A stretch of 64,000 bases of DNA from Flavobacteriales bacterium (GCA_025210295.1 JAOASC010000048.1:124001-188000); one strand, 5' to 3'; counted from the stretch's first letter, positions 1 through 64,000 are shown. Notes: generated by a model from the sequence alone, not told the origin. Numbers and translations: made by a program.

Positions 1-29
1 TTCCTTATTTATATACTATCAAAATACGT

Positions 30-962
30 TTAAAAATATCTAGCTCCTCTTTTCCCCCCTTTTAATCCATTTCTAGGCGCAATTCTGTAGGTTAGATGTA
101 GTTCGTGCGAACCGTTACTATACGTCTTAATATTAGATGTCGTTACATCGTAAGAATACCCAAACTCAACTCCTGAATAGTTAAAACCAAACATCGCCAC
201 AATTGCATCTTGATGCCTATATGAAGCCCCTACCCAATACTTATTTTCATAAATAAATCTAGAACTAATATCAAACTGCATCGGTAATGCTTCTATCGCT
301 TGCACTAAAAAACCTGGTTGAATTGTCAACACATCACTTGCATCAATATTTACCCCTCCCATTAGGTAATAGTTCCTCACAAAATTATTCTTAACATCAT
401 TAGCTATATTATAAATATCAGTTTGAGTTTGAATAAGGTTAACAATAGATAGCGCGACAAAGTATTTATCTGCATTATGATAATAAGCTCCAAAAGTTGC
501 ATCTGGCAACAATTGATTATCATAAGCTGCTATTATTGTAGGATCATCTGGTAAATACGTCTCTAATTTCTTTTTATCCAAAGCGTGTTGACTCAAAGTA
601 CCTGACAGTCCTAATGACAGCTGATGATGATTCTCACCAGATTTAAACAATGAAAACTGATACGCTCCAGCTAAACCTAATCCAGTTCTTCGAGTTGGCC
701 CTGCTGCTTCATTATAAAGCGTAATTCCTGCACCTAAACCACCAAATATATTCATATTAGTAGACAAATACTGTGTTGCTGGCGCCTCTTTGATTGCTGA
801 CCATTGTCTGCGCACTCCTATGTGAACAGGAATTCCTTTTTGCGTACCAGCAAAAGCTGGATTAATAGTAAACTTATCAAACATATACTGACTTTGCAAA
901 GCCAATTGTTGTCCAAAACTTACAAAAGAGGCAAATAATGATATTAAAAATAGATATTTCAT
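30..962 (-). CDS. PorP/SprF family type IX secretion system membrane protein
   Basis: 310 residues. A signal peptide ends near residue 18 (FASFVSFGQ). It is followed by the family's characteristic start: a Q-x-Y-M-F-D segment, then NPAFAGT and a region around RRQW. The rest alternates short polar and aromatic strands, as expected of an outer-membrane beta-barrel. Known members (SprF, PorP) sit in the outer membrane and are needed for T9SS secretion or surface attachment of partner adhesins. The gene lies 3 nt downstream of a large SprB-repeat gene on the same strand, the usual sprB-sprF order, so I infer it serves one or both adhesins upstream. ATG start; full length for the family. Confidence 0.9.
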   Translation of the reverse strand: MKYLFLISLFASFVSFGQQLALQSQYMFDKFTINPAFAGTQKGIPVHIGVRRQWSAIKEAPATQYLSTNMNIFGGLGAGITLYNEAAGPTRRTGLGLAGAYQFSLFKSGENHHQLSLGLSGTLSQHALDKKKLETYLPDDPTIIAAYDNQLLPDATFGAYYHNADKYFVALSIVNLIQTQTDIYNIANDVKNNFVRNYYLMGGVNIDASDVLTIQPGFLVQAIEALPMQFDISSRFIYENKYWVGASYRHQDAIVAMFGFNYSGVEFGYSYDVTTSNIKTYSNGSHELHLTYRIAPRNGLKGGKRGARYF

Positions 963-965
963 AGT

Positions 966-3900
966 TTATCGTACAATTGTTACAGGACCTGTATAAACAG
1001 CATCATCAATAATTCTTATTGAATAATAATAGGTTGCGGCAGGTAAATGCTTTCCATTAAACATTCCATCCCAAGGAGCGGAATATCCTATAGATTCAAA
1101 CACCACTTTACCCCATTTGTTATATATTATCACTTCACACTCAGGGTAGAGTTCTATATGCTCTAAATACCATGTGTCATTATACCCATCTCCTTCTGGA
1201 GTAAAAGCAGAAGGCGGGGTTAAACATGGCTGCTCATTAACGGGCACTACTATTGTAGTGTCTTTAGTACAATTTAGAATATCGGTAACTGTTAGGGTGT
1301 AATCTCCACTATACAAATCATAGATATTAGGCCCTGTTTCATTGTTATAATCCCAATCAAAAGCAAAGCCACCATTTCCTCCTGTTGGTTCAGTCTCAAT
1401 TGCGGCATCTGCAATATCTCTACAACTCAAAGGGAATAACTCATAATGAATCACAATTGGTTCTGGCTCATGCACCACACCTCTTACATAAACTTCACAC
1501 CCTTTGGTATCATAAACGGTTGCTTCATAAACACCAGGAGGTAGATTTTCAATAATTTGAGTCGTGTCTCCATTATTCCATGGGTAAAAATACCCCCCAC
1601 TATTTCCTCCTGTAATAATAGCCTCTATTCTCCCGTCGTTTTCGCCATAACAAGTTACATCTTGTACATCTAATTCTCCCTCTAACAATGGCGGCTCACT
1701 AATTACTATAGTTCTGTATGCTTCACAAGCATTAGAATCTATCACTTGTACAATATATTCATCTGCTGGATAGTTCACTAAATCTTCAGTATTGACACTC
1801 AACTCATAAGTAGAATTTGTCCAAGAATAATCATACCCTATTGTCCCCCCTGTTACTGTAACATCTATAGCTCCGTCTGAAAGCTCAAAACACGAAACAT
1901 CCGTCACTACAGAATCGATCATTAACTGATCAGGTTGTGTTACAATAACCGTATCGATCAAAACACAATTATGGTCATCTGTAGTGGTACAAATCAAGGT
2001 ATCTGCCACAACATCAAATAGCGTTAACACTGTATCTCCTCTACTCCATAAGTAATCATAAGGAGCAGTTCCTCCCTCTACCGTATAAGAGACTTGCCCA
2101 TCATCATAGCCAAAACAAGAAGGCCTTATAATATCGTAAAAAGCATAAAGCGGTTCATGAGGTTGTTCCAAATAAGTTGAATCACTTAAAGGACACCCAT
2201 TAGCATCTGTTAATTGCAAACCATAGCCACCATAAGGTAAATTGACTAAATCTTCAATAGCAAACTGTCCATTATTCCAATCAAAAGTATAAGGCTGAAC
2301 ACCTCCTGTTATTGTTGTAGCTACAGCACCAGTTGTATCTCCATGGCATAAAACATGAGTAGGAATTAATTCCGAGATCAACTCATCTGGCTGGGTAATA
2401 GAATCTTCATCAAACAACACACATCCTAAACTATCAATAATTTTAACATAATAAGTATTCGCAGGATAATTGGTTAAATCCTGATTGGTATCAATCAATA
2501 CAGAGCTTGTATTTCCCCACTGATACTCATAAGGCAAGGTTCCTCCTGTTACTGTTAAATCGATCATTCCATTCGTATCTGCATAACACAATACATTTGT
2601 AGCTACAGTATTAGAAACTAATGCTGGCGGTTCAGTAATTGTTATACTATTGGATATTGTACAATTATTATCATCTGTTACTAAAACAGTATATAAACCA
2701 GCTGGCACATAATCTAAATCTTCTGTAATATACTGTCCATTATTCCAATCAAAACTGTATGGAGTTGTACCTCCAGTAACATTATAGTCTATTAATCCAT
2801 CAGAAAAACCAAAACAGGTCACATTGGTAACAGCATAAGAGGTTGCTAAAGGTGCATCTGGTTGTGTTAATACTGTATTATCTGAAACCGTACACCCATT
2901 AGCATCTGTAATGGTAACACTATAATTTCCTGCAGGTTGGTTGATTAAATGTTGAGAACTAGCCCCTGTATTCCAGTTATATGAATATGGCAGTGTTCCT
3001 CCACCCACATTATTTTGAACGGCTCCAGTATTATCCCCAAAGCATTTGATATGAGTAGGAATTAAAAAAGTGGTTAATAACGGTGGTTCATTGATCGCTA
3101 TATTATCAATATGCTCACACCCATTGGCATCTGTAATCGTAACAAAGTATGTACTTGCAGGATAATTCACCAAATCTTCTGTTGTTGCTACTAAAATAGA
3201 ACTTGCATTAGCCCAATGATAGGTATAAGACGGAGTCCCTCCGCTCACTGTTAAATTAATATCTCCATCAGAACCTCCATAACACAACACATCTACTTTA
3301 GTTAGAGAAGATTGTATTGCTGTTGGTTGATTTATTGTCGCATTATTGGTGGCAGTACATCCATTATTATCAGTAATGGTGACATTATAAGTTCCAGAGG
3401 CAACATTATTCAAATCTTCACTTGTTGCTCCATTATTCCAAGCAAAAGTATAAGGTGAAGTTCCTCCTGATGGCGACAAATCAATTACTCCACTATTCTC
3501 ACCAAAACATTTTGCATCAACTACTGCTATTGTTGATGTCAACGGTGCCGCTGGCTCTCCAATGATTGCTGTAATTGAATTCGATGTACACCCATTAGCA
3601 TCAGTTATTGTTACAGAATAATTACCCGCAGACAATCCACTAGGGTCTTGACTACTTGATCCGTTACTCCAACTATAAGTATACGAAGGTGTTCCCCCCA
3701 CTGGATCTAAATCAATACTACCATCAGAACCTCCATTACAACTTACATCAGCGGTATTACTAATCACTCCAGAAACAGGAGACGGCTCTTCTACTGAAAC
3801 GACATGAGTAGAAGTACATCCTAGCTGATCTACAACATACAATGTATACACTCCAGCTGGCAAATTAGAAATAGATGTGGTCCCGCCATTAGCTACTGTT

Positions 3901-4082
3901 GTACTCTGACCTGTTGACCAAGTTGCTGTAAATGGCGCATCAGGTCCTGATATAGTAGCTGTTGCTGCTCCATTAGTTCCTAAATAACAATTCACATCTG
4001 TGCTGGAAATATTTATTGTTGGACAAGCCCAACTTGAATACCCAACAAACAACAATAAAATGAATATGATAATTCTCATCAC
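966..4082 (-). CDS. SprB-repeat surface adhesin with T9SS type B sorting domain
   Basis: 1038 residues. Signal peptide about 1-19 (ending SSWAC). I count 12 tandem SprB-type repeats, each with the pattern xxVxCxGxxDGxIxxxxxGGTxPYxYxW followed by TDxNGC and a closing xxITEP. The last about 90 residues form a gliding-motility-associated C-terminal domain (FTPEGDGYNDTW ... NKWGKVVFES ... PWDG ... ATYYY), the type B signal for T9SS export. By analogy with SprB of Flavobacterium, this is a cell-surface filamentous adhesin, possibly used in gliding. The start overlaps the stop of the upstream gene by 4 nt (ATGA), implying translational coupling. The PorP/SprF gene follows directly. Confidence 0.9.
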   Translation of the reverse strand: MMRIIIFILLLFVGYSSWACPTINISSTDVNCYLGTNGAATATISGPDAPFTATWSTGQSTTVANGGTTSISNLPAGVYTLYVVDQLGCTSTHVVSVEEPSPVSGVISNTADVSCNGGSDGSIDLDPVGGTPSYTYSWSNGSSSQDPSGLSAGNYSVTITDANGCTSNSITAIIGEPAAPLTSTIAVVDAKCFGENSGVIDLSPSGGTSPYTFAWNNGATSEDLNNVASGTYNVTITDNNGCTATNNATINQPTAIQSSLTKVDVLCYGGSDGDINLTVSGGTPSYTYHWANASSILVATTEDLVNYPASTYFVTITDANGCEHIDNIAINEPPLLTTFLIPTHIKCFGDNTGAVQNNVGGGTLPYSYNWNTGASSQHLINQPAGNYSVTITDANGCTVSDNTVLTQPDAPLATSYAVTNVTCFGFSDGLIDYNVTGGTTPYSFDWNNGQYITEDLDYVPAGLYTVLVTDDNNCTISNSITITEPPALVSNTVATNVLCYADTNGMIDLTVTGGTLPYEYQWGNTSSVLIDTNQDLTNYPANTYYVKIIDSLGCVLFDEDSITQPDELISELIPTHVLCHGDTTGAVATTITGGVQPYTFDWNNGQFAIEDLVNLPYGGYGLQLTDANGCPLSDSTYLEQPHEPLYAFYDIIRPSCFGYDDGQVSYTVEGGTAPYDYLWSRGDTVLTLFDVVADTLICTTTDDHNCVLIDTVIVTQPDQLMIDSVVTDVSCFELSDGAIDVTVTGGTIGYDYSWTNSTYELSVNTEDLVNYPADEYIVQVIDSNACEAYRTIVISEPPLLEGELDVQDVTCYGENDGRIEAIITGGNSGGYFYPWNNGDTTQIIENLPPGVYEATVYDTKGCEVYVRGVVHEPEPIVIHYELFPLSCRDIADAAIETEPTGGNGGFAFDWDYNNETGPNIYDLYSGDYTLTVTDILNCTKDTTIVVPVNEQPCLTPPSAFTPEGDGYNDTWYLEHIELYPECEVIIYNKWGKVVFESIGYSAPWDGMFNGKHLPAATYYYSIRIIDDAVYTGPVTIVR

Positions 4083-7000
4083 TTATTTTTCTTTACAATA
4101 GTTAATGGACCTGTATATGGAGCTGACTCTCGATGTAAATCGATAACATAGTAATAGGTTGCAGAAGGTAAAGGATTCCCCTCATAAGTTCCATCCCAAG
4201 GTTCATAGTTGTGATCACTTTCAAAGATTAAAGTTCCCCATTTATTAAAAATCTGTATGGTTGCCCCCTCATAATTTTGAATATTTTCCAACACCCAAGT
4301 ATCGTTATACCCATCACCATCTGGAGTAAAAGCATTAGGAGGGTCAATACAGTCAATTCTAGCAATATTCACAAAAAACGTATCCACTCGCATACAACCA
4401 TTTTGATCCATCAATTGCAAATAATATTCTCCTCCAGGTAAATTATAAATATCTTGAGTAATAGCATCATTCGACCACAGGTAACTATAATCTCCTACAC
4501 CTCCATCTATAAAAATATCGATGCTTCCATCGTGATTATCAATACAAGTTGTTCCTTGGATACGACTATTAAGTGTTATCGAGTCTGGTTGAGTGATTAC
4601 CGTAGTTCCTTCTACCACACAATTGTTTCGATCTGTTATGGTTACGCTATATTCTCCTGCTGTCACATTGGTTAAATCTTCATCAGTACTTCCATCGCTC
4701 CATTCGACTTGATACGGGATAATACCTCCTGTAATTGTTAAGTTTCCTCTTCCGTCACTACCATCATAACAAGAAACAGGATATGCATTTATTTTCCAAA
4801 CTAACGTATCTGGTTCATACACTTCTACAGCTTGGGTAAATTGACAAAGATTACTGTCCAACACAGAAATATAATACTGCCCTGCAATTAAACTATCTGC
4901 TACCAAACTATTCCCTGTATTCATCATAGAATAAGTTGAATCTCCAAAAGCGATTCTATAAGGAAGAGTTCCTCCTGTTACAGTAGCTGTGATCTTTCCA
5001 TCTGAAAAACTATGGCACCTTACACTATCTACAACGCTTGTTATTAATAAATAATCTGGCTCTGTAATGGTAATAGTCGTGTCTATTGTACATTGGTTAC
5101 TATCAGTAATACTCACTTGATAGACTCCTGCGACTAAATGATAATTAGTATCAGTAGTTACTCCATTTGACCATGAGTAAGTATAGTCTGGAGTTCCTCC
5201 ATAAACGACAACCTTAGCATACCCATCATTTCCATTCTTACATTTTACATTGAGTTGTTCAAAGTCGATTATTCTTAAGCTAGATTCTGGTTGGGTGATC
5301 GTATAAGCTCTTGTTAATTGACACCCATTAGCATCTGTAATTACAACACTATACTGTCCTGCTGCTAAGTTTTGAATATCCTCTGTCACCATTCCATTAC
5401 TCCAGCTAAATGTATAAGGAGCTGTTCCTCCAAAAGGTGTTAAATCAATGTAAGCGTCTGAACCATACCTACAAGATACTTGTTTAACTGTATCATCTAA
5501 TGAAAGCGGCAATGCTGGTTCTGTTACTTCAAAAGAAAGTTCTGTTGAACAACCGTTGGTATCTGTTGCTACTAATGTATAAGTATCTGGTTCTAAACTA
5601 TTAATTGTTGGAGCATTATTATACAGATGAGCGTAATAGGAATCATGCCACTCATATCGATAAGGTTGAATTCCTCCTAAAACAACAGTATTAATAGCTC
5701 CATTGCCATTCCCTTTACAATCGATATGCGTAGTTGTTCCTGTAATTGAAATAGGCGCTTGAGCTTCAATTATCGTAAAAGGAATAGCTATCACACAACC
5801 ATTCCCATCTGTGATCGTTCCTGTGTAACTTCCTCCATCTAACTGATAAATAATTGCCGAGGTCTCTCCAGTGGTCCAACTATAACTATATGGTGGATTT
5901 CCTCCTGTATGCTCTATTTCTGCTTGTCCATTATCATCTCCAAAACAAGTCACATCTTTTTGTTCTATTCTAGCCTCTAATCTATTGGTTGGCTCGGTAA
6001 TAGCAATGGTAGAATCGAAAGAACAACCATTAGCATCTGTTACCACTAAATTATATGCTCCTGCAACTAAATTGGTTGCACTTTGTCCAGACTGGCCATT
6101 ACTCCAACTATACGAATAACCTGGAGTCCCTCCAGAAACAGTTAAGTCTATTCTTCCATCATTTCCACTTTTACAAGAAACATGTGATGGTGTAATGCCA
6201 ACATTTAATGGCGCTGAAGGTTGTGTGACAGCAAAAGTTGTTCTTTCTACACAACCATTTGCATCTGTAACTATAGCTGTCCAATCACTAGCATAAACAT
6301 TGGTTGCTGAACTGTTATAACTTGAATGAGAATTATAGTTGACATCTGCCCACTGGTAAGAATATGGTGGAGTTCCTCCTGTTGTAGAAGCATTTAAAGA
6401 ACCATTAGTCCCCTCATAACAGCTAACATGATTCACACTTGCTGTTGTAGCTATCGCTGATGAGGGCTGACTCACAGTAAAGCTTACCGTATTTGAGCAT
6501 CCTTTGATATCTGTTATGGTAACTGTATGACTTCCTGCACTCCATCCATTGGTTATCTTAGTAGATGCTCCATTTGACCAACTGTAGCTATAAGGTGCTG
6601 TTCCTCCTGAAGGAATCACTTCGACTTCTCCATCTGCTCCTCCAAAACAATTAACTGCTTTAATTTCAAAACTTGCAGTTAACACGTTAGGTTCAGGAAC
6701 ATTAAAAGACTGATTGAGTGTACACCCATTAGCATCAGTAACTGTTACTGCTTGCGTTCCACCTCCAATATTACTAATTGAGCTATTACCTGCTCCGCTA
6801 CTCCAGCTATACGAATAAGGTGCTGTTCCTCCGAAAACTGCCAAATTGATGGTCCCATCATTATTTCCATTACAACTCACTCCAGCGATAGTACTAGCGC
6901 CAATCTGCAATGCTTCAGTTGGACCAGTTACATTATAACTAGCGTAAGACATACAACCGTTGGCATCTTCTATCACAACATGGTGATTACCTGTTGTTAA

Positions 7001-8593
7001 TGAAGTATTTGAAAGCGAAGTTGAAGAAGAAGTATTTGCAGTTCCATCACTCCAATTATAGGTATATGGAGCTGTTCCGTTGGTAACATTTGCTGTAAAC
7101 CCACCTGTATTTTCTCCATAGCAATCAACATTTGTGGTGTTATTGGCATTTGCATAATATTCATTAGGAACTAAACGAAATGGTGTACCTACAATACTAT
7201 CAAAACCTGGCAACTCCCATGAATCATTAAACCATTCAAAACCATTTAAAGTACCAAGCGGAATAGTATTCTGATATAAAGGTCCTATTGACCAACTCCA
7301 ATCATCAACTGAGGAGGTGGAATCATCGACATTTTCACCATTCCCGAACCCATCTACTTTAATTGAAAATGATAGTGCTTTCATCGTAAAGCCAAATTGT
7401 AACTCATCGTAGGTATGATTACTGATTGTATTGGTGATGTCATGAAAGGGAGTGAGGTCCATATATTCATAGTTACAGGGATAAGTAAAGTTGATATTGT
7501 TTCCAACTTTAACAGTAATTGAATCACTCTGGCTAGGACCTTCCACTATAGAGTTCCCTGCAGAAGGATCAGTTACTGTATATTGAACAGGAACTGGGAA
7601 CTTAATTGAGGTATAAATTTCAGGACAAAAAACAAAATCTTGTTTATTGACTACATCCATTCCAAATGCTGCACTTAATAAAGTGTACTCATAACAAACA
7701 TTATATTCTTTACGAATAGTATCTCCATTATTATCTATTTCATTTTCAAAAAAGCAGGTTTCTCCTCTAGATAAATTTCTTAGCACATTACTAATTCCTG
7801 GAATTTGCATTGCTCCCAATAACTTAAAAATCTCTAACTGCACTCTAGCGTAATCATCTTCTCCATTAGCTTCTAAACATTTGTCTGCTCTTAACGTTGA
7901 TGTTGTTTGTACATTAGGGATATCAAAAGTCCCTTTTATCCCAAATCCAGCATCTACTTCTGCTGGCAAAAGCGACGTATAACAAGTTAATGTTGGAGAA
8001 AGACAGGCATATTGCACTTGACTTTGAGAAACATCAAATATGGTTAAAGTGGTTGAAAGATTTCCTGTATCAAAGGCTCCAACCTGCGTACATGAGACAA
8101 AACACAACAAAGGTGTTAAGTAAAAACGTAAACTAAAATCTAATTCTAATCCTACATTTCCAGTTTGAGGGAATGTGGTCAGTAACTGCGCTGAAGGATC
8201 TACAGTATAATCCGTTTGAATCGTAATGGTTTCACCTCTTTCAAAATTATTATTACTAGGGTAAGTCAACAAAATATTTACAGGATAATTCACATCTATG
8301 TTCCCATCATTCCAATTCCTTGAATAGAACTTCGCACCAAAGTGCCCACTTGTACCTCCAGAGACTTGATAACCATAGGTCCCTACAATTGTACTTACTG
8401 TTTGATCCTGATTAAAAGTATTACTCCAAGGTATATTAAATAATGGGAGCTCAAAGTTTAGATTAAAATTACTATTTGGTCCAAACATTCCCTGATTAGT
8501 AGACGAAAAATTGGCAGGTTGGCTAATCGTTGTTGTTTGGCCATAGCCACAAACCGACCAAATAAAAACAAGAAAAAATAATAAATACCTCAT
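4079..8593 (-). CDS. Large SprB-repeat adhesin with unique N-terminal region and T9SS type B domain
   Basis: 1504 residues. Signal peptide about 1-19 (FIWSVCGYGQ). Residues about 20-480 form a unique cysteine-containing region rich in beta-strand-like and aspartate segments, not recognised. Twelve SprB repeats follow (about 490-1405). The last about 90 residues are a type B T9SS sorting domain (FTPDGDGYNDTW ... NKWGTLIFES ... PWDGTYEG). Architecture suggests a surface adhesin whose N-terminal head is presented on a repeat stalk. It overlaps the next gene by 4 nt and is preceded 9 nt upstream by a small secreted-protein gene, so the four genes from 9085 down to 30 look like one operon. Confidence 0.9.
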   Translation of the reverse strand: MRYLLFFLVFIWSVCGYGQTTTISQPANFSSTNQGMFGPNSNFNLNFELPLFNIPWSNTFNQDQTVSTIVGTYGYQVSGGTSGHFGAKFYSRNWNDGNIDVNYPVNILLTYPSNNNFERGETITIQTDYTVDPSAQLLTTFPQTGNVGLELDFSLRFYLTPLLCFVSCTQVGAFDTGNLSTTLTIFDVSQSQVQYACLSPTLTCYTSLLPAEVDAGFGIKGTFDIPNVQTTSTLRADKCLEANGEDDYARVQLEIFKLLGAMQIPGISNVLRNLSRGETCFFENEIDNNGDTIRKEYNVCYEYTLLSAAFGMDVVNKQDFVFCPEIYTSIKFPVPVQYTVTDPSAGNSIVEGPSQSDSITVKVGNNINFTYPCNYEYMDLTPFHDITNTISNHTYDELQFGFTMKALSFSIKVDGFGNGENVDDSTSSVDDWSWSIGPLYQNTIPLGTLNGFEWFNDSWELPGFDSIVGTPFRLVPNEYYANANNTTNVDCYGENTGGFTANVTNGTAPYTYNWSDGTANTSSSTSLSNTSLTTGNHHVVIEDANGCMSYASYNVTGPTEALQIGASTIAGVSCNGNNDGTINLAVFGGTAPYSYSWSSGAGNSSISNIGGGTQAVTVTDANGCTLNQSFNVPEPNVLTASFEIKAVNCFGGADGEVEVIPSGGTAPYSYSWSNGASTKITNGWSAGSHTVTITDIKGCSNTVSFTVSQPSSAIATTASVNHVSCYEGTNGSLNASTTGGTPPYSYQWADVNYNSHSSYNSSATNVYASDWTAIVTDANGCVERTTFAVTQPSAPLNVGITPSHVSCKSGNDGRIDLTVSGGTPGYSYSWSNGQSGQSATNLVAGAYNLVVTDANGCSFDSTIAITEPTNRLEARIEQKDVTCFGDDNGQAEIEHTGGNPPYSYSWTTGETSAIIYQLDGGSYTGTITDGNGCVIAIPFTIIEAQAPISITGTTTHIDCKGNGNGAINTVVLGGIQPYRYEWHDSYYAHLYNNAPTINSLEPDTYTLVATDTNGCSTELSFEVTEPALPLSLDDTVKQVSCRYGSDAYIDLTPFGGTAPYTFSWSNGMVTEDIQNLAAGQYSVVITDANGCQLTRAYTITQPESSLRIIDFEQLNVKCKNGNDGYAKVVVYGGTPDYTYSWSNGVTTDTNYHLVAGVYQVSITDSNQCTIDTTITITEPDYLLITSVVDSVRCHSFSDGKITATVTGGTLPYRIAFGDSTYSMMNTGNSLVADSLIAGQYYISVLDSNLCQFTQAVEVYEPDTLVWKINAYPVSCYDGSDGRGNLTITGGIIPYQVEWSDGSTDEDLTNVTAGEYSVTITDRNNCVVEGTTVITQPDSITLNSRIQGTTCIDNHDGSIDIFIDGGVGDYSYLWSNDAITQDIYNLPGGEYYLQLMDQNGCMRVDTFFVNIARIDCIDPPNAFTPDGDGYNDTWVLENIQNYEGATIQIFNKWGTLIFESDHNYEPWDGTYEGNPLPSATYYYVIDLHRESAPYTGPLTIVKKNK

Positions 8594-8602
8594 ATCAAAA
8601 AA

Positions 8603-9085
8603 CTAGTATTTTATTGATAAAATAGATGCTAACAATATGGAGTAATACTTTTCTTTTTCTGCTTGTTTATAATTTGCCATAGCATACAATGACTCTTCCT
8701 CATTTCCTACAACATACAAAATTCTTTCAACCGGCTGATTATTGATCTCAAACAACAACACAAAGAAATGTCCATCTTGCATTTGTTTTTCTTCCAATAA
8801 TTTAACCTTACTTCTTTCATAGTTCCTCCCCAACAAATCATCAACCATCATCTTATAGGAAACTGCTGTATCCCTAACTACACTAATAGAAGAATGGGTA
8901 AATTCATTTAAAAAAGAGGTGTATTCTTCAAGAAAAACATAGCCCTTAGGCGGGGTAATTGTCGCGTTAACATACTTCAAAAAGACAGGCTCCCCGTTCG
9001 TGATCGTTTTTTTACTATCTAGTTTTAGTTGTGAATAAGAAATTGTCACAAAAAAAACAGCTATAATGAAAAATATATTCTTCAT
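8603..9085 (-). CDS. Small secreted hypothetical protein
   Basis: 160 residues. Hydrophobic signal peptide about 1-19 ending SYSQ, then a soluble domain with a YVNATITPPKGY segment and no recognisable catalytic motif. It is the first gene of the minus-strand operon that continues into the two SprB-repeat proteins and the PorP/SprF gene, with only 9 nt to the next gene. An accessory periplasmic or secreted role in adhesin export or assembly is inferred from context only. Confidence 0.7.
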   Translation of the reverse strand: MKNIFFIIAVFFVTISYSQLKLDSKKTITNGEPVFLKYVNATITPPKGYVFLEEYTSFLNEFTHSSISVVRDTAVSYKMMVDDLLGRNYERSKVKLLEEKQMQDGHFFVLLFEINNQPVERILYVVGNEEESLYAMANYKQAEKEKYYSILLASILSIKY

Positions 9086-9239
9086 AGGTCAGTATTATTT
9101 TTAATAAATTTTAACAGGGCTAATCTATAATAAATGTGTAAATTTAACTTTAATTTTTTAGTAAATCAATTATTACGCCCTACCAAAACCAAAAAAAATA
9201 CTACAACAACAGTAAAACACAACACTAAAACAAACTAAA

Positions 9240-9797
9240 ATGAGATGGAGTTTTTTTATTGCCACCATTCTTTTATTTAACGCATGTCATTTTTTTGAGG
9301 AAGAACCCGAGGTGTTGCTCTCTAAAATAGACGGAGAAGATTACCTCAACACAATGGAAGGCGAAATGAACCCCAAAAAAGCATACCTCTATATTATGGA
9401 GGGTAATAAAGACAGCATCGACTACAACATCCGTTTAGACATTATTGACAGTCTAGAAACAACTGATTCTATTTGGAGAAAAAAACACCTAAAATCCCTA
9501 AACATCATTCTCAATGAAGTTTATGATGGAAATGACAAAACCTTTATTGAAAACAAACTTTTTTCTTTCTTTATTCACTACCCTAATGAATTGATACACC
9601 ACCTCAACAACGAGGGGTTTGACAACATTGAAAACTGGATGCTGATTCTTAATAAAGGCGTACAATCTGCAACATCACCTGAAGACATTACCATTAACAG
9701 TGTCGCTAATGCTGCTATTTCCAATTGCAAAAACTGTAATGAAGAACAACAAAGGCTTATTGTAGAATTTTTAAACAAACTTGAGTATTTTAAATAA
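9240..9797 (+). CDS. Hypothetical lipoprotein
   Basis: 185 residues. Short lipoprotein signal with lipobox LFNAC (Cys16) followed by an acidic stretch (HFFEEEPE). In Bacteroidota, acidic residues just after the lipid-bearing Cys often mark surface-exported lipoproteins, so the outer face of the outer membrane is possible (inference). The remainder is helical and charged, with a CKNC pair near residues 160-163. No family recognised. It is divergent from the adhesin operon and followed by a T9SS cargo gene on the same strand. Confidence 0.65.
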   Translation: MRWSFFIATILLFNACHFFEEEPEVLLSKIDGEDYLNTMEGEMNPKKAYLYIMEGNKDSIDYNIRLDIIDSLETTDSIWRKKHLKSLNIILNEVYDGNDKTFIENKLFSFFIHYPNELIHHLNNEGFDNIENWMLILNKGVQSATSPEDITINSVANAAISNCKNCNEEQQRLIVEFLNKLEYFK

Positions 9798-9859
9798 CCC
9801 CACAATTCGCAATTCATTTAAGCAACTATTTATGTATCTTTATAGTTATTAAATCAAGA

Positions 9860-12529
9860 ATGCATCGATTAAAAAAAATATTATCATTCATTTTGGCTTT
9901 AGGGCCACTTGTTTCCTTTGCTACACATAATAGAGGGGGTGAAATAACTTATGAGCATGTTTCTGGATTAACCTATCGCTTTACCATTACAACTTGTACA
10001 GACATTAGTTCTGCAGCTCAAGCTGACCGTTCGGAATTGTACATAGACTTTGGAGATGGAGAGGGTGACACCATACCAAGAGTTGTTCCTGTAACCGCCA
10101 TACAAGGGTTTCCTGACCATCAAAAAAACGTATATATTGGGACACACACCTATGTTACATCCGGTTCTTATTTTATTAAAGTAGAAGACCCCAACAGAAA
10201 TGCGAACATTCTTAACATTTACCCTAACGGGGGAGGAACTTCTGACAATGTTGTTTTTGCTCTACAATCTAAACTTGTCATCAACCCCTTTTTAGGCAAT
10301 GGAGGAGCCAACAACTCTCTTATTTTTGATGACTGTCCTTGCCCAGCAATAGCTTGTGTTGGAAAAACATATTGCTATAACCCACAAGCTGTTGATCCAG
10401 ACGGAGACAGTTTATCTTATGAACTAGTAGCTCCCTTAGGGCTCAATGCGCAAGCACTTCCAATACCTACTGTCTATCTCTTTCCCCATCAAGTGAACTC
10501 AGGGGGAGGAACACTATCTATAGATCCTGAAACAGGCACGATGTGTTGGGATAGCCCCCACATGATTGGAGAATTTAATTTTACGATAAAAATAACTGAA
10601 TGGAGAAATGGATATGAAGTTGGATACGTTATTAGAGATGTTCAATTAACTGTGCAAAGCAATTGCAACAACGACCCTCCAGTCATCACTCCTGTTCCTG
10701 ACATTTGTGTTATCGCAGGAGAAACTATACAATTTACCGTTAACGCCAATGACCCTAACGCTGGGGATGTTATCAGCTTAACAGCTTCTGGCCAGCCATT
10801 TTCTAACACCGTAAGCTCTGCAACTTTCAATACCAATGGCAACAACCCAGTTTCTGGAAATTTCTCATGGACCACTGACTGTTCTCATATTAAAAATGGC
10901 ACTTACCAAATTCTATTTGCTGCACAAGATGATGGCAACCCTATATTTTCTGACTACCAACAAACAAGCATCAAAATTATCCCGCCAAAAGTGACAGGCC
11001 TAACAGCTACACCTTTTGGTAATGGTGTAAACGTTAGCTGGACCCCATCTAACTGCAACAACACAGAAGGTTATAGAATTTATCGTACAACAAACCCTAA
11101 CTTCACTCTCCCAGACTGTTGCGACAACCCCGTTCCAACAAACCATGGCTTTATTCAGGTTGGTGAAATTTTTGGAGCCAACAACACCGATTTCTTTGAC
11201 AACACCAGTTTAACTTTAGGAATTGACTATTGTTATATTATTACTGCATTTTATAGTTCTGGACAAGTAGAAAGCTGCCCATCCGAACCTAGCTGCGCTC
11301 GACTTAAAAAAGAGGTACCTATCATGACCCACGTCACTGTAAACAACACCAATAGCAGTACAGGTATAGACTCCATCATGTGGTCAAAACCATCAGAACT
11401 GGACACTAACATCTATCCTGGTCCATATCACTATAAAATATACCATGGATCAACGATTAACAGCATTAACAACCTTATTGGACAAACCAACAGCTCTAAC
11501 TTTCTATACAATACTGATACTATTTTTGTTCATAACAACATTAACACAGTAAGCACACCTAATTATTATCGTGTAGAACTATTTTATAACCACAACGGAA
11601 ATGATAGCATTGTTGGCTCTTCAAACAATGCAGGATCAGTTTTCCTGACGACAACTCCAAATGACAACCAAATTACTTTAAATTGGTCTGAAAATGTACC
11701 ATGGATAGATACTGCATACATCATTTACAGAGGAAATAGCATAGGGGGTAACTACACCCAGATTGGACAAACAAATGCTCAAACATACACAGATACAAAC
11801 CTCACTAATGGACAAACATATTGTTATTACGTAAAAAGTATTGGCTACTATTCTTCTCCTGACATTATCAGTCCTATTGAAAACCTCTCTCAAGAGGTTT
11901 GTGATGCACCTATTGACAAAACTCCTCCTTGCCCTCCTATTCTTAGTATTGACGGAGACTGTGCTATTGGAACCAATAAGCTGACCTGGAACAACCCCAA
12001 CAACGACTGCGCTGATGATGTTACTAGGTACAACATCTATTATACAGCTGTAGAAGGTGATAGCATGGAATTAATTGCCACAATTAACTCAGCTGACGAC
12101 ACTATTTTTTACCACAACAACAATGGCTCAGTAGCTGGATGTTATTACATTACCTCGCTAGATTCTATTCAATACAACAACGAAAGTGACTCCAGCAACG
12201 TTGTGTGCTACGACAACTGTCCAATTTATTGGCTTCCCAATGTCTTTTCACCTAACAATGATGGGAAAAACGAATACTTTTCTCCCTTAGCACCTTACAG
12301 ATATATAGAGAGCATTGACTTAAAAATCTTTAACCGCTGGGGGCAAATTGTCTATACGAGTACAGACCCTGCTATCAATTGGAATGGTATACACAAAGAC
12401 TCAGGAGAACCTGTACCAAGTGGGGTTTACTACTATGTTTGCACAGTCAATACCATTCGTCTTTCTGGAATTGACCCTATAGAGCTAAAGGGATATTTCC
12501 ATCTGTTTAGAGACCATGACAGTGAGTAA
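9860..12529 (+). CDS. T9SS type B sorted surface protein with fibronectin/cadherin-like modules
   Basis: 889 residues. Signal peptide about 1-21 (GPLVSFA), followed by the THNRGGEITYEHV opening seen in a family of Bacteroidota gliding-associated proteins and a PKD-like YIDFGDGEGD segment. The middle contains cadherin-like (VDPDGDSLSYEL, NDPNAGDVISL) and several fibronectin-III-like modules (VNVSWTPSNCNNTEGYRIYR and similar). The last about 90 residues are a type B sorting domain (NVFSPNNDGKNEYF ... FNRWGQIVYTS ... WNG). It should be exported by the T9SS and exposed on the surface. A near-consensus -7 box TATCTTTA lies at 9835-9842, 17 nt before the ATG. Confidence 0.88.
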   Translation: MHRLKKILSFILALGPLVSFATHNRGGEITYEHVSGLTYRFTITTCTDISSAAQADRSELYIDFGDGEGDTIPRVVPVTAIQGFPDHQKNVYIGTHTYVTSGSYFIKVEDPNRNANILNIYPNGGGTSDNVVFALQSKLVINPFLGNGGANNSLIFDDCPCPAIACVGKTYCYNPQAVDPDGDSLSYELVAPLGLNAQALPIPTVYLFPHQVNSGGGTLSIDPETGTMCWDSPHMIGEFNFTIKITEWRNGYEVGYVIRDVQLTVQSNCNNDPPVITPVPDICVIAGETIQFTVNANDPNAGDVISLTASGQPFSNTVSSATFNTNGNNPVSGNFSWTTDCSHIKNGTYQILFAAQDDGNPIFSDYQQTSIKIIPPKVTGLTATPFGNGVNVSWTPSNCNNTEGYRIYRTTNPNFTLPDCCDNPVPTNHGFIQVGEIFGANNTDFFDNTSLTLGIDYCYIITAFYSSGQVESCPSEPSCARLKKEVPIMTHVTVNNTNSSTGIDSIMWSKPSELDTNIYPGPYHYKIYHGSTINSINNLIGQTNSSNFLYNTDTIFVHNNINTVSTPNYYRVELFYNHNGNDSIVGSSNNAGSVFLTTTPNDNQITLNWSENVPWIDTAYIIYRGNSIGGNYTQIGQTNAQTYTDTNLTNGQTYCYYVKSIGYYSSPDIISPIENLSQEVCDAPIDKTPPCPPILSIDGDCAIGTNKLTWNNPNNDCADDVTRYNIYYTAVEGDSMELIATINSADDTIFYHNNNGSVAGCYYITSLDSIQYNNESDSSNVVCYDNCPIYWLPNVFSPNNDGKNEYFSPLAPYRYIESIDLKIFNRWGQIVYTSTDPAINWNGIHKDSGEPVPSGVYYYVCTVNTIRLSGIDPIELKGYFHLFRDHDSE

Positions 12530-12644
12530 ACACACACATCATCTGGATATCAAACAAATTAACTAAACGATAGCCAATCCATCCCTTTTATAAGACCTAA
12601 ATCATAATCTTTAGAAAACGACCTGAGGCTAGAATGAAGATGAT

Positions 12645-14477
12645 CTAAAACTTCACCCCTACAATTAGAATATCATCTACTTGTTCGTGCACACCTCTCC
12701 AATCCTCTATCGTAGCATTTAGAATACTTTTTTGCTCAATAGGTGATTTGTCTTTAATATCTAGCAACAACTTTCTAAACTGCTTATACATAAACTTTTT
12801 TCCACGCTCACCTCCAAACTGGTCAGCATACCCATCTGAGAACAAATAAATAACATCTCCTTTCTCTATCTGAATTTCATGATTAGTATAATTCTTTGAG
12901 TTAGGTGCAAAACTTGCGATTGCAAATTTATCAGGCTTTATTTGAATCACTTCTTCATTACGAATTAAATACAATGGATTATTTGCTCCAGCATATTCTA
13001 AGACATTCGTTGACTTATCAAAACTACAAATTGCAGCATCCATTCCATCTCTTACCTCATTCCCCTCTGTTGATTTGTTTAAGGCTTCAGAAGACAAACG
13101 GTTTAACTCATCCAAAATAACAGCTGGCTTTTCCACACCATTTTCTCCTACAATACGAGTTAATGCATTAGCTCCAATCAAACTCATAAAAGCCCCTGGA
13201 ACACCATGACCTGTACAATCTACAGCAGAAAAAAGCACTTTTTGTTTCGTATGTTGAACCCAATAGAAATCACCACTAACGATATCTTTTGGTTTAAACA
13301 ACACAAAGGACTCTGGCAATAAAGACTGAATATATTCATGCTGAGGCAAGATCGAATCTTGTAGTCGTTTTGCATATCGAATACTAGCTGTTATATCTTT
13401 ATACAACACCTCTAAACGTTCGCTTTGATGTTCTATCTCTTCTTTTTGACGAACGACCTCTTGCGTTCTTTCTACCACCTTTTGCTCTAACACTCTTTCG
13501 CTTTCAGCCAATTCATCTTTCATGACTAACAAAGCATGTCCCAAAGTATCTTTTTCACTTAATGGATTATACGGATAGTTAAAATTACTTTTTCCTACCT
13601 CATTGGCAAAAGTTGTGGTGCGCTCTAAACCATCAACAAGGTTATTCATAGCCACTGCCATCTCACCTACCTCATCATTACTAGGATTAATATGTTGATC
13701 TGGAATAATACCTTTCCCTAAAGCAATCAAAAATGTTTTTAACTCCTGTACTGGTTTTGTAATACTTAATGTAGTAAATGTTGCAATAATTATTGTTCCT
13801 ACAACCAATACACCTCCAGCTATTAGTATCCCCCAAAACAAAAGGTTAAACTCTTTATTGGTATCCGAAAAAGATTGCGAACTTTCCTCTTTTTGCTGTG
13901 CTAAATCTTTATTTTTAATCAACAACAATTGCTCTACATCCTTTATTATCTTCTGAAACATTGGTTCAACATCCAACTCATAACTAGTGCTTGCTCCCAA
14001 GGCAAACAATTCTACTTCATAAGCTTCAAAACCAGTTAACACATCCCCTATTGTCTCATAATAAAGTGTTGTTGCTGATCGAACGTCTTGGATAATTGCT
14101 GCCAACAAAGCTCTATTTTCTTTATTTTGAGAACTGGACCATTCTTTTTGCAATGCATCTAAAACAAGAAGATTTTCTGGAATTTTATCCTTAAGAATCT
14201 CATCTAAGTTTGTTCTTTCTACAGCATCAGGTTTGGTTTGTTGATAAGTAATGTGTTGGATGTACTTAAGACTATTATTTAAACCAAACTTTAAATCCAA
14301 CAATTCATCTACAGTAGGCTGACCTATTTCTGTATATTCTTTATTGTTGTGAATACTTTGTTTGAGTGTTTCCTCTGCCCCCTTAAGAACTGAAAGGGTA
14401 ACCCCAAAAATAGCCAATAACAACACTCCTATTAATGTAAACCCTAACCCTATTTTTTTACCTACCGTAAACCTCAT
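12645..14477 (-). CDS. HAMP-domain SpoIIE-type serine phosphatase
   Basis: 610 residues. TM1 about 9-30, extracytoplasmic helical sensor region about 31-210, TM2 about 213-235, HAMP about 236-290, coiled coil about 320-365, then a PP2C/SpoIIE phosphatase domain about 385-610. Phosphatase motifs: SGDFYW (401-406), DCTGHGVPGAFMS (420-432), a downstream FSDGYADQFGG and the terminal QVDDILIVGV, which carry the metal-binding aspartates. Known relatives dephosphorylate anti-anti-sigma (STAS) proteins in partner-switching pathways. Last gene of a three-gene operon after a TPR protein and a YfiR-like protein, 9 nt after the previous stop. The actual partner protein is not in the window. Confidence 0.9.
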   Translation of the reverse strand: MRFTVGKKIGLGFTLIGVLLLAIFGVTLSVLKGAEETLKQSIHNNKEYTEIGQPTVDELLDLKFGLNNSLKYIQHITYQQTKPDAVERTNLDEILKDKIPENLLVLDALQKEWSSSQNKENRALLAAIIQDVRSATTLYYETIGDVLTGFEAYEVELFALGASTSYELDVEPMFQKIIKDVEQLLLIKNKDLAQQKEESSQSFSDTNKEFNLLFWGILIAGGVLVVGTIIIATFTTLSITKPVQELKTFLIALGKGIIPDQHINPSNDEVGEMAVAMNNLVDGLERTTTFANEVGKSNFNYPYNPLSEKDTLGHALLVMKDELAESERVLEQKVVERTQEVVRQKEEIEHQSERLEVLYKDITASIRYAKRLQDSILPQHEYIQSLLPESFVLFKPKDIVSGDFYWVQHTKQKVLFSAVDCTGHGVPGAFMSLIGANALTRIVGENGVEKPAVILDELNRLSSEALNKSTEGNEVRDGMDAAICSFDKSTNVLEYAGANNPLYLIRNEEVIQIKPDKFAIASFAPNSKNYTNHEIQIEKGDVIYLFSDGYADQFGGERGKKFMYKQFRKLLLDIKDKSPIEQKSILNATIEDWRGVHEQVDDILIVGVKF

Positions 14478-14486
14478 GTTAGTTCA

Positions 14487-15416
14487 TTAATCAAATGTAT
14501 ATACTGCATTATAATAATCAGGGGCTTTCTCTTTAAGCATCTCTAGATAAGTTCTATATTTTTCATCAAAATTGAGAATCTTATAACAACCTGCAAGTGC
14601 ATATATAATTTCACCATTATTAGGATCGGCATTTAATGCTTTTTCAAAATAAGGCAATCCTTTCATCGCTAAATCTGCTTTCTTGGCATCAGACTCCATC
14701 ACCATTTGCAAGTCAGCTTCATAATCTAATGCGTTGATAATATCTACCGCCTGATTAAAATAAATTAAACCTATCGCATTATATATTTCTGCCTGATTAG
14801 AATCCAGTTCAATGGATTTAGAATAGTACAAAATTGAAGAATCTAAATATGCTCTATACTTCTCTTTGTTGTTACTGTATTTAGTATCATATCTACTTCC
14901 TAAAATATTAAAAACTAAAACATCTTCTTTTGTAAAATCTTTTTCTTGATCTGCCAATCGATAAACAGACTTATACTCTCCATGTTTCTCTACAGCTTTA
15001 GCTAGAAAAACTCCTGAGGTATCATTAAGATAAAGGTTCAGTTCATTCTTATAGGTATTTGCTAAGTTCCTAAGCGAAGACTTCAATTGAGGCTCCAACT
15101 CATTATTCACATCTTTCTCCTGAGCTTTTAGCGTTATTTCAAGAATTTTTTCTCTCAAAGACAGATCTTTTGATTGTTTATAATAAGCCTTATAATACAA
15201 CGATAAGTTATACCAATTTACTGCATTATCATTTTCTTCTTTACAATTAATAATTGCAGAATCCATTAAAGCTATTGCTTTTTTGTACGCTCCCTTTTCA
15301 TAAGCTTTAACAGAATAATCGGTATACAAACAGTACTTATTATAGTTCTGCCCATAGCTAGATAAACCTACAAAAACTGTAGCTAATAAAAATGATATGT
15401 AGTTTTTAACTTTCAT
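14487..15416 (-). CDS. Secreted tetratricopeptide-repeat protein
   Basis: About 309 residues from the chosen ATG. I chose it over an ATG five codons upstream because it gives a clean signal peptide (MKVKNYISFLLATVFVG..SSYGQ) and leaves a 4 nt gap rather than an overlap with the YfiR-like gene. TPR-like helical pairs are visible, for example around YNAIGLIYFNQAVDI and YFEKALNADPNNGEIIYALAGCYK. TPR proteins are scaffolds; between a YfiR-like periplasmic protein and a membrane phosphatase, this one probably links them in the periplasm (inference). Confidence 0.8.
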   Translation of the reverse strand: MKVKNYISFLLATVFVGLSSYGQNYNKYCLYTDYSVKAYEKGAYKKAIALMDSAIINCKEENDNAVNWYNLSLYYKAYYKQSKDLSLREKILEITLKAQEKDVNNELEPQLKSSLRNLANTYKNELNLYLNDTSGVFLAKAVEKHGEYKSVYRLADQEKDFTKEDVLVFNILGSRYDTKYSNNKEKYRAYLDSSILYYSKSIELDSNQAEIYNAIGLIYFNQAVDIINALDYEADLQMVMESDAKKADLAMKGLPYFEKALNADPNNGEIIYALAGCYKILNFDEKYRTYLEMLKEKAPDYYNAVYTFD

Positions 15417-15420
15417 TTTC

Positions 15421-15978
15421 TTATAGCACATCTACAGCTAAACGCGTTAACGTTTGGCTAATAACCAATTCTTTCTTTTTAGCGTTGGATTTACTTATTT
15501 CAAAAGCCAACTTATTATCTTTAGATAAAAAATTAATAATAATACCATTATTTAACAGTCCTTTCTCTTCTCCTATTATTAACGTTTTATCTTTCTTCAA
15601 TTTTTTTGCTAATGCTATTGCTGTTTCTTTATTATACGGTGAAACATACAATAAATGGGGGCTCTGTACTTTTTCTATTGAAGCGTAAAAAACCACTTCA
15701 ATTTTTTGTCCTCCAACTTGTTTTCCTGTATAAGCTCCTTTCAATTGTTCGTAAAAACTTTTATCTCCTAAAACCCCTATTGTAAAACTACCTGTTTTAT
15801 ACTTTTGGGGCCAATCTACATTTTTTGCAAACTGATAGACGTAAATGCCCTTAATTTTATTATTTGTTTTTTCAGCACTAGACTGCCCATACACAGTAGA
15901 AAAACTGTATATAATAAAAACCAATATGTATAATAGATATTTCACAATCTCTTTGGAAATTACATTACCAGTATGCAA
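15421..15978 (-). CDS. YfiR-like (DUF4154) periplasmic protein
   Basis: 185 residues. N-terminal signal peptide or anchor (about 12-32, ending TVYGQ), then the DUF4154 pattern: KGIYVYQFAKNVDWP, then F-T-I-G-V-LGD, then a V-Q-S-P-H-LLYVS segment, a LIIGE strand and a C-terminal SQTLTRLAVDVL. In Pseudomonas, YfiR is a periplasmic repressor of a diguanylate cyclase. In Bacteroidota this family is found beside sensor kinases or phosphatases, as here. No paired cysteines of the kind used for redox sensing in YfiR are visible. First gene of the YfiR/TPR/SpoIIE operon. Confidence 0.8.
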   Translation of the reverse strand: MHTGNVISKEIVKYLLYILVFIIYSFSTVYGQSSAEKTNNKIKGIYVYQFAKNVDWPQKYKTGSFTIGVLGDKSFYEQLKGAYTGKQVGGQKIEVVFYASIEKVQSPHLLYVSPYNKETAIALAKKLKKDKTLIIGEEKGLLNNGIIINFLSKDNKLAFEISKSNAKKKELVISQTLTRLAVDVL

Positions 15979-16049
15979 TATAATAAAAATTTACAGACAA
16001 TTTTAAGCATTACCAAAATTATGCCATTACACTATTTTCACTAAAAGCG

Positions 16050-16400
16050 CTATTTATTTTTACCAAATGTTTTTTTGGGGACTTTCTTATTTGCCCTCCT
16101 TTTATCACTAATTTGGCCTTGCCTTTTACTTCTTTTCTTCACCTTTCTCTGGTGCTTCTTTCTAGATTTAGTTGCAAAAGGACTTAAGTTTACATCTGTT
16201 CGATATGATTTTTGAGGTCTACCACTAAATGGATTTGCCCCAGCTTTTAATGGCTTATTTTTCTTTTGAAATAAAGGCTTTCCCTTGGGACGTTTCTTCT
16301 TTCTTTTCTTTTTAGAAGAAGGATCCCGATACTGCCCATAAGAACTGTTAACAACACCTCCTACAAAAAGTAAAAATAATATAATTAAAATCTTATTGAT
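16050..16400 (-). CDS. Short lysine/arginine-rich secreted protein without a standard start codon
   Basis: An open frame of about 116 codons with clear protein-like character: a hydrophobic leader (NKILIILFLLFVGG..NSSYGQ) followed by a very basic tail containing runs such as SSKKKRKKKRPKGKP and KSRKKHQRKVKKRSKR, ending KKTFGKNK. No ATG, GTG or TTG lies in frame between the upstream stop and the leader. The codon at 16398-16400 where a Met would be expected is ATC (AUC/AUU initiation or a lost start are the options). The SSYGQ cleavage motif matches the neighbouring secreted proteins. It lies between the YfiR operon and ferritin on the same strand. Function unknown. Confidence 0.55.
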   Translation of the reverse strand: MNKILIILFLLFVGGVVNSSYGQYRDPSSKKKRKKKRPKGKPLFQKKNKPLKAGANPFSGRPQKSYRTDVNLSPFATKSRKKHQRKVKKRSKRQGQISDKRRANKKVPKKTFGKNK

Positions 16401-16430
16401 AACTAAAAACTTATGGCTTTTATGGTTTGT

Positions 16431-16946
16431 TTATTCGTTTCCTTCTATCGACAAGCTTTGTGCCATAGTTTCCAAATCTCTATCAAACATATACAACCCT
16501 CCTTTATCAGTACCTATCATTTGTAATTTATCTAAAATGGTTCTTGCCAAAGCTTCTTCTTCCATTTGTTCAGAGACATACCATTGCATAAAATTATAGG
16601 TTGTGTAGTCTTTTTCGCTCAAACACAAATCCACAATATTATTGATACTTTCAGTTACATTGAGCTCATGTTCTAATAACAATTCAAAAATATTTGAAAG
16701 TGAATCAAATTCTTTTGGTGGTTGGCTCAAACCAGGAATCAAGGCATTCCCTCCTCGTTCATTAACAAAACGAATTAATTTAAGCATATGAAAACGCTCT
16801 TCATCACTATGCTTGTATAAAAAATTAGACGTACCTGTAAGTCCTAAAGATTCTGACCAAGATGCCATTGCCAAATAAAACTGCGACGACGACTGTTCCA
16901 ACTCTATTTGCTTGTTTAATGCTGTTTGTATTTTTTCTTTTAACAT
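16431..16946 (-). CDS. ftnA: Ferritin (bacterial FtnA type)
   Basis: 171 residues, the normal length. The di-iron ferroxidase ligands line up with E. coli FtnA numbering: E17, E50, H53, E94 and Q127, with E49, E126, E129 and E130 available for the third iron site and Y24 conserved. It oxidises Fe(II) and stores iron in a 24-subunit cytoplasmic shell. A consensus -7 box (TAGATTTG on the minus strand, 16966-16973) lies about 20 nt upstream of the ATG, suggesting its own promoter. No obvious Fur box was seen. Confidence 0.95.
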   Translation of the reverse strand: MLKEKIQTALNKQIELEQSSSQFYLAMASWSESLGLTGTSNFLYKHSDEERFHMLKLIRFVNERGGNALIPGLSQPPKEFDSLSNIFELLLEHELNVTESINNIVDLCLSEKDYTTYNFMQWYVSEQMEEEALARTILDKLQMIGTDKGGLYMFDRDLETMAQSLSIEGNE

Positions 16947-17030
16947 AATATTCGTTTTTCTACCCCAAATCTATTTAAAATACGTTGATTAATGAAGTAA
17001 TAAAAACAATTTATTTGTTAACAGCTTTGA

Positions 17031-17966
17031 CTACCAGTATTGATAAGAATATTTTATAATTTTGATATAGTTTGTTTCAATATCTTGAATCAACAATGCT
17101 TTCATTAACAATGTTGATTTATTGTAAATAATTTCTTTGTGCGTAACATGTGTATCGTTTTTGTACTCATCAATATATTCTAGATTCCCCAACACATCAT
17201 ACTGATATTTTGTGGTCGTATGATAAGACTTATTAAAATCTGGGTAAACTGTCTTCTCACTAACATTTCCTTTATCATCATACTGATAATTCGTAATGCT
17301 CTTTTTCTTATTAATCAGCAGTTTTTTTTCTTCCTTATATTTCAGTCCATGTTCATTATAAAAACTTGTAATTGTTTGATATTTTTTACCATGACTGTTG
17401 TAAGTACTTTTGCTTAAGGTAGAATCACTTTTTTCATAACTAAACGTTTCTTGAACAATAATGTGTTGTTTCCCTAATTTGAAGTTATTCCTACGACTCA
17501 AATTCTCATCTCTACAATAGGTTTTACTTAACACATCTCCTGCTTCATTAAAGGTATAATTATTAGAAAAAAAACCATAACTATCACTTGTTCTTTGCAC
17601 TTCTACCACATCATTTTCATTATAGTGATAAGTAATAAAAGTGGTATCTTTTGAATTAGAGCCATTAAAAGAACGGTACTGTTTACTCAAACGTCCTTTT
17701 TGATCAAAAACATACGTATTCACTAAATTGCGTTGCTCTATGACTTGCAAGTTTTTCTTTGTAGAAATAACACCAGTAATTTGTTTAATCTGGTTTTGTT
17801 GGATGAATTTAGTATAAAAGAATGGTGCATCAGAAAAAACTAAGCACTCTCGATTATCAAGCAACTGAGCTTTAGAAACGAACGGGAATACAATCAAAAA
17901 AACAAGAATCAATCTCACAACTATAAATCTTAGGTTATTCTTCCATCTTGCCAAAGACAATGCCAA
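17031..17966 (-). CDS. Secreted protein with imperfect YD-like repeats
   Basis: 311 residues from the longest frame, which begins at TTG. A GTG at 17916-17918 would give a more typical short signal peptide (RLILVFLIVFPFVSKAQ) and is the likelier start. The mature part has repeated T-x-Y-x-Y-D-x-x-G-N/R-x-x-x segments (YQYDDKGNVSEK, YQYDVLGNLEYID), like RHS/YD repeats but without an RHS core. A cell-surface or periplasmic protein is inferred; function unknown. It follows the LON-domain gene almost directly, so the two may be cotranscribed. Confidence 0.6.
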   Translation of the reverse strand: MALSLARWKNNLRFIVVRLILVFLIVFPFVSKAQLLDNRECLVFSDAPFFYTKFIQQNQIKQITGVISTKKNLQVIEQRNLVNTYVFDQKGRLSKQYRSFNGSNSKDTTFITYHYNENDVVEVQRTSDSYGFFSNNYTFNEAGDVLSKTYCRDENLSRRNNFKLGKQHIIVQETFSYEKSDSTLSKSTYNSHGKKYQTITSFYNEHGLKYKEEKKLLINKKKSITNYQYDDKGNVSEKTVYPDFNKSYHTTTKYQYDVLGNLEYIDEYKNDTHVTHKEIIYNKSTLLMKALLIQDIETNYIKIIKYSYQYW

Positions 17967-17967
17967 G

Positions 17968-18561
17968 TTAATTCAAATGATATTGGTGTTCTACTAATCG
18001 CTCTTGACGAACCAAAATAGACATAAACTTCAACTTATGAATTAAAAACTGAATTTTCTTTAAGGGTTTGTATTTGAACAGCTTCAATTTTTCTTCATCC
18101 GCTAAACTTAACAAACTAACGATATGCTGAATATCGACATAAGGAGAATGAGACAATTCTGTTTCAAACAACAATTGGTTATAATTATTAGCCAATTCAA
18201 TCAACTCATCATTAGGAGTAATCAAAGAATTATCAATCAATGTTAGCTGACCATCAGGATACAGGCTATTCTCTTTCTGCGCTACAAATGAATTCAGCTT
18301 AAAATTTTGTACACACTCTACAACAATATCAAGATTACCATTACTGTATTGTTTAGTCACTTCTACAATTTTGACTACACAACCATATTCATGTAATTTT
18401 GTTTTTGATTGAAATGGAATTCCAAAATACGCCTCCTGATATAAACAATCGTTGACTAACTGCAAGAACTTTGGCTCATTAACATGCAAAGTTGTCTGTT
18501 CTTGATGTAGCAAAAACAACCTCAAAGGAAAGAGCCCTATTACTTCATTATTATACCTCAT
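17968..18561 (-). CDS. LON peptidase substrate-binding domain protein
   Basis: 197 residues. The N-terminus matches the stand-alone LON N domain: IGLFPLRLFLLHQEQTTLHVNEPKFLQLVNDCL, then a Y-F-G-I-P segment and GCVVKIVEVTKQYSNGNLDIVVECVQNF. No ATPase or Ser-Lys protease domain follows, so it is the short stand-alone form. Its precise role is not established. ATG start; a 277 nt divergent region separates it from prfB. Confidence 0.85.
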   Translation of the reverse strand: MRYNNEVIGLFPLRLFLLHQEQTTLHVNEPKFLQLVNDCLYQEAYFGIPFQSKTKLHEYGCVVKIVEVTKQYSNGNLDIVVECVQNFKLNSFVAQKENSLYPDGQLTLIDNSLITPNDELIELANNYNQLLFETELSHSPYVDIQHIVSLLSLADEEKLKLFKYKPLKKIQFLIHKLKFMSILVRQERLVEHQYHLN

Positions 18562-18838
18562 ACTTTATCTGTAATCACCCCGATTGTTACTCAATTTCTA
18601 ATTACACTACAAAGATTCTTTATTTTTTTCGTCCTTTCAAGACTCTCCTTCAAAGGATATTCACACCCAACTATGAATTACTTTAACTAAAACACCTCAA
18701 AAACCTAACAGTCAACACTTTAAAACAACTAAAAACAACTCCACAATCAATTATCCTCCTTACTTTTTTAACATTATCATTCTATTTGAATAGAATTCTT
18801 TTAACTTCGTAGTCATTCATTCTCTTTAACGAATAACA

Positions 18839-19921
18839 ATGATTACACAGGAACAACTAAAAGACATTTCAAAAAGATTAGATGCTTTACATGGCTACTT
18901 AGAGATTGGGGAAAAGAAAATGCAAATAGAAGAGGAAGACCTTAGAACGCAAGATCCTGATTTTTGGAATAAGCCCAAAGAGGCTGAAGCTTTATTGAAA
19001 AAATTAAAGCACAAGAAATATTGGGTTGCTGCTTATGAGGCTGTTCGAGAAGAATGCGATGATTTGGAAGTACTTTTTGACTTTTGCAAAGATGGAGAAG
19101 CTACTGAAGAAGAAGTACAGGAAGCTTATGATACACTTTTAGAAAAAGTAGAAGAATTAGAATTCAAAAACATGTTGAGTGCTGAAGAAGATTCTTTAAA
19201 TGCTGTTCTTCAACTGACTGCTGGTGCAGGAGGTACAGAAAGTTGTGATTGGGCAAGTATGCTAATGCGTATGTACATCATGTGGGCAGAAAAGAACGAT
19301 ATGAAAGTCAAAGAAATCAACTACCAAGCAGGTGATGTTGCTGGAGTAAAAACAGTTACCTTGGAGATTGAAGGTGATTTTGCTTTTGGTTATTTAAAAG
19401 GTGAAAATGGAGTGCACCGACTGGTAAGAGTTTCTCCCTTTGATTCTAACGCTAAACGACACACTTCTTTTGTCTCTGCGTATATTTACCCATTAGTAGA
19501 CGATTCTATAGAAATTAAAGTTAACCCTGGCGACATCACATGGGAGACATTCCGTTCTGGTGGTGCAGGAGGGCAAAACGTAAACAAAGTAGAAACAGGG
19601 GTTAGACTTCGACATAAGCCTTCTGGAATCATTATTGAAAATACAGAAACTCGATCTCAGTTAGGGAACAAAGAAAAAGCCATGCAGTTATTAAAATCTC
19701 AATTGTTTGAGATTGAACAACGAAAACAACAAGCTGCTCGTAATGCAATAGAATCTGAAAAAAAGAACATTGAATGGGGCTCTCAAATTAGAAGCTATGT
19801 TTTGGATGATCGACGTGTTAAAGACCACAGAACGAACCACCAAACCAGCAATACAGAAGCGGTATTGAACGGCGAAATTGATGCTTTCCTTAAAGCTTAT
19901 CTGATGGAGTTTGGAGGATAA
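18839..19921 (+). CDS. prfB: Peptide chain release factor 2, without the programmed frameshift
   Basis: 360 residues in one continuous frame. GGQ (residues 244-246, within [21 protein letters not shown]) is the peptidyl-tRNA hydrolysis motif. SPF at 199-201 is the stop-codon recognition tripeptide of RF2 (UGA/UAA). In many bacteria prfB is autoregulated by a +1 frameshift at an in-frame UGA near codon 25. Here the corresponding stretch ([11 protein letters not shown]) reads through with GGC TAC TTA GAG and no stop, so that control is absent. It has a long upstream region and is followed by arsC and rnhA. Confidence 0.96.
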
Positions 19922-19958
19922 AAAACAGCTGAAACAAAATTTTAATCACACATAAGAC

Positions 19959-20300
19959 ATGAAAATATATCACAATCCTAGATGTTCGAAAAGTAGAAAT
20001 AGTTTTAATCTATTAACGGAACGAGGGCTTGAATTTGAAACAATAGAATACCTTAAAACACCTTTAACCAAAACCGAGTTAAAGACCATTCTCAAACAAT
20101 TAAATATCCCTGCTCAAGCGCTAATTAGAAAAGGAGAAAAAGATTTTAAAGAGCATTTTAAGGGCAAAGAACTTTCTGAAGAGGAATGGATAGACGCTAT
20201 GCTTACCTATCCTAAATTAATCGAACGTCCAATTATTGTAAAAGGAGACAAAGCTGTGATTGGGCGTCCAATAGAAAATGTAATTGACTTAATCCAATAA
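19959..20300 (+). CDS. arsC: ArsC-family arsenate reductase (glutaredoxin type)
   Basis: 113 residues. Catalytic Cys9 lies in HNPRCSKSRNSF. The three anion-binding arginines of the E. coli ArsC family are matched by R57, R90 (ERPIIV) and R103 (GRPIENV). Known members reduce arsenate with glutathione/glutaredoxin; others are Spx/YffB-like proteins of unknown substrate. No arsenic operon (arsR, acr3) is nearby, so a true arsenate role is not certain. It sits 37 nt after prfB and 36 nt before rnhA. Confidence 0.85.
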   Translation: MKIYHNPRCSKSRNSFNLLTERGLEFETIEYLKTPLTKTELKTILKQLNIPAQALIRKGEKDFKEHFKGKELSEEEWIDAMLTYPKLIERPIIVKGDKAVIGRPIENVIDLIQ

Positions 20301-20336
20301 TTTACTCCAACTACTGCATACACTTCGCGATTATAC

Positions 20337-20816
20337 ATGAACATTACAATATATACGGATGGATCTGCCTTAGGAAACCCAGGACCAGGAGGTTATGGAA
20401 TTGTTTTTATGGCTGGAAAATTTTACAAAGAAGTCAATCAGGGATACCGTATGACAACGAACAACAGGATGGAACTTTTGGCTGTTATTACAGCGCTAGA
20501 ACAGCTAAAAGGTGATGGCCATTTGGTCAAAATATATTCTGACTCTAAGTACGTAATTGATGCCATTGAAAAAAAATGGGTCTTTGGATGGGTAAAAAAA
20601 GGATTTAAAGGGAAGAAAAACGCTGACCTTTGGAAACGTTTTTTAAGGATATATCCTAAACATCAAGTTTCCTTTACTTGGGTAAAAGGGCATGCTGGTA
20701 ACAAGTACAATGAAGTCTGTGATCAACTTGCAGTAAAAGCAGCCAATAACAAAGAAAACCATTTAATTGACGAATGGTTTGAAAAAGAACAACGAGGAGA
20801 AAACTCACTATTTTAG
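20337..20816 (+). CDS. rnhA: Ribonuclease HI
   Basis: 159 residues. The DEDD metal-binding set is D8 (TDGSALGNPGPGG), E46 (NNRMELLA), D69 (YSDSKYV) and D129 (CDQLA), with the conserved H119 in VKGHAG. It degrades RNA in RNA:DNA hybrids. Length and motifs are those of a complete enzyme. Its stop codon overlaps a GTG of the next frame by one base, but the next gene probably starts at an ATG further on. Confidence 0.96.
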   Translation: MNITIYTDGSALGNPGPGGYGIVFMAGKFYKEVNQGYRMTTNNRMELLAVITALEQLKGDGHLVKIYSDSKYVIDAIEKKWVFGWVKKGFKGKKNADLWKRFLRIYPKHQVSFTWVKGHAGNKYNEVCDQLAVKAANNKENHLIDEWFEKEQRGENSLF

Positions 20817-20836
20817 TGATCAAGATACAAACAGTC

Positions 20837-21859
20837 ATGAAAGCAGCAGTATTAACAAAACATGGGGAAGCCCACCAAGCATTTGAGATTAGAACAGTTG
20901 ACAAACCTACTCTAGCCCAAGATGAAGTTTTAATAAAAGTAGAAGCTTTTGGATTAAACTTTGCCGACGTAATGGCTAGACAAGGCCTCTACAAAGAAGC
21001 ACCAGCACTACCGAGTATCTTAGGTTATGATGTTGTTGGGGTTATTGAAGAAGTTGCCAACGAAACTAACAGCCACTTAATCGGAAAACGCGTTGTTTCT
21101 ATGACCCGCTTTGGAGGTTATGCTGAATATGCCAAAACTAAAGCCGCAGGAGTGGCAGAAATTTCTAACAACTTACCAGCTGGAGAAGCGCTAGCACTCG
21201 CTACTCAATACAGCACGGCCTATTTTATGGCTTATGAGTGTGTTTCTGTTTTTGAAGGAGACAATGTATTGATGCATGCAGCAGCTGGTGGAGTAGGAAC
21301 AGCTCTGGCCCAACTGTTGACACTAAGAGGCTGTACCATTTTTGGTCTAACTAGTAGTGATGAAAAATTTGAATACCTCAAAAGTAATGGTGTCCACCAC
21401 CCTATCAACCATACAACAACCAATTACGAATCCGAAATTCGAAAGATATTAGGCGGTAACAAATTAGACGTTGCCTTTAACTCTGTTGGAGGATCTACGT
21501 TTAAAAAAGATGCGCGCTTACTCCAAAAAGGAGGACGCTCTGTTTTATATGGAGTAGCTGAACGATCTGGAAAAGGGAAAGGGATGTTACCAACATTAGA
21601 TTTAGCTTGGAAATTTGGAATTTATTCTCCTATTCAGATGTTACTACATTCACAGGCTATTATTGGAGTAAACATGCTTCATATTGCAGACGAAAAACCG
21701 CAAGTAATTAAACGTTGTTTAGACGCCGTAGTGAAACTTACCGAAGAAGGCACTTTAAAGCCTTACGTTGGTGGCACTTTTAAATATGAAAACATTGGTG
21801 ATGCACATGCTCTACTCGAGAGTAGAAAATCTAAAGGTAAAATCATTGTGGAGTGGTAG
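20837..21859 (+). CDS. NADPH:quinone oxidoreductase-like MDR protein
   Basis: 340 residues from ATG 20837. This start was preferred to the GTG overlapping rnhA because MKAAVLTKHG is the usual N-terminus. It has a GroES-like domain about 1-130, then a Rossmann domain with the AAAGGVGTALAQL dinucleotide-binding motif near residues 143-155. The zinc ligands of alcohol dehydrogenases are absent, which points to the zeta-crystallin/quinone-reductase branch. Substrate cannot be read from sequence. Confidence 0.85.
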   Translation: MKAAVLTKHGEAHQAFEIRTVDKPTLAQDEVLIKVEAFGLNFADVMARQGLYKEAPALPSILGYDVVGVIEEVANETNSHLIGKRVVSMTRFGGYAEYAKTKAAGVAEISNNLPAGEALALATQYSTAYFMAYECVSVFEGDNVLMHAAAGGVGTALAQLLTLRGCTIFGLTSSDEKFEYLKSNGVHHPINHTTTNYESEIRKILGGNKLDVAFNSVGGSTFKKDARLLQKGGRSVLYGVAERSGKGKGMLPTLDLAWKFGIYSPIQMLLHSQAIIGVNMLHIADEKPQVIKRCLDAVVKLTEEGTLKPYVGGTFKYENIGDAHALLESRKSKGKIIVEW

Positions 21860-21884
21860 AAATCTCGTTTATTAAATTTATGAC

Positions 21885-23522
21885 ATGAAATACATTTTAT
21901 TTTTGATTGCGCTCTTTAGTGCGCTCAACATATTCAGCAATAGCAGCCCTCAATCTATTGGAAAAACAACTGTAACTCCACTTGAAGAGCAAAACATTGA
22001 ATCACTAGAAAGCTATACGCTCATTACTAACTCTCAAGGAGGGGGAAATTATTTTTTAGATGAAACCAATCTGTTTTTGATTGACTGTCATTTTCTGGTC
22101 AACAAGCCTTATGATGTTGTACGTTTTACACTTAATGCTGACACGCTCCAGTTTGATGCATTAAAGCCTTTTTTTATTGAAGGGCTCACTAAAGGAGAGC
22201 ATGACATTGAGGTAACTTTACTTTACAACAATCAAGTTGTCAACCAAGCTAAAATGGGGCTACACCTTATCGAAAAAGCTCCTTTAATCAAGAATGATGC
22301 TGTAGTTTTAGGTATACTTATTTTAATTTTAGGAGGAATCTTTTACTCTGAAACACTTTCTAGTTTTCAAGGATTTTATAAAATTATCCCAGGACTTTTA
22401 CTCTGTTATTTTATTCCTGCTTTGTTTAATTCCTTAAACATTATTTCAGGAGAGTATAGTCGATTATACTTTGTTGCTTCTCGTTATTTACTACCTGCTA
22501 GTTTAGTTTTATTGTGCTTAAGTATTGATTTAAAAGGTATTGCTAAATTAGGATGGAGAGCCTTGGTCATGTTCTTTACGGGAACACTAGGTATTATCAT
22601 TGGAGGTCCAATTGCTCTGCTTATTATCGCATCAATAGCTCCTAATATTCTGGGGGCTGATGCTGGAGAAGTCTGGAGAGGCTTAGCAACTGTAGCAGGA
22701 AGCTGGATTGGTGGTGGGGCCAACCAAACCGCTATGAAAGAAATATTTGAAACGCCTAATGATATTTTTTCTAAAATGGTAGTGGTAGACGTTATTGTTG
22801 CCAATGTTTGGATGGCTATTCTATTATACGGCACAGGTATTTCAAATAAGATTGATCAAAAACTAAAAGCTGATTCTTCGGCAATTAATGCTTTAAAAAA
22901 CAAGATGGAAACATTAGCAAAAAAAATTGCTAAAATCCCATCTACTACAGACCTAATGATTATTTCCGCTATCGGTTTAGCAGGAACCGGCTTAGCCCAT
23001 TTTGGAGCCGACATTATTGCTCCGCTACTAAAAGAAAGTAAAGACTTCTTAGCAAGTATTGGCCTTTCTTCTTTAACCAGTGGTTTTTTCTGGTTAATTG
23101 TACTTGCCACATTTATTGGGGTTGGCTTATCATTTACTAACCTAAGAAAATACGAGGGTGCAGGAGCTTCTAAAGTTGGTAGTTTATTTCTCTATGTTTT
23201 AGTTGCAACCATAGGTACACACATGGATATTTTTGCAATAGCTGAAAGCCCTGGATTATTTTTAGTTGGTTTTATCTGGATGTCTATTCATGCCATTTTA
23301 ATGTTGCTTGTTGCCAAACTCATTAAAGCTCCTTTCTTCTTTGTTGCCGTTGGTAGCCAAGCCAATGTTGGTGGAGCAGCATCTGCACCAGTTGTCGCTT
23401 CTGCTTTTAGTCCATCCTTAGCTCCTGTTGGCGTACTGCTTGCTGTTATGGGTTATGCCGTAGGAACTGGAGGAGCTTGGCTTTGTGCTGTCCTTATGCA
23501 AAGCATTCAAATTGGAGGCTAA
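21885..23522 (+). CDS. DUF819 (YjcL-like) multi-pass membrane protein
   Basis: 545 residues. A signal peptide and an extracytoplasmic domain of about 110 residues precede about ten membrane helices. The family signature lies mid-protein: GEVWRGLATVAGSWIGGGANQ followed by TAMKEIF. Another glycine-rich segment (SQANVGGAASAPVVASAF) lies near the C-terminus. The two Gly-rich halves suggest a transporter-like inverted repeat, but the substrate is unknown. The N-terminal secreted extension is not part of the usual DUF819 core. Followed 5 nt later by a Crp/Fnr regulator. Confidence 0.8.
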   Translation: MKYILFLIALFSALNIFSNSSPQSIGKTTVTPLEEQNIESLESYTLITNSQGGGNYFLDETNLFLIDCHFLVNKPYDVVRFTLNADTLQFDALKPFFIEGLTKGEHDIEVTLLYNNQVVNQAKMGLHLIEKAPLIKNDAVVLGILILILGGIFYSETLSSFQGFYKIIPGLLLCYFIPALFNSLNIISGEYSRLYFVASRYLLPASLVLLCLSIDLKGIAKLGWRALVMFFTGTLGIIIGGPIALLIIASIAPNILGADAGEVWRGLATVAGSWIGGGANQTAMKEIFETPNDIFSKMVVVDVIVANVWMAILLYGTGISNKIDQKLKADSSAINALKNKMETLAKKIAKIPSTTDLMIISAIGLAGTGLAHFGADIIAPLLKESKDFLASIGLSSLTSGFFWLIVLATFIGVGLSFTNLRKYEGAGASKVGSLFLYVLVATIGTHMDIFAIAESPGLFLVGFIWMSIHAILMLLVAKLIKAPFFFVAVGSQANVGGAASAPVVASAFSPSLAPVGVLLAVMGYAVGTGGAWLCAVLMQSIQIGG

Positions 23523-23527
23523 TAACC

Positions 23528-24100
23528 ATGCAACAGTTACTAAAATCAATACAACCATACATTGACCTGACTCCCACTGAAGAGCAATTACTAAGTAACG
23601 CCATTACTATACGGACACTAACTAAAAATGAGTTACTTTTATCTGAGGGTAAAATTTCTGATGAAATATACTTTGTAACACAGGGCTGTATTCGTTTGTT
23701 TTACAATGTAAATGGCAACGAAAAGACCGCTTTTTTCTATACTGAAAATCAGTTTATTTGCGCTGGCGAAAGCTACACCTTTAACATTCCAGCTCGAGAG
23801 AACTATCAAGCTATTGAACCCACAGAAGTAATCATCTTTAAAAAAAATAAAACAGATTTATTATTACAACAACTTCCAAAGTTCGAAATTATAGCAAGAG
23901 TTGCTACTGAAAACGAATTGATTACTTGTCAAAAAATAATCGCATCTTTTGTTACCCAATCACCTGAAGAGCGATACAGGGCTTTATCAGAACAACAAGG
24001 AGCATTATTTCAACGCGTCCCTCAACAATACATTGCTTCTTTTTTAGGGGTATCTCCAGAAACCTTAAGTCGTATAAAAGCACGTATATTTAAAAAGTAG
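23528..24100 (+). CDS. Crp/Fnr family transcriptional regulator
   Basis: 190 residues from ATG 23528, 5 nt after the DUF819 stop. An upstream in-frame extension overlaps the membrane-protein gene and is unlikely. A cyclic-nucleotide-binding-like beta-roll occupies about 20-110 (EGKISDEIYFVTQGCIRLFYN), then a dimer helix and a winged helix (VPQQYIASFLGVSPETLSRIKARI). No Fe-S cysteines of Fnr type. The last helix is short, as is common in Bacteroidota members. Ligand and targets are unknown; the DUF819 gene could be one. Confidence 0.85.
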   Translation: MQQLLKSIQPYIDLTPTEEQLLSNAITIRTLTKNELLLSEGKISDEIYFVTQGCIRLFYNVNGNEKTAFFYTENQFICAGESYTFNIPARENYQAIEPTEVIIFKKNKTDLLLQQLPKFEIIARVATENELITCQKIIASFVTQSPEERYRALSEQQGALFQRVPQQYIASFLGVSPETLSRIKARIFKK

Positions 24101-24313
24101 TATCACTATTTTATCTTTTATCACTCTATTTCATTGAGCACTTCAACAATAAGTTTTTCTTTTTAATTCAAGAAACATCTTAGTCCATGGAGTAACGTAT
24201 GCTCCAACACTCTCTATTTTTATTCTTTAATTTAATTTTTAACATTAGGCCATCTATAATTAGAGGACCATTCACTTCTTGAAATTTAGCATCAATAGTA
24301 GCTAACCAATACT

Positions 24314-24360
24314 TTCTTGACGTTCGTCAAGAAGAAGTCATTTTCATACCTCTAGCTTTG
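24314..24360 (+). promoter_or_regulatory. 20-bp palindromic operator and -7 promoter box before the SDR gene
   Basis: A perfect inverted repeat has 9-nt arms TTCTTGACG / CGTCAAGAA (24314-24322 and 24325-24333) around TT. A consensus Bacteroidota -7 box TAGCTTTG follows at 24353-24360, 12 nt before the ATG at 24373. The palindrome would sit roughly from -52 to -33 relative to the start site, a position suited to an activator or to a repressor blocking sigma contact. The regulator is unknown. Confidence 0.5.
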
Positions 24361-24372
24361 CATAAAAAAAAG

Positions 24373-25245
24373 ATGAATACGAAAAAAGTTTTGGTTGCTG
24401 GAGCAACTGGTTACCTTGGACAATATTTGGTAAAGGAATTAAAAAAACGAGGGTATTGGGTTCGTGTATTAATCCGTAAAAAATCTCAACAAGAGCTATT
24501 TGAGGATGTTGATGATATTTTTATTGGGACAATTACTCAGCCAGCAACTATAGCAAACATTACCTCAGGTATAGACTGGGTGTTTTCAACCATAGGGATT
24601 ACGAGACAAAAAGACAACCTAACATACATGGATGTAGACTTCCAAGGGAATATGAATTTGCTTTCTGATGCTCTTCAACACCATGTAGAGTCTTTTCAAT
24701 ACATTTCTGCAATTAATGGTCACCTACTCAGGCACCTTAAAATATTTGAAGCAAAAGAAAAGTTTGTTGACGCTTTACAAGCCGCCAACATTCATTCATC
24801 TATCATTCGACCTAATGGTTTTTTCTCTGACATGCAAGATTTTCTATACATGGCTAAGGGAGGACGAGTATATCTATTTGGAAATGGCAACTTCCAACTC
24901 AACCCCATACATGGTGAAGACTTAGCAACAGCTTGCGTAAATATGATGGAGTCCAACAATACTGAAGCTTCCATAGGAGGTCCAGAAATACTTAGTCAAA
25001 ATGACATAGCAAAATTAGCTTTAACAGTCTGGGATAAACCAATAAAAATCACATACTTCCCCAATTGGACAAGGTTATTTTTGATTTGGACTTTACGTAC
25101 CTTTACCTCTTCTAAAACCTATGGCCCTATTGAATTCTTTTTAACTGCCATGGCTAATGACAATATTGCTCCTCAGTACGGCTCTAAAAAACTACTAGAC
25201 TTTTTTAGGAATATTGTTGCACAAAAAAACGCTCAACCTAAATAG
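24373..25245 (+). CDS. NAD(P)-binding SDR / NmrA-like epimerase-family protein
   Basis: 290 residues from ATG 24373; the TTG five codons earlier overlaps the -7 box and was rejected. Rossmann motif VLVAGATGYLGQYL at about 6-19; atypical short-chain dehydrogenase fold with DWVFSTIGITRQ and IIRPNGFFSD segments. The classical YxxxK catalytic pair is not evident, as in NmrA or complex-I-subunit-like members. Cytoplasmic; substrate unknown. A bidirectional terminator overlaps the stop codon. Confidence 0.78.
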   Translation: MNTKKVLVAGATGYLGQYLVKELKKRGYWVRVLIRKKSQQELFEDVDDIFIGTITQPATIANITSGIDWVFSTIGITRQKDNLTYMDVDFQGNMNLLSDALQHHVESFQYISAINGHLLRHLKIFEAKEKFVDALQAANIHSSIIRPNGFFSDMQDFLYMAKGGRVYLFGNGNFQLNPIHGEDLATACVNMMESNNTEASIGGPEILSQNDIAKLALTVWDKPIKITYFPNWTRLFLIWTLRTFTSSKTYGPIEFFLTAMANDNIAPQYGSKKLLDFFRNIVAQKNAQPK

Positions 25246-25257
25246 ATTGAGCGTTTT
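25226..25257. terminator. Bidirectional rho-independent terminator
   Basis: Perfect 11-bp stem AAAACGCTCAA / TTGAGCGTTTT (25226-25236 and 25247-25257), extended by CTA/TAG inside the loop. A-rich on one side and T-rich on the other, so it can work for both the SDR gene (+) and the convergent hypothetical gene (-). The SDR stop codon lies within the hairpin. Confidence 0.85.
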
Positions 25258-25270
25258 AAACATAAGCACT

Positions 25271-25768
25271 TTAATTTAAATCATACAACTTCCGCTTAAA
25301 CAAACACGGTTGAATGGCTTGGAATTGATTATTCACCCTATCGAAAATCTTACCATCTACTTTTATATTTTTTCCTCCCATTTGCGTTTGAAGCATTGCT
25401 TGCATTTCTTTAATCCGAGTGCTTAAAAAAGCAGCTATTAAATCTTTCTCATCATAACTTTCCCATAATTTAGCCATGGTAGAATTATACTTATTCACCT
25501 TATAATAAAGCCTATTAAAACCTTTAAAAAAAGTATAATATTCCTTATTTACAATTTGACGCACAACTTCATTTTCATTGGACAACACAAAAATGATTTC
25601 ATCTATACCTTTTACCTCTATCAAATGAATTAACTCATTTATATTTTCCCCTTTAAGGTCTAATGAGTTTCCCAATGAAGTATAGTAATAGCTTTCTTCA
25701 TTATAAAAGTCTTCAATTTTTGCTTCTAAATAGTCTGTTGGACAAACAAAATATAAATGCTTTTTCAT
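25271..25768 (-). CDS. Hypothetical protein in putative zinc operon
   Basis: 165 residues, soluble. It begins MKKHLYFVCPTDYLE, with a Y-E-S-Y-Y-Y-T-SLGNSLDLK segment and an IDEIIFVLSNENEVV strand, which recall small Rossmann-like proteins. No metal-binding cluster or catalytic motif is visible. Third gene of the operon headed by the COG0523 GTPase (11 nt after the previous gene), so it probably takes part in the same low-zinc response (inference from context). Confidence 0.65.
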   Translation of the reverse strand: MKKHLYFVCPTDYLEAKIEDFYNEESYYYTSLGNSLDLKGENINELIHLIEVKGIDEIIFVLSNENEVVRQIVNKEYYTFFKGFNRLYYKVNKYNSTMAKLWESYDEKDLIAAFLSTRIKEMQAMLQTQMGGKNIKVDGKIFDRVNNQFQAIQPCLFKRKLYDLN

Positions 25769-25779
25769 TCCTTTTTAAC

Positions 25780-26241
25780 TTATTGTTGATATGGAAATGA
25801 TGAGTGGTGCAAATCTATTTTTAAATTCCCATCGACTAACTGATACCCAAAAGTATACTCTACTTTGACTTCTTCACCATTAACATCTGAAAAGAAATAG
25901 TTCCCCATAGCTATTGCCCTTGACGCCTCTAAAATAATTCCTGAATTTTCAAATCTTACTTTTAACCATGGTTGAATTGCAAAGCCTTTATCCTCTTCAC
26001 AACTTCTATCTTCTCCAGCAATAAAATAAGATTTTGCTTTTTGCTTTGTTGGTCTAAACTGCTCTAACGCACACTTCGTTGGTTTAAACAACACCTCTCC
26101 TAATTCAAATGCATATTGTTTGTCTAAAAACTCCTCTGTATACTTTTCACATGCTAGCCTATCCTCTTTTAAAGCTCCTATTTTAACAACCCCTCTTCCC
26201 CATTGCTCTTGAGCTTCTATCACTTGTTCTTTTGTAATCAT
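25780..26241 (-). CDS. NTF2-like protein of the COG0523-associated family (often misnamed phosphoribosyl-AMP cyclohydrolase)
   Basis: 153 residues. It matches from memory a family with the pattern EAQEQWGRGVVKIG ... Y-A-F-E-LGEVLFKPTK ... EDKGFAIQPWLKVRFENSGIIL ... AIAMGNYFFSD ... VEYTFGYQ ... DLHHSSFPY. The fold is NTF2/SnoaL-like and the HisI active-site motifs are missing, so the cyclohydrolase name sometimes attached to this family is not supported. The terminal HHSS and CEK/CEED motifs could bind metal. It lies 22 nt after the COG0523 GTPase gene. Confidence 0.7.
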   Translation of the reverse strand: MITKEQVIEAQEQWGRGVVKIGALKEDRLACEKYTEEFLDKQYAFELGEVLFKPTKCALEQFRPTKQKAKSYFIAGEDRSCEEDKGFAIQPWLKVRFENSGIILEASRAIAMGNYFFSDVNGEEVKVEYTFGYQLVDGNLKIDLHHSSFPYQQ

Positions 26242-26263
26242 ATTTTCTTTTTTTATCAGTTAT

Positions 26264-27475
26264 TTAATATACTTTTTCAATTGGCCATTCGTCTCCATAA
26301 CCTCTTTTCCAATCATTTGAAACCAAGTCATTTTTACTGATCAAACAAGCATTTAAATCAGCTCTAATCTGTTCTTCATTCATTGACTGACCAATAAATA
26401 CAATTTCATTTTTACGATCACCAAAGGTACTATCCCAACTCCCCTCTATCTCTTGTCTATTTTCCAAATACGAAACAAACTGTGTTCTTCGTTCAAAAGG
26501 CATACTACTCCACCATACTCCTGCACTATCGGCTCGTAAAGAACCTCCAGCTTGTCCCCAAACCAGCGCTTGATTAGGGCGAGATGCAAGCCAGAATAAG
26601 CCTTTACTTCTGATTATGGTATTGGGAAATTGATGTTGAACATATCGCCAAAATTTTTCTGGATCAAATGGCTCTTTACTTCTATATACAAATGAACTAA
26701 TCCCATATTCCTCTGTTTCCGGGGTATGCTCATCTTTTTTTAGCTCTTCAATCCAACCAGCACTTTGCTCAGCTTCTTCAAAATCAAAAAGCCCTGTATT
26801 TAAAATTTCTTCGGGTGCTATTTTCCCATGAGTTGACTCAATAATTTTTGCTGATGGGTTAAACTTTTTGATGGATGCTTTCAACACTCCCAACGTGTCT
26901 TTTGGAACTAAATCTACTTTATTAATTACAATTACATTTGCAAACTCAATTTGATCAGTCAATAAATTTACAATTGTCCGATAATCCCCCTCAATATCTG
27001 TCATTTGTCTATCCATCAACGTTTCAGGACTTCCAAAATCTTTAAAAAAATTATAGGCGTCGACTACAGTAACCATCGTATCAACATAACTAAACCTCGA
27101 TAAGTCAATTCCGTTCTCCTCATCTACAAAACTAAAAGTTTGTGCTACTGGCACGGGTTCACTGATTCCTGTACTTTCTATTAACAAATAGTCGAAACGC
27201 TCTTCTTTTGCCAACCGCTCCACTTCAACCATTAGATCCTCCCTCAATGTACAGCAAATACATCCATTACTCATTTCCACCAACTTCTCTTCTGTTCTTG
27301 AAAGTGACTGCTCACTTTTCACTAAATCTGCATCTACATTTACCTCACTCATATCATTAACAATCACTGCTACCTTTAGCCCTTTTTTATTGTGTAAAAT
27401 ATGATTAAGCAATGTCGTTTTTCCTGCTCCAAGAAAACCACTTAAAACAGTTACTGGAAGTTTTTTAATACTCAT
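26264..27475 (-). CDS. COG0523 (CobW/ZigA-like) G3E GTPase, putative zinc metallochaperone
   Basis: 403 residues. Walker A GFLGAGKTT (13-21), the metal-binding CxCC motif as GCICC (Cys72, 74, 75), Walker B region, guanine-specificity NKVD, and a C-terminal CobW_C domain ending with the FIGQSMNEEQI segment. COG0523 proteins insert or traffic metals using GTP; those near zinc-sparing genes are called ZigA/ZNG1-like. No cobalamin gene is nearby. The promoter carries a Fur-family-like 8-1-8 palindrome, consistent with Zur control (inference). Confidence 0.88.
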   Translation of the reverse strand: MSIKKLPVTVLSGFLGAGKTTLLNHILHNKKGLKVAVIVNDMSEVNVDADLVKSEQSLSRTEEKLVEMSNGCICCTLREDLMVEVERLAKEERFDYLLIESTGISEPVPVAQTFSFVDEENGIDLSRFSYVDTMVTVVDAYNFFKDFGSPETLMDRQMTDIEGDYRTIVNLLTDQIEFANVIVINKVDLVPKDTLGVLKASIKKFNPSAKIIESTHGKIAPEEILNTGLFDFEEAEQSAGWIEELKKDEHTPETEEYGISSFVYRSKEPFDPEKFWRYVQHQFPNTIIRSKGLFWLASRPNQALVWGQAGGSLRADSAGVWWSSMPFERRTQFVSYLENRQEIEGSWDSTFGDRKNEIVFIGQSMNEEQIRADLNACLISKNDLVSNDWKRGYGDEWPIEKVY

Positions 27476-27535
27476 TATCTACCGATTTACTTTTAAATTT
27501 ATTTCATGCATCCCCTATTAACGAACATACATCTC

Positions 27536-27557
27536 TTGCAACAATGTTGCAAATATA
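27536..27557 (-). promoter_or_regulatory. Putative Zur-type operator overlapping the -7 box
   Basis: TTGCAACAATGTTGCAA (27536-27552) is a perfect 8-1-8 palindrome, the geometry of Fur-family boxes. On the minus strand it overlaps the box TATATTTG (27557 to 27550), which fits TAnnTTTG, and the expected start site. Bound repressor would block transcription of the COG0523 operon, whose ATG is 61 nt downstream. Assignment to Zur is inferred from the operon's content. Confidence 0.6.
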
Positions 27558-27636
27558 AAAAAAAGAATAAGAATGGAAGCTATTAATTTAATATTGTAAT
27601 GAAAAAGAAAACCTCTCAAAAAAGCCAGCAATCAAC

Positions 27637-28839
27637 TTATATCGAATTATAAATATTGCTCAGCGCTTCCTTTATTGCTCTAAAATCCAATTGTAAATCT
27701 AGTTGTTGTGAGAGCCCAATATTGATGACATAAATCAAGGATTCCTTTCTGTAAATGAACTCCCCTTTTTTTAAAGATTCCTCAATACTATCAACTTTTG
27801 CCAATAAACATACTAACTGATAATCTTTATTTACAACGCTTGTTTTGTTATTAGGATGCGCTTTGGTAAAATGTTGTGTTGGGGTTAGTTTAATTAAATT
27901 TTCGAAGCAATGTGCTAACTCCGGAAATTCTGATTTAGGAAAGATATGATGCACCTGAGTAGCTTCTCCATTAGCCCATTGGTCTTTAACTTCACTTTGC
28001 TGATACATTTTACGTATCATTTTCATCACTTTCTGGACCTGATAATCTGAATAGGCTTCACTTTGCTGCATCATCAATGCCTCGTGCTCTTGTATGACCT
28101 CATTTCTTGAAGTACTCTTATTCTTCCCTTTATCTCGCCAATTTGGGCGGTTATACATCAAGTCAGTATAATAAAATTGATGAGAAGAAAGTCTTCCTTT
28201 TTGAGTTCCTTGAATATTGTTTTGGCAAGCATATACGTTTAATATTTTAGGAAAAATACGATTAACCTCAGTTGTTCCATTAATAGGCGTATTACCTATA
28301 ATAAAGCGTTGAAAGCGCGACTTTAACACTTCAAAGCTTTCGTTATCAACTGTTCCAGCAATACATTTAGCTTTAAATGCTTCAAAATGCTTCAATTCCT
28401 TGCTATCAGAAAGTACTTTGTGTAAATAATAATAGAGAAATAAATAGGCATTTCTTTCCTTCATTGCAATAAATTCAAGGATGGACCTGTTCTTAATCTG
28501 GTAATAATTTTTTCTTCCTTTCTTTTGCAGGAACAGCACCCCAGCATACGCTAATGTTCTTAAGGGTTGTGATGTAAACTTATCATACTCTTGACGAGTT
28601 GTTTTATTTTGTACATCTGGCTTATTAAAAATAGCTTTAACATTGAAATTAAAATAGTCATCATTCCAGATATCGTCTTTGGTAAACTCAACAGCTCTAT
28701 CAGCATCGAAATTCAATACACAATCTGCAATAATACTCAACACATCAGGGGTAACCTTTTGGTCCATAAACCTGGCGTCCTTAGTTTTCCTGACATCAAA
28801 ATCAAATTGTTGGAAGTATTTTTGAATCTCAACTATCAT
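27637..28839 (-). CDS. HNH restriction endonuclease of a type II system
   Basis: 400 residues. The HNH motif is C-terminal: H297-H298 (QVHHIFPKSEFPEL), N314 (FENLIKL) and H323 (TPTQHFTKAHPN). The first about 280 residues are helical and charged and probably read DNA. It starts 8 nt after the stop of the fused methyltransferase, so the two form one operon and an RM pair. Known enzymes of the Eco31I/Alw26I group combine an HNH nuclease with both C5 and N6 methylation of an asymmetric site. This one may be similar, but no target can be predicted. Confidence 0.78.
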   Translation of the reverse strand: MIVEIQKYFQQFDFDVRKTKDARFMDQKVTPDVLSIIADCVLNFDADRAVEFTKDDIWNDDYFNFNVKAIFNKPDVQNKTTRQEYDKFTSQPLRTLAYAGVLFLQKKGRKNYYQIKNRSILEFIAMKERNAYLFLYYYLHKVLSDSKELKHFEAFKAKCIAGTVDNESFEVLKSRFQRFIIGNTPINGTTEVNRIFPKILNVYACQNNIQGTQKGRLSSHQFYYTDLMYNRPNWRDKGKNKSTSRNEVIQEHEALMMQQSEAYSDYQVQKVMKMIRKMYQQSEVKDQWANGEATQVHHIFPKSEFPELAHCFENLIKLTPTQHFTKAHPNNKTSVVNKDYQLVCLLAKVDSIEESLKKGEFIYRKESLIYVINIGLSQQLDLQLDFRAIKEALSNIYNSI

Positions 28840-28847
28840 TTATTCAA

Positions 28848-31340
28848 CTACTTTAACAACCCAAAGAAAAACACCGAGTTATTATCTATATTTAAAGACC
28901 GTGTTCCAAAATTTCTCGCTACTCGATAATAATCTTCAAATTCTTTGGTACTATAAAACTCCAAATCTTTTTGAGTTGGTAAGCGACTTCCATTTTTCAA
29001 GGTCAACAAAGCTACAGAACCGTCTGCTATGGCATTTTTGGGTAAAAAGCTCGCTCTGGGATAATAAGTTAAATTCGGAACCATTACGATTCCTGATTCA
29101 TTGTAAAACTTTGAAACTGCAAATTCTTCAATTTCATCCACATAACAATCATACCCCTCAATTGCCTTAATCTCATTATTCCCAATATTTCTTGATTTTA
29201 ACACCCTAACTTTCCCTTTAGATTGGGTCAGAGATTTCGTTATTTGGCGATCTCTGAAACTGTTAAAAATATTGAGTTGCATTTTAGCAACAACCTCATC
29301 AAACTGATCATTTCTATAGATCAACCAATAAGGAAATTCATCAGACAACAAATAACTTTTACTTTGTTCTTGGTAGGTCTGTTGAATATAACTTTCTATG
29401 GTAATAGTATCGCTATCGGAAGCTGAAGAAGCACATAAAAAGCTGATTGTTTCTATCTTTACTCCTTTAAATGCTTTTTCTCCATAATCACATATTTTCT
29501 GTAAATCATGCTTTTTTAAAAGTTCTCTCGTTTTACCAAACTCTGGTGCATTTAACAAGCTCTTTGGTACAACTAAAGACACCACGCCTCCTAAACGCAA
29601 TGATTTTTCAATAAAGAAAGAAAAAATATTATTAGTATTGGTATTGTAAGCCCCCTGTTTATAATTTTCTAGTAATGCTTTATTTTTGGTTACCTTACCA
29701 TAAGGAGGATTTCCTACTACAATGTCATATTTCACCTTACAATTCCAATCCAAGAAATCGGTATGTTTATAGTTAATTTTAAAATTTCTAGGAACTTTAA
29801 CTTTAGCTAGAATTGTTTTTAGAATCTGTAAAGAATTACGATCAATGTCACAAACATCAAGAATGACCTCCTCTTTATCTTCATATTTTTGAAACAACAA
29901 CGGAATAAAATTACCAACACCAACAGATGGTTCTAGAATTCTAATTTTCTTTTTCTTTTTAAGTTGAGGCAAATCTTTAATAACCGAGTATGCAATGTCT
30001 TTTCTTGTAAAGTAGGCACTGGTGTTTAGTCTTTCAGAATTGGAATGCTCTGCAATAAGGAAAATATTGTCTAAAGAATATTTTTTAAAGTTCGATTCAA
30101 TGAACGCAATGATATGCTCTGTTTGATTGAGCTCATATTTTGCTTCTAGCGCATTAATTTGAGCAATCGACAGACTTTGATACTTACTTACTTGCTTAAT
30201 ATTGGAAGCTATACTTTTAAAAACTCCTGTAGGTACGGCTTCTCCTAAGCAATGTCTAATATTCAATTCTTCTTTTTTTAAGAATGCTGTTTTATCCAAC
30301 TCCGTCATTTCATTAAGAGTCGCTGCTTTAATGTCAGACCATTCAAATGACTCTGGAATGGACAGCATTCTCATTAACTCTCTAATAGAAAACACTCTAT
30401 TATCTGACGGATGCACGGTGTTTTGGCTTGCTAAAATATCGTTTCTAGTATGTACACAAGGGCCTTCTTTATCCCAATACCAACGAGCATACTTATTCCC
30501 GTTTTTACTTTTATTATATACAACCTCCCCATTAATTACTCGATGGGGGATACGAGTTGGCTCAACATTTTCGAAAGCCGACTGTCCCTCATTAAGGTTT
30601 TCAATCCAAGGCAACATCCTTAAATCAAACGCTCTGTACGAATGATAAATATCCTCAGAAATCTCTCCCATTTTCGTTAATGACGGTAAATCTCCTATCA
30701 ACTCCCTTAATGTTTTTGACTTTTGTTTCTTAGGAAAAATATCATAAGGAGTAATGTTAAGAATATCCTTTCTTACCCCAATCACCAATGTTCTAGTCCT
30801 ACTTGAATTGGCTCCATATTCCTTGAAGTTAACTATTTTTGAAAGAATATTATAGGTTCCACCTAGGTTCTCCCTAATAGCTTCCTGAATTGGTTTATCA
30901 ACACCGTCTACATCTGTACATGTTGTTGTTAAAAATGCCCTAACATTCTCAAAAACAAAAAATTTCGGCAGTATATTATTGGTCAATTTAATCGATTCAA
31001 CCACCAATGAGTTTCTCGACTTTTCATCATTTTTTTTATGGTTGGCAACAGACATTCCCTGACATGGAGGAGTTGCAATTAAAACATCTGGTGCACTAAT
31101 TTTATGTTTGGTTTTCCAAAGTTCTAATTCGGCTAAAAGCTGCTGTTTAACATCGCTTTTAGAAATATCTCCACTTATGTAACCACTTTCGTATCGACAC
31201 TTATTATTAAAAGCCTGAATTTTAAGTCGTTTTGCCAACAACTCATTCGTTGCGATACATTCAAAACCATTTTGTTTAAAACCATAGCATCCTACTCCTG
31301 CACTGCTAAACAGACTTATGTATGTTAATGGTTTTTTCAT
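28848..31340 (-). CDS. Fused DNA methyltransferase: C5-cytosine domain plus N6-adenine domain
   Basis: 830 residues from ATG 31340; a TTG three codons earlier overlaps the -7 box. The N-terminal m5C domain has motif I variant SLFSSAGVGCYGF, PPCQ with catalytic Cys93, ENV (motif VI), SSRTRTLVIGV (VIII) and GEAVPTGVF near residue 366 (X). The C-terminal m6A domain has EPSVGVGNF (470-478) and NPPY (544-547) in gamma-class order, followed by a target-recognition-like tail. It probably methylates the two strands of an asymmetric site with different chemistry. First gene of the RM operon. Confidence 0.9.
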   Translation of the reverse strand: MKKPLTYISLFSSAGVGCYGFKQNGFECIATNELLAKRLKIQAFNNKCRYESGYISGDISKSDVKQQLLAELELWKTKHKISAPDVLIATPPCQGMSVANHKKNDEKSRNSLVVESIKLTNNILPKFFVFENVRAFLTTTCTDVDGVDKPIQEAIRENLGGTYNILSKIVNFKEYGANSSRTRTLVIGVRKDILNITPYDIFPKKQKSKTLRELIGDLPSLTKMGEISEDIYHSYRAFDLRMLPWIENLNEGQSAFENVEPTRIPHRVINGEVVYNKSKNGNKYARWYWDKEGPCVHTRNDILASQNTVHPSDNRVFSIRELMRMLSIPESFEWSDIKAATLNEMTELDKTAFLKKEELNIRHCLGEAVPTGVFKSIASNIKQVSKYQSLSIAQINALEAKYELNQTEHIIAFIESNFKKYSLDNIFLIAEHSNSERLNTSAYFTRKDIAYSVIKDLPQLKKKKKIRILEPSVGVGNFIPLLFQKYEDKEEVILDVCDIDRNSLQILKTILAKVKVPRNFKINYKHTDFLDWNCKVKYDIVVGNPPYGKVTKNKALLENYKQGAYNTNTNNIFSFFIEKSLRLGGVVSLVVPKSLLNAPEFGKTRELLKKHDLQKICDYGEKAFKGVKIETISFLCASSASDSDTITIESYIQQTYQEQSKSYLLSDEFPYWLIYRNDQFDEVVAKMQLNIFNSFRDRQITKSLTQSKGKVRVLKSRNIGNNEIKAIEGYDCYVDEIEEFAVSKFYNESGIVMVPNLTYYPRASFLPKNAIADGSVALLTLKNGSRLPTQKDLEFYSTKEFEDYYRVARNFGTRSLNIDNNSVFFFGLLK

Positions 31341-31346
31341 ATTTAG

Positions 31347-31378
31347 CAAATGTAAACATAAATTGAGTTTTATCCCAA
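31347..31378 (-). promoter_or_regulatory. Promoter of the fused methyltransferase operon, probably leaderless
   Basis: On the minus strand: TTG (31378-31376), 21-nt spacer, then TACATTTG (31354-31347), a full match to TAnnTTTG. Only 6 nt separate the box from the ATG at 31340, so the transcript would start at or within a few nt of the start codon. Confidence 0.65.
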
Positions 31379-31613
31379 GGCTATTGTTTTTTTAGCTCCA
31401 AACGCTATACAATCACTAATAATCGAAACCTACTACCAACAATAACTTTAGACATTATTTAATTCGACTGGATTTCGGTCGATTGACTATAAACAATCTA
31501 ATAAGGAAAGACAACAAATAAGAGTAAAAAACAAAACAAGCGTTATTCTCCTATCATTTAAACGACTTTCAACCTATTTAATCTACTATAGAAGAAAAAT
31601 AAAAATGTTTATA

Positions 31614-31991
31614 TCACAACTGCAACCCTCTATCAAAATGAGTAATATCTACATTTGAGATAGCTTGCCTAATTTCAGCTACATCCTGCTCAGTTCCAAT
31701 TTGAAAACCATAATGAACAACTATATAGCGAATATATTCATTACAATTAACTCTATGTATAATTTTACCTACACCAGCTGTAAAGGCTGCTCTAAAAGCT
31801 CGAGGAAAACGCTCTATATTTCGATAACAATGAATTCTTCCTTCACTTCCCCATGCTCCTTGATTTTCATTATGTTCCCAATGTATTGATGTCGTGCCAT
31901 CATTTTTAGATAAAAAACCTAAAGCTTCAAAGAACTCTTGATTTGAAGCAAATTCAATTTGTTGATTTTTCCCAAATATTAATTGTGCCAT
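31614..31991 (-). CDS. Hypothetical protein
   Basis: 125 residues, no signal peptide. Features: an IHWEHNENQGAWGSEGRIHCY segment with several His/Trp/Cys residues and a C-terminal helix. Not recognised. It stands alone between the RM locus and a divergent secreted-protein gene; A/T-rich flanks of about 260 nt on each side show no other gene. Confidence 0.55.
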   Translation of the reverse strand: MAQLIFGKNQQIEFASNQEFFEALGFLSKNDGTTSIHWEHNENQGAWGSEGRIHCYRNIERFPRAFRAAFTAGVGKIIHRVNCNEYIRYIVVHYGFQIGTEQDVAEIRQAISNVDITHFDRGLQL

Positions 31992-32272
31992 TTTTTTTAA
32001 TTAAAACTCCTCCATTTTAAACTTTGACGAGGGTGTTGATTTAACATTAAGTATTCCTCTATAAAGATAGTTAATTTAAAGCTTAAACATCAAGAATAAG
32101 AGTTTAACATAACTCACTAGGTATAAAGCCCCAACTCACGTCTTCTATACCCAACCAAGCTTTAATGTTCTATCTTCCCCACTAAATTTTCGCTATAAAA
32201 AGCAATAGTTTCTTACCCATTACCAATCAGAAATTGGTTATCTTGCCATCACAACAATTGACATCGCTACTC

Positions 32273-32734
32273 ATGAAATATTTTATCATTCTCCTAACCC
32301 TGGCTTTTAGCCCTTATACAAAAGCTCAAAATTCTGAAAAAGACCTAATAAAAAAGACTATAGACACTTTCTTTCATCACTTTCACAATAAGGACACCAC
32401 TGCTTTACGCTCAAGTTTTCATCCTGACAACAAAATGCAAACCACGGGAACTGATCAAAATGGAAATGCCAGGATTAAAACTGAAAGTGTAAATGACTTT
32501 TTTAAAAGCCTTGTTAGCATCCCAGATTCTATTAACATTAAAGAACAGCTTATTGATTACCAAATCATGATTGATGGCCCAATGGCAACAGTATGGACCA
32601 ACTATAAATTCTACGTAGATGGAAAATTTAGTCATTGCGGCGTCAACAACTTTCAACTATTTAGAGATACCCAAAAAGGCTGGTTAATTACTTATTTGGT
32701 AGACACCAGAAGAAGAAAAGGATGTGAGGAGTAA
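32273..32734 (+). CDS. Secreted NTF2/SnoaL-like protein
   Basis: 153 residues from ATG 32273, chosen because it starts a clean signal peptide (MKYFIILLTLAF...TKAQ); the longer frame adds 13 unlikely residues. The mature part reads as an NTF2-like domain (TIDTFFHHFHNKDTTALRS ... ATVWTNYKFYVDGKFSHCGVN ... GWLITYLVDTR). Such Bacteroidota proteins are usually of unknown function. Periplasmic. Confidence 0.75.
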   Translation: MKYFIILLTLAFSPYTKAQNSEKDLIKKTIDTFFHHFHNKDTTALRSSFHPDNKMQTTGTDQNGNARIKTESVNDFFKSLVSIPDSINIKEQLIDYQIMIDGPMATVWTNYKFYVDGKFSHCGVNNFQLFRDTQKGWLITYLVDTRRRKGCEE

Positions 32735-32807
32735 AAGTAGTTTTCTATTAACTTTCGTTGATATAATAGTCTGCCATAGTTCCCTAAAGAACAATTAACA
32801 AACATCT

Positions 32808-33569
32808 ATGTTGAAACAAAAAATCGTTAACATATTATTCATCAATTTGGCTTTTATCTTATTCCTTAGTTGTAATGCGGGACTAGGAAATAAAAAAAAC
32901 ACAACTTCTACCTCTGAAGTAATAATCAAAAAAACGGACACCATAATTACTAAAAACGGTAAACACCTCTTAATTATTGAAGCAATTGATTCTCTTCATT
33001 TTTTTTCTACCAAGGCTAAAAGTGGTTATAAAAATGATGATTTTTTAAAAATTACCGACTTCTATGAAGCGAAAAAACGACTTAAAAACATCGCTGAATT
33101 TGATGATACAGCGATGGAACCTCCTGTCGTTTTAAAATTACGAGATAGAAGAAATAGAACAATAAAAATAGACGATTATTACGCTTTCGTTGCATATTAC
33201 CCCGAAGAGGATATATTACTGTGTGAAGGGGGACATTCAATAGATGTAAGTTTCAACTTGAAAAACGGTGAAAGAACAGTACAAACAGGTAATCCTGAAG
33301 TTATTAAATCATCACCCACCAAAAAATATAGACTAAATGGTCACTTCGGGGGGCAACAATGCTACACTTATTTTATCCAAGAACGTTTTGATAAAAGTTT
33401 CAAAAAAGTAGTTTTATTGGGTGAAGCCTTTGAAAAAACAACCAACAGGTCACTTTGTGTAATTGGAGATGCCTTTTGGATTAATGACCATGTTTTATAC
33501 TTAGCTGAAGACTCAAACTTTGGCGTTGACATTAAATACTTTAAAATTGAGATGATTAAAAAACAATGA
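32808..33569 (+). CDS. Hypothetical lipoprotein
   Basis: 253 residues. Lipobox LFLSC with Cys22. No acidic surface-export signal directly after the Cys. Mature part is basic and beta-rich with no recognised motif. The upstream 32750-32775 stretch resembles the promoter core seen before the cassette genes further right (TAACTTTCGTTGATATAATAGT). It is followed after 58 nt by another secreted-protein gene. Confidence 0.65.
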   Translation: MLKQKIVNILFINLAFILFLSCNAGLGNKKNTTSTSEVIIKKTDTIITKNGKHLLIIEAIDSLHFFSTKAKSGYKNDDFLKITDFYEAKKRLKNIAEFDDTAMEPPVVLKLRDRRNRTIKIDDYYAFVAYYPEEDILLCEGGHSIDVSFNLKNGERTVQTGNPEVIKSSPTKKYRLNGHFGGQQCYTYFIQERFDKSFKKVVLLGEAFEKTTNRSLCVIGDAFWINDHVLYLAEDSNFGVDIKYFKIEMIKKQ

Positions 33570-33627
33570 ACGTCCTCCGTTTGTTTTATAAAAAACAGTG
33601 ATAACTAACCAATACAAATTCATTGAA

Positions 33628-35388
33628 ATGCATCAACCGAAAATCCAACTACTCCTTTTGTTTCTTTTAATTTATCAAGCAAACGATGCTCAACTACTGA
33701 AAATTTTAAAAAAAGCTCATGATCCTGCTGGCATATTTTCCTCCAAAGGCTCTAATCCAACCTCAAGTATTCCTTTAAACCCTTTGGAAGGTATAATTCC
33801 TTCCCCAACAGAAAAGCTCAAAGACATTATTGAAGATGGGAAAATAACAAAGAGTGAAGTCGAAAGCTTTTCTTCCGCAACCATTGGTGAATCTTTTCAA
33901 ATTACAGGTAACACAATCGAAGTATTATCTGACAATCATCAAGTTCTTGGAGAACTAAGTTTAAATGCTTTAAACCTGCTGAGTAAAATTGAAAGCTGTT
34001 CTGCTATTGACAAAAAATTAAATCTTCGTTTGTTAAAATCTATTGGCCTCCCCATCTCTGACAATGATCTAAAAAGTTTAGAGACCTATCTCGATAAAGA
34101 AAAGATAGCTTTAGAAGAATTAATTCAACTTCGTCAAAAAGCTTTAGAAGTTGACAAAAGTGTCGGTAAAATATCTTCAGAAACATTGAAATATTTAGGT
34201 AAATACTTCATACTATCATCTAATGGGTTTCCCAAAAAAGAAAAGAGTGATGTAAAATATGATCGTGAGCCAAGCATAGCTGGTGTTGAAATCCCTCTCT
34301 CTTCATTAGATAAAATACTCAATCAGCTATTATTAAATAACCAACAAAAAGTAAAAGAAGAAGATTCTAACCTTGAAATCATAACCCCAGGTACAAGTGA
34401 CATCATCTACAATTTAGAAAACAACACTTTCGAATTAAAAATTCAAGATATTAAACTTAAAATGACTCAAGCAGGATTGAAAGTTTTAACATTATCTATA
34501 AAAGAAATGCAGCTACAACTTGTACCAATAAAAGATACCTCTGGAGTATTGTCTCTTAAACCCATCCTATATTATTTAGACATCAAAAATTCTCCTCCAA
34601 TTATAGATAAAAGTATTGCTTGGCAATTAACAGATTTATTTTTACCTACAGCCAATATGGATATAGATTTAAATACCCCTTTGGAGTTGCCTCTAGAAAT
34701 CGAAAATGCTAGTCTAGATCATCTACTGTTAAATACAGAAAACTTTACCCAACAACTATTTATTGATGAAAAAGGTTTAGGTGTCTCCTTTATAGACTCT
34801 ACTGTTTCTCCCATGCTCTTTGAATCCAATTCCATTTCGATCAATTTTACAGACTATTTTTTTAAATCAATGTTAAAAGAGGCTTTGATAACTAGTGATG
34901 AGTTGAAAATAAACATCTCAAAGAAAATAAAACGCTACGACGAGGGGTACTCTCATATTTTTATTAAAGACATTAATGACTTAAAAATGAACAAGGATGG
35001 GAATATTTATTTCGATTTAAAATTAACTGTTCATTTAAGGCGGTTTCTAGGTATACGACCACAGATTAATTTACCATTTAATCACTTCGGTTTCCATCTA
35101 ACCCCAATAATTGATACTGAAGCTGACAAGATTAGTTTTCACATGAAACCTGTAATAGACTCTATTGAAGTAAAAGGTAAACAGTATAAAACTTGGATGC
35201 TGAAAAAAGCGTTAAGGTTAATGAACCAATCTAAACTAACAATTAAAACAAGTAAATCCGACCTTAAGGAATTTGAAAACCTCAATTACTTAGACAGTAA
35301 AGGCTATCCCATTCTTCCCATTGAAAGAGAATTAAATATCAACAGAACTGAGGGGCTTTGGCAAATACAGTTTAACTTTAACAAATAA
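33628..35388 (+). CDS. Large secreted hypothetical protein
   Basis: 586 residues from ATG 33628, which begins a signal peptide (MHQPKIQLLLLFLLIY...NDAQ); a GTG ten codons earlier is less likely. The mature protein alternates amphipathic strands and helices, with long stretches resembling lipid-binding or AsmA-like beta structure (LEITPGTSDIIYNLENNTFELKIQ-type pattern). No catalytic motif recognised. Periplasmic or outer-membrane associated (inference). Confidence 0.6.
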   Translation: MHQPKIQLLLLFLLIYQANDAQLLKILKKAHDPAGIFSSKGSNPTSSIPLNPLEGIIPSPTEKLKDIIEDGKITKSEVESFSSATIGESFQITGNTIEVLSDNHQVLGELSLNALNLLSKIESCSAIDKKLNLRLLKSIGLPISDNDLKSLETYLDKEKIALEELIQLRQKALEVDKSVGKISSETLKYLGKYFILSSNGFPKKEKSDVKYDREPSIAGVEIPLSSLDKILNQLLLNNQQKVKEEDSNLEIITPGTSDIIYNLENNTFELKIQDIKLKMTQAGLKVLTLSIKEMQLQLVPIKDTSGVLSLKPILYYLDIKNSPPIIDKSIAWQLTDLFLPTANMDIDLNTPLELPLEIENASLDHLLLNTENFTQQLFIDEKGLGVSFIDSTVSPMLFESNSISINFTDYFFKSMLKEALITSDELKINISKKIKRYDEGYSHIFIKDINDLKMNKDGNIYFDLKLTVHLRRFLGIRPQINLPFNHFGFHLTPIIDTEADKISFHMKPVIDSIEVKGKQYKTWMLKKALRLMNQSKLTIKTSKSDLKEFENLNYLDSKGYPILPIERELNINRTEGLWQIQFNFNK

Positions 35389-35444
35389 AAGTAGCAATTG
35401 ACGAAGCGCAAAAACGTTATAGACACCATTCAATCACAACTAAC

Positions 35445-35912
35445 ATGACCATCAGAACATATCAAAAAGAAGATTATGCCGCATGTATGGAAATACTAAA
35501 AAGTAATACCCCTCAATTTTTCGCTATGGAGGAAATTCCTCTTTTTGAAGAATGGTTGATAGCGCAAGAAAAAGGATTATTGGCCTACGCAGTTTCTGAA
35601 AAAGAATATTATTACGTGTTAGAAGACAACGACGAAATTATAGGTTGTGCAGGATATTTATTAGTTAAAAACACTAATGAAATATACCTCTCATGGGGAA
35701 TGGTTAATCGTAGATTTCAAAAATTGGGTTATGGTAAAAAGCTGCTTAAATATAGAATCGATTCTATTTCACAACATTTCCCTGACAAGAAAATAGTTTT
35801 GGCAACCACACAAAACATTGCTCCCTTTTTTGAAAAATATGGTTTTAAAACAACCAACATCAAGCCTAAATTCTATTCCGAATCCTTAGACCGATACGAA
35901 ATGGAGAAATAA
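35445..35912 (+). CDS. GNAT family N-acetyltransferase
   Basis: 155 residues. GNAT core visible: MTIRTYQKEDYAACMEIL, a central YLSWGMVNRRFQKLGYGKKLL segment carrying the acetyl-CoA-binding Q/RxxGxG/A pattern, and a C-terminal FFEKYGFKTT. Cytoplasmic acetyltransferase; substrate unknown. It is the last ordinary gene before the accessory region. Confidence 0.85.
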   Translation: MTIRTYQKEDYAACMEILKSNTPQFFAMEEIPLFEEWLIAQEKGLLAYAVSEKEYYYVLEDNDEIIGCAGYLLVKNTNEIYLSWGMVNRRFQKLGYGKKLLKYRIDSISQHFPDKKIVLATTQNIAPFFEKYGFKTTNIKPKFYSESLDRYEMEK

Positions 35913-36212
35913 TATACTAAATTTACAATACTCAATAACTTACTTTAAAGAGGAACTTCTAATACTTTTTGTTTATAATGCCAGTTGGCAACCATAAACC
36001 TAAATAAAAACATAAAGAATAGAATTTTATTACAAATGGATTTATCCTTTATTTTTAAAGATGAAATGAAGATGCAAGAAATTACATAGAGGCTCCTTAA
36101 TTCCAGTAGAGAAAGGATTAGGAATGATTTTATAATCAAAAATGCTAAAATTATAACAACATAAACTGGTTTTGTCGTAACTTTCAGCTAGTTATCATAA
36201 AAAAATAAAAAA
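35913..36212. other. 300-nt intergenic region at the left edge of the accessory island
   Basis: No gene seen. An imperfect hairpin lies at 35971-35999 (GTTTAT...GCCA gt TGGC...ATAAAC). At 36175-36195 there is a promoter-like core (GTAACTTTC followed by TAGTTATC) similar to those before the next genes. Confidence 0.4.
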
Positions 36213-36623
36213 ATGGATGAACCACCGTTTAGATGCGCAACAAAAGAAGCATTAAATGAATTAGAAATTGAGCTTAACCTCAAAGAAAAAAATCCATACT
36301 GGGAATCAATGGTGGGTAAATCATATACACCAGGAAACCCTAATGATATAGAAGAGTATCTTGATTATTATTTACAATTAAAAAATGATGATAAAAAATT
36401 TACTCTTATGGAAATGATATTAGATTCACTTGCAGACCAGCCAACGGAATCTGATTTTTTAACATTTTGGCAAAAAGCGAAACCAATATTAATCAGAGAC
36501 TATTTAATCCATGAATTTACAATTCATTATTGGATACAAATGACAGAAGAATTTGAAAGGAGTTACATTATGACTGCTCTAATTCAAAATTTAATAGCTG
36601 AGATGAATCCAGATAAGCCATAA
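36213..36623 (+). CDS. Hypothetical acidic protein
   Basis: 136 residues, no membrane segment, acidic and helical, with a PTESDFLTFWQKAKPILIRDYL segment. Family not recognised; its size and character fit a cytoplasmic immunity or adaptor protein, but this is not demonstrable. First gene of the plus-strand accessory array, preceded by a GTAACTTTC promoter-like core. Confidence 0.5.
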   Translation: MDEPPFRCATKEALNELEIELNLKEKNPYWESMVGKSYTPGNPNDIEEYLDYYLQLKNDDKKFTLMEMILDSLADQPTESDFLTFWQKAKPILIRDYLIHEFTIHYWIQMTEEFERSYIMTALIQNLIAEMNPDKP

Positions 36624-36666
36624 ATTGTATACAATAGTAGCCCACAATATGAGAAAAATCCAGCAT

Positions 36667-36694
36667 ACGTAACTTTCATTTGTATAATAGTTGA
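36667..36694 (+). promoter_or_regulatory. Promoter-like core shared with the downstream spacer repeats
   Basis: GTAACTTTCATTTGTATAAT followed by AGTTGA matches the core GTAACTTyCGTTkATATAAT AGTTAG found at 37505-37530, 38865-38890 and 41051-41078. TAACTTTC is a variant -7 box. The gene starts about 10 nt later. Confidence 0.5.
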
Positions 36695-36704
36695 CATATA
36701 AAAA

Positions 36705-37277
36705 ATGATTATCAAACGACATAAGATATTAATACTAACAGGTGTTCTTTTGTGGGTTTCGGGATTTTTTATGGCAGCTATGACAATCTACCCTTTCGCA
36801 TTGATTGGAGTTTACGTTGGCCCACCAATTTTAACAATGGGTATAGTTGGTTGGATAATAAACTACAAACATACCAAGAGTCAATTTCCTAATCCAATTA
36901 GAGCATTCAACCGAATATTAAAAAAGCACAAAGGACTACCGAAATATCATTTCGCAATGTTTGAATTTTTGTTCTCCTATCTACTTCATTTTTGGACTTT
37001 TTGCATAGTATTTTGGATTGGAATTGCCTTTTTAGGTACAACAGCTTTTAAAAATTCCAATGCGTTTGCAACAACCAAAAATTATGTTGAAAGTGACAGC
37101 CGACTGATAGAACGAATTGGACAAATTAGATACTATGGATTTCTTATTGGCGGGACGATTTCTTCAAGTGGAGATGCTGACATCTCTTTTTCAATAATCG
37201 GAGATAAAGAAACAATTAATGCGAAAGCGATACTTGAAAGAGGAAAAGTGACAGAAATAAAATATAAGCAACATTAG
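36705..37277 (+). CDS. Membrane protein with C-terminal Coa1-like domain
   Basis: 190 residues. Three membrane helices at about 10-30, 35-52 and 88-112, then an extracytoplasmic domain (YVESDSRLIERIGQIRYYGFLIGGTISSSGDADISFSIIGDKE). This resembles the Coa1/Tim21-like domain of many Bacteroidota membrane proteins of unknown role; the match is from memory and tentative. The stop codon TAG lies inside a CATTAG sequence at the position where neighbouring modules end in GTTAG, so the gene reaches the module boundary. Confidence 0.5.
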   Translation: MIIKRHKILILTGVLLWVSGFFMAAMTIYPFALIGVYVGPPILTMGIVGWIINYKHTKSQFPNPIRAFNRILKKHKGLPKYHFAMFEFLFSYLLHFWTFCIVFWIGIAFLGTTAFKNSNAFATTKNYVESDSRLIERIGQIRYYGFLIGGTISSSGDADISFSIIGDKETINAKAILERGKVTEIKYKQH

Positions 37278-37530
37278 CCCACTTTTCTTCCCCAAACAAA
37301 AGAAAGCCGCTAATCAATAGACTAACAGCGCTATACACGATTTTCCTCTTGCCCTATTTTTAATAAAAAAAGTTTAAATTTTATCCAACTACACATCACC
37401 ATCTAAAAAAGCACATAAAACCACTATTACGTTTATTTATAAATGAATAGTAAAAAACATTGAATAACTTCTTTTCACAGGTGGTTATCTATAGTTTTTT
37501 TTTAGTAACTTCTGTTTATATAATAGTTAG
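37273..37530 (+). repeat. Spacer repeat copy 1: degenerate hairpin plus promoter ending in TAGTTAG
   Basis: 258 nt. Shares with copies 2 and 3: a start of ...TTAGyCy then CTTTTCTTCCCCAAA, a hairpin-like CCGCTAAT...TAACAGCG, a CCACTATTACG...ATAGTAAAAAACATTGAATAACTT stretch, GGTTATCTATAGTTT and the core GTAACTTCTGTTTATATAAT then AGTTAG (37524-37530). Same orientation as the downstream gene, whose expression it probably drives. Confidence 0.8.
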
Positions 37531-37555
37531 TGGCAATTCAAAAAAGACACCCATC

Positions 37556-38503
37556 ATGCATAAAGAAATAGAAACATTAATTATCAAGGAAAAAGAACTT
37601 CAAGAAAGAATTAATGGATTGACAGACTTATTTAAGAGTTTTCAAGAAGTTGAAAAACAAAATTTGTCAAATAGCATAATTGATAAATTAATTCGAATCC
37701 AAGAATCAGCATTGAGTGACAATATCACATTAATTGAGGCTTATGCTTCAGTGAGATATGTTTTAGAAACACTTATACAAACTGAATTGTTATTGAAAGA
37801 ACCAAGCTATACTTTTAAACTATATTATTCAATATGTACCCATCAGATTGATAAGTATCAGAAGTTTATTAATCGAATCCATGAGGAAATAAAAATTATG
37901 GAATCTTATGAAAATGAAGATAAGAAACTAATGGATATAGTAACAGATAGAATAGCTAAGGGAGAAGATTCTTCTCTAGTAATGAAAGAACATGATGAAG
38001 CGCAAAAACAGTTAGATGATAAAGCCGATTTAGAATTTACAATGTTTACATCCGATTATAAGACTAATGGTTATGGAGTTACAGCACATCTATTAAAGAA
38101 CAAGATTTTACCAGATTACGAGCAAGCATTAAAGGATATAGAAGAATCTAATCAAAAGACAGCAAAAAGTATTGTAAAACTAGAACGAATTTCTACGTTA
38201 TTTGATTTTAAAAATCAGTATAGTCGAGTGTTTAAAGAATTGAAGGATGGACGTTCTTGGAAAAAGAAAGCAGAAGAAGCAAATCTTAGTAATGAGTATA
38301 AGGTGATTTATGATTTATCAAGTGCTTTACTTCACTCTACTTCATATAGCTATAATACTTCTAGTGACTATACCGATGCTGATAAAGACATTGCATTGAA
38401 AATGATATTCAAGTACTCAAAGAAAATTAATCACAATATTAATAAGTATCTTGACTTGAAAAGATATAGCAAAATAACAGTGGTAAATGTTGAAGAGGAA
38501 TGA
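37556..38503 (+). CDS. Hypothetical coiled-coil protein with C-terminal helical domain
   Basis: 315 residues from ATG 37556. A TTG further upstream would translate the repeat-derived promoter and is rejected. N-terminal helical, coiled-coil region (KEIETLIIKEKELQERINGL), a central segment VRYVLETLIQTELL and a C-terminal YDLSSALLHSTSYSYN, which resembles the His-containing end of DUF5677/AbiV-type all-helical domains. A defence-related role is conceivable from context, not shown. It is followed 10 nt later by a long palindrome. Confidence 0.55.
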   Translation: MHKEIETLIIKEKELQERINGLTDLFKSFQEVEKQNLSNSIIDKLIRIQESALSDNITLIEAYASVRYVLETLIQTELLLKEPSYTFKLYYSICTHQIDKYQKFINRIHEEIKIMESYENEDKKLMDIVTDRIAKGEDSSLVMKEHDEAQKQLDDKADLEFTMFTSDYKTNGYGVTAHLLKNKILPDYEQALKDIEESNQKTAKSIVKLERISTLFDFKNQYSRVFKELKDGRSWKKKAEEANLSNEYKVIYDLSSALLHSTSYSYNTSSDYTDADKDIALKMIFKYSKKINHNINKYLDLKRYSKITVVNVEEE

Positions 38504-38512
38504 AGAAAAGCC

Positions 38513-38647
38513 ACTAACAAAGTACATAAAACATTTGTCGGAAAGTGCTAATTTTAAGGTCTATACATTTAATAAAAACTGTAACGGTTTGACAGGTCGG
38601 CTCTCCGAAATGCCAAACGTTTCATATACATAGCCGTTAAACGTTAG
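38513..38647 (+). repeat. attC-like palindrome P1
   Basis: Left arm CTAACAAAGTACATAAAACA then TTTGTCGGA. Right arm TCCGAAATGCCAAACGTTTC then ATATAC...CCGTTAAACGTTAG. The reverse complement of the right arm (GTATATGAAACGTTTGGC...TCGGA) aligns with the left (GTACATAAAACATTTG...TCGGA), with extra bases on the right side. Ends CTAAC/GTTAG. About 135 nt, directly after the gene stop. Confidence 0.75.
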
Positions 38648-38890
38648 TCTCCTCTCCTCTTTCCGAAAAAAAACGCTGCTAACCAAAAGACTAACAGCTC
38701 TTTACACAAGTGGATTCTGTAAGGTTCTTATCTCCCTTCATTAATCAAACTACAAACTGTACCAACTAAAAAACAAACATAAAACCACTATTACGTTTAT
38801 GTATAAACAATAGTAAAAAACATTGAATAACTTATTTTCATAAGTGGTTATCTATAGTTTTTTAGTAACTTCCGTTTATATAATAGTTAG
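38643..38890 (+). repeat. Spacer repeat copy 2: hairpin, CACAAGTGG and promoter ending in TAGTTAG
   Basis: 248 nt, homologous to copies 1 and 3 along its length. GTTAGTCTCCTCTCCTCTTT leads into a degenerate hairpin (GCTGCTAA...TAACAGC, about 38674-38697), then ACACAAGTGG. The 3' part is nearly identical to copy 1 and ends GTAACTTCCGTTTATATAAT then AGTTAG (38884-38890). With P1, this accounts for the 411-nt gap between genes. Confidence 0.8.
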
Positions 38891-38914
38891 CTGTAACTTT
38901 AAAATAGAGACATC

Positions 38915-39889
38915 ATGACAATAAAAGAAGCAATTTTACAGAGTTTAGAAGATTTAAAAAAAATAGCGACTTATATGGAAGTTCATGACCATATAATCAA
39001 GAATAACTATTATGACTTTAAAGATGCAAAAACGCCACCTGCAACTATTTCTGCATTGCTTGGTGACTTTATTAGACTTGGTGATTCTCGTGTAAAGCGT
39101 TTAAAAGGAAAAGGAGGAACTTTTTCATACTATCTGACAAAATTTGAAAAAGATTTAGATGTTGAAAAAGTTGTAATTCCCTCGACTGAAACCAAAACAA
39201 AGAGAAAAGATAAGACTTACCAAGAGAGAGATTTACATCTTCTTCTAAGTAGTTATCTAAAACACCAGGACTTATATTCGAAAACAATATTCCACGAAAA
39301 ATCTACAGGAAACGATAATCACCAAAAATGGATTCATCCAGATATGGTTGGGATAGATTTTTTAAATCTTCAGTCAAAATCAACGCAGACTTTATTAAAA
39401 GTCATAAACAATGCAGACACTTTCAAAATCAATTCATACGAAATAAAGAAAGAAATCAATACTGATTACGAATTGAAAAAAACATTCTTTCAGGCAGTTT
39501 CAAATTCAAGTTGGGCAAATTATGGATATTTAGTTGCTTTTGAAATTAGTGACAGCCTAAATGAAGAAATGGAAAGATTAAGTCAGTCATTTGGAATTGG
39601 AATAATTGAATTAAAAGCAAATCCATTTGAAAGTAAGATTCTATTTCCATCGAAATACAAAGAACTTGACTTTAAAACAATTGATAAACTCTGCAAAATC
39701 AACAAGGATTTTGACAGGTTTATAGAACAGGTCGAAAAACTATTAACTGCATCGGAAAGATATGTAAAATCGACTGAACGAGAATTGGTTGACTTTTGTG
39801 ATAAATACATGACAAATGATACAGAAATTGAAAAATATTGTCAAGAAAAGAATATTCCAATAGAAAAAGCAGCAGGTAACAATGTTTAA
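38915..39889 (+). CDS. HARE-HTH domain protein with PD-(D/E)XK-like C-terminal region (COG2958-like)
   Basis: 324 residues. The N-terminal about 80 residues match the HARE-HTH winged helix (TIKEAILQSLEDLKKIATYMEVHDHI ... TPPATISALLGDFI), a domain shared by chromatin proteins and restriction enzymes. The C-terminal part has WIHPDMVGIDF, then SYEIKKEI and FFQAVSNSSWANYGYLVA, in the order of a PD-(D/E)XK nuclease (D...ExK). Probably a DNA-targeting defence or regulatory protein. The last codons (...GNNV) and the stop lie inside a palindrome-like left arm (39875 onward). Confidence 0.65.
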   Translation: MTIKEAILQSLEDLKKIATYMEVHDHIIKNNYYDFKDAKTPPATISALLGDFIRLGDSRVKRLKGKGGTFSYYLTKFEKDLDVEKVVIPSTETKTKRKDKTYQERDLHLLLSSYLKHQDLYSKTIFHEKSTGNDNHQKWIHPDMVGIDFLNLQSKSTQTLLKVINNADTFKINSYEIKKEINTDYELKKTFFQAVSNSSWANYGYLVAFEISDSLNEEMERLSQSFGIGIIELKANPFESKILFPSKYKELDFKTIDKLCKINKDFDRFIEQVEKLLTASERYVKSTERELVDFCDKYMTNDTEIEKYCQEKNIPIEKAAGNNV

Positions 39890-39965
39890 AAAACATAAGT
39901 GGTTCAGTCGTTTACGGAAGTTTGGAGCATTTAATCAGCTCCGCCAAATCTTCGATTTGATGGGT
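39875..39965 (+). repeat. Decayed attC-like element P0 between two genes
   Basis: Begins GGTAACAATGTTTAAAAAAC like the left arm of P3 (GGTAACAATGTATAAAAA) and continues with GGAGC...GCTCC and CAAATC TTC GATTTG mini-hairpins. No matching right arm: the next gene begins 18 nt further on. It overlaps the 3' end of the upstream gene. Confidence 0.5.
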
Positions 39966-39982
39966 TATTTAAAAAAAACGAT

Positions 39983-40708
39983 ATGACAAATCTTGAAATT
40001 ATTACGAAATTAAAAGAATCCACTTTTACAGACGAAGATGGAGAAAAATATCAACTTGAATTTCAAGATGGATTGACTGATTCCGAAATTGAACAGCTTA
40101 AAGAGCAATTCCCAAGTAACAATATTGACAGTGAAATAATTGAAATACTGAAAGAGACCGAAGGTTGGGACGGTTATGGACCTGAAATGGTTTGTTTTGA
40201 CTCTATTGGACAATTCGGATTTTGGGAATTATCTGCAAACTCCATTACTCTTGGACACGATGGGTATGGAAATCATTGGATTTTGGATTTAAATGAAAAC
40301 GGAAAACCTAACAAAGTGTTTTTTGCTTGCCACGACCCAGCTGTATTTGTTGTTCATTCTCAAAACCTGAATGAATACTTAAAACATTTATTAGAATTTT
40401 ACGAAAGCCCTGACAAATGTCATCTGAATGAAATTCACGAGAAAACCGTAATGACAATTTGGAATAAAAATGACCTATGTTCGCCTAAAACCGAATTTGA
40501 AAATCAAAATCCTGAATTCAAAGACTTTCTGAATAAATTTGACGGAGACGAATGGACTATTGCTGACTTGAGAACTGGAAAAAACAAAGATGGTTTTGCT
40601 TGGGGAAAGTTTGGAGCGAATCAGTTTACGGAAAGACATCCGACTGAATTGGTATGGGTAATTAAGAATAAGAAAAAAAGCTTTTTATCAAGACTTTTTG
40701 GAAAATAA
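39983..40708 (+). CDS. SMI1/KNR4 (SUKH) family protein
   Basis: 241 residues. SUKH-like features: an N-terminal LTDSEIEQLKEQFP, then GWDGYGPEMVCFDSIGQFGF, LGHDGYGNHWILDLNENG and a strand VFFACHDPAVFVVHSQNL. SUKH proteins are commonly immunity proteins for polymorphic toxins. Here it shares a module with the HARE-HTH nuclease-like gene, so it could be its antidote or simply independent cargo. C-terminus basic (KNKKKSFLSRLFGK). Confidence 0.7.
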   Translation: MTNLEIITKLKESTFTDEDGEKYQLEFQDGLTDSEIEQLKEQFPSNNIDSEIIEILKETEGWDGYGPEMVCFDSIGQFGFWELSANSITLGHDGYGNHWILDLNENGKPNKVFFACHDPAVFVVHSQNLNEYLKHLLEFYESPDKCHLNEIHEKTVMTIWNKNDLCSPKTEFENQNPEFKDFLNKFDGDEWTIADLRTGKNKDGFAWGKFGANQFTERHPTELVWVIKNKKKSFLSRLFGK

Positions 40709-40717
40709 AAACAACTG

Positions 40718-40774
40718 CTAACAGTGGCTATAAGTAATTGCTTGTTCTCGCCTACTTCTGAGGTTAACCGTTAG
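40718..40774 (+). repeat. attC-like element P2, shortened
   Basis: Left arm CTAACAGTGGCTATAAGTAA then TTGCTTGTTCTCG. The right arm is reduced to GGTTAACCGTTAG, which matches the right end of P4 (CATTAACCGTTAG). The partner of TATAAGTAATTGC is missing, so this copy appears internally deleted. Confidence 0.6.
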
Positions 40775-41078
40775 TCCCCTCTCCTCTTTCCCAAAACAAA
40801 AAACGCTGTTAATCAAAAGACTAACAGCGTTTAACACAAGTGGGCCCTGAAGGGCTCCTCTAAACCATATTTCATTGACACACTAACTATTTGTACCAAC
40901 GTTTGAACTAACAAAAGAACTTTTTCTTGAAGTGTTTAATTTTTATCAAACTACTTATAACCATCTAAAAAGGTATATAAACCACTATTACTATTGTTTA
41001 TAAATAACAATAAATAACTTCTTCTCACAGGCGGTTCTCTATAGTTTTTTTAGTAACTTCCGTTGATATAATAGTTAC
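40770..41078 (+). repeat. Spacer repeat copy 3: strong terminator plus promoter ending in TAGTTAC
   Basis: 309 nt. GTTAGTCCCCTCTCCTCTTT is followed by a perfect 11-bp hairpin (AAACGCTGTTA 40801-40811 / TAACAGCGTTT 40822-40832), then ACACAAGTGG, a stretch longer than in the other copies, and the promoter end GTAACTTCCGTTGATATAAT then AGTTAC (41072-41078). With P2 it fills the 416-nt gap. Confidence 0.8.
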
Positions 41079-41124
41079 AACCTAATTAAACAACCTCACC
41101 CATCATACAAAAAGAAAAATTTAA

Positions 41125-41817
41125 ATGGAATCACAAAAGACTCAATCCGAAACAGTAATTAGATTCAAGTGGTTTGACAAGCACCCCGCTAAAAGTATTA
41201 TTCTATACACTATTACAATTGGTGTAGTGACTTGGGGAATTTTTGGTTTTTTATTAGACGATAGAAAAGAAAATCTGCATAAAACAGAAATTGAATTATT
41301 GAACTTCAAACTTGATAGTAATAAAGTTATTGAAGGTCAGCTACTAGCAAGAGTCGATTTTTTAGAAAAAGAAAATATGACGCTGAGAGAACAGAATTAT
41401 AAATACTACGAATGGATTTCAAACTCACCCAAAACACTTGCTTATCTTGAGAAAGAAAATTCATCAATGAGAAAGAAAATTTCAAAATTGAAAGAAAATG
41501 AAGCTGACCAACTGATTGAAGATTCAAGTAAAGTAGAAACCGTCCATGAAAAATATCACATTAACTCTAACCGACTTGAAAAAGGCGAAGCATTTATAGA
41601 TGAACTTACGGGAGCTTCGTTATGTGTAACGGACATAAGTTTTTTAAATGATGTTGACGGTCATTATAATCTTCCCAACAGCTCACAAAAGGACTTTTAT
41701 AATTTAAAACCTGGTATTTCATGGGGATTTAAGGATAAGGGGAGAGAATATAAGATTTATTTACAAGAAATAGATTATCCTACAGGGACTTACAAAGTAA
41801 TGCTTAGAGAGCAATAA
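41125..41817 (+). CDS. Membrane-anchored coiled-coil hypothetical protein
   Basis: 230 residues. One membrane helix at about 24-45 (IILYTITIGVVTWGIFGFLL), a long coiled coil about 50-135 (KTEIELLNFKLDSNKVIEGQ and following heptads) and a C-terminal beta-rich domain (GASLCVTDISFLNDVDG). No family recognised. The gene ends immediately before palindrome P3 and sits behind spacer repeat 3. Confidence 0.6.
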   Translation: MESQKTQSETVIRFKWFDKHPAKSIILYTITIGVVTWGIFGFLLDDRKENLHKTEIELLNFKLDSNKVIEGQLLARVDFLEKENMTLREQNYKYYEWISNSPKTLAYLEKENSSMRKKISKLKENEADQLIEDSSKVETVHEKYHINSNRLEKGEAFIDELTGASLCVTDISFLNDVDGHYNLPNSSQKDFYNLKPGISWGFKDKGREYKIYLQEIDYPTGTYKVMLREQ

Positions 41818-41947
41818 CTAACGGTAACAATGTATAAAAATAATAGCCGAGATAGCAGTAACTTAAAGGGGAGGCCACTTCAACCTTCGTGTCATTTGAC
41901 AGGTTTGAAGCCCTCAATCGGTTACTATTCCTATACGAAACGTTACC
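41818..41947 (+). repeat. attC-like palindrome P3 (best-conserved stem)
   Basis: Left GGTAACAATGTATAAAAATA then ATAGCCG (from 41823). Right CGGTTACTATTCCTATACGA then AACGTTACC (to 41947). The reverse complement of the right arm reads GGTAACGTTTCGTATAGGAA then TAGTAACCG, pairing along almost its whole length with two or three extra bases on the right side. An outer CTAACGG precedes it at 41818. Confidence 0.8.
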
Positions 41948-42041
41948 CACAAGTTGGAAAACCAACCTCACAAAAGCAAAAAATAATATCGTACACATTA
42001 CTTTTTTCCCACCTCTGACAGATAATGCTAACTATAGTCTG

Positions 42042-42072
42042 TTGTTTAGGCTGAATACTAAAATTAGCTTTG
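42042..42072 (+). promoter_or_regulatory. Consensus promoter of the controller-protein/BglII-like operon
   Basis: TTG (42042-42044), exactly 20 nt, then TAGCTTTG (42065-42072): full match to the Bacteroidota sigma consensus. An inverted repeat ACTAAA / TTTAGT (42057-42062 and 42078-42083) flanks the -7 box and could be a controller-protein operator. TAGTTAG (42080-42086), as at other module starts, lies just before the ATG. Confidence 0.7.
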
Positions 42073-42088
42073 CATACTTTAGTTAGCA

Positions 42089-42316
42089 ATGAATTCAAAA
42101 CAAAACATACTAATTAAATTTGGAGAAAGAGTTCGAGAAATCCGAAAGGAAAATGGTCTTTCTCAAGAAGAATTAGCTCATAAAGCTGATTTACATAGAA
42201 CATATATTGGTATGATTGAAAGAGCAGAGAAAAATATAACTTTGGTAAATATCTTAAAGATATCAGATGCTCTTGGGGTTCAAGTTAAAGACTTATTTGA
42301 TTATGGCACTAACTGA
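42089..42316 (+). CDS. XRE-family controller protein of a type II RM system
   Basis: 75 residues, a single HTH_3 domain: FGERVREIRKENGLSQEELA then HKADLHRTYIGMIERAEKNI. This is the size and pattern of RM controller (C) proteins, which delay restriction-enzyme expression until methylation is complete. It overlaps the endonuclease gene by 14 nt, so the two are co-translated. A short inverted repeat over the promoter suggests autoregulation. Confidence 0.85.
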   Translation: MNSKQNILIKFGERVREIRKENGLSQEELAHKADLHRTYIGMIERAEKNITLVNILKISDALGVQVKDLFDYGTN

Positions 42317-42893
42317 CCTCCCTCATAACATTTTAAACGATTATGAAGTTCATGAATACAAACATGCAGTTGCTATTCTAAAAAATGACTTCCCAAATGA
42401 ATATCAAGACCTGATAGACGTTCTTAATAACTTTACACTAAAACGTTCTGAAATTCTTGCGCCAGGGGGTAGAAAAAGTCCCATTGCAGCAAGGCTTGAC
42501 GAATTTCTTTACGATCGAAATTGGAAGGAACATAATTTCAATACAACTTTGACAATTGATGGGACTGAATATCATACCCCTACTCACAAAATTGATTGTT
42601 ATAAGAATAGGATTGCACTTGATGTAGAATGGAATAATAAAGACCCTTTTTATGATAGAGACTTAAATAACTTTAGATTACTTCATGATAGGGGTGCTAT
42701 AAGTATGGCTATAATAATTACAAGATGTTCTTCTCTTCAACAAATTTTTAAACAACTAGGAAAAGGTAATTCTTATGGTTCTTCTACAACACATTTAGGA
42801 AAACTGCTTCCTAGAATAGATGGTGGTTCAGGCGGAGGATGTCCTTTACTTGTTTTTGGAATACATCCTAATAAATATGACCCAAATAGTTAA
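42303..42893 (+). CDS. BglII/BstYI-family type II restriction endonuclease
   Basis: 196 residues from ATG 42303; the longer frame overlaps the controller gene further and is unlikely. Core segment KIDCYKNRIALDVEWNNKDP then FYDRDLNNFRLLHDRGAISM, with probable catalytic D98 and E109. Known BglII/BstYI enzymes cut AGATCT or RGATCY, so a GATC-containing target is plausible (inference). A Gly/Ser-rich GGSGGGCPLLVFGIHP segment lies near the end. It overlaps the convergent methyltransferase gene by 4 nt. Confidence 0.85.
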   Translation: MALTDLPHNILNDYEVHEYKHAVAILKNDFPNEYQDLIDVLNNFTLKRSEILAPGGRKSPIAARLDEFLYDRNWKEHNFNTTLTIDGTEYHTPTHKIDCYKNRIALDVEWNNKDPFYDRDLNNFRLLHDRGAISMAIIITRCSSLQQIFKQLGKGNSYGSSTTHLGKLLPRIDGGSGGGCPLLVFGIHPNKYDPNS

Positions 42894-44071
42894 TTATTTG
42901 GGGAGCAAATAATTAAAGCTTCTTTTACATTTCGGCTTTTATCTCCTTGCCTCCCCATTGTACTGTGCTTATAGTCTATCTCTCTAATTTCTATATTATA
43001 ATTTAAAAATATAGTTTCTGCAATACTCAAAAGTTTTTCCAAACTAATCATTCCAGTATCACTGTAACTTAAAATTAGAGTACTATTTGCATTAAATACC
43101 TTTTCAAACATTGTCTCAAAAGCGTTTTTAACTTTAGTTTTTATGCAAAATGGCGATTGATGTCTATCGGTTCTATATCTTCCCTTATACTTGACCTCGG
43201 GATAATCATAACGAGCTAATGTCTCTAATGCATGATAAAATCTACTATAATGAACAAATTGATACGGAGGATCTGAATATACAATTGAACCTTCCTCAAT
43301 ATTATCTAATAATTCAGAGAAATCAAGTTGTGTGGCTTCAAACTCAAATCTATTTGGGTTATTTTCATGAAAGGTTTCTCTTAGAGAATTAAATTTTTGT
43401 TTAAACAAAGGAAGGACTTCCTTTCTTCGATAGAATAGAATGTCTTTCATATTAGACTCGTTTACATCTCTATATTGAGCATAATGTCCTGTACTTTGGG
43501 TACAGTAAGACATCGCAAACATAAGTGAAGACATAATTGCATTATAGATAAATGTATTTCTATATTTTTCACTCCTAGCAACTCCTGAAAGAGCATCAAT
43601 CCAAACACATTGTTCATAGGACCAGTAAGTTCCACTAAAATTTTTAGCAAATAAATGATCTAAACCATTAAACCCAAAGTTTAGAAGACTTTGTTGCTTT
43701 TCTTCCAACTTTTTAATTTCCTGAAATGTCAGTGAATTAGAATAATCAAATTTAAAATCTTTATTAGCCTTTTTGAACCTTAACACTTTTGCTTCTGCCT
43801 CAGTTATAATTTCATCTAATAAATTAACAGAATAATTATTCCAATCATAATTTTTAAGGTAAGTTCCTGCAAGTATACTTGTGTAAGTTTGGATGTCATT
43901 ACATGTTACATTTAATTTATTTCTGTATGCCCCACTAACTACTGCTGAACCTCCAAACACATCATAAAGTCTTTGATTTTCATTCTCTAAAACATCGTCA
44001 ATAGCCTCCACTACGAAATCTAAAATATTTCGTTTTGACCCCATATATTTTATGATATGTAGAACCTCCAT
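42890..44071 (-). CDS. D12-class N6-adenine DNA methyltransferase
   Basis: 393 residues. N-terminal IKYMGSKRNILDF (motif X-like), SAM-binding DVFGGSA (37-43) and catalytic DPPY (267-270), the order of Dam/D12 class enzymes. It protects host DNA from the BglII-like nuclease encoded convergently. D12 enzymes typically methylate the adenine of GATC-type sites, which agrees with the nuclease family. A long insert (about 80-230) between the motifs probably holds the target-recognition region. It has its own consensus promoter. Confidence 0.9.
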   Translation of the reverse strand: MEVLHIIKYMGSKRNILDFVVEAIDDVLENENQRLYDVFGGSAVVSGAYRNKLNVTCNDIQTYTSILAGTYLKNYDWNNYSVNLLDEIITEAEAKVLRFKKANKDFKFDYSNSLTFQEIKKLEEKQQSLLNFGFNGLDHLFAKNFSGTYWSYEQCVWIDALSGVARSEKYRNTFIYNAIMSSLMFAMSYCTQSTGHYAQYRDVNESNMKDILFYRRKEVLPLFKQKFNSLRETFHENNPNRFEFEATQLDFSELLDNIEEGSIVYSDPPYQFVHYSRFYHALETLARYDYPEVKYKGRYRTDRHQSPFCIKTKVKNAFETMFEKVFNANSTLILSYSDTGMISLEKLLSIAETIFLNYNIEIREIDYKHSTMGRQGDKSRNVKEALIICSPNN

Positions 44072-44091
44072 TTAATGATAATTATAGTATG

Positions 44092-44122
44092 CAAATCTAA
44101 TATTAATAAATGAATTAAACAA
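44092..44122 (-). promoter_or_regulatory. Consensus promoter of the D12 methyltransferase gene
   Basis: On the minus strand: TTG (44122-44120), exactly 20 nt, then TAGATTTG (44099-44092), a full match to TTG-N20-TAnnTTTG. The ATG follows 20 nt later. Confidence 0.75.
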
Positions 44123-44234
44123 ACGACTGAATAAAACCTCAAATCTATTTTCAAACACATTGCAATTCGTGTTCCTGATGTTGCAAAGAGCTTTCAAGCC
44201 AACGCTGACTGTTAAATAGGACGAACAAGCCAGT

Positions 44235-44371
44235 GGGTAACAACGTATATAAAAAAAGCGATTTAAGTGCTTATTTCAAAGTGGTTTTCGTACTTTTAAA
44301 GCATCTAATAATCCGAAAAGTTAGTACTTATAAATCCGCTACTTTTCATATACAAGACCATTAACCGTTAG
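44235..44371 (+). repeat. attC-like palindrome P4
   Basis: Left GGGTAACAACGTATATAAAA then AAAGCGATTTAAGTGC. Right GTACTTATAAATCCGCTACT then TTTCATATAC...CATTAACCGTTAG. The reverse complement of the right (GTATATGAAAAGTAGCGGAT then TTATAAGTAC) aligns with the left. The right end GTTAG (44367-44371) is flush with the truncated gene copy that follows. Confidence 0.78.
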
Positions 44372-44372
44372 T

Positions 44373-44609
44373 GCAAAACAACTGGAAAACTACACGAAGT
44401 TTGCAATGCAAGAAAAACAAAAAGTTTCTGTAATTTTAGGAGTTGGAGGCCCACCTTCTAACCCTGATAAAATTTACTTAGTTCCATTAAAAAAGTTTAA
44501 TACAGACGGCTCTATTAATGAGTTAACAGTTAATAAATATAAACGTGATAAAAGTAAATTAAAATTTGATATAAAGACACAAACAATTGTTTAATACCAA
44601 AATACCTTA
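44373..44609 (+). pseudogene. Truncated 3' duplicate of the membrane-anchored nuclease gene at 58172
   Basis: The DNA from 44373 is nearly identical to 58682-58915, the last about 74 codons and a few bases past the stop of the intact gene, starting abruptly at GCAAAACAACTGGAAAACTA. The remaining frame encodes only the C-terminal tail after the catalytic ExK, so it cannot be functional. About 15 mismatches over the coding part show it is not brand new. It begins 1 nt after the GTTAG of palindrome P4, i.e. at a module boundary. Confidence 0.85.
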
Positions 44610-44634
44610 CCAATAACTTTCACTAAAAAGACCT
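44610..44634. pseudogene. Short remnant matching the 3' end of the S24 peptidase gene
   Basis: CAATAACTTTCACTAAAAAG followed by AC is identical to 45660-45681, which encodes the C-terminal ...EVFLVKVI of the S24 protein on the minus strand. It lies immediately next to the truncated nuclease copy, indicating shuffled gene ends. The following 150 nt up to 44782 show no gene. Confidence 0.5.
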
Positions 44635-44782
44635 CATATATACAAAATAAGCAAAATAGTAGTAAAATCAAATGTTGCAGTTTGCTTCAAAATTATTAGA
44701 GAGAACATTGTAAAACATAAACAGAATTTAGATAAGTTTAAAACAAAGCTAAATAAATAACATATTTTCTATATACGTTAAT

Positions 44783-45550
44783 TTATTCAGTGTTTTTTAA
44801 AATATCTATACCCGACCGATAGTTTTGATACATAATGTTTGTAAGTTCAGTTAAACTTTCTCCATATTCAGTTAAGTCTACTATTTTACCATTATCTATA
44901 TTTTCTTTAACCCCTCTCATATAATCCCCTATAGAATTTACGTCCTTTTGAAATGTTAATAAAATATCGTTTGATTTAGAGTAGAAAGATTGAGATAGAT
45001 TACTTGATTTTTTTCGTAAATAATTTTCTAATTCAAATACTCTGCTCCAATTGTTAGGGTCAAAATGCCCTGATTTTATTTCCTTAAAAACTACTTGACG
45101 CATGAACACTTCTAATTCAGCAAATTTTTCGAAGACCTGATCTCTTTCTGTTTTTAGGTTCTTATTTCGACTAGTTATTTTGTTGTTGGAAATCAAATCG
45201 GCTGTGATTAAAACAACAATTATAAAACTAATACCAATGTAATGTACAGTTTGAATTTCTTGAGCAGCAAATTTTGCAAAAGAGACATCAGAAAAATATG
45301 CTTGAACCTCAATTATCGGCATTGATCCTAATACAACTAAACTTCCAATAAGATAAGAAGCCATTCTTCGATAATAATATTTTGGATTTCTTACTAGAAC
45401 TATAACAAAAACAAGAATTCCAACTAATAAAACGATAACACCCCAATTAAAAGGCATGAAAAGTAATATAAAGGATAAAACCATTGCTGCTATTCCTGCT
45501 ATTGCAGAACTTTTTACCCAATTTTGGTCGTTATTTGCTTTCATTTTCAT
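44783..45550 (-). CDS. Multi-pass membrane protein with coiled coil, unknown function
   Basis: 255 residues. Four membrane helices at about 11-28, 33-50, 60-80 and 95-115, then a cytoplasmic helical/coiled-coil region (about 120-255: NKNLKTERDQVFEKFAELEV ... LSQSFYSKSNDILLTF). No recognised family. It lies between the remnant region and the S24 gene. An N-terminal membrane block with a helical tail is seen in several defence effectors, but nothing more can be said. Confidence 0.55.
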   Translation of the reverse strand: MKMKANNDQNWVKSSAIAGIAAMVLSFILLFMPFNWGVIVLLVGILVFVIVLVRNPKYYYRRMASYLIGSLVVLGSMPIIEVQAYFSDVSFAKFAAQEIQTVHYIGISFIIVVLITADLISNNKITSRNKNLKTERDQVFEKFAELEVFMRQVVFKEIKSGHFDPNNWSRVFELENYLRKKSSNLSQSFYSKSNDILLTFQKDVNSIGDYMRGVKENIDNGKIVDLTEYGESLTELTNIMYQNYRSGIDILKNTE

Positions 45551-45642
45551 TGCTTTATTATACGGACTGTTCTATTGAGGATTTAACAGGTTATTAAAAC
45601 AAACGTGACAACAGTATATTAAAGTTTGATAAAGACTTCATC

Positions 45643-45915
45643 CTAGCACTTCTCTCTAGCAATAACTTTCACTAAAAAGACTTCAAGCACATCTCTTTTC
45701 AGTATATCTTGCTCATCAAAGTCTATTTTGTTTTCAGGAATTAAACGAAGTTTATCATCATCCTTTGCTTTTCTTATATATTTAATTGTTCTCCAATCCT
45801 CAGTAAGAATCGCATAAATCTCACCATATAGGATTTTGTCTATCGTAGTCTTTTTTATACCTATTTTATCCCCACTTTGTACAACAGGGACCATACTATC
45901 ACCAAAAGCTGGCAC
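45643..45915 (-). CDS. S24-type peptidase domain lacking an HTH (repressor C-terminal fragment or stand-alone)
   Basis: About 90 residues from a GTG at 45915; the frame continues upstream without a good start codon. FGDSM with the catalytic Ser7 and a probable general-base Lys45 in RTIKYIRK are the Ser-Lys dyad of LexA/phage-repressor C-terminal domains. The usual N-terminal HTH is missing and a promoter box lies directly upstream, so the short form may be the real product. Upstream are iterated AAACsGTTT motifs. No umuC follows. Confidence 0.6.
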   Translation of the reverse strand: MPAFGDSMVPVVQSGDKIGIKKTTIDKILYGEIYAILTEDWRTIKYIRKAKDDDKLRLIPENKIDFDEQDILKRDVLEVFLVKVIAREKC

Positions 45916-45961
45916 AACAGCATCACAATCTTTAAATAAATTTATACTAAAAAGTGTAAAA

Positions 45962-46041
45962 CAAATGTACCAACAAAATTAAAATTAAACGGTTTTAAAC
46001 GGTTTATTTATTAAACCGTTATAGCCCGAAATAAACCGTTT
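45962..46041 (-). promoter_or_regulatory. Promoter with four iterated AAACsGTTT operators
   Basis: A -7 box TACATTTG on the minus strand (45969-45962). AAACGGTTT at 45987-45995 and 45997-46005, AAACCGTT at 46013-46020 and AAACCGTTT at 46033-46041. The first site covers the expected -33 position. Repeated 9-mers at 10-20 nt spacing look like a cooperative repressor array in front of the S24 gene. Confidence 0.55.
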
Positions 46042-46081
46042 GATTTTCCAGAACCCCAACAAAACAAGGGCATACAAACAA

Positions 46082-46114
46082 AAAACGCCCAATCCATAAG
46101 GGATTGAGCGTTTT
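46082..46114. terminator. Terminator hairpin followed by ACACAAGTGG
   Basis: 14-nt arms AAAACGCCCAATCC / GGATTGAGCGTTTT (46082-46095 and 46101-46114) with one mismatch and a 5-nt loop, A-rich and T-rich ends. The sequence right after it, ACACAAGTGG, also follows the hairpins of spacer repeats 2 and 3. Confidence 0.75.
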
Positions 46115-46200
46115 ACACAAGTGGTGCAAAGCGGGGAAGTATCGAATTTTTTTAAGAAAGATTTTGAGTCAGTTTTATTGATTACAAGTAAGAATATCCT

Positions 46201-46318
46201 GTAACGTTGAGTATATGGTGCGTAAGAGATTGCGGATTATAAACCTATCAAGATACACCAAAACTGATGTGGGTGAAAATGCTCGCCCCCCTTATGCACT
46301 ATATAAATTGTTCTACGC
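46201..46318 (-). repeat. attC-like palindrome P5 (minus orientation)
   Basis: Plus-strand left GTAACGTTGAGTATATGGTG then CGTAAGAGA. Right CCCCTTATGCACTATATAAA then TTGTTCTACGC. The reverse complement of the right contains TTATATAGTGCATAAGGGG, aligning with GTATATGGTGCGTAAGAGA. The stop codon of the minus-strand gene (46315-46313) lies within its proximal end (TAGAACAATTTATATAG). Confidence 0.72.
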
Positions 46319-46852
46319 TTTTCTTAATTTCACTTTTGTCTCTTCACATTCAACTATTTGTCTTAATTTATTCGCATAAGGAGCTAAATGATAGACTTCC
46401 CAAGCTAAATTTTTCACTATAAACTCAACTTGTCTACGCACATCAGTAATTGTAAATCCAGTTTCCAACTCTTGAAACATTTGATTGATATTACTCTTAG
46501 TGCCGCTATCGATTAGTTCTAATTCTCTAAAACTTAAATCATGTGCAAATCGATTTCGTATCTTTCTAATTACATTTATTTTCACAAACAAATCATTATC
46601 ACATAACTGAAAAGATTTTAACAAGTTAGTTTTCAGCGAGAAAGTCAACTCTTTTGAATTGTTATCCGTCAAATTTTTATATTCAGGAAATAGTATTTTT
46701 AATAAAACCTCAATTTGATTCTCAATGATTATTGCGGAAACTAAAATTAATGTTCTGTCATCAGTGGATGATTCGAGTGCATCCAATTCATCTTCCAAAT
46801 CGAATGATTGATTAATTGTAAGCGTTCGGTCAATTTCAAAATCTATAATCAT
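46313..46852 (-). CDS. Helical protein with MltR/HEPN-like RNRFAHD motif
   Basis: 179 residues, all-helical. LILVSAIIIENQIEVLLKIL then a VIRKIRNRFAHDLSF segment near residue 100. This R-x4-H arrangement occurs in MltR/DUF4145-type proteins and in HEPN RNases; which one applies cannot be decided by eye. It follows the preceding gene by 3 nt, forming a two-gene module that ends inside palindrome P5. If HEPN, the upstream gene could be its antitoxin or partner. Confidence 0.55.
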   Translation of the reverse strand: MIIDFEIDRTLTINQSFDLEDELDALESSTDDRTLILVSAIIIENQIEVLLKILFPEYKNLTDNNSKELTFSLKTNLLKSFQLCDNDLFVKINVIRKIRNRFAHDLSFRELELIDSGTKSNINQMFQELETGFTITDVRRQVEFIVKNLAWEVYHLAPYANKLRQIVECEETKVKLRKA

Positions 46853-46855
46853 GGT

Positions 46856-47410
46856 CTACAAAAATTTTATTGTTTTTAAAGCCCTGAAAAGAGCTTTGTG
46901 ATGATCAAAATCACAATTGCCATCTAAGAAGATGTTTTTAATTAGCTCTGATGAATGATCAACATAAACGTTAATTTCCTGATTAATACATTCAAATTCT
47001 TGTCCAGATAATAATGATAAGTCCAAATTTGAAAAATCAGGTTTTATCCTAAATAGTGCTTTCTCAAATGGTCTTTTAATAAGATTGTCAAAATATTCAA
47101 TATCAGATGAAGTAAATACTAATTTATTTTGAACAAAAGATTTTGGATATTCTGTTTTTACGGTGTTTAGGATTAATTCATCGATTTCATCGTGAGGATA
47201 ATTCTCTTGCTTAGGATAGCCAGAGATTAAATTTGAAAGATTATTACTATCCTTCTCTTCTGGGAGAATTTTATATTCTTCCGTAAAGTTTCTTTCATAT
47301 ATTATAAATCCAATTGGTAAATTTTCAGGATGCCAATTTTGAGAAACAATGTTAATTCTCTTTATAATCTTCATTTCAGATACAGGTAAAACGGTTTGTG
47401 TTTTATTCAT
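46856..47410 (-). CDS. Hypothetical protein paired with the MltR/HEPN-like gene
   Basis: 184 residues, soluble. Segments QNWHPENLPIGFIIYERNFT and QEFECINQEINVYVDHSSEL do not match a family I know. It is the first gene of a two-gene module (3 nt spacing) bracketed by elements P6 and P5. A toxin-antitoxin-like or immunity role is possible but unsupported by motifs. Confidence 0.5.
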   Translation of the reverse strand: MNKTQTVLPVSEMKIIKRINIVSQNWHPENLPIGFIIYERNFTEEYKILPEEKDSNNLSNLISGYPKQENYPHDEIDELILNTVKTEYPKSFVQNKLVFTSSDIEYFDNLIKRPFEKALFRIKPDFSNLDLSLLSGQEFECINQEINVYVDHSSELIKNIFLDGNCDFDHHKALFRALKTIKFL

Positions 47411-47451
47411 TTTTGTATTTTAATTAGATATTTATCTGTTTTTTTGAATTA

Positions 47452-47495
47452 CGCCCAACGGTTTGTGTATGAGTAGTAAGGGGATAAACATACAC
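47452..47495 (-). repeat. attC-like element P6, short form
   Basis: On the minus strand it ends ...CATACACAAACCGTTGGGCG. GTTGGGC fits the integron core GTTRRRY exactly. A small stem GTGTATG / CATACAC (47464-47470 and 47489-47495) remains of the arms. It lies downstream of the CBASS operon. Confidence 0.6.
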
Positions 47496-47548
47496 TAATT
47501 TCCGGGTTTAACACTTAGCCAAATTTGCAATTTTACTGTTATCTTTTT

Positions 47549-48370
47549 TTATTCTTTACTCCATTTCATATTTAATGCCCATTTAGTATGTTCACCTATT
47601 TGATAGAGTTTCTTTTTTTGATGATTGTCGTGTCCTAAGTTTTTAATTAGTTCATCATCTGCCCATTTATATTCAGAAGAATCTTGATTTTCTAATAACG
47701 TAATTAATTCTATCTCTTGTTCCTTAGTTGGAATTAAATCCAGTATGTCATATTGTAATATTTCAAAACAATCCCAACCTGAAGTTCTTTTTATTGGAGT
47801 TGTAACTGTTCCCACATAATTATAATTAACGTAAGGGAAATTAGTTTGACTTAATATTTTTGTTTTTATTAATTCTTCATAAAACTCTCTCCAATGAGAA
47901 ATTTCTCTATCTTTTTTTTTGTTGAACCAATCTAAAAAATTAATAGCTTTTGATGCAGGAATAAAGATAGCAAAGTCGTCTTTCATTAAGCCTTTGTTGG
48001 GTAATTTCAAATCATCCATTGCTTTAAATTCACTCTTTAAAAAGCTTTGAGATTCTTTAAGTCTTTTATATTTGCCACCTACAAGTTGAAAATGACCGAA
48101 ATTTGAATTTTTTACTAATAAATATTTGTCCTCTATTTTTATTCTATACAAGTAGGACATTGAAAATCGAATGTTTTGTTTTTTTAAAGCTAAGTACTTA
48201 CAATGTAAGGCTAACTTAATCCTTTTTCTATTTTGAATTGACTCATAAATAAATGGTATTAAAGTTCCTATAATTAGTGAAAATCCAATCCACATTAATT
48301 TTGTTTCTTCAATATTCAAACCGATTAAAATCAAAATTGTAGCTACAACTAAAGTTATTAAATGCTTCAT
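47549..48370 (-). CDS. CBASS effector: two-TM protein with SMODS-associated NUDIX-like domain
   Basis: 273 residues. Two membrane helices (about 4-20 and 25-44), then a cytoplasmic domain with the NUDIX-like LLVKNSNFGHFQLVGGKYKR near residues 84-103. The hydrolase box (G-x5-E-x7-RE-x2-EE) is not preserved: no RE...EE follows. So the domain probably binds the cyclic nucleotide signal rather than hydrolysing. Predicted effectors with 2TM plus NUDIX are known from CD-NTase loci; membrane disruption is the expected action. The start overlaps the TRIP13-like gene by 4 nt. Confidence 0.8.
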   Translation of the reverse strand: MKHLITLVVATILILIGLNIEETKLMWIGFSLIIGTLIPFIYESIQNRKRIKLALHCKYLALKKQNIRFSMSYLYRIKIEDKYLLVKNSNFGHFQLVGGKYKRLKESQSFLKSEFKAMDDLKLPNKGLMKDDFAIFIPASKAINFLDWFNKKKDREISHWREFYEELIKTKILSQTNFPYVNYNYVGTVTTPIKRTSGWDCFEILQYDILDLIPTKEQEIELITLLENQDSSEYKWADDELIKNLGHDNHQKKKLYQIGEHTKWALNMKWSKE

Positions 48371-49251
48371 ATAATTTGTGGGCTTGGTTTTATTGATGAT
48401 ATTGTTTCCACAAGTAACTCGAATGTTAATGGTTTATCTGGAAAAGCTTTTGCAATAGCTTCTGGTAAAACTTTCAATCTAATATCAGAAAAAGAGTGTC
48501 CTAAATTGTTGTTTTCCTCTGGGCTTGTTAATTCAGATAATTTTTCAAGTTCTTTATCTGATAATTTTATACCATTAAGACTTTGTGAAAAAAGTTCTTT
48601 ACGTTCTTCTTTATTTGGTCTTTCAAACTCTAAAATAATAGAAGCTCTTCTTAAGATGGCTTCATCAATAAAGTGAAGTCGATTTGTTGACATAAAGACA
48701 ACTGCTCGACCATTTAACTCTCTAATCTCATCAATTTTTTGTATTAATGTATTTACAGCTGCTTTTTCTTCTTGATGCATTTGGGCAGTAGAACGTGTTG
48801 ATGCAATCGCATCAGCTTCGTCTATTAGTAAAAATGCTATTCGTCTTTTTCCTGCTTGTGTTTTCAGTTCTGCAAAAGCGTCATTTACTAAATTTCCCAT
48901 TTGACCGTGAAGACCTTCTCCTCTTACTCTTGTACTCAGTTTTAAAAAGAAACCTTCCTTTTTAAGTTCTCTTGTCATTTTATCAGCAATTGATTCAGCT
49001 GAAACTGTTTTTCCAGTACCTGCATCTCCTGCTAAAATAATTAATGGATACTTATCTTTTAATTGATTAATTACTGGAAGTTCAATTTCATGAAATTTTT
49101 TGCTCCATTCAATTAATCCGTCTTGGTCTAAAAGTAATTTTAAATTAGAATAAATTCTATCAAATTTAGCTTGAAATCCTATTAATTCATTTGTTCTTTT
49201 TAGTACTTCTGAATTTGGAAGTTTTATTGTGTTATCGAAAATTGAAGCCAT
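48367..49251 (-). CDS. cap6: TRIP13/Pch2-like AAA+ ATPase of type III CBASS (Cap6)
   Basis: 294 residues. Walker A GDAGTGKT (75-82), Walker B LLIDEAD (141-147), sensor-1 STN (188-190) and paired arginines R201-R202. The segment ADAIASTRSTAQMHQEEKAA matches bacterial TRIP13 proteins. In known type III CBASS it remodels the HORMA protein and switches off the CD-NTase. Its start overlaps the HORMA stop by one base. Confidence 0.92.
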   Translation of the reverse strand: MASIFDNTIKLPNSEVLKRTNELIGFQAKFDRIYSNLKLLLDQDGLIEWSKKFHEIELPVINQLKDKYPLIILAGDAGTGKTVSAESIADKMTRELKKEGFFLKLSTRVRGEGLHGQMGNLVNDAFAELKTQAGKRRIAFLLIDEADAIASTRSTAQMHQEEKAAVNTLIQKIDEIRELNGRAVVFMSTNRLHFIDEAILRRASIILEFERPNKEERKELFSQSLNGIKLSDKELEKLSELTSPEENNNLGHSFSDIRLKVLPEAIAKAFPDKPLTFELLVETISSIKPSPQII

Positions 49252-49763
49252 TATTTATAGGTTGTTTTTTGAAGTTCATACCCTTTACTTGCATAAAGTT
49301 GAGCTTTTGAGTTACTTAAATTAGGAAATGAATTGTCGATTGAAGTAGGAATCCAATTTAATTTGAATGAATTATTTGAATAGAATTTTTCTTTTTCAGT
49401 TTCCGATAAATCATGCCATTTATTAGTATATGAAAGAATAACAGATAAGTGAGTGTTGGGTATTTCGCTCCAGTCATTGTTTTTTCCTGCTCTATCGCTT
49501 GAAATAGCAGAGCCATTACTATTTACAAGAAATTTTGAGGCTCTCAGAGGGGTTTCATTGTTATCTAAAAGAACAATATCGACAGATTTTAAATATTCGC
49601 TTTCAGCAAAAAGTATTATGTCGTTGAATACTTTATCAACATATTCCATTGACCATTTATTAGTTCTCCTTGCAATTGTTCTAATATCAGCTTGACAACC
49701 TTCAAATGCTTTTCTTATATCAATTACCGTATAGGTATTTGTGTTTGTAACAGTATTATACAT
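49251..49763 (-). CDS. cap7: Bacterial HORMA domain protein (Cap7-type)
   Basis: 170 residues. It fits the HORMA-1 pattern: NTYTVIDIRKAFEGCQADIR then TIARRT, DKVFNDIILFAESEYLKSVD then IVLLDNNETPLRASKF, and a C-terminal safety-belt-like segment. HORMA proteins detect a peptide (a phage protein) and activate the cognate CD-NTase, and are disassembled by the TRIP13-like ATPase encoded next. 3 nt after the CD-NTase gene. A single HORMA gene is present, as in CdnC-type operons. Confidence 0.88.
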   Translation of the reverse strand: MYNTVTNTNTYTVIDIRKAFEGCQADIRTIARRTNKWSMEYVDKVFNDIILFAESEYLKSVDIVLLDNNETPLRASKFLVNSNGSAISSDRAGKNNDWSEIPNTHLSVILSYTNKWHDLSETEKEKFYSNNSFKLNWIPTSIDNSFPNLSNSKAQLYASKGYELQKTTYK

Positions 49764-49766
49764 ATG

Positions 49767-50750
49767 CTATTTTATATTAAATGTTCTATCAAAAACTCTT
49801 CTCCATTCTTCGATAGTATCTCCTTCATTATTTTTTGATTGAGCAATATTTAAAGTGTCAAAAGCATCTTCCGCTTCATCAATTATTTCATTCCAAATAG
49901 AATTTGTTACTTTTTTTGCAACACCATTTTCATTATTTGTATTATCTGCAATAAATATCGGAGTATCGTAGCTCGGAATATCATTTATTGCATCCTTGAA
50001 TTTAATTATTGGGAAATTAGGGGCGCTAACAAATTGGAAAAATCGAATAATTCCTTCTTCAATATTGGTTTCTATTCCTTTGTTTATATCCAAATACGCA
50101 ACAATTAACTCAATTGCAAATGAAGACAGGCCAGGTTCATTATCGGTTGGTTTTAGCTCTTTGAAGTTTCTCCACCATTTTATTGCTCTTACTATAGAAG
50201 TATATGAAGGGTTGTTTTTTCTTAATCCCACAGAAAATTCAAGTTGCTTTGAAACACTTGTTATGTATTTTTTTCCACCTCCGCCTCTTTGAGGTTGCCA
50301 AACATATTCTTTTGGGTTTGAGATAGGAATTACTGGTACAATATCAACTTCTAATCCTGTACCACTAAATCTTATTGTAATTGATTTTGTATTTCCTTCT
50401 GCATCAACATCTTTATTAATGTCTTTTTGTGGGTAAATTTCTTCTAAATAGTCAACAATGAAATCGTGTAGTTTTTTTAAATCATTTTGAATTTCATTAT
50501 CACCATCTACATACAATACTAAATCTATGTCAATAGGATTTTCTCCCGTTGGTTTTAATATTGTGTGTTTTTTCCAAGAACCTGCTAAAATATATTTTGT
50601 AACTTTTAAGCCAGTCCTATCATCATTTTTGATTTTGTCTTCAAGTTTTTGTTTCAAATTATTTATCTGGTCTCTATACTTTTGCATATTCTCAGACTTC
50701 AACTTGATTTTATTAATGAAGAATTGTAATTGATTATTGTTTAATTTCAT
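49767..50750 (-). CDS. CBASS CD-NTase (cyclic oligonucleotide synthase), HORMA-associated type
   Basis: 327 residues. Nucleotidyltransferase signature: AGSWKKHT (G57, S58), then PIDIDLVLYV with metal ligands D74 and D76, and a third acidic residue D136 in LEVDIVPVIP. It makes a cyclic di- or tri-nucleotide on infection that activates the effector. Association with HORMA and TRIP13 points to clade C or D (inference). First gene of a four-gene operon (CD-NTase, HORMA, TRIP13-like, 2TM-NUDIX) flanked by elements P7 and P6. Confidence 0.92.
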   Translation of the reverse strand: MKLNNNQLQFFINKIKLKSENMQKYRDQINNLKQKLEDKIKNDDRTGLKVTKYILAGSWKKHTILKPTGENPIDIDLVLYVDGDNEIQNDLKKLHDFIVDYLEEIYPQKDINKDVDAEGNTKSITIRFSGTGLEVDIVPVIPISNPKEYVWQPQRGGGGKKYITSVSKQLEFSVGLRKNNPSYTSIVRAIKWWRNFKELKPTDNEPGLSSFAIELIVAYLDINKGIETNIEEGIIRFFQFVSAPNFPIIKFKDAINDIPSYDTPIFIADNTNNENGVAKKVTNSIWNEIIDEAEDAFDTLNIAQSKNNEGDTIEEWRRVFDRTFNIK

Positions 50751-50852
50751 ATTAATTGAATATCAAATACTTAACCAATATAATTTAATTGACAATTTGT
50801 CTGTATTCGATATTTTTTAAGTCTTTTTGACAGTTTTGGTTTTTAAATAAAT

Positions 50853-50989
50853 GGTAACGGACAAGTATATGCAAAGTGGGCGATTGCGGGATTCAAACTT
50901 ATCAAACCGAGATAATTTTGATGCGGACTACAAGCGTTGAAAACACTACAATCCCGCCCATTTTGTATATACAGTGTTGTGTGGCGTTA
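50853..50989 (-). repeat. attC-like palindrome P7 (minus orientation)
   Basis: Plus-strand left GGTAACGGACAAGTATATGC then AAAGTGGGCG...GGGATT. Right AATCCCGCCCATTTTGTATA then TACAGTGTTGTGTGGCGTTA. The reverse complement of the right (CTGTATATACAAAATGGGCG then GGATT) aligns closely. The stop codon of the minus-strand gene (50989-50987) is part of TAACGCCACACAAC at its end. Confidence 0.78.
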
Positions 50990-51277
50990 TTCTTCCATTT
51001 CACAATTACATTTTGAAACAACAGTTCCTCCATCAACTTCGACATTATCAGTATTTATAGCTCCAGCAGGACATTCCCATACATCATATTTCCCTGATAT
51101 TTCTGCTCCACATTTTGAACATTCAATAGCAAAATCAGCTGAGTGACATTTTTCAACACCCATACTACGTTCTTCTGATTCTACAACATCAAAAGGAAGG
51201 TCTTCACAATCTATACTATTAATTGCACCACATTTATTGCATTTAATCTCTAATTGTCCATTACATTTTAAATTCAT
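50987..51277 (-). CDS. Cysteine-rich zinc-ribbon-like protein
   Basis: 96 residues with CNKC, CSKC, a lone C in WECPAG and CNC near the end, plus CEDL and KCHS, enough for two zinc-ribbon-like sites. No catalytic motif. It lies 5 nt after the Mrr-like nuclease gene, so it is probably its partner: DNA-binding, or an inhibitor. The stop codon falls inside palindrome P7. Confidence 0.6.
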   Translation of the reverse strand: MNLKCNGQLEIKCNKCGAINSIDCEDLPFDVVESEERSMGVEKCHSADFAIECSKCGAEISGKYDVWECPAGAINTDNVEVDGGTVVSKCNCEMEE

Positions 51278-51282
51278 AGGTC

Positions 51283-52092
51283 TTACTTTTTAAATAAATA
51301 TTTCGAGTTATTGTTTATACAATCTTTTATAATCGCTGTTATTTGCGAGTGAATATCAAATTTCCTATTGCTTTTGTAACTAAGTACATCATATGTAAAA
51401 ATCACTTCAGATACTTTTACTAGTTTATTGGTCTCATAAATCATGTAAGCGTCTTTGTAATCATATTTAAATGTATTATTGAAACTTGGAGCTTCATCAA
51501 CCGGCAATTTATTCTCCAAGTCAAGCATATCAGCAATTTTTTGCCCGTTTATATCAACTAATACAATTTCTGTGTTTAGTTTGCGGAAAACATCAGAAAG
51601 ATCTTCATTCATTCCAGTTATATTTTCCAGACACCATTCTCTATCAAGGTTAATTGCCAGATTAGTTACCTTTCTAGGAATTATTGTCATGTCTATACTT
51701 AATGTCTTCGGAGTATTCTTTAATTCTTCAGGTACAGGTTTTCGAATTACTTTTATACTGATATTATTATTTGAAGCAAATTCAATCGCTCCTTTCTGAA
51801 ATCCCGTAGTTGTAACAATTATTCCTTTTGAACAATTTAAATCCTGTAAAACTGAATTAAAATCACGAACGACACCAATTGATACATTCTTTGAATATCT
51901 CTTACACTCAACAGCAACCTTTATAAGTTCTCCAAACTGCTTATATTCCCAATACACATCAATCTGATGAGTACCAGTTTTTCCTTTCAATTTAACATCA
52001 TGGTTAACAAACACATTTTGAATATCCTCGTCTCTCAATATTTGAGTAAAAACCGATTTTATATACTTTTCATATTCAATGTTAGGATTCAT
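51283..52092 (-). CDS. Mrr-like restriction endonuclease
   Basis: 269 residues. PD-(D/E)XK core in the first 110 residues: HQIDVYW with D45, then VAVECKRYSKNV with E62 and K64, followed by KGIIVTTTGFQKGAIEFA, typical of the Mrr_cat fold. The C-terminal about 150 residues are unassigned and may sense a ligand or modified DNA. Mrr-type enzymes cut methylated or otherwise modified DNA. First gene of a two-gene module bounded by P8 and P7. Confidence 0.82.
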   Translation of the reverse strand: MNPNIEYEKYIKSVFTQILRDEDIQNVFVNHDVKLKGKTGTHQIDVYWEYKQFGELIKVAVECKRYSKNVSIGVVRDFNSVLQDLNCSKGIIVTTTGFQKGAIEFASNNNISIKVIRKPVPEELKNTPKTLSIDMTIIPRKVTNLAINLDREWCLENITGMNEDLSDVFRKLNTEIVLVDINGQKIADMLDLENKLPVDEAPSFNNTFKYDYKDAYMIYETNKLVKVSEVIFTYDVLSYKSNRKFDIHSQITAIIKDCINNNSKYLFKK

Positions 52093-52109
52093 GTTTTACT
52101 GTCTTTAAT

Positions 52110-52201
52110 GCCACACAACGATTTGGCGGTAGTTTGTAAATAGCACTGAGCTTTCATAAACCACAGAATGCCCTATTTGCTATATGCAGTGTTACCTGCT
52201 G
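52110..52201 (-). repeat. attC-like element P8 (minus orientation)
   Basis: On the minus strand GGTAACACTGCATATAGCAA then ATAGGGCATT (left) and CAAACTACCGCCAAATCGTT then GTGTGGC (right). The arms pair through GCAAATAGGGCA and TGCTATTTAC. It lies 5-42 nt after the stop of the upstream nuclease gene and ends 17 nt before the next start. Confidence 0.65.
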
Positions 52202-52206
52202 ACTTT

Positions 52207-53151
52207 TTATAACAAGTCTGAAAATCCGTTCTGTAAATAAAATTTAACATTTTCTTTTTCCTCTGTTGTTTGTTCTCTTGAGATATATGGGAATGCATTT
52301 AGAAAAAGTTTTTTTAATTTTTCAAATACTTCATCAGTTGCTTCTTCTCCGTCTTTTTGGAAAGAATTCATCCAAGCCATTTGTTTTTTGATATATGTAG
52401 TTGGAGATAGATAGTCTGTTATGTCTGCCCATTCATCAAGTAGTATTTCTTCTTGCATATATTTGTCTTTCAGGATTGCATCACATTTTCCTTTGCAACT
52501 GAAGTATGCTTTTTCATAAGGATTTTGCTTATGAACTTTCGCTTTCCAATCGGTAGGTTTTCTCATTGTAACGAAAATCCCATTTTTTGTTTTTAATAAA
52601 TCTTCATTACAATATTCACAATGAATAGAACTGTTATCCGAAAATATTTTTGCAGGTTTTGGATTTTCAACTTTATATTTTTCAAAACTGATAGGGAAGT
52701 ATCTGCTCGCAAGTCTAATGCCTTCTGGAGATTCAAGCAATATCTTTTCAATCCTTTCTCTATCAAAATATTCTATGGATGTTTTCTTTTTTAACCCTTC
52801 AAAATTTTTACCTAAAGAGGCCGCAGGAAGAGTAGAATAAAAACCAAAGAAACCATCACATTCGTGTACTGATATTCTATCTAAAATATTCGGTTCATCT
52901 GTGTCAGATATAGATTTTCCAGAATGAGCATAATGTTTACAACTCACTAACCATTTAATCTTAGTTGCTCCTGAAATTCCTTGACGTAATTCTTGAATTA
53001 TCAAATCTTTTTTTCCATCAGCACCTCTGTCAGGATGTTGTATAATTTCATACCCTAATATTTCAAGAAAATCTCTTGAAAACAATTCAAAGGTATCTTG
53101 ATCTCCGTCTCCTGTGTTTGCCTTAGGTATTTCCTTAAAATCTAATATCAT
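52207..53151 (-). CDS. Restriction endonuclease-like protein with zinc-finger-like insert
   Basis: 314 residues. Mrr/PD-(D/E)XK-type core: HPDRGADGKKDLII (D45/D49) and KWLVSCKHYAHSGKS, where the usual ExK is SCK (S70, K72), a variant seen in some families. A CEYC pair and a CKGKC motif further on could form a zinc site. C-terminal helices. Its start overlaps the membrane-protein gene by 4 nt, forming a two-gene module. Probably defence against phage or plasmid DNA. Confidence 0.7.
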   Translation of the reverse strand: MILDFKEIPKANTGDGDQDTFELFSRDFLEILGYEIIQHPDRGADGKKDLIIQELRQGISGATKIKWLVSCKHYAHSGKSISDTDEPNILDRISVHECDGFFGFYSTLPAASLGKNFEGLKKKTSIEYFDRERIEKILLESPEGIRLASRYFPISFEKYKVENPKPAKIFSDNSSIHCEYCNEDLLKTKNGIFVTMRKPTDWKAKVHKQNPYEKAYFSCKGKCDAILKDKYMQEEILLDEWADITDYLSPTTYIKKQMAWMNSFQKDGEEATDEVFEKLKKLFLNAFPYISREQTTEEKENVKFYLQNGFSDLL

Positions 53152-53609
53152 ACTTTAATCATTGAGTTTATTTTTTCGTTCAATTTATTAAACAATTTAA
53201 TCAACTTAGATAAGATTAATTGTACCGTTGTTATTAGTGTTAAAGACAGTATAAGCTGAATAAAAGTAATTATGATTAATCCTTCAATACTCGAAAAAAA
53301 AGTACAACTTTTATAGATATAATATCCTGATATGAATGCAAGAAATGGCGTTATGGAATTGACCATTATATCGGGGTCATTATTTTGCTTGCGGTCAAAC
53401 GTACATTTACTTAAGAATTGTAAAATCGGTACGATAGAAATTGACACGAGCATTATTAGTTTTTTCCGCTGGGTCAAGTCGATATTGAAGTCGTAAAAAT
53501 GACTTATTATTAAGCTTATTTTGAAAACATAATCAAGAAATAGGGTAATCACAAAAATTAGTAATACTGCAAGAGCCACTTTTTCTATGTTCAAGTCTTT
53601 TAAGTTCAT
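53148..53609 (-). CDS. Four-helix membrane protein coupled to a nuclease-like gene
   Basis: 153 residues with hydrophobic helices at about 10-35, 50-68, 85-105 and 110-135 and short loops. No recognised family. It is translationally coupled (4-nt overlap) to the nuclease-like gene downstream, so the two probably act together, for example as membrane sensor or anchor with a DNA-cutting partner. Confidence 0.6.
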   Translation of the reverse strand: MNLKDLNIEKVALAVLLIFVITLFLDYVFKISLIISHFYDFNIDLTQRKKLIMLVSISIVPILQFLSKCTFDRKQNNDPDIMVNSITPFLAFISGYYIYKSCTFFSSIEGLIIITFIQLILSLTLITTVQLILSKLIKLFNKLNEKINSMIKV

Positions 53610-53638
53610 ATCATTACTTTTTTAAGGGAAACAATTTC

Positions 53639-54151
53639 CTATTCTTCAAGCTGCCATCTTTTCAAGTTTGTAAAAACTGCTTTGTATTTATTGTTCAAAT
53701 AGATGATGGGGTCATTAGTTTTTATACTTGTTAATTTATCTACCCACATGCGTGAATCAGGTTCATATTCACCTTCCGTTATTGGTAATTCCAACAAAAT
53801 TTGGTCGAGCGTCTTCCCTTTTCTTAAACCATCTCTTGTCCGTTGGATAATTTCTACTTGAGAGAGGTCGCACTCCCAAATTGTTAGCGTAGGATGAATT
53901 ATCATATTTCTTCCTATGTGAAATATTGCATGGCAGGCAACACAGCATGTTATTAGATTGTCCGCAGTATTAGTTATTGTACTGTCAACATGGTGTAAAT
54001 TCATCCATTTGGTCGCCTGATGTCCGCAAAATTGACAAGTATTATTATCTCTTGATAAAACTTCTTGTCTTAGCGATTTAGGTATTGGATTATCTCCGTT
54101 ATTCCAATAAAAGGGATTTTTTATTCCTGGATGCAGTTTTGGTTTCTTCAT
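53639..54151 (-). CDS. HNH endonuclease
   Basis: 170 residues. Classical zinc-bound HNH: CQFCG (C39, C42), NLHHVD (H53, H54), N65, then CCVACHAIFH (C70/C73, H78). The C-terminal half is variable and unassigned. Stand-alone HNH proteins of this size occur in RM and phage defence as well as in mobile introns. First gene of the minus array after half-palindrome P9, and separate (29 nt) from the membrane-protein gene that follows. Confidence 0.8.
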   Translation of the reverse strand: MKKPKLHPGIKNPFYWNNGDNPIPKSLRQEVLSRDNNTCQFCGHQATKWMNLHHVDSTITNTADNLITCCVACHAIFHIGRNMIIHPTLTIWECDLSQVEIIQRTRDGLRKGKTLDQILLELPITEGEYEPDSRMWVDKLTSIKTNDPIIYLNNKYKAVFTNLKRWQLEE

Positions 54152-54170
54152 GATTCAACGTTTTTCCTAA

Positions 54171-54205
54171 TTACACACAACTTGTTTATATGTGGAAGTT
54201 ATAAA
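54171..54205 (-). repeat. attC-like half element P9
   Basis: On the minus strand AACTTCCACATATAAACAAG then TTGTGTGTAA, like the right ends of P7 and P8 (...TATA...CNTTGTGTGG). The left partner is not recognisable upstream. A small AACCTC / GAGGTT hairpin at 54223-54238 lies beyond it. It marks the right edge of the minus array. Confidence 0.5.
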
Positions 54206-54427
54206 ACAACCCCAAGATAACAAACCTCAAAAGAGGTTATTCAATACTTTTTCTTTGTTTTTCGTAAGTTTACAGAATTACAACTTAGGAGCCTCCTTGG
54301 GTGGTTAATCTTACTTTTATGAAAAACAATCAGCTTGAAAATTTTAAAAGAATACTTGAAATCCATTTATTGTTATACAAATACTATTAATCTAATTTTT
54401 AAATTGACACTCTTGAAGTTTAGTTCA

Positions 54428-55441
54428 TCAAAATAAATTAAAAAAATCTTTTCTGCTCACACCACAATAATCTAATATTATCCCTAAAGGCGCCTTTAGT
54501 TCTGAATCTAAATTATTTGGCAAAATTAGGTTCTTCTCATATGCTCTTAATTCAAAAATTAAGGCCCATTTAAATACATTTTTAATTGCTTCAACCTTAT
54601 AAAAATATTCAGGCAATAAATCAACAAGATCAGACTCTAAACTCATTTTAATTTGACTTAATGTTTTTTTTGATTTTGCTATTTCAATTGCCATTATAAT
54701 TGTTTGATTAACCCCCTCACTACCTAAATTACCATATTTAAACCCTTCACTCAATGCTACTTTCCTTTGATGTGGATCTAAAAAGGCGATATTTTTTAAA
54801 ATATAATCAAGAATTAACAAACTATGAGATAAAATGATATAAACCGCTCTTAATGCTATTTCCTTTTTTTGTTTGTCAAAACATTTATTAACAAAATATT
54901 TTAAAGTAATTAAATTTGAATTAAGCCCACTGAAATCAAGTTCATCTAACAACCTAGATTTAGACTTTTCATAAATATTATTCCAAGTTATATTTCTATA
55001 TACATTATAACTTTTTACGCTACTAAAGAGGGTTAACAACTCTTCCTCTGTTAATCTTTCTAAATTGCTATAATTAAGTTTTTGCAAAAAATTACCATCC
55101 AGTATTGTTATTTTATTTTGTATCCCGTATTTTCTAACAGCATCTTTCTTATCAGATGTAGCCACAACACAATTATCAAATCCAAGTAGGTTTTGCAATC
55201 CCTTTGCCCATAAAATCCTTTCAAATGCTTTAGGTGTTTTCTTGTTTTTAATATCTACATTAGCCCTTTCTCTTGTTAACCCAGAAACCCTACCATATAA
55301 AAACAAATCTATATCTGTTATCTCATTACCTTTGAAGCTATATTTTACTCCTCTAGCAACATAGTACCCATTATTAAGAAAGTATAAACGTAATTTTTCT
55401 TCCATTAATGGACCTTTAAAAAGTTCGACCTGTTTTGCCAT
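54428..55441 (-). CDS. PD-(D/E)XK-nuclease-like protein of an uncharacterised two-gene module
   Basis: 337 residues. N-terminal nuclease-like core: EEKLRLYFLNNGYYVARGVK then NEITDIDLFLYGRVSGL (D43/D45) and RANVDIKNKKTPKAFERILW (D63, K65), the D...DxK order. The rest (about 110-337) is helical with no recognised domain. It starts 1 nt after the stop of the upstream 419-residue gene, so the two form an operon. A DNA-cleaving role is inferred; the target is unknown. Confidence 0.6.
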   Translation of the reverse strand: MAKQVELFKGPLMEEKLRLYFLNNGYYVARGVKYSFKGNEITDIDLFLYGRVSGLTRERANVDIKNKKTPKAFERILWAKGLQNLLGFDNCVVATSDKKDAVRKYGIQNKITILDGNFLQKLNYSNLERLTEEELLTLFSSVKSYNVYRNITWNNIYEKSKSRLLDELDFSGLNSNLITLKYFVNKCFDKQKKEIALRAVYIILSHSLLILDYILKNIAFLDPHQRKVALSEGFKYGNLGSEGVNQTIIMAIEIAKSKKTLSQIKMSLESDLVDLLPEYFYKVEAIKNVFKWALIFELRAYEKNLILPNNLDSELKAPLGIILDYCGVSRKDFFNLF

Positions 55442-55442
55442 T

Positions 55443-56702
55443 CTAATTTCTTATTGTTCTAATTAACTCTCCTATTTCTTTTCCAGATGAAGCTTCTCTT
55501 CTCTTTCTGATTTTTTGTCTATTTTTTTCAGGTCCAATATAACAAGAAACATTAGAACTGCCTACTACAACTGAACCAAGTGTTGAATCCTCAGCTAAGT
55601 CCCCATTTTCAATAACTGAAAGTGCTAATTTAGCAATATCATATTTTAGAAGCCTCATATAATACATCGTACCATGGTAATGCTCAAGTTTAATTACTCT
55701 GTTTAGTTCTAACACTTGATAATCTTCTCCTATAGCGGTACATGGACCAACTCTTTCACCTCTTATTAATTTTCTTAATGTGTTTACTAACATCGAAGAA
55801 CCTTGTATTCTTCCCCTACCAAAAGAACTTATTTTCAAACCATAAACTAAAGATGTAATAAATGCTTTTGCCATATCTAAAGCATCTTCTTCAAATGGAT
55901 TGCCATATTTGGCAAAAGAAGAGGGCTTAGTCAAAAATACTTTTGAATGGCTGTTATTACTTACTTCATTAAAATCATACATCGCAATAGACTGTAATCT
56001 AGCCAATAATTTAGCTCCAAGAATTTTCTCAGCAGTTTCTATCAAAACACACCCATCATTTGTTATTAAATCATCAACTTCTTTAACAAGCTTCTCTTCA
56101 CTCCCAATTAAAGAATCTAAAACCTTTTGAGTCTTTACTATCGCTTCTCTTTTAAACAAGTTACCATTAAAATAGTTTTTTTCTTCATCCAAAATCTCAT
56201 AATCAACTATACCTATTTCTTCAGATTGATTAAAAAGTTTTTCATTAGTTTTTGAGTCTAGTTTATATGTGTCAGCAATGTATTCTTTTAGAACAGTTTC
56301 TTTAATAGGTTTATCAGAACTATAATTTGTTAATTCTAAAGATGCTTTTTGATAATTATTTGATTTTTCATTAAATATATCAGCAGTGTGTGTCAAAACA
56401 TTAGAAGTAGTTAAACCTAATACTCTAACCTCTCCATTTTTTGAAACATCTATTAACTGATTCTCTTTTAATGTATTTAATAGAACGGGTAATTCAAATC
56501 GCTTACTTATATTCAATGTGTCTGATACAGCATTAACTTTATTCTTATCTAGTACGCTTTCTTCGTTAGTAGCTGAAAAGCATGACAACAGAAGCCCACA
56601 CTTTCCAGCTTCATCAACATCATCAAAATCAGGAATATTCGATACTTCTTGTAGTTTTTTTGCGTGATGAATTATCCAAGCTCCTTCTGTTCTTTTTTTC
56701 AT
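55443..56702 (-). CDS. Unknown protein paired with the PD-(D/E)XK-like gene
   Basis: 419 residues, soluble. N-terminus KRTEGAWIIHHAKKLQEV, a helical first half with possible winged-helix segments (ISKRFELPVLLNTLKENQLI, KNGEVRVLGLTTSNVL), and a conserved-looking C-terminal half with FGRGRIQGSSMLVNTLRKLI then RGERVGPCTAIGEDYQVL and a very basic end (NRQKIRKRREASS). No family recognised. The winged-helix-like parts suggest DNA or RNA binding. Confidence 0.55.
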   Translation of the reverse strand: MKKRTEGAWIIHHAKKLQEVSNIPDFDDVDEAGKCGLLLSCFSATNEESVLDKNKVNAVSDTLNISKRFELPVLLNTLKENQLIDVSKNGEVRVLGLTTSNVLTHTADIFNEKSNNYQKASLELTNYSSDKPIKETVLKEYIADTYKLDSKTNEKLFNQSEEIGIVDYEILDEEKNYFNGNLFKREAIVKTQKVLDSLIGSEEKLVKEVDDLITNDGCVLIETAEKILGAKLLARLQSIAMYDFNEVSNNSHSKVFLTKPSSFAKYGNPFEEDALDMAKAFITSLVYGLKISSFGRGRIQGSSMLVNTLRKLIRGERVGPCTAIGEDYQVLELNRVIKLEHYHGTMYYMRLLKYDIAKLALSVIENGDLAEDSTLGSVVVGSSNVSCYIGPEKNRQKIRKRREASSGKEIGELIRTIRN

Positions 56703-56905
56703 AAAATACTATTTATACAACATAAAACCTGTTATGAAATCAGCTGTTCTTTTTTTAACCAATTCATTAACTTTACTTTTTTACTTAATCCATTATTCTT
56801 AGCTCCGCTTACAGAAAAACTTTTAATTCAATTACACCCTACTTGTTTTTAATGGCCAATGTCCAACATTTCCTTGCCTTGAAAGCTTCTCTTTATTTTT
56901 TTATA

Positions 56906-57937
56906 TTATCTCGGGTTTTGAAGACTCATTTTATATCCATACTTAACTAGATACATTTTATTAGATTTATTCTCTCCTTTAAAATCTCTAGAATAATTAA
57001 AGCTTGAATAAACTTTAGCTGTTAAACTATTTTTTTCTAACTCATCGACACCTACTAATCCATCAATTATTAGTTTTATATCTGATTTTGTAATTTTGGA
57101 CGTGTTATATGTAATTTCAAAATTTAGTAAAGAATATCCATTAGTGATGTAATCATTATTTTTTGTATAAAAGTCTAAGTAATTTATTAAAAAAGGATTC
57201 TTTGTATCCTGTTTAGGTGGATTCATTTTTAACTCTCTTAGCATTATTCTTAGTTTTCCTGTAAAATGATTTTGAAACTCAATATCATAATATGTACCTA
57301 CTATATTTACTTCATTATTTATTAAATTTTCTATTTTTGCTTCTACTTCCCCAGATATTTTTGCCCCACTTGTATTTAGCACCGATTTAATATTGCTTTT
57401 GATTCCACTCTTAAACAGCTTCTCTATTTTATGCTGTTGCTTTATATCATTGGGATTAGTTTTAGTATAAATTGACTTTTGAAGCATACTACGAATTGCT
57501 ATATATTTAGGTATAAACATAACCTGTTTCTTCCCTACATAAGAATCTTCCATATTAAAATCAGATAAAAAGTCCCCCCATAAATCAGCACTAATCAACA
57601 CATTATCTGGTATATAATTTGGTATAGTTGCCTCTTCAAGGTATGATATATAAACTTCATCTAACACGCCATAATCCCCTTTAAGAAAAATCAAATCTAT
57701 AAAATCTTCATGTTTACGTAGTTTATTGTATCCAATTAACCTACCCAAAAAACTGTACTCTTTAATTGGAATAATTGGATCTTTAATTAAAAGAGAAGTA
57801 TTTTGAACATTTTTCAGCCCAAATTGATTAGTACCATTTATTACCTTAGAGCTTATTTTCGCATCAAACAAAGTAATAGATTCAGCACAGCTTGAAAATA
57901 AAACTAGTATTGTTAATAATTTTAAAAAATTTTTCAT
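56906..57937 (-). CDS. Hypothetical lipoprotein
   Basis: 343 residues from ATG 57937, chosen because it begins a lipoprotein signal with lipobox LFSSC (Cys17); a longer frame adds ten residues. The mature part contains SLLIKDPIIPIKEYSFLGRL and a DVLISADLWGDFLSDFNMED segment. No recognised family. Located in the periplasm or outer membrane. It stands alone between the two-gene module and the membrane-anchored nuclease, on the opposite strand to the latter. Confidence 0.6.
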   Translation of the reverse strand: MKNFLKLLTILVLFSSCAESITLFDAKISSKVINGTNQFGLKNVQNTSLLIKDPIIPIKEYSFLGRLIGYNKLRKHEDFIDLIFLKGDYGVLDEVYISYLEEATIPNYIPDNVLISADLWGDFLSDFNMEDSYVGKKQVMFIPKYIAIRSMLQKSIYTKTNPNDIKQQHKIEKLFKSGIKSNIKSVLNTSGAKISGEVEAKIENLINNEVNIVGTYYDIEFQNHFTGKLRIMLRELKMNPPKQDTKNPFLINYLDFYTKNNDYITNGYSLLNFEITYNTSKITKSDIKLIIDGLVGVDELEKNSLTAKVYSSFNYSRDFKGENKSNKMYLVKYGYKMSLQNPR

Positions 57938-58119
57938 AACAATGTTATTTTTAAATAAGAAACACACATAACATCAGTTAACAACACAAAACAATCATTA
58001 ACCAAATAACCATTCAAAATTACATAGAACTTTGATACCTACGACATACTAAGTTTTTAACATAGATAGCTAGGTATATAGACCTAATCCAAACAAAACA
58101 GTTGTTTATTTGGTAATAA

Positions 58120-58150
58120 TTGTAAAAAAATAAAATTAATTTTACGTTTA
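58120..58150 (+). promoter_or_regulatory. Promoter of the membrane-anchored nuclease gene
   Basis: TTG (58120-58122), exactly 20 nt, then TACGTTTA (58143-58150), seven of eight consensus positions (G replaced by A). The ATG is 21 nt further on. Confidence 0.6.
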
Positions 58151-58171
58151 ATAACTCCAAGAAAATCATCT

Positions 58172-58903
58172 ATGAATACATTTTTATTTTTTCTAATTCT
58201 ATTCATTTTTTGCTCATTTGTTGTTTTAATGATATTGAGAGATAAACTCCCTAAAGTTTACATGTTTTTTAGAAATGACTTTACAGAATATGTATTTGTT
58301 AAAATAGATCGATATATTGGAGAAAACAATGAAGGGAAATTTGATAAAGTAAAAATAGTAAAGGAGATAGAAACAAAATATATAGCAAAAGAAATTGAGT
58401 TAAATACAAATATTCCTGATGAGCAAAATAATAAAAAGCTATCCACAAAAGATAAAGGAAGAATATTTGAAGAGTACGTCGTTAGTTTGATAGACTTTGA
58501 TAATGATTTTACATTTAAGGAATGGAGAGGAGACAAATATATTAATGGTAAATATCCAAATTCTAACACTTATCCGGACTTACAAATATCTTATGACAAC
58601 ATGAAAGATAAAATACCATTTGTACTATCTTTAGAATGTAAGTACCGATCTGGATTTTATGAAGATCATTTAAATATAGGGGCAAAACAACTGGAAAACT
58701 ACAGGAAGTTTGCAATGCAAGAAAAACAAAAAGTTTCTGTAATTTTAGGAGTTGGAGGCCCACCTTCTAACCCTGATAAAATTTACTTAGTTCCATTAAA
58801 AAAGTTCAATACAGACGGATCTATTAGCCAGTTAACAGCCAATACATATAAACGTGACAAAAGCAAATTAAAATTTGATTTAAAGACACAAACAATTGTT
58901 TAA
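58172..58903 (+). CDS. Membrane-anchored PD-(D/E)XK nuclease-like protein
   Basis: 243 residues. One N-terminal membrane helix (3-22), a charged linker about 50-90, then a restriction-endonuclease-like core: KGRIFEEYVVSLID (E100), TYPDLQIS (D136), LSLECKYRSGF (E155, K157) and a following KQLENYRKFA helix. Anchoring puts the nuclease domain at the inner face of the membrane, where incoming DNA would be met (inference). A degraded copy of its last third lies at 44373-44609. It has its own promoter. Confidence 0.7.
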   Translation: MNTFLFFLILFIFCSFVVLMILRDKLPKVYMFFRNDFTEYVFVKIDRYIGENNEGKFDKVKIVKEIETKYIAKEIELNTNIPDEQNNKKLSTKDKGRIFEEYVVSLIDFDNDFTFKEWRGDKYINGKYPNSNTYPDLQISYDNMKDKIPFVLSLECKYRSGFYEDHLNIGAKQLENYRKFAMQEKQKVSVILGVGGPPSNPDKIYLVPLKKFNTDGSISQLTANTYKRDKSKLKFDLKTQTIV

Positions 58904-59458
58904 TATCAAGATACATAGCCGATAGGCTTCAATAAATAAAATCAAAAAAACAAAGAAAACCACGAATGAATAAAATTTGTAGGAACGACAGCCCCAAAAA
59001 TGAAGAGAATTCAACTTAACCAATAAGAGGGTTAGCGAGGCGTATGGTTCACTCCGGATAAAGCTTAGAATATCAAAATTAATAATAAACAGCAGTACCA
59101 AACATTAAAAACAAGCTAGAATTTAAAGATTAGATTATAACAAAAAAAGAAGTATACAAATTGTAACTAAATAATAAAAACAATATAATAGGATACAAAA
59201 AACAGCTAGGATATTGATAAATACTAATTCCTAACTATTACTATTAGTTGATTTTTATCCTACTACCCTTAATACGCTAGTTATACAAGGGATTCCCTTA
59301 ATTGGGAATGATTAATTTACAAAGCCTTGCTTCAAAACCTGTCCTAATAAATAGAAAATTACATTTCTTAATAATTTGTTAAATAGTATCAATTCATTTT
59401 ACCCCACAAAACTACTTGAGAATTCGAGTAATCTTGCGGGGATATGTTAATATGAATT
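58904..59458. other. 555-nt region without a gene
   Basis: No convincing reading frame. An imperfect hairpin at 59402-59441 (CCCCACAA...TACTTGAG / CGAGTA...TTGCGGGG) lies just downstream of the minus-strand T9SS gene and may terminate it. The rest is A/T-rich; a GGTTAGCGAGGCGTATGGTT patch near 59030 is not assigned. Confidence 0.4.
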
Positions 59459-62400
59459 TTATTTCTTAACTACTTTATCAGTATAAACCACTTTTTCATC
59501 AGCAGTTATTGTAATAATATAACTACCGTTTGTATAGTCTTTTAATGAAAGAACTATTTCGTTTTCATCTTCTGTTAATACCTCTGAATAAACTTGTTTA
59601 CCAAGAATGTCTGTTACTGATAATGTTAAGTTTTGATATGGTTCTAAATACTTATATCTAACCGAAACAAAGTCAGTTGTTGGGTTGGGATATAACAACA
59701 TGAATTCATCTTTTTCTTCCAAGTCCAGAGAATGGTTAACATACATACTCTTTGTTAAGTCTGGCATATAAGCAGGTTCTATATAACTTGATTCATTATT
59801 AAGAGCCAATATTGCTTGTGCGCTTGAATGCCCTAATCTATTATCCAAAACCAGCTCTTTTAACTTATCAATTTCTGATTGAGGTAGATCATGAACCTGA
59901 TACCCCTCTATTTCCCAATTTTGTTTTAAGTTGTTGAATAGAGTTAAATCATCAATGTATTTATTCTCTTGATCTGTTAAATCAAATGAGTTTAAAGTGC
60001 TCAAAGTTGAACTAACTAATGATTGATTGCCCTTTGCCATTGCAATTTTTAGTTTTTGTAGTTCATATTTAACTAAACCTGTATTTGAAACTAAATCGAT
60101 TAACGCTTCTGTTGAGTCATAAGAAATGGTATCATAAGCAATGTATTCTATTCCTGCTTGTATGATTTGATCCAATTCCTTTCTATACTTTGAAACTTCT
60201 AATGCTAAAAATTCTTCCGTTGATAATGTTGTTTTCCCTAACTTAATTTGGTTTCTCATGTATTGAGGAAGTTGGTTAATTCTATTGTCCAGAATTTCGT
60301 CTAACTCTTTAATTTTTGCAGATTGGGGATTAGCAACTAAAATATTTCTAATCATAGCTAAGGTGAATCCATCTTCTTTTTTCGCTACCTCCATTAATAC
60401 TTCATCAGATAAGTAACCTGCTTTATCCATTAAGTCCATATAATTGGCGTAAGCATCTTGATCAGTTGTAGAGGCAACTTCTGCTTCTAATTGCGCTGTT
60501 GAACCTCCATCAATCAAGCTATTATAGGTGTTTATTGCTGTATTTAGATTTAGCATTGCTCCTGATTTTAGGAATGTTAAATTTGCAATTGAACCTATTA
60601 CAATAACTGGTAGTTGAGATGTTGCACAGGTGTTAGTATAGCTCCCAGATGCTGAACTAATAGGTGTTACACTTGTATAATGATTTTGTGGAAATAAACG
60701 ACTGTTTTGCGACTGGTCATGGTGATAATAAGTAATGTATTCATTTTCATTTCCATAGTTTGAATGTGTATATGAAGACGCAAATAAGTTATCAGACAAC
60801 CCTAATCCATCAAATATTGTAGGGTTTCCTTGATGCTTACGAATTCCTTTAACTGGAGCTTGTTCTGTTATACTATTAGCTACATAAATATCTGATACAG
60901 TATTGGCAAACTCATTACATTTAATTTCTAACCCCTCAATTGATCCACTCCCATTTGTTGTTCTGTTCTGATCGATTGCTTCTATTCCTATTGGATGATT
61001 ATTAAATGTATTTTTAAATATTTCAGTTGGCTCTCCACTTCGGTTAGAGGCTATAACTCCCCATGTAAAAGAACCATGTAGTTTAGTACTAATATTGTTA
61101 AATGTATTTTCCTGAATCGTATAATCTTTACAATTATCTAAATACATTCCGTAGAGAACCGGCGACCATGAAATACCTTGGTCGTCTGTATTGAATATAT
61201 TACCTGAAACATCTGATTTATCTAATCCATTAAAGTAAATACCTCTTAACGAGTTAAATGTTGATTTATTGATTTCGATATGTTTTCCATTGAATAGACC
61301 AATAAAATCATCTCCCTCATAGGCTTTTACTCCATATTCTAAATCCTCAAAATCAGAATTTGACACTTGATAAGAAGCATTAATAGAAATGATCCCCTCT
61401 CCTCTGGTTCCGGAAACAGTTGTTCTATTGTCTTCAAATTTACATCCTTTGAAGTTAACTCCATTGACATCCCACAATGTTATACGTGGGAATAAGCTAT
61501 TACCAATATAATCATCTGTTGTTCTAAAGAGACAATTGGTAAATCTTGATCGGTTACTAGCTTCATAGTTTGGGTTGCTTATAGATGGATTGAAATGGTA
61601 AGATAAAAACTCAACATCTCTTTTGTTGTTAATAAAATAAGAGTCTTTTGCTCTAATGATACCTCCTGTTGAATTCCAATCCCAAGCATTCTGATTTTGC
61701 TTTTTAGTTGTTATTCCTATGATCGCATTTTCAATCATACTTCCACTTTTCATTTCAAGATAACCTTGATCGGCATAGTAATGCCCTGCATTTCTATCTC
61801 CATGCAATTCAACTCCATTCCACATAATACCATTACAAGCGTCTGATGTTAGAGTGGTATTATCTAAAGTAACTCTTGCTCCTTTTTCTATGATAAGTGT
61901 TGCTCCATCATCAAAAAGAAAGGTCATGTTCTCCATGGTAACATTTGCCCCACTAGGAATCGTTATTTTGCTTTCTACTCGTACAACCCCATTGGCATTG
62001 TTAAAAGGATTTGAATTCAAACTCCATGTTTGAACTCCTGTATTAGCAGTGTAAACAGAAGTGTATCCATCTACTTCTTTACAACAGCTTGAAGTAAAAC
62101 GAGCAAAGGCATCTTCTGTATCTAACTGGGAGGGTAAATAATATAACCTTTGTGCATTAGAGGTATTGTTGGGGTCTAATACATTGATTGGACTATAACT
62201 TTGAACAGCACTAATTGTTGCTGAATTAGGTATGCCTGGATTAGCTATTTGTGCTAAATTAGATGGGCTTGTTAAATACATATTTCCATCTATTCCTAAT
62301 TCTATTTGTGACCTTTCATAAATGCTTAAATCTGCTAATGATGTTTGACCAAAAGTTGGGGTTAACAATTGACTATTTGTTAAATCTAATACTGATATAT

Positions 62401-63469
62401 AAGCATTTTGTAAATTATCATTGCTATGTGTCATATATAATAGCTCTCCAGACTTATTAAACTCTAAACCTGAAAAATATTGTTGTTTTTGAGTGACTGC
62501 CATTGCTGGACCTACATAATATCTTGCTGATAAGTCAATAAACTCCATGGTTACTGGATCAATGTCTATAATACAGACTGATGGATTACCATAGTCACTA
62601 TTTCCAGAAGTGTTTGCATTTACATCTGCAAAAAGTAATATTTCAAAAGCCATTCTATAATTTCCATTAGGAAGTAGAACAAGTTCCATTTCAGTAGCAT
62701 CGAAAGAGTTTCCTAAATAGAAAGCTGTTTTATGCGGTGCTGGAGGTGGAGGAAATATACCTGTATTACCACTCCAATCGTAGTTATCATAAACTAAACC
62801 TGTTGATGTGAGTTTGTACCTAAATACTCTGGTATCTCCTTTTACAAAGATGTAACGATCATCATTGGGGTTTCGGGTAGGTGCTACAACACATCTATGA
62901 ATGCATGCTGCTGGATGCGCTTTATTAAGACTTTTGTAATAATCTGTCACCCCTGCTGGCAATAGTGTTACCATATCAGTAGGTTCAGTCTCCAAATACC
63001 CTAATGGTCCTGTTTCCCACGAGGGAGCCGACATATCTAAAACGCCATAATAGGTCTCACTATTTATTGGGTAAGCTTGTGTAGTAAAAATGTAAAACTT
63101 GTTACAATTTTTAGGCATTGGTACAATGAATAATTCTGCTGCTCCAACTACATTTGAAACCGCAAATTCTTGACTAATTAACCAACCATTTTTGTCATAG
63201 ATATAACCGTCCAACATAAAAAACAACAATTCTCCATTTGCATCATGCATAATGTTATGTGTGTATTCAGCAGGTCGCCCATCATAGGCATCTGGCCAAC
63301 TGATATTTCCTCCATAAGGACCTACGGTTGGAGTGGGGAGAGAAGAAGAAACAAGTGGGTTTAATAAACTTAATTCGAGCTTCGAGCCTGGCAATGTCCA
63401 CAATGGGGACTGTGCTGTTATAGTTATTAATGAAATTAACATAACTATCAATAAAAGTTGTTTTTTCAT
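59459..63469 (-). CDS. Large T9SS type A sorted surface protein with beta-helix region
   Basis: 1336 residues. Signal peptide about 1-19 (LITITAQ). The first about 460 residues form a beta-propeller-like region (FVVGDT/SILDLT-type strands, HCVVAP segment). About 480-930 carries right-handed parallel beta-helix repeats (NNKRDVEFLSYH, SDFEDLEYGVKAYEG, GIYFNGLDKSDVSGNIFNTD). Then helical spacers, and a C-terminal type A sorting domain of about 75 residues (LLYPNPTTDFVSVRY ... DILGKQVYSE ... GSYIITI). Exported by the T9SS and attached to the surface or released. Confidence 0.88.
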   Translation of the reverse strand: MKKQLLLIVMLISLITITAQSPLWTLPGSKLELSLLNPLVSSSLPTPTVGPYGGNISWPDAYDGRPAEYTHNIMHDANGELLFFMLDGYIYDKNGWLISQEFAVSNVVGAAELFIVPMPKNCNKFYIFTTQAYPINSETYYGVLDMSAPSWETGPLGYLETEPTDMVTLLPAGVTDYYKSLNKAHPAACIHRCVVAPTRNPNDDRYIFVKGDTRVFRYKLTSTGLVYDNYDWSGNTGIFPPPPAPHKTAFYLGNSFDATEMELVLLPNGNYRMAFEILLFADVNANTSGNSDYGNPSVCIIDIDPVTMEFIDLSARYYVGPAMAVTQKQQYFSGLEFNKSGELLYMTHSNDNLQNAYISVLDLTNSQLLTPTFGQTSLADLSIYERSQIELGIDGNMYLTSPSNLAQIANPGIPNSATISAVQSYSPINVLDPNNTSNAQRLYYLPSQLDTEDAFARFTSSCCKEVDGYTSVYTANTGVQTWSLNSNPFNNANGVVRVESKITIPSGANVTMENMTFLFDDGATLIIEKGARVTLDNTTLTSDACNGIMWNGVELHGDRNAGHYYADQGYLEMKSGSMIENAIIGITTKKQNQNAWDWNSTGGIIRAKDSYFINNKRDVEFLSYHFNPSISNPNYEASNRSRFTNCLFRTTDDYIGNSLFPRITLWDVNGVNFKGCKFEDNRTTVSGTRGEGIISINASYQVSNSDFEDLEYGVKAYEGDDFIGLFNGKHIEINKSTFNSLRGIYFNGLDKSDVSGNIFNTDDQGISWSPVLYGMYLDNCKDYTIQENTFNNISTKLHGSFTWGVIASNRSGEPTEIFKNTFNNHPIGIEAIDQNRTTNGSGSIEGLEIKCNEFANTVSDIYVANSITEQAPVKGIRKHQGNPTIFDGLGLSDNLFASSYTHSNYGNENEYITYYHHDQSQNSRLFPQNHYTSVTPISSASGSYTNTCATSQLPVIVIGSIANLTFLKSGAMLNLNTAINTYNSLIDGGSTAQLEAEVASTTDQDAYANYMDLMDKAGYLSDEVLMEVAKKEDGFTLAMIRNILVANPQSAKIKELDEILDNRINQLPQYMRNQIKLGKTTLSTEEFLALEVSKYRKELDQIIQAGIEYIAYDTISYDSTEALIDLVSNTGLVKYELQKLKIAMAKGNQSLVSSTLSTLNSFDLTDQENKYIDDLTLFNNLKQNWEIEGYQVHDLPQSEIDKLKELVLDNRLGHSSAQAILALNNESSYIEPAYMPDLTKSMYVNHSLDLEEKDEFMLLYPNPTTDFVSVRYKYLEPYQNLTLSVTDILGKQVYSEVLTEDENEIVLSLKDYTNGSYIITITADEKVVYTDKVVKK

Positions 63470-63545
63470 AGATTTATTGGTTTAAAGTTTTGATTAAAGC
63501 GTAAAAATAATGAATAATGTTAAACTAATTTTGATTTTGTTTAGT

Positions 63546-63553
63546 TATCTTTG
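63546..63553 (+). promoter_or_regulatory. -7 box before the XRE regulator gene
   Basis: TATCTTTG fully matches TAnnTTTG and lies 25 nt before the ATG at 63579. No TTG sits 19-21 nt upstream, so the -33 element is weak or absent. Confidence 0.45.
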
Positions 63554-63578
63554 GTAATATTAGTATAAATAAAACACT

Positions 63579-63932
63579 ATGAGTATAGGTAGAACAATAA
63601 AACAACTAAGGGAACTAAGAGATTACACACAAGCATATATGGCTAAAGAACTAGGGATAAGTGTTAGTGGATACGGTAAAATCGAGAGAGATGAAACTGA
63701 TATTACCTTATCTCGCTTACAACAAATAGCCAATGTATTAGAAACACAAATAGATTCTATTTTAGATTTTGAATCAAAAAATGTATTTAATCAATATTAT
63801 AATAAACAAGCTAACGCAATAGTTCAGAACTTACAGATTATAAATGATGAATCCATAAAAGACTACTTTAATGAATTAAAAAAAGAAATTAATGATTTGA
63901 AAAAAGGAATTAACAAATTAAATAATGAGTAA
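63579..63932 (+). CDS. XRE-family transcriptional regulator
   Basis: 117 residues. N-terminal HTH_3 (IGRTIKQLRELRDYTQAYMA then KELGISVSGYGKIERDETDI) and a C-terminal coiled coil (about 75-117) that probably gives dimers. Small Bacteroidota regulators of this form often control adjacent genes. It overlaps the next, incomplete gene by 8 nt and is divergent from the large T9SS gene. Confidence 0.85.
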   Translation: MSIGRTIKQLRELRDYTQAYMAKELGISVSGYGKIERDETDITLSRLQQIANVLETQIDSILDFESKNVFNQYYNKQANAIVQNLQIINDESIKDYFNELKKEINDLKKGINKLNNE

Positions 63933-64000
63933 AACACTTGTCATATCTTTTGTTTATTATCTCCTTTATATCTCAACTTATAGTCAAACCACTTTTTATA
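63925..64000 (+). CDS. Start of a secreted-protein gene (truncated by the window edge)
   Basis: ATG at 63925 overlaps the end of the XRE gene by 8 nt. The 25 visible residues form a signal peptide (KTLVISFVYYLLYISTYSQ) with cleavage after ...YSQ. Nothing more is visible. Confidence 0.6.
   Translation, partial: MSKTLVISFVYYLLYISTYSQTTFY

Follow-up and report, generated by a model that had tools for sequence, protein, structure and literature searches.

Spacers repeated between the gene modules of a Flavobacteriales locus are very probably junctions of tandem integron platforms without an integrase

Three related spacers, here termed W1, W2 and W3, separate gene modules within a 64-kb stretch of Flavobacteriales DNA (the window), and the question arises why the same intergenic DNA should recur in direct orientation between genes that are unrelated to each other. 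The initial annotation regarded the TAGTTAG at the end of each spacer as an insertion point immediately behind a promoter, comparable with attI and Pc of integrons, and took the spacer itself for either a promoter-carrying cassette without a gene or duplicated target DNA. Integrons have been described with one attI per platform, and expression is usually held to be limited to the first cassettes of a single array. Judged by its sequence, the locus very probably departs from this picture: the spacers are best explained as the junctions of integrase-less integron platforms that follow one another head to tail (Table 1).

Pairwise alignment leaves no doubt that the spacers are homologous over their whole length and share the same order of elements (W1, 37278-37530; W2, 38644-38890; W3, 40771-41078). 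Identity amounts to 73% over 316 columns for W1 and W2 (E 7e-49), 78% over 198 plus 77% over 61 for W1 and W3 and 65% over 316 for W2 and W3 (E 4e-29). It is highest in the last ~110 nt, comprising leader and core (81-94%), and lower in the middle (55-72%) and in the terminator part (64-72%). A search of the entire 4.2-Mb genome confined the full spacer to this locus. The copies are thus neither unrelated outside the promoter core nor spread genome-wide, and their first description as homologous copies in the same order is borne out. Among 150 relatives, spacer DNA gave matches of just 29-48 nt in five genomes, none of them established as a spacer, and no free-standing spacer was found. The left ends differ. 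W2 and W3 start exactly at an attC-type GTTAG and so follow a palindrome, as had been claimed for every copy, whereas W1 starts at the stop codon of gene 36705-37277 with neither a palindrome nor an attC on its left side. Likewise, the statement that the copies end at TAGTTAG fails for W3, the terminal sequence of which is AGTTAC.

Table 1. Coordinates of spacers, attI-like sites, cassettes and terminator-like elements in the window
Feature	Position	Strand	Remarks
Spacer copy W1	37278-37526	+	decayed terminator/tRNA-end part, leader and attI-like site; insertion point G37526|T37527; aligned with W2/W3, core match, pairing 9/9
Spacer copy W2	38644-38886	+	from attC G38643|T to attI-like insertion point G38886|T38887
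Spacer copy W3	40771-41074	+	from attC G40770|T to attI-like insertion point G41074|T41075
Leader and attI of W1	37417-37530	+	conserved ~110 nt; homologous to integrase leader/attI on contig C12; C12a match E 4.5e-10
Leader and attI of W2	38781-38890	+	74% over 90 nt to C12a, E 1.7e-10; genome-wide E 7e-5
Leader and attI of W3	40976-41078	+	
Fourth attI core	36670-36691	+	ahead of gene 36705-37277; 1 mismatch to core pattern
Fifth attI core	32749-32770	+	ahead of gene 32808-33569; exact match to core pattern
Leader and attI without integrase	54180-54362	-	95% identical to C12a; heads array with CBASS cassette
Cassette 1	37527-38643	+	gene 37556-38503; attC arm GCCACTAAC at 38510-38518 complementary to start GTTAGTGGC
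attC of cassette 1	38510-38650	+	
Cassette 2	38887-40770	+	genes 38915-39889 and 39983-40708 (SUKH); broken attC 39870, attC 40711-40777; junction pairing within chance
Cassette 3	41075-41942	+	gene 41125-41817; attC 41821-41948; junction pairing within chance
Cassette 4	41943-44367	+	BglII-type restriction-modification system; attC 44233-44375
Terminator-like hairpin in W1	37306-37329	-	
Terminator-like hairpin in W2	38675-38698	-	
Terminator in W3	40801-40832	-	14-bp stem, RNA fold -15.3 kcal/mol, z -6.3
18-nt remnant of tRNA-Met(cat) 3' end in W3	40840-40857	-	only other genome match is the intact tRNA-Met
Fourth terminator and CACAAGTGG copy	46082-46124	-	right end of array, past last plus-strand cassettes, without attI

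The best conserved part of the spacer ends in a 22-nt core, TAACTTnCnTnnATATAATAGT. Five matches with at most one mismatch exist in 4.2 Mb, all on the plus strand of this window within 8.3 kb and each ahead of a gene: three in the spacers (37506-37527, 38866-38887 and 41054-41075) and two further upstream (Table 1). At two mismatches the remainder of the genome yields two more, compared with three for a reversed control pattern. Since the core occurs five times and always at one locus, it is neither a chance sequence nor a genome-wide promoter motif. Four of these five copies had already been noticed in the initial annotation, which mentioned shorter core forms near 36705. It had also counted the TAGTTAG ahead of the controller gene of the restriction-modification system; this heptamer (42081-42087) was rejected as a further copy, because it has no attI core ahead of it, lies inside the restriction-modification cassette and belongs to an inverted repeat of 39 nt that recurs at the methylase promoter.

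Outside the window the W2 spacer has a single match in the genome. It resides on contig C12, about 80 bp upstream of a divergently oriented tyrosine recombinase gene. Of all genes in the genome this one fits the integron integrase model TIGR02249 best, and no other integron-type integrase gene was found. C12 has the layout of an ordinary integron, with a minus-strand integrase followed by ...TTTAGTAACTTCCACATATAAACAAG|TTAGCC... and then by cassettes that end in attC. A one-base frameshift in a run of seven T, which may be a sequencing error, interrupts the gene, so that this genome has no integrase known to be intact. Its closest relative, on contig C108 of genome G078, shares 67% protein identity, has an intact frame and carries TTTTGTAACTTGTGGATATAAACAAG|TTA at the same place; a related site with 82% DNA identity over 923 nt is present on a Crocinitomix contig (L094). 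An attI next to an integrase gene is therefore found on each of these three contigs, whereas the 64-kb window contains no integrase gene. All attI copies align to a common design, TAACTT, about 6 nt, ATATAA or ATAAAC, then AG|TTA. The core of the W type, TATATAATAG, is unlike that of the C12 type, ATATAAACAAG, and an integrase with a W-type attI beside it was not found.

The opening bases of an integron cassette are complementary to the first arm of the attC that belongs to it. Exactly this is seen at W1, where the bases that follow the site (G|TTAGTGGC) are the precise complement of the attC arm of cassette 1. Complementarity between cassette start and attC arm extends over 9-10 contiguous nucleotides at W1, at the two attI copies on C12 (C12a and C12b), on contig C152 of G078 and on contig C45 of genome G053, and was reached in none of 60 shuffles for any of them. 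At window position 54180 it comprises 8 nt, a value also attained by 3 of 60 shuffles. For the restriction-modification cassette, inspection of the sequence revealed that the attC arm GTGGGTAAC complements the start GTTACCCAC in nine of nine positions. At W2 and W3 the junctions pair over 6 nt only, as do 45% and 62% of 60 shuffles, respectively. We relied on junction pairing and not on our own attC scorer because the latter discriminates poorly, separating known sites badly from shuffles (which scored up to 10.6). Over the integrase-family loci examined, 81 cassette signatures were counted against 14.4 in shuffles.

As in integrons, then, cassettes with attC sites stand in a single orientation and are inserted at G|TT, with exact pairing at W1, C12a, C12b, the restriction-modification cassette, G053 and G078. 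PADLOC reported nothing for the proteins of the plus-strand cassettes. Homology of the 3' part to the leader-attI region of an integron-type integrase gene, together with start/attC complementarity at the junction, upholds the original proposal that TAG|TTAG is an attI-like insertion point. For W1 the evidence from sequence comparison is good. W2 and W3 may be assumed to act as attI by homology to W1, on which their case rests since their own junction pairing lies within chance.

The insertions were presumably made by an integrase of the C12 kind. The G078 enzyme finds its best PDB sequence match in IntI4 (2a3v, E 4e-39), and just 25 of its residues face 68 of IntI4 in the region of the IntI-specific I2 domain. 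With TIGR02249 the G078-type integrase reaches 216 bits at a cut-off of 265, and three members of the clade fall below this cut-off. The structure model contains no helix between the strand region and the helix 200-213. Its predicted fold (mean pLDDT 82.6) is nearest to XerA and IntI4, and the ranking of the two (XerA 5hxy, Z 25.0, above IntI4 2a3v, Z 21.3) was left out of the family assignment. The additional domain that marks IntI integrases is thus missing: the enzyme is closest to IntI in sequence, yet stands outside the IntI family as usually defined, while the system appears to work like an integron. In known integrons this domain has been reported to be necessary (Messier and Roy, 2001, cited in PMC9668308). 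Relatives of the integrase head attC arrays in many Bacteroidota; one of them, on L105, is closer, at 57%.

The 5' part of the spacer is of a different nature. All hairpins in it are terminator-like on the opposite, minus strand, where the T-run is situated; they do not terminate the preceding plus-strand genes, and the suggestion that the spacer provides each cassette with a terminator of its own has to be abandoned. On the minus strand, W3 reads GAGCCCTTCAGGGCCCA, then CTTGTGT, then the terminator. Eighteen nucleotides, GAGCCCTTCAGGGCCCAC, are the 3'-terminal bases of tRNA-Met(cat); they occur only once more in the genome, in the intact gene for this tRNA (C48:195290-195366). Among the W copies W3 alone has kept a recognisable tRNA end. 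On C12, the attI region C12a has a tRNA-Arg gene on one side and, on the other, 17 nt repeated from the 3' end of this tRNA.

Copies of the attI region without an integrase are not restricted to the three spacers. With C12a as the query, the genome search returned two clear copies, C12b (96%) and the one at window position 54180 (95%), and weaker ones on contigs C20 and C5. C12b retains, besides attI, 342 nt from the leader and the 5' end of the integrase gene (94%); the C5 copy and the decayed copy on C20 both lack an intact integrase. The minus-strand array at 54180 includes a CBASS cyclase scored by PADLOC. Because the ends of contigs C12 and C5 overlap, C12a, C12b and C5 would seem to form a series of platforms, with attI-led arrays in succession; the 3' flank GTTAAAAAAATACACCTTC... 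is common to two of them. A second contig of G078 bears an attI and a cassette with no integrase beside them, and G053 has an orphan attI with a cassette and no integrase of the C12 kind at E 1e-30. Where an orphan copy begins, within the integrase start or close to it, varies from copy to copy, and intI may therefore have been lost more than once.

The promoter Pc for the cassettes probably lies within the leader. A good match to the Flavobacterium-type promoter, TTG-N21/22-TATCTTGG, is present in C12a, C12b and the copy at 54180, all of the C12 type; W1 and W2 exhibit a degenerate form only and W3 none. A sigma-70 promoter scan produced fewer matches than shuffles, and no attI region was among them.

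Several explanations have been weighed against each other. That the cores are nothing but strong promoters, repeated ahead of accessory genes and with no role in recombination, strikes us as hardly credible: TATATAAT does resemble a -10 box and a gene directly follows every core, but 4.2 Mb hold no other copy at up to one mismatch, the sequence is homologous to the attI beside an integrase and cassette footprints are found at the same base in five sites. The gene-less cassette of the initial annotation would be a circle of terminator, promoter and attI that is mobile as a whole among attC and attI sites and supplies the promoter of each gene. It would account for W2 and W3, which run exactly from the G|TTAG of an attC to the G|TTAG of an attI, and an attI is able to recombine with an attC. 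However, its 5' part turns out to be a tRNA end plus an opposite-strand terminator, a fourth copy of which closes the array at 46.1 kb without any attI; such a cassette predicts neither this lone terminator nor the strand of the terminators. Nor do recombination points bound every copy on both sides, as W1 has no left attC boundary. Furthermore, on C12 and C5 the same order is produced by entire platforms that have their 3' flank in common, and no free-standing spacer was found in the 150 relatives. We consider this explanation quite improbable and do not favour it.

Homologous duplication of a spacer together with its cassette, followed by cassette exchange at each attI, shares our understanding of the attI and differs in the origin of the copies. 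It fits all alignments and accounts for the direct orientation, and exchange between attI and attC would diversify the genes. Against it, the genes between the copies are unrelated, the copies are old (as judged by the identity of their less constrained part) and no trace of a duplicated cassette is left; the tRNA remnants and the dispersed copies on C5, C12 and C20 would also go unexplained. We therefore deem it unlikely. Of the proposal that the spacer is duplicated target DNA, one part survives, since attI copies without an integrase are met repeatedly here as well as in two related genomes.

Tandem platforms, in contrast, would explain both halves of the spacer. Its 3' part (~110 nt) would be a copy of the integrase leader and attI without intI, probably including Pc, and its 5' part the far end of the preceding platform, made up of a short 3' flank, a minus-strand terminator and the remnant of a tRNA 3' end. 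Platforms would stack beside tRNA ends, and each spacer would be the seam between two of them. Cassettes would be inserted between G and T of TAG|TTAG through recombination of attI and attC, as in other integrons. Since the window has no integrase and the sole integron-type gene, on C12, is frameshifted, the enzyme would have been supplied in trans or by an integrase since lost. The platforms may have multiplied through integration in tandem at a tRNA end, or else through exchange between two attI sites, which is known for IntI1 (PMC4792948).

On a wider scale, we see an evenly balanced case for a Bacteroidota integron lineage whose integrases lack the IntI-specific domain and whose attI sites have spread as separate docks, both in tandem and to other parts of the genome; a single integrase acting in trans would fill many short arrays, in which each gene comes first behind a promoter. 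If so, these integrases, recombining attC without an I2 domain, would be candidate intermediates between Xer-type recombinases and classical integrons. Their apparent use of attC bears on the 'chicken-egg' question of the origin of that domain (PMC4792948). Several docks per genome would also alter the view of first-cassette-only expression. Standard tools look for the IntI domain and the class 1 attI, and both parts of such a system would be missed or filed as CALIN.

Complete integrons were nearly unknown in Bacteroidetes, with Salinibacter ruber as the only case (PMC9024848), and searches of open-access papers yielded no account of tandem attI docks, several attI per integron or such integrons in Flavobacteriales. 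For members of the 'integron-like' subgroup of tyrosine recombinases without the insertion, neither attC arrays nor repeated attI sites appear to be described (PMC8138268). Treponema-type integrons, to which we liken the wider Bacteroidota relatives, are described with one attI per integron; the C12-type integron differs from them in being divergent (PMC3607928). The window resembles a CALIN in that several attC sites (38510-44375) occur with no integrase nearby, at least two being the definition (PMC9024848), but unlike a CALIN it possesses attI sites, several of them in tandem; the corresponding tool does not detect attI outside class 1. With the attI/Pc platforms of class 1 and chromosomal integrons, finally, the system shares an integrase divergent from attI, cassettes inserted at G|TT in one orientation and attC sites of the form RYYYAAC...GTTRRRY, and it differs from them in having many attI per genome, most of them without an integrase, and an integrase that lacks the IntI-specific domain.

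The integron-type integrase gene on contig C12 of the window's own genome carries a one-base frameshift within a run of seven T, where the truncated integrase copy at the further C12 site (C12b) has six, and the 6-kb integrase-attI-cassette unit at this locus (L024) is bounded by a direct repeat, 17 nt in length, that matches the 3' end of tRNA-Arg(tcg). The leaders preceding attI beside the C12 integrase gene (C12a), at C12b and at window 54180 contain a small inverted repeat, e.g. AACCTCTTTTGAGGTT, which is located between the presumed -33 box and the presumed -7 box. It differs among the three copies, the changes being partly compensating, and is possibly an operator.

In the window, a second array headed by attI extends along the minus strand (54181-47456) and holds a CBASS operon within one cassette. 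A BglII-type restriction-modification system and its controller gene likewise form a single integron cassette (41943-44367), in which attC pairing is intact.

Coordinates of features in the window and at L024
Feature	Location	Remarks
CBASS cyclase	window 49767-50750	minus-strand array; PADLOC E 6e-106
SMODS-associated NUDIX protein	window 47549-48370	minus-strand array; part of CBASS operon
Integron-type integrase gene	L024 6612-7346 (G000:C12)	only one found in genome G000
17-nt direct repeat, tRNA-Arg(tcg) 3' end	L024 6430-6446 and 12421-12437	

Across many Bacteroidota, relatives of the C12 integrase stand at the start of attC arrays; these integrons are apparently a class overlooked so far. 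A more distant integrase from another genome (G054), at 39% identity, has a C12-type attI-like core at its 3' end, close to the contig end (L173 on C196, 8712-8735).
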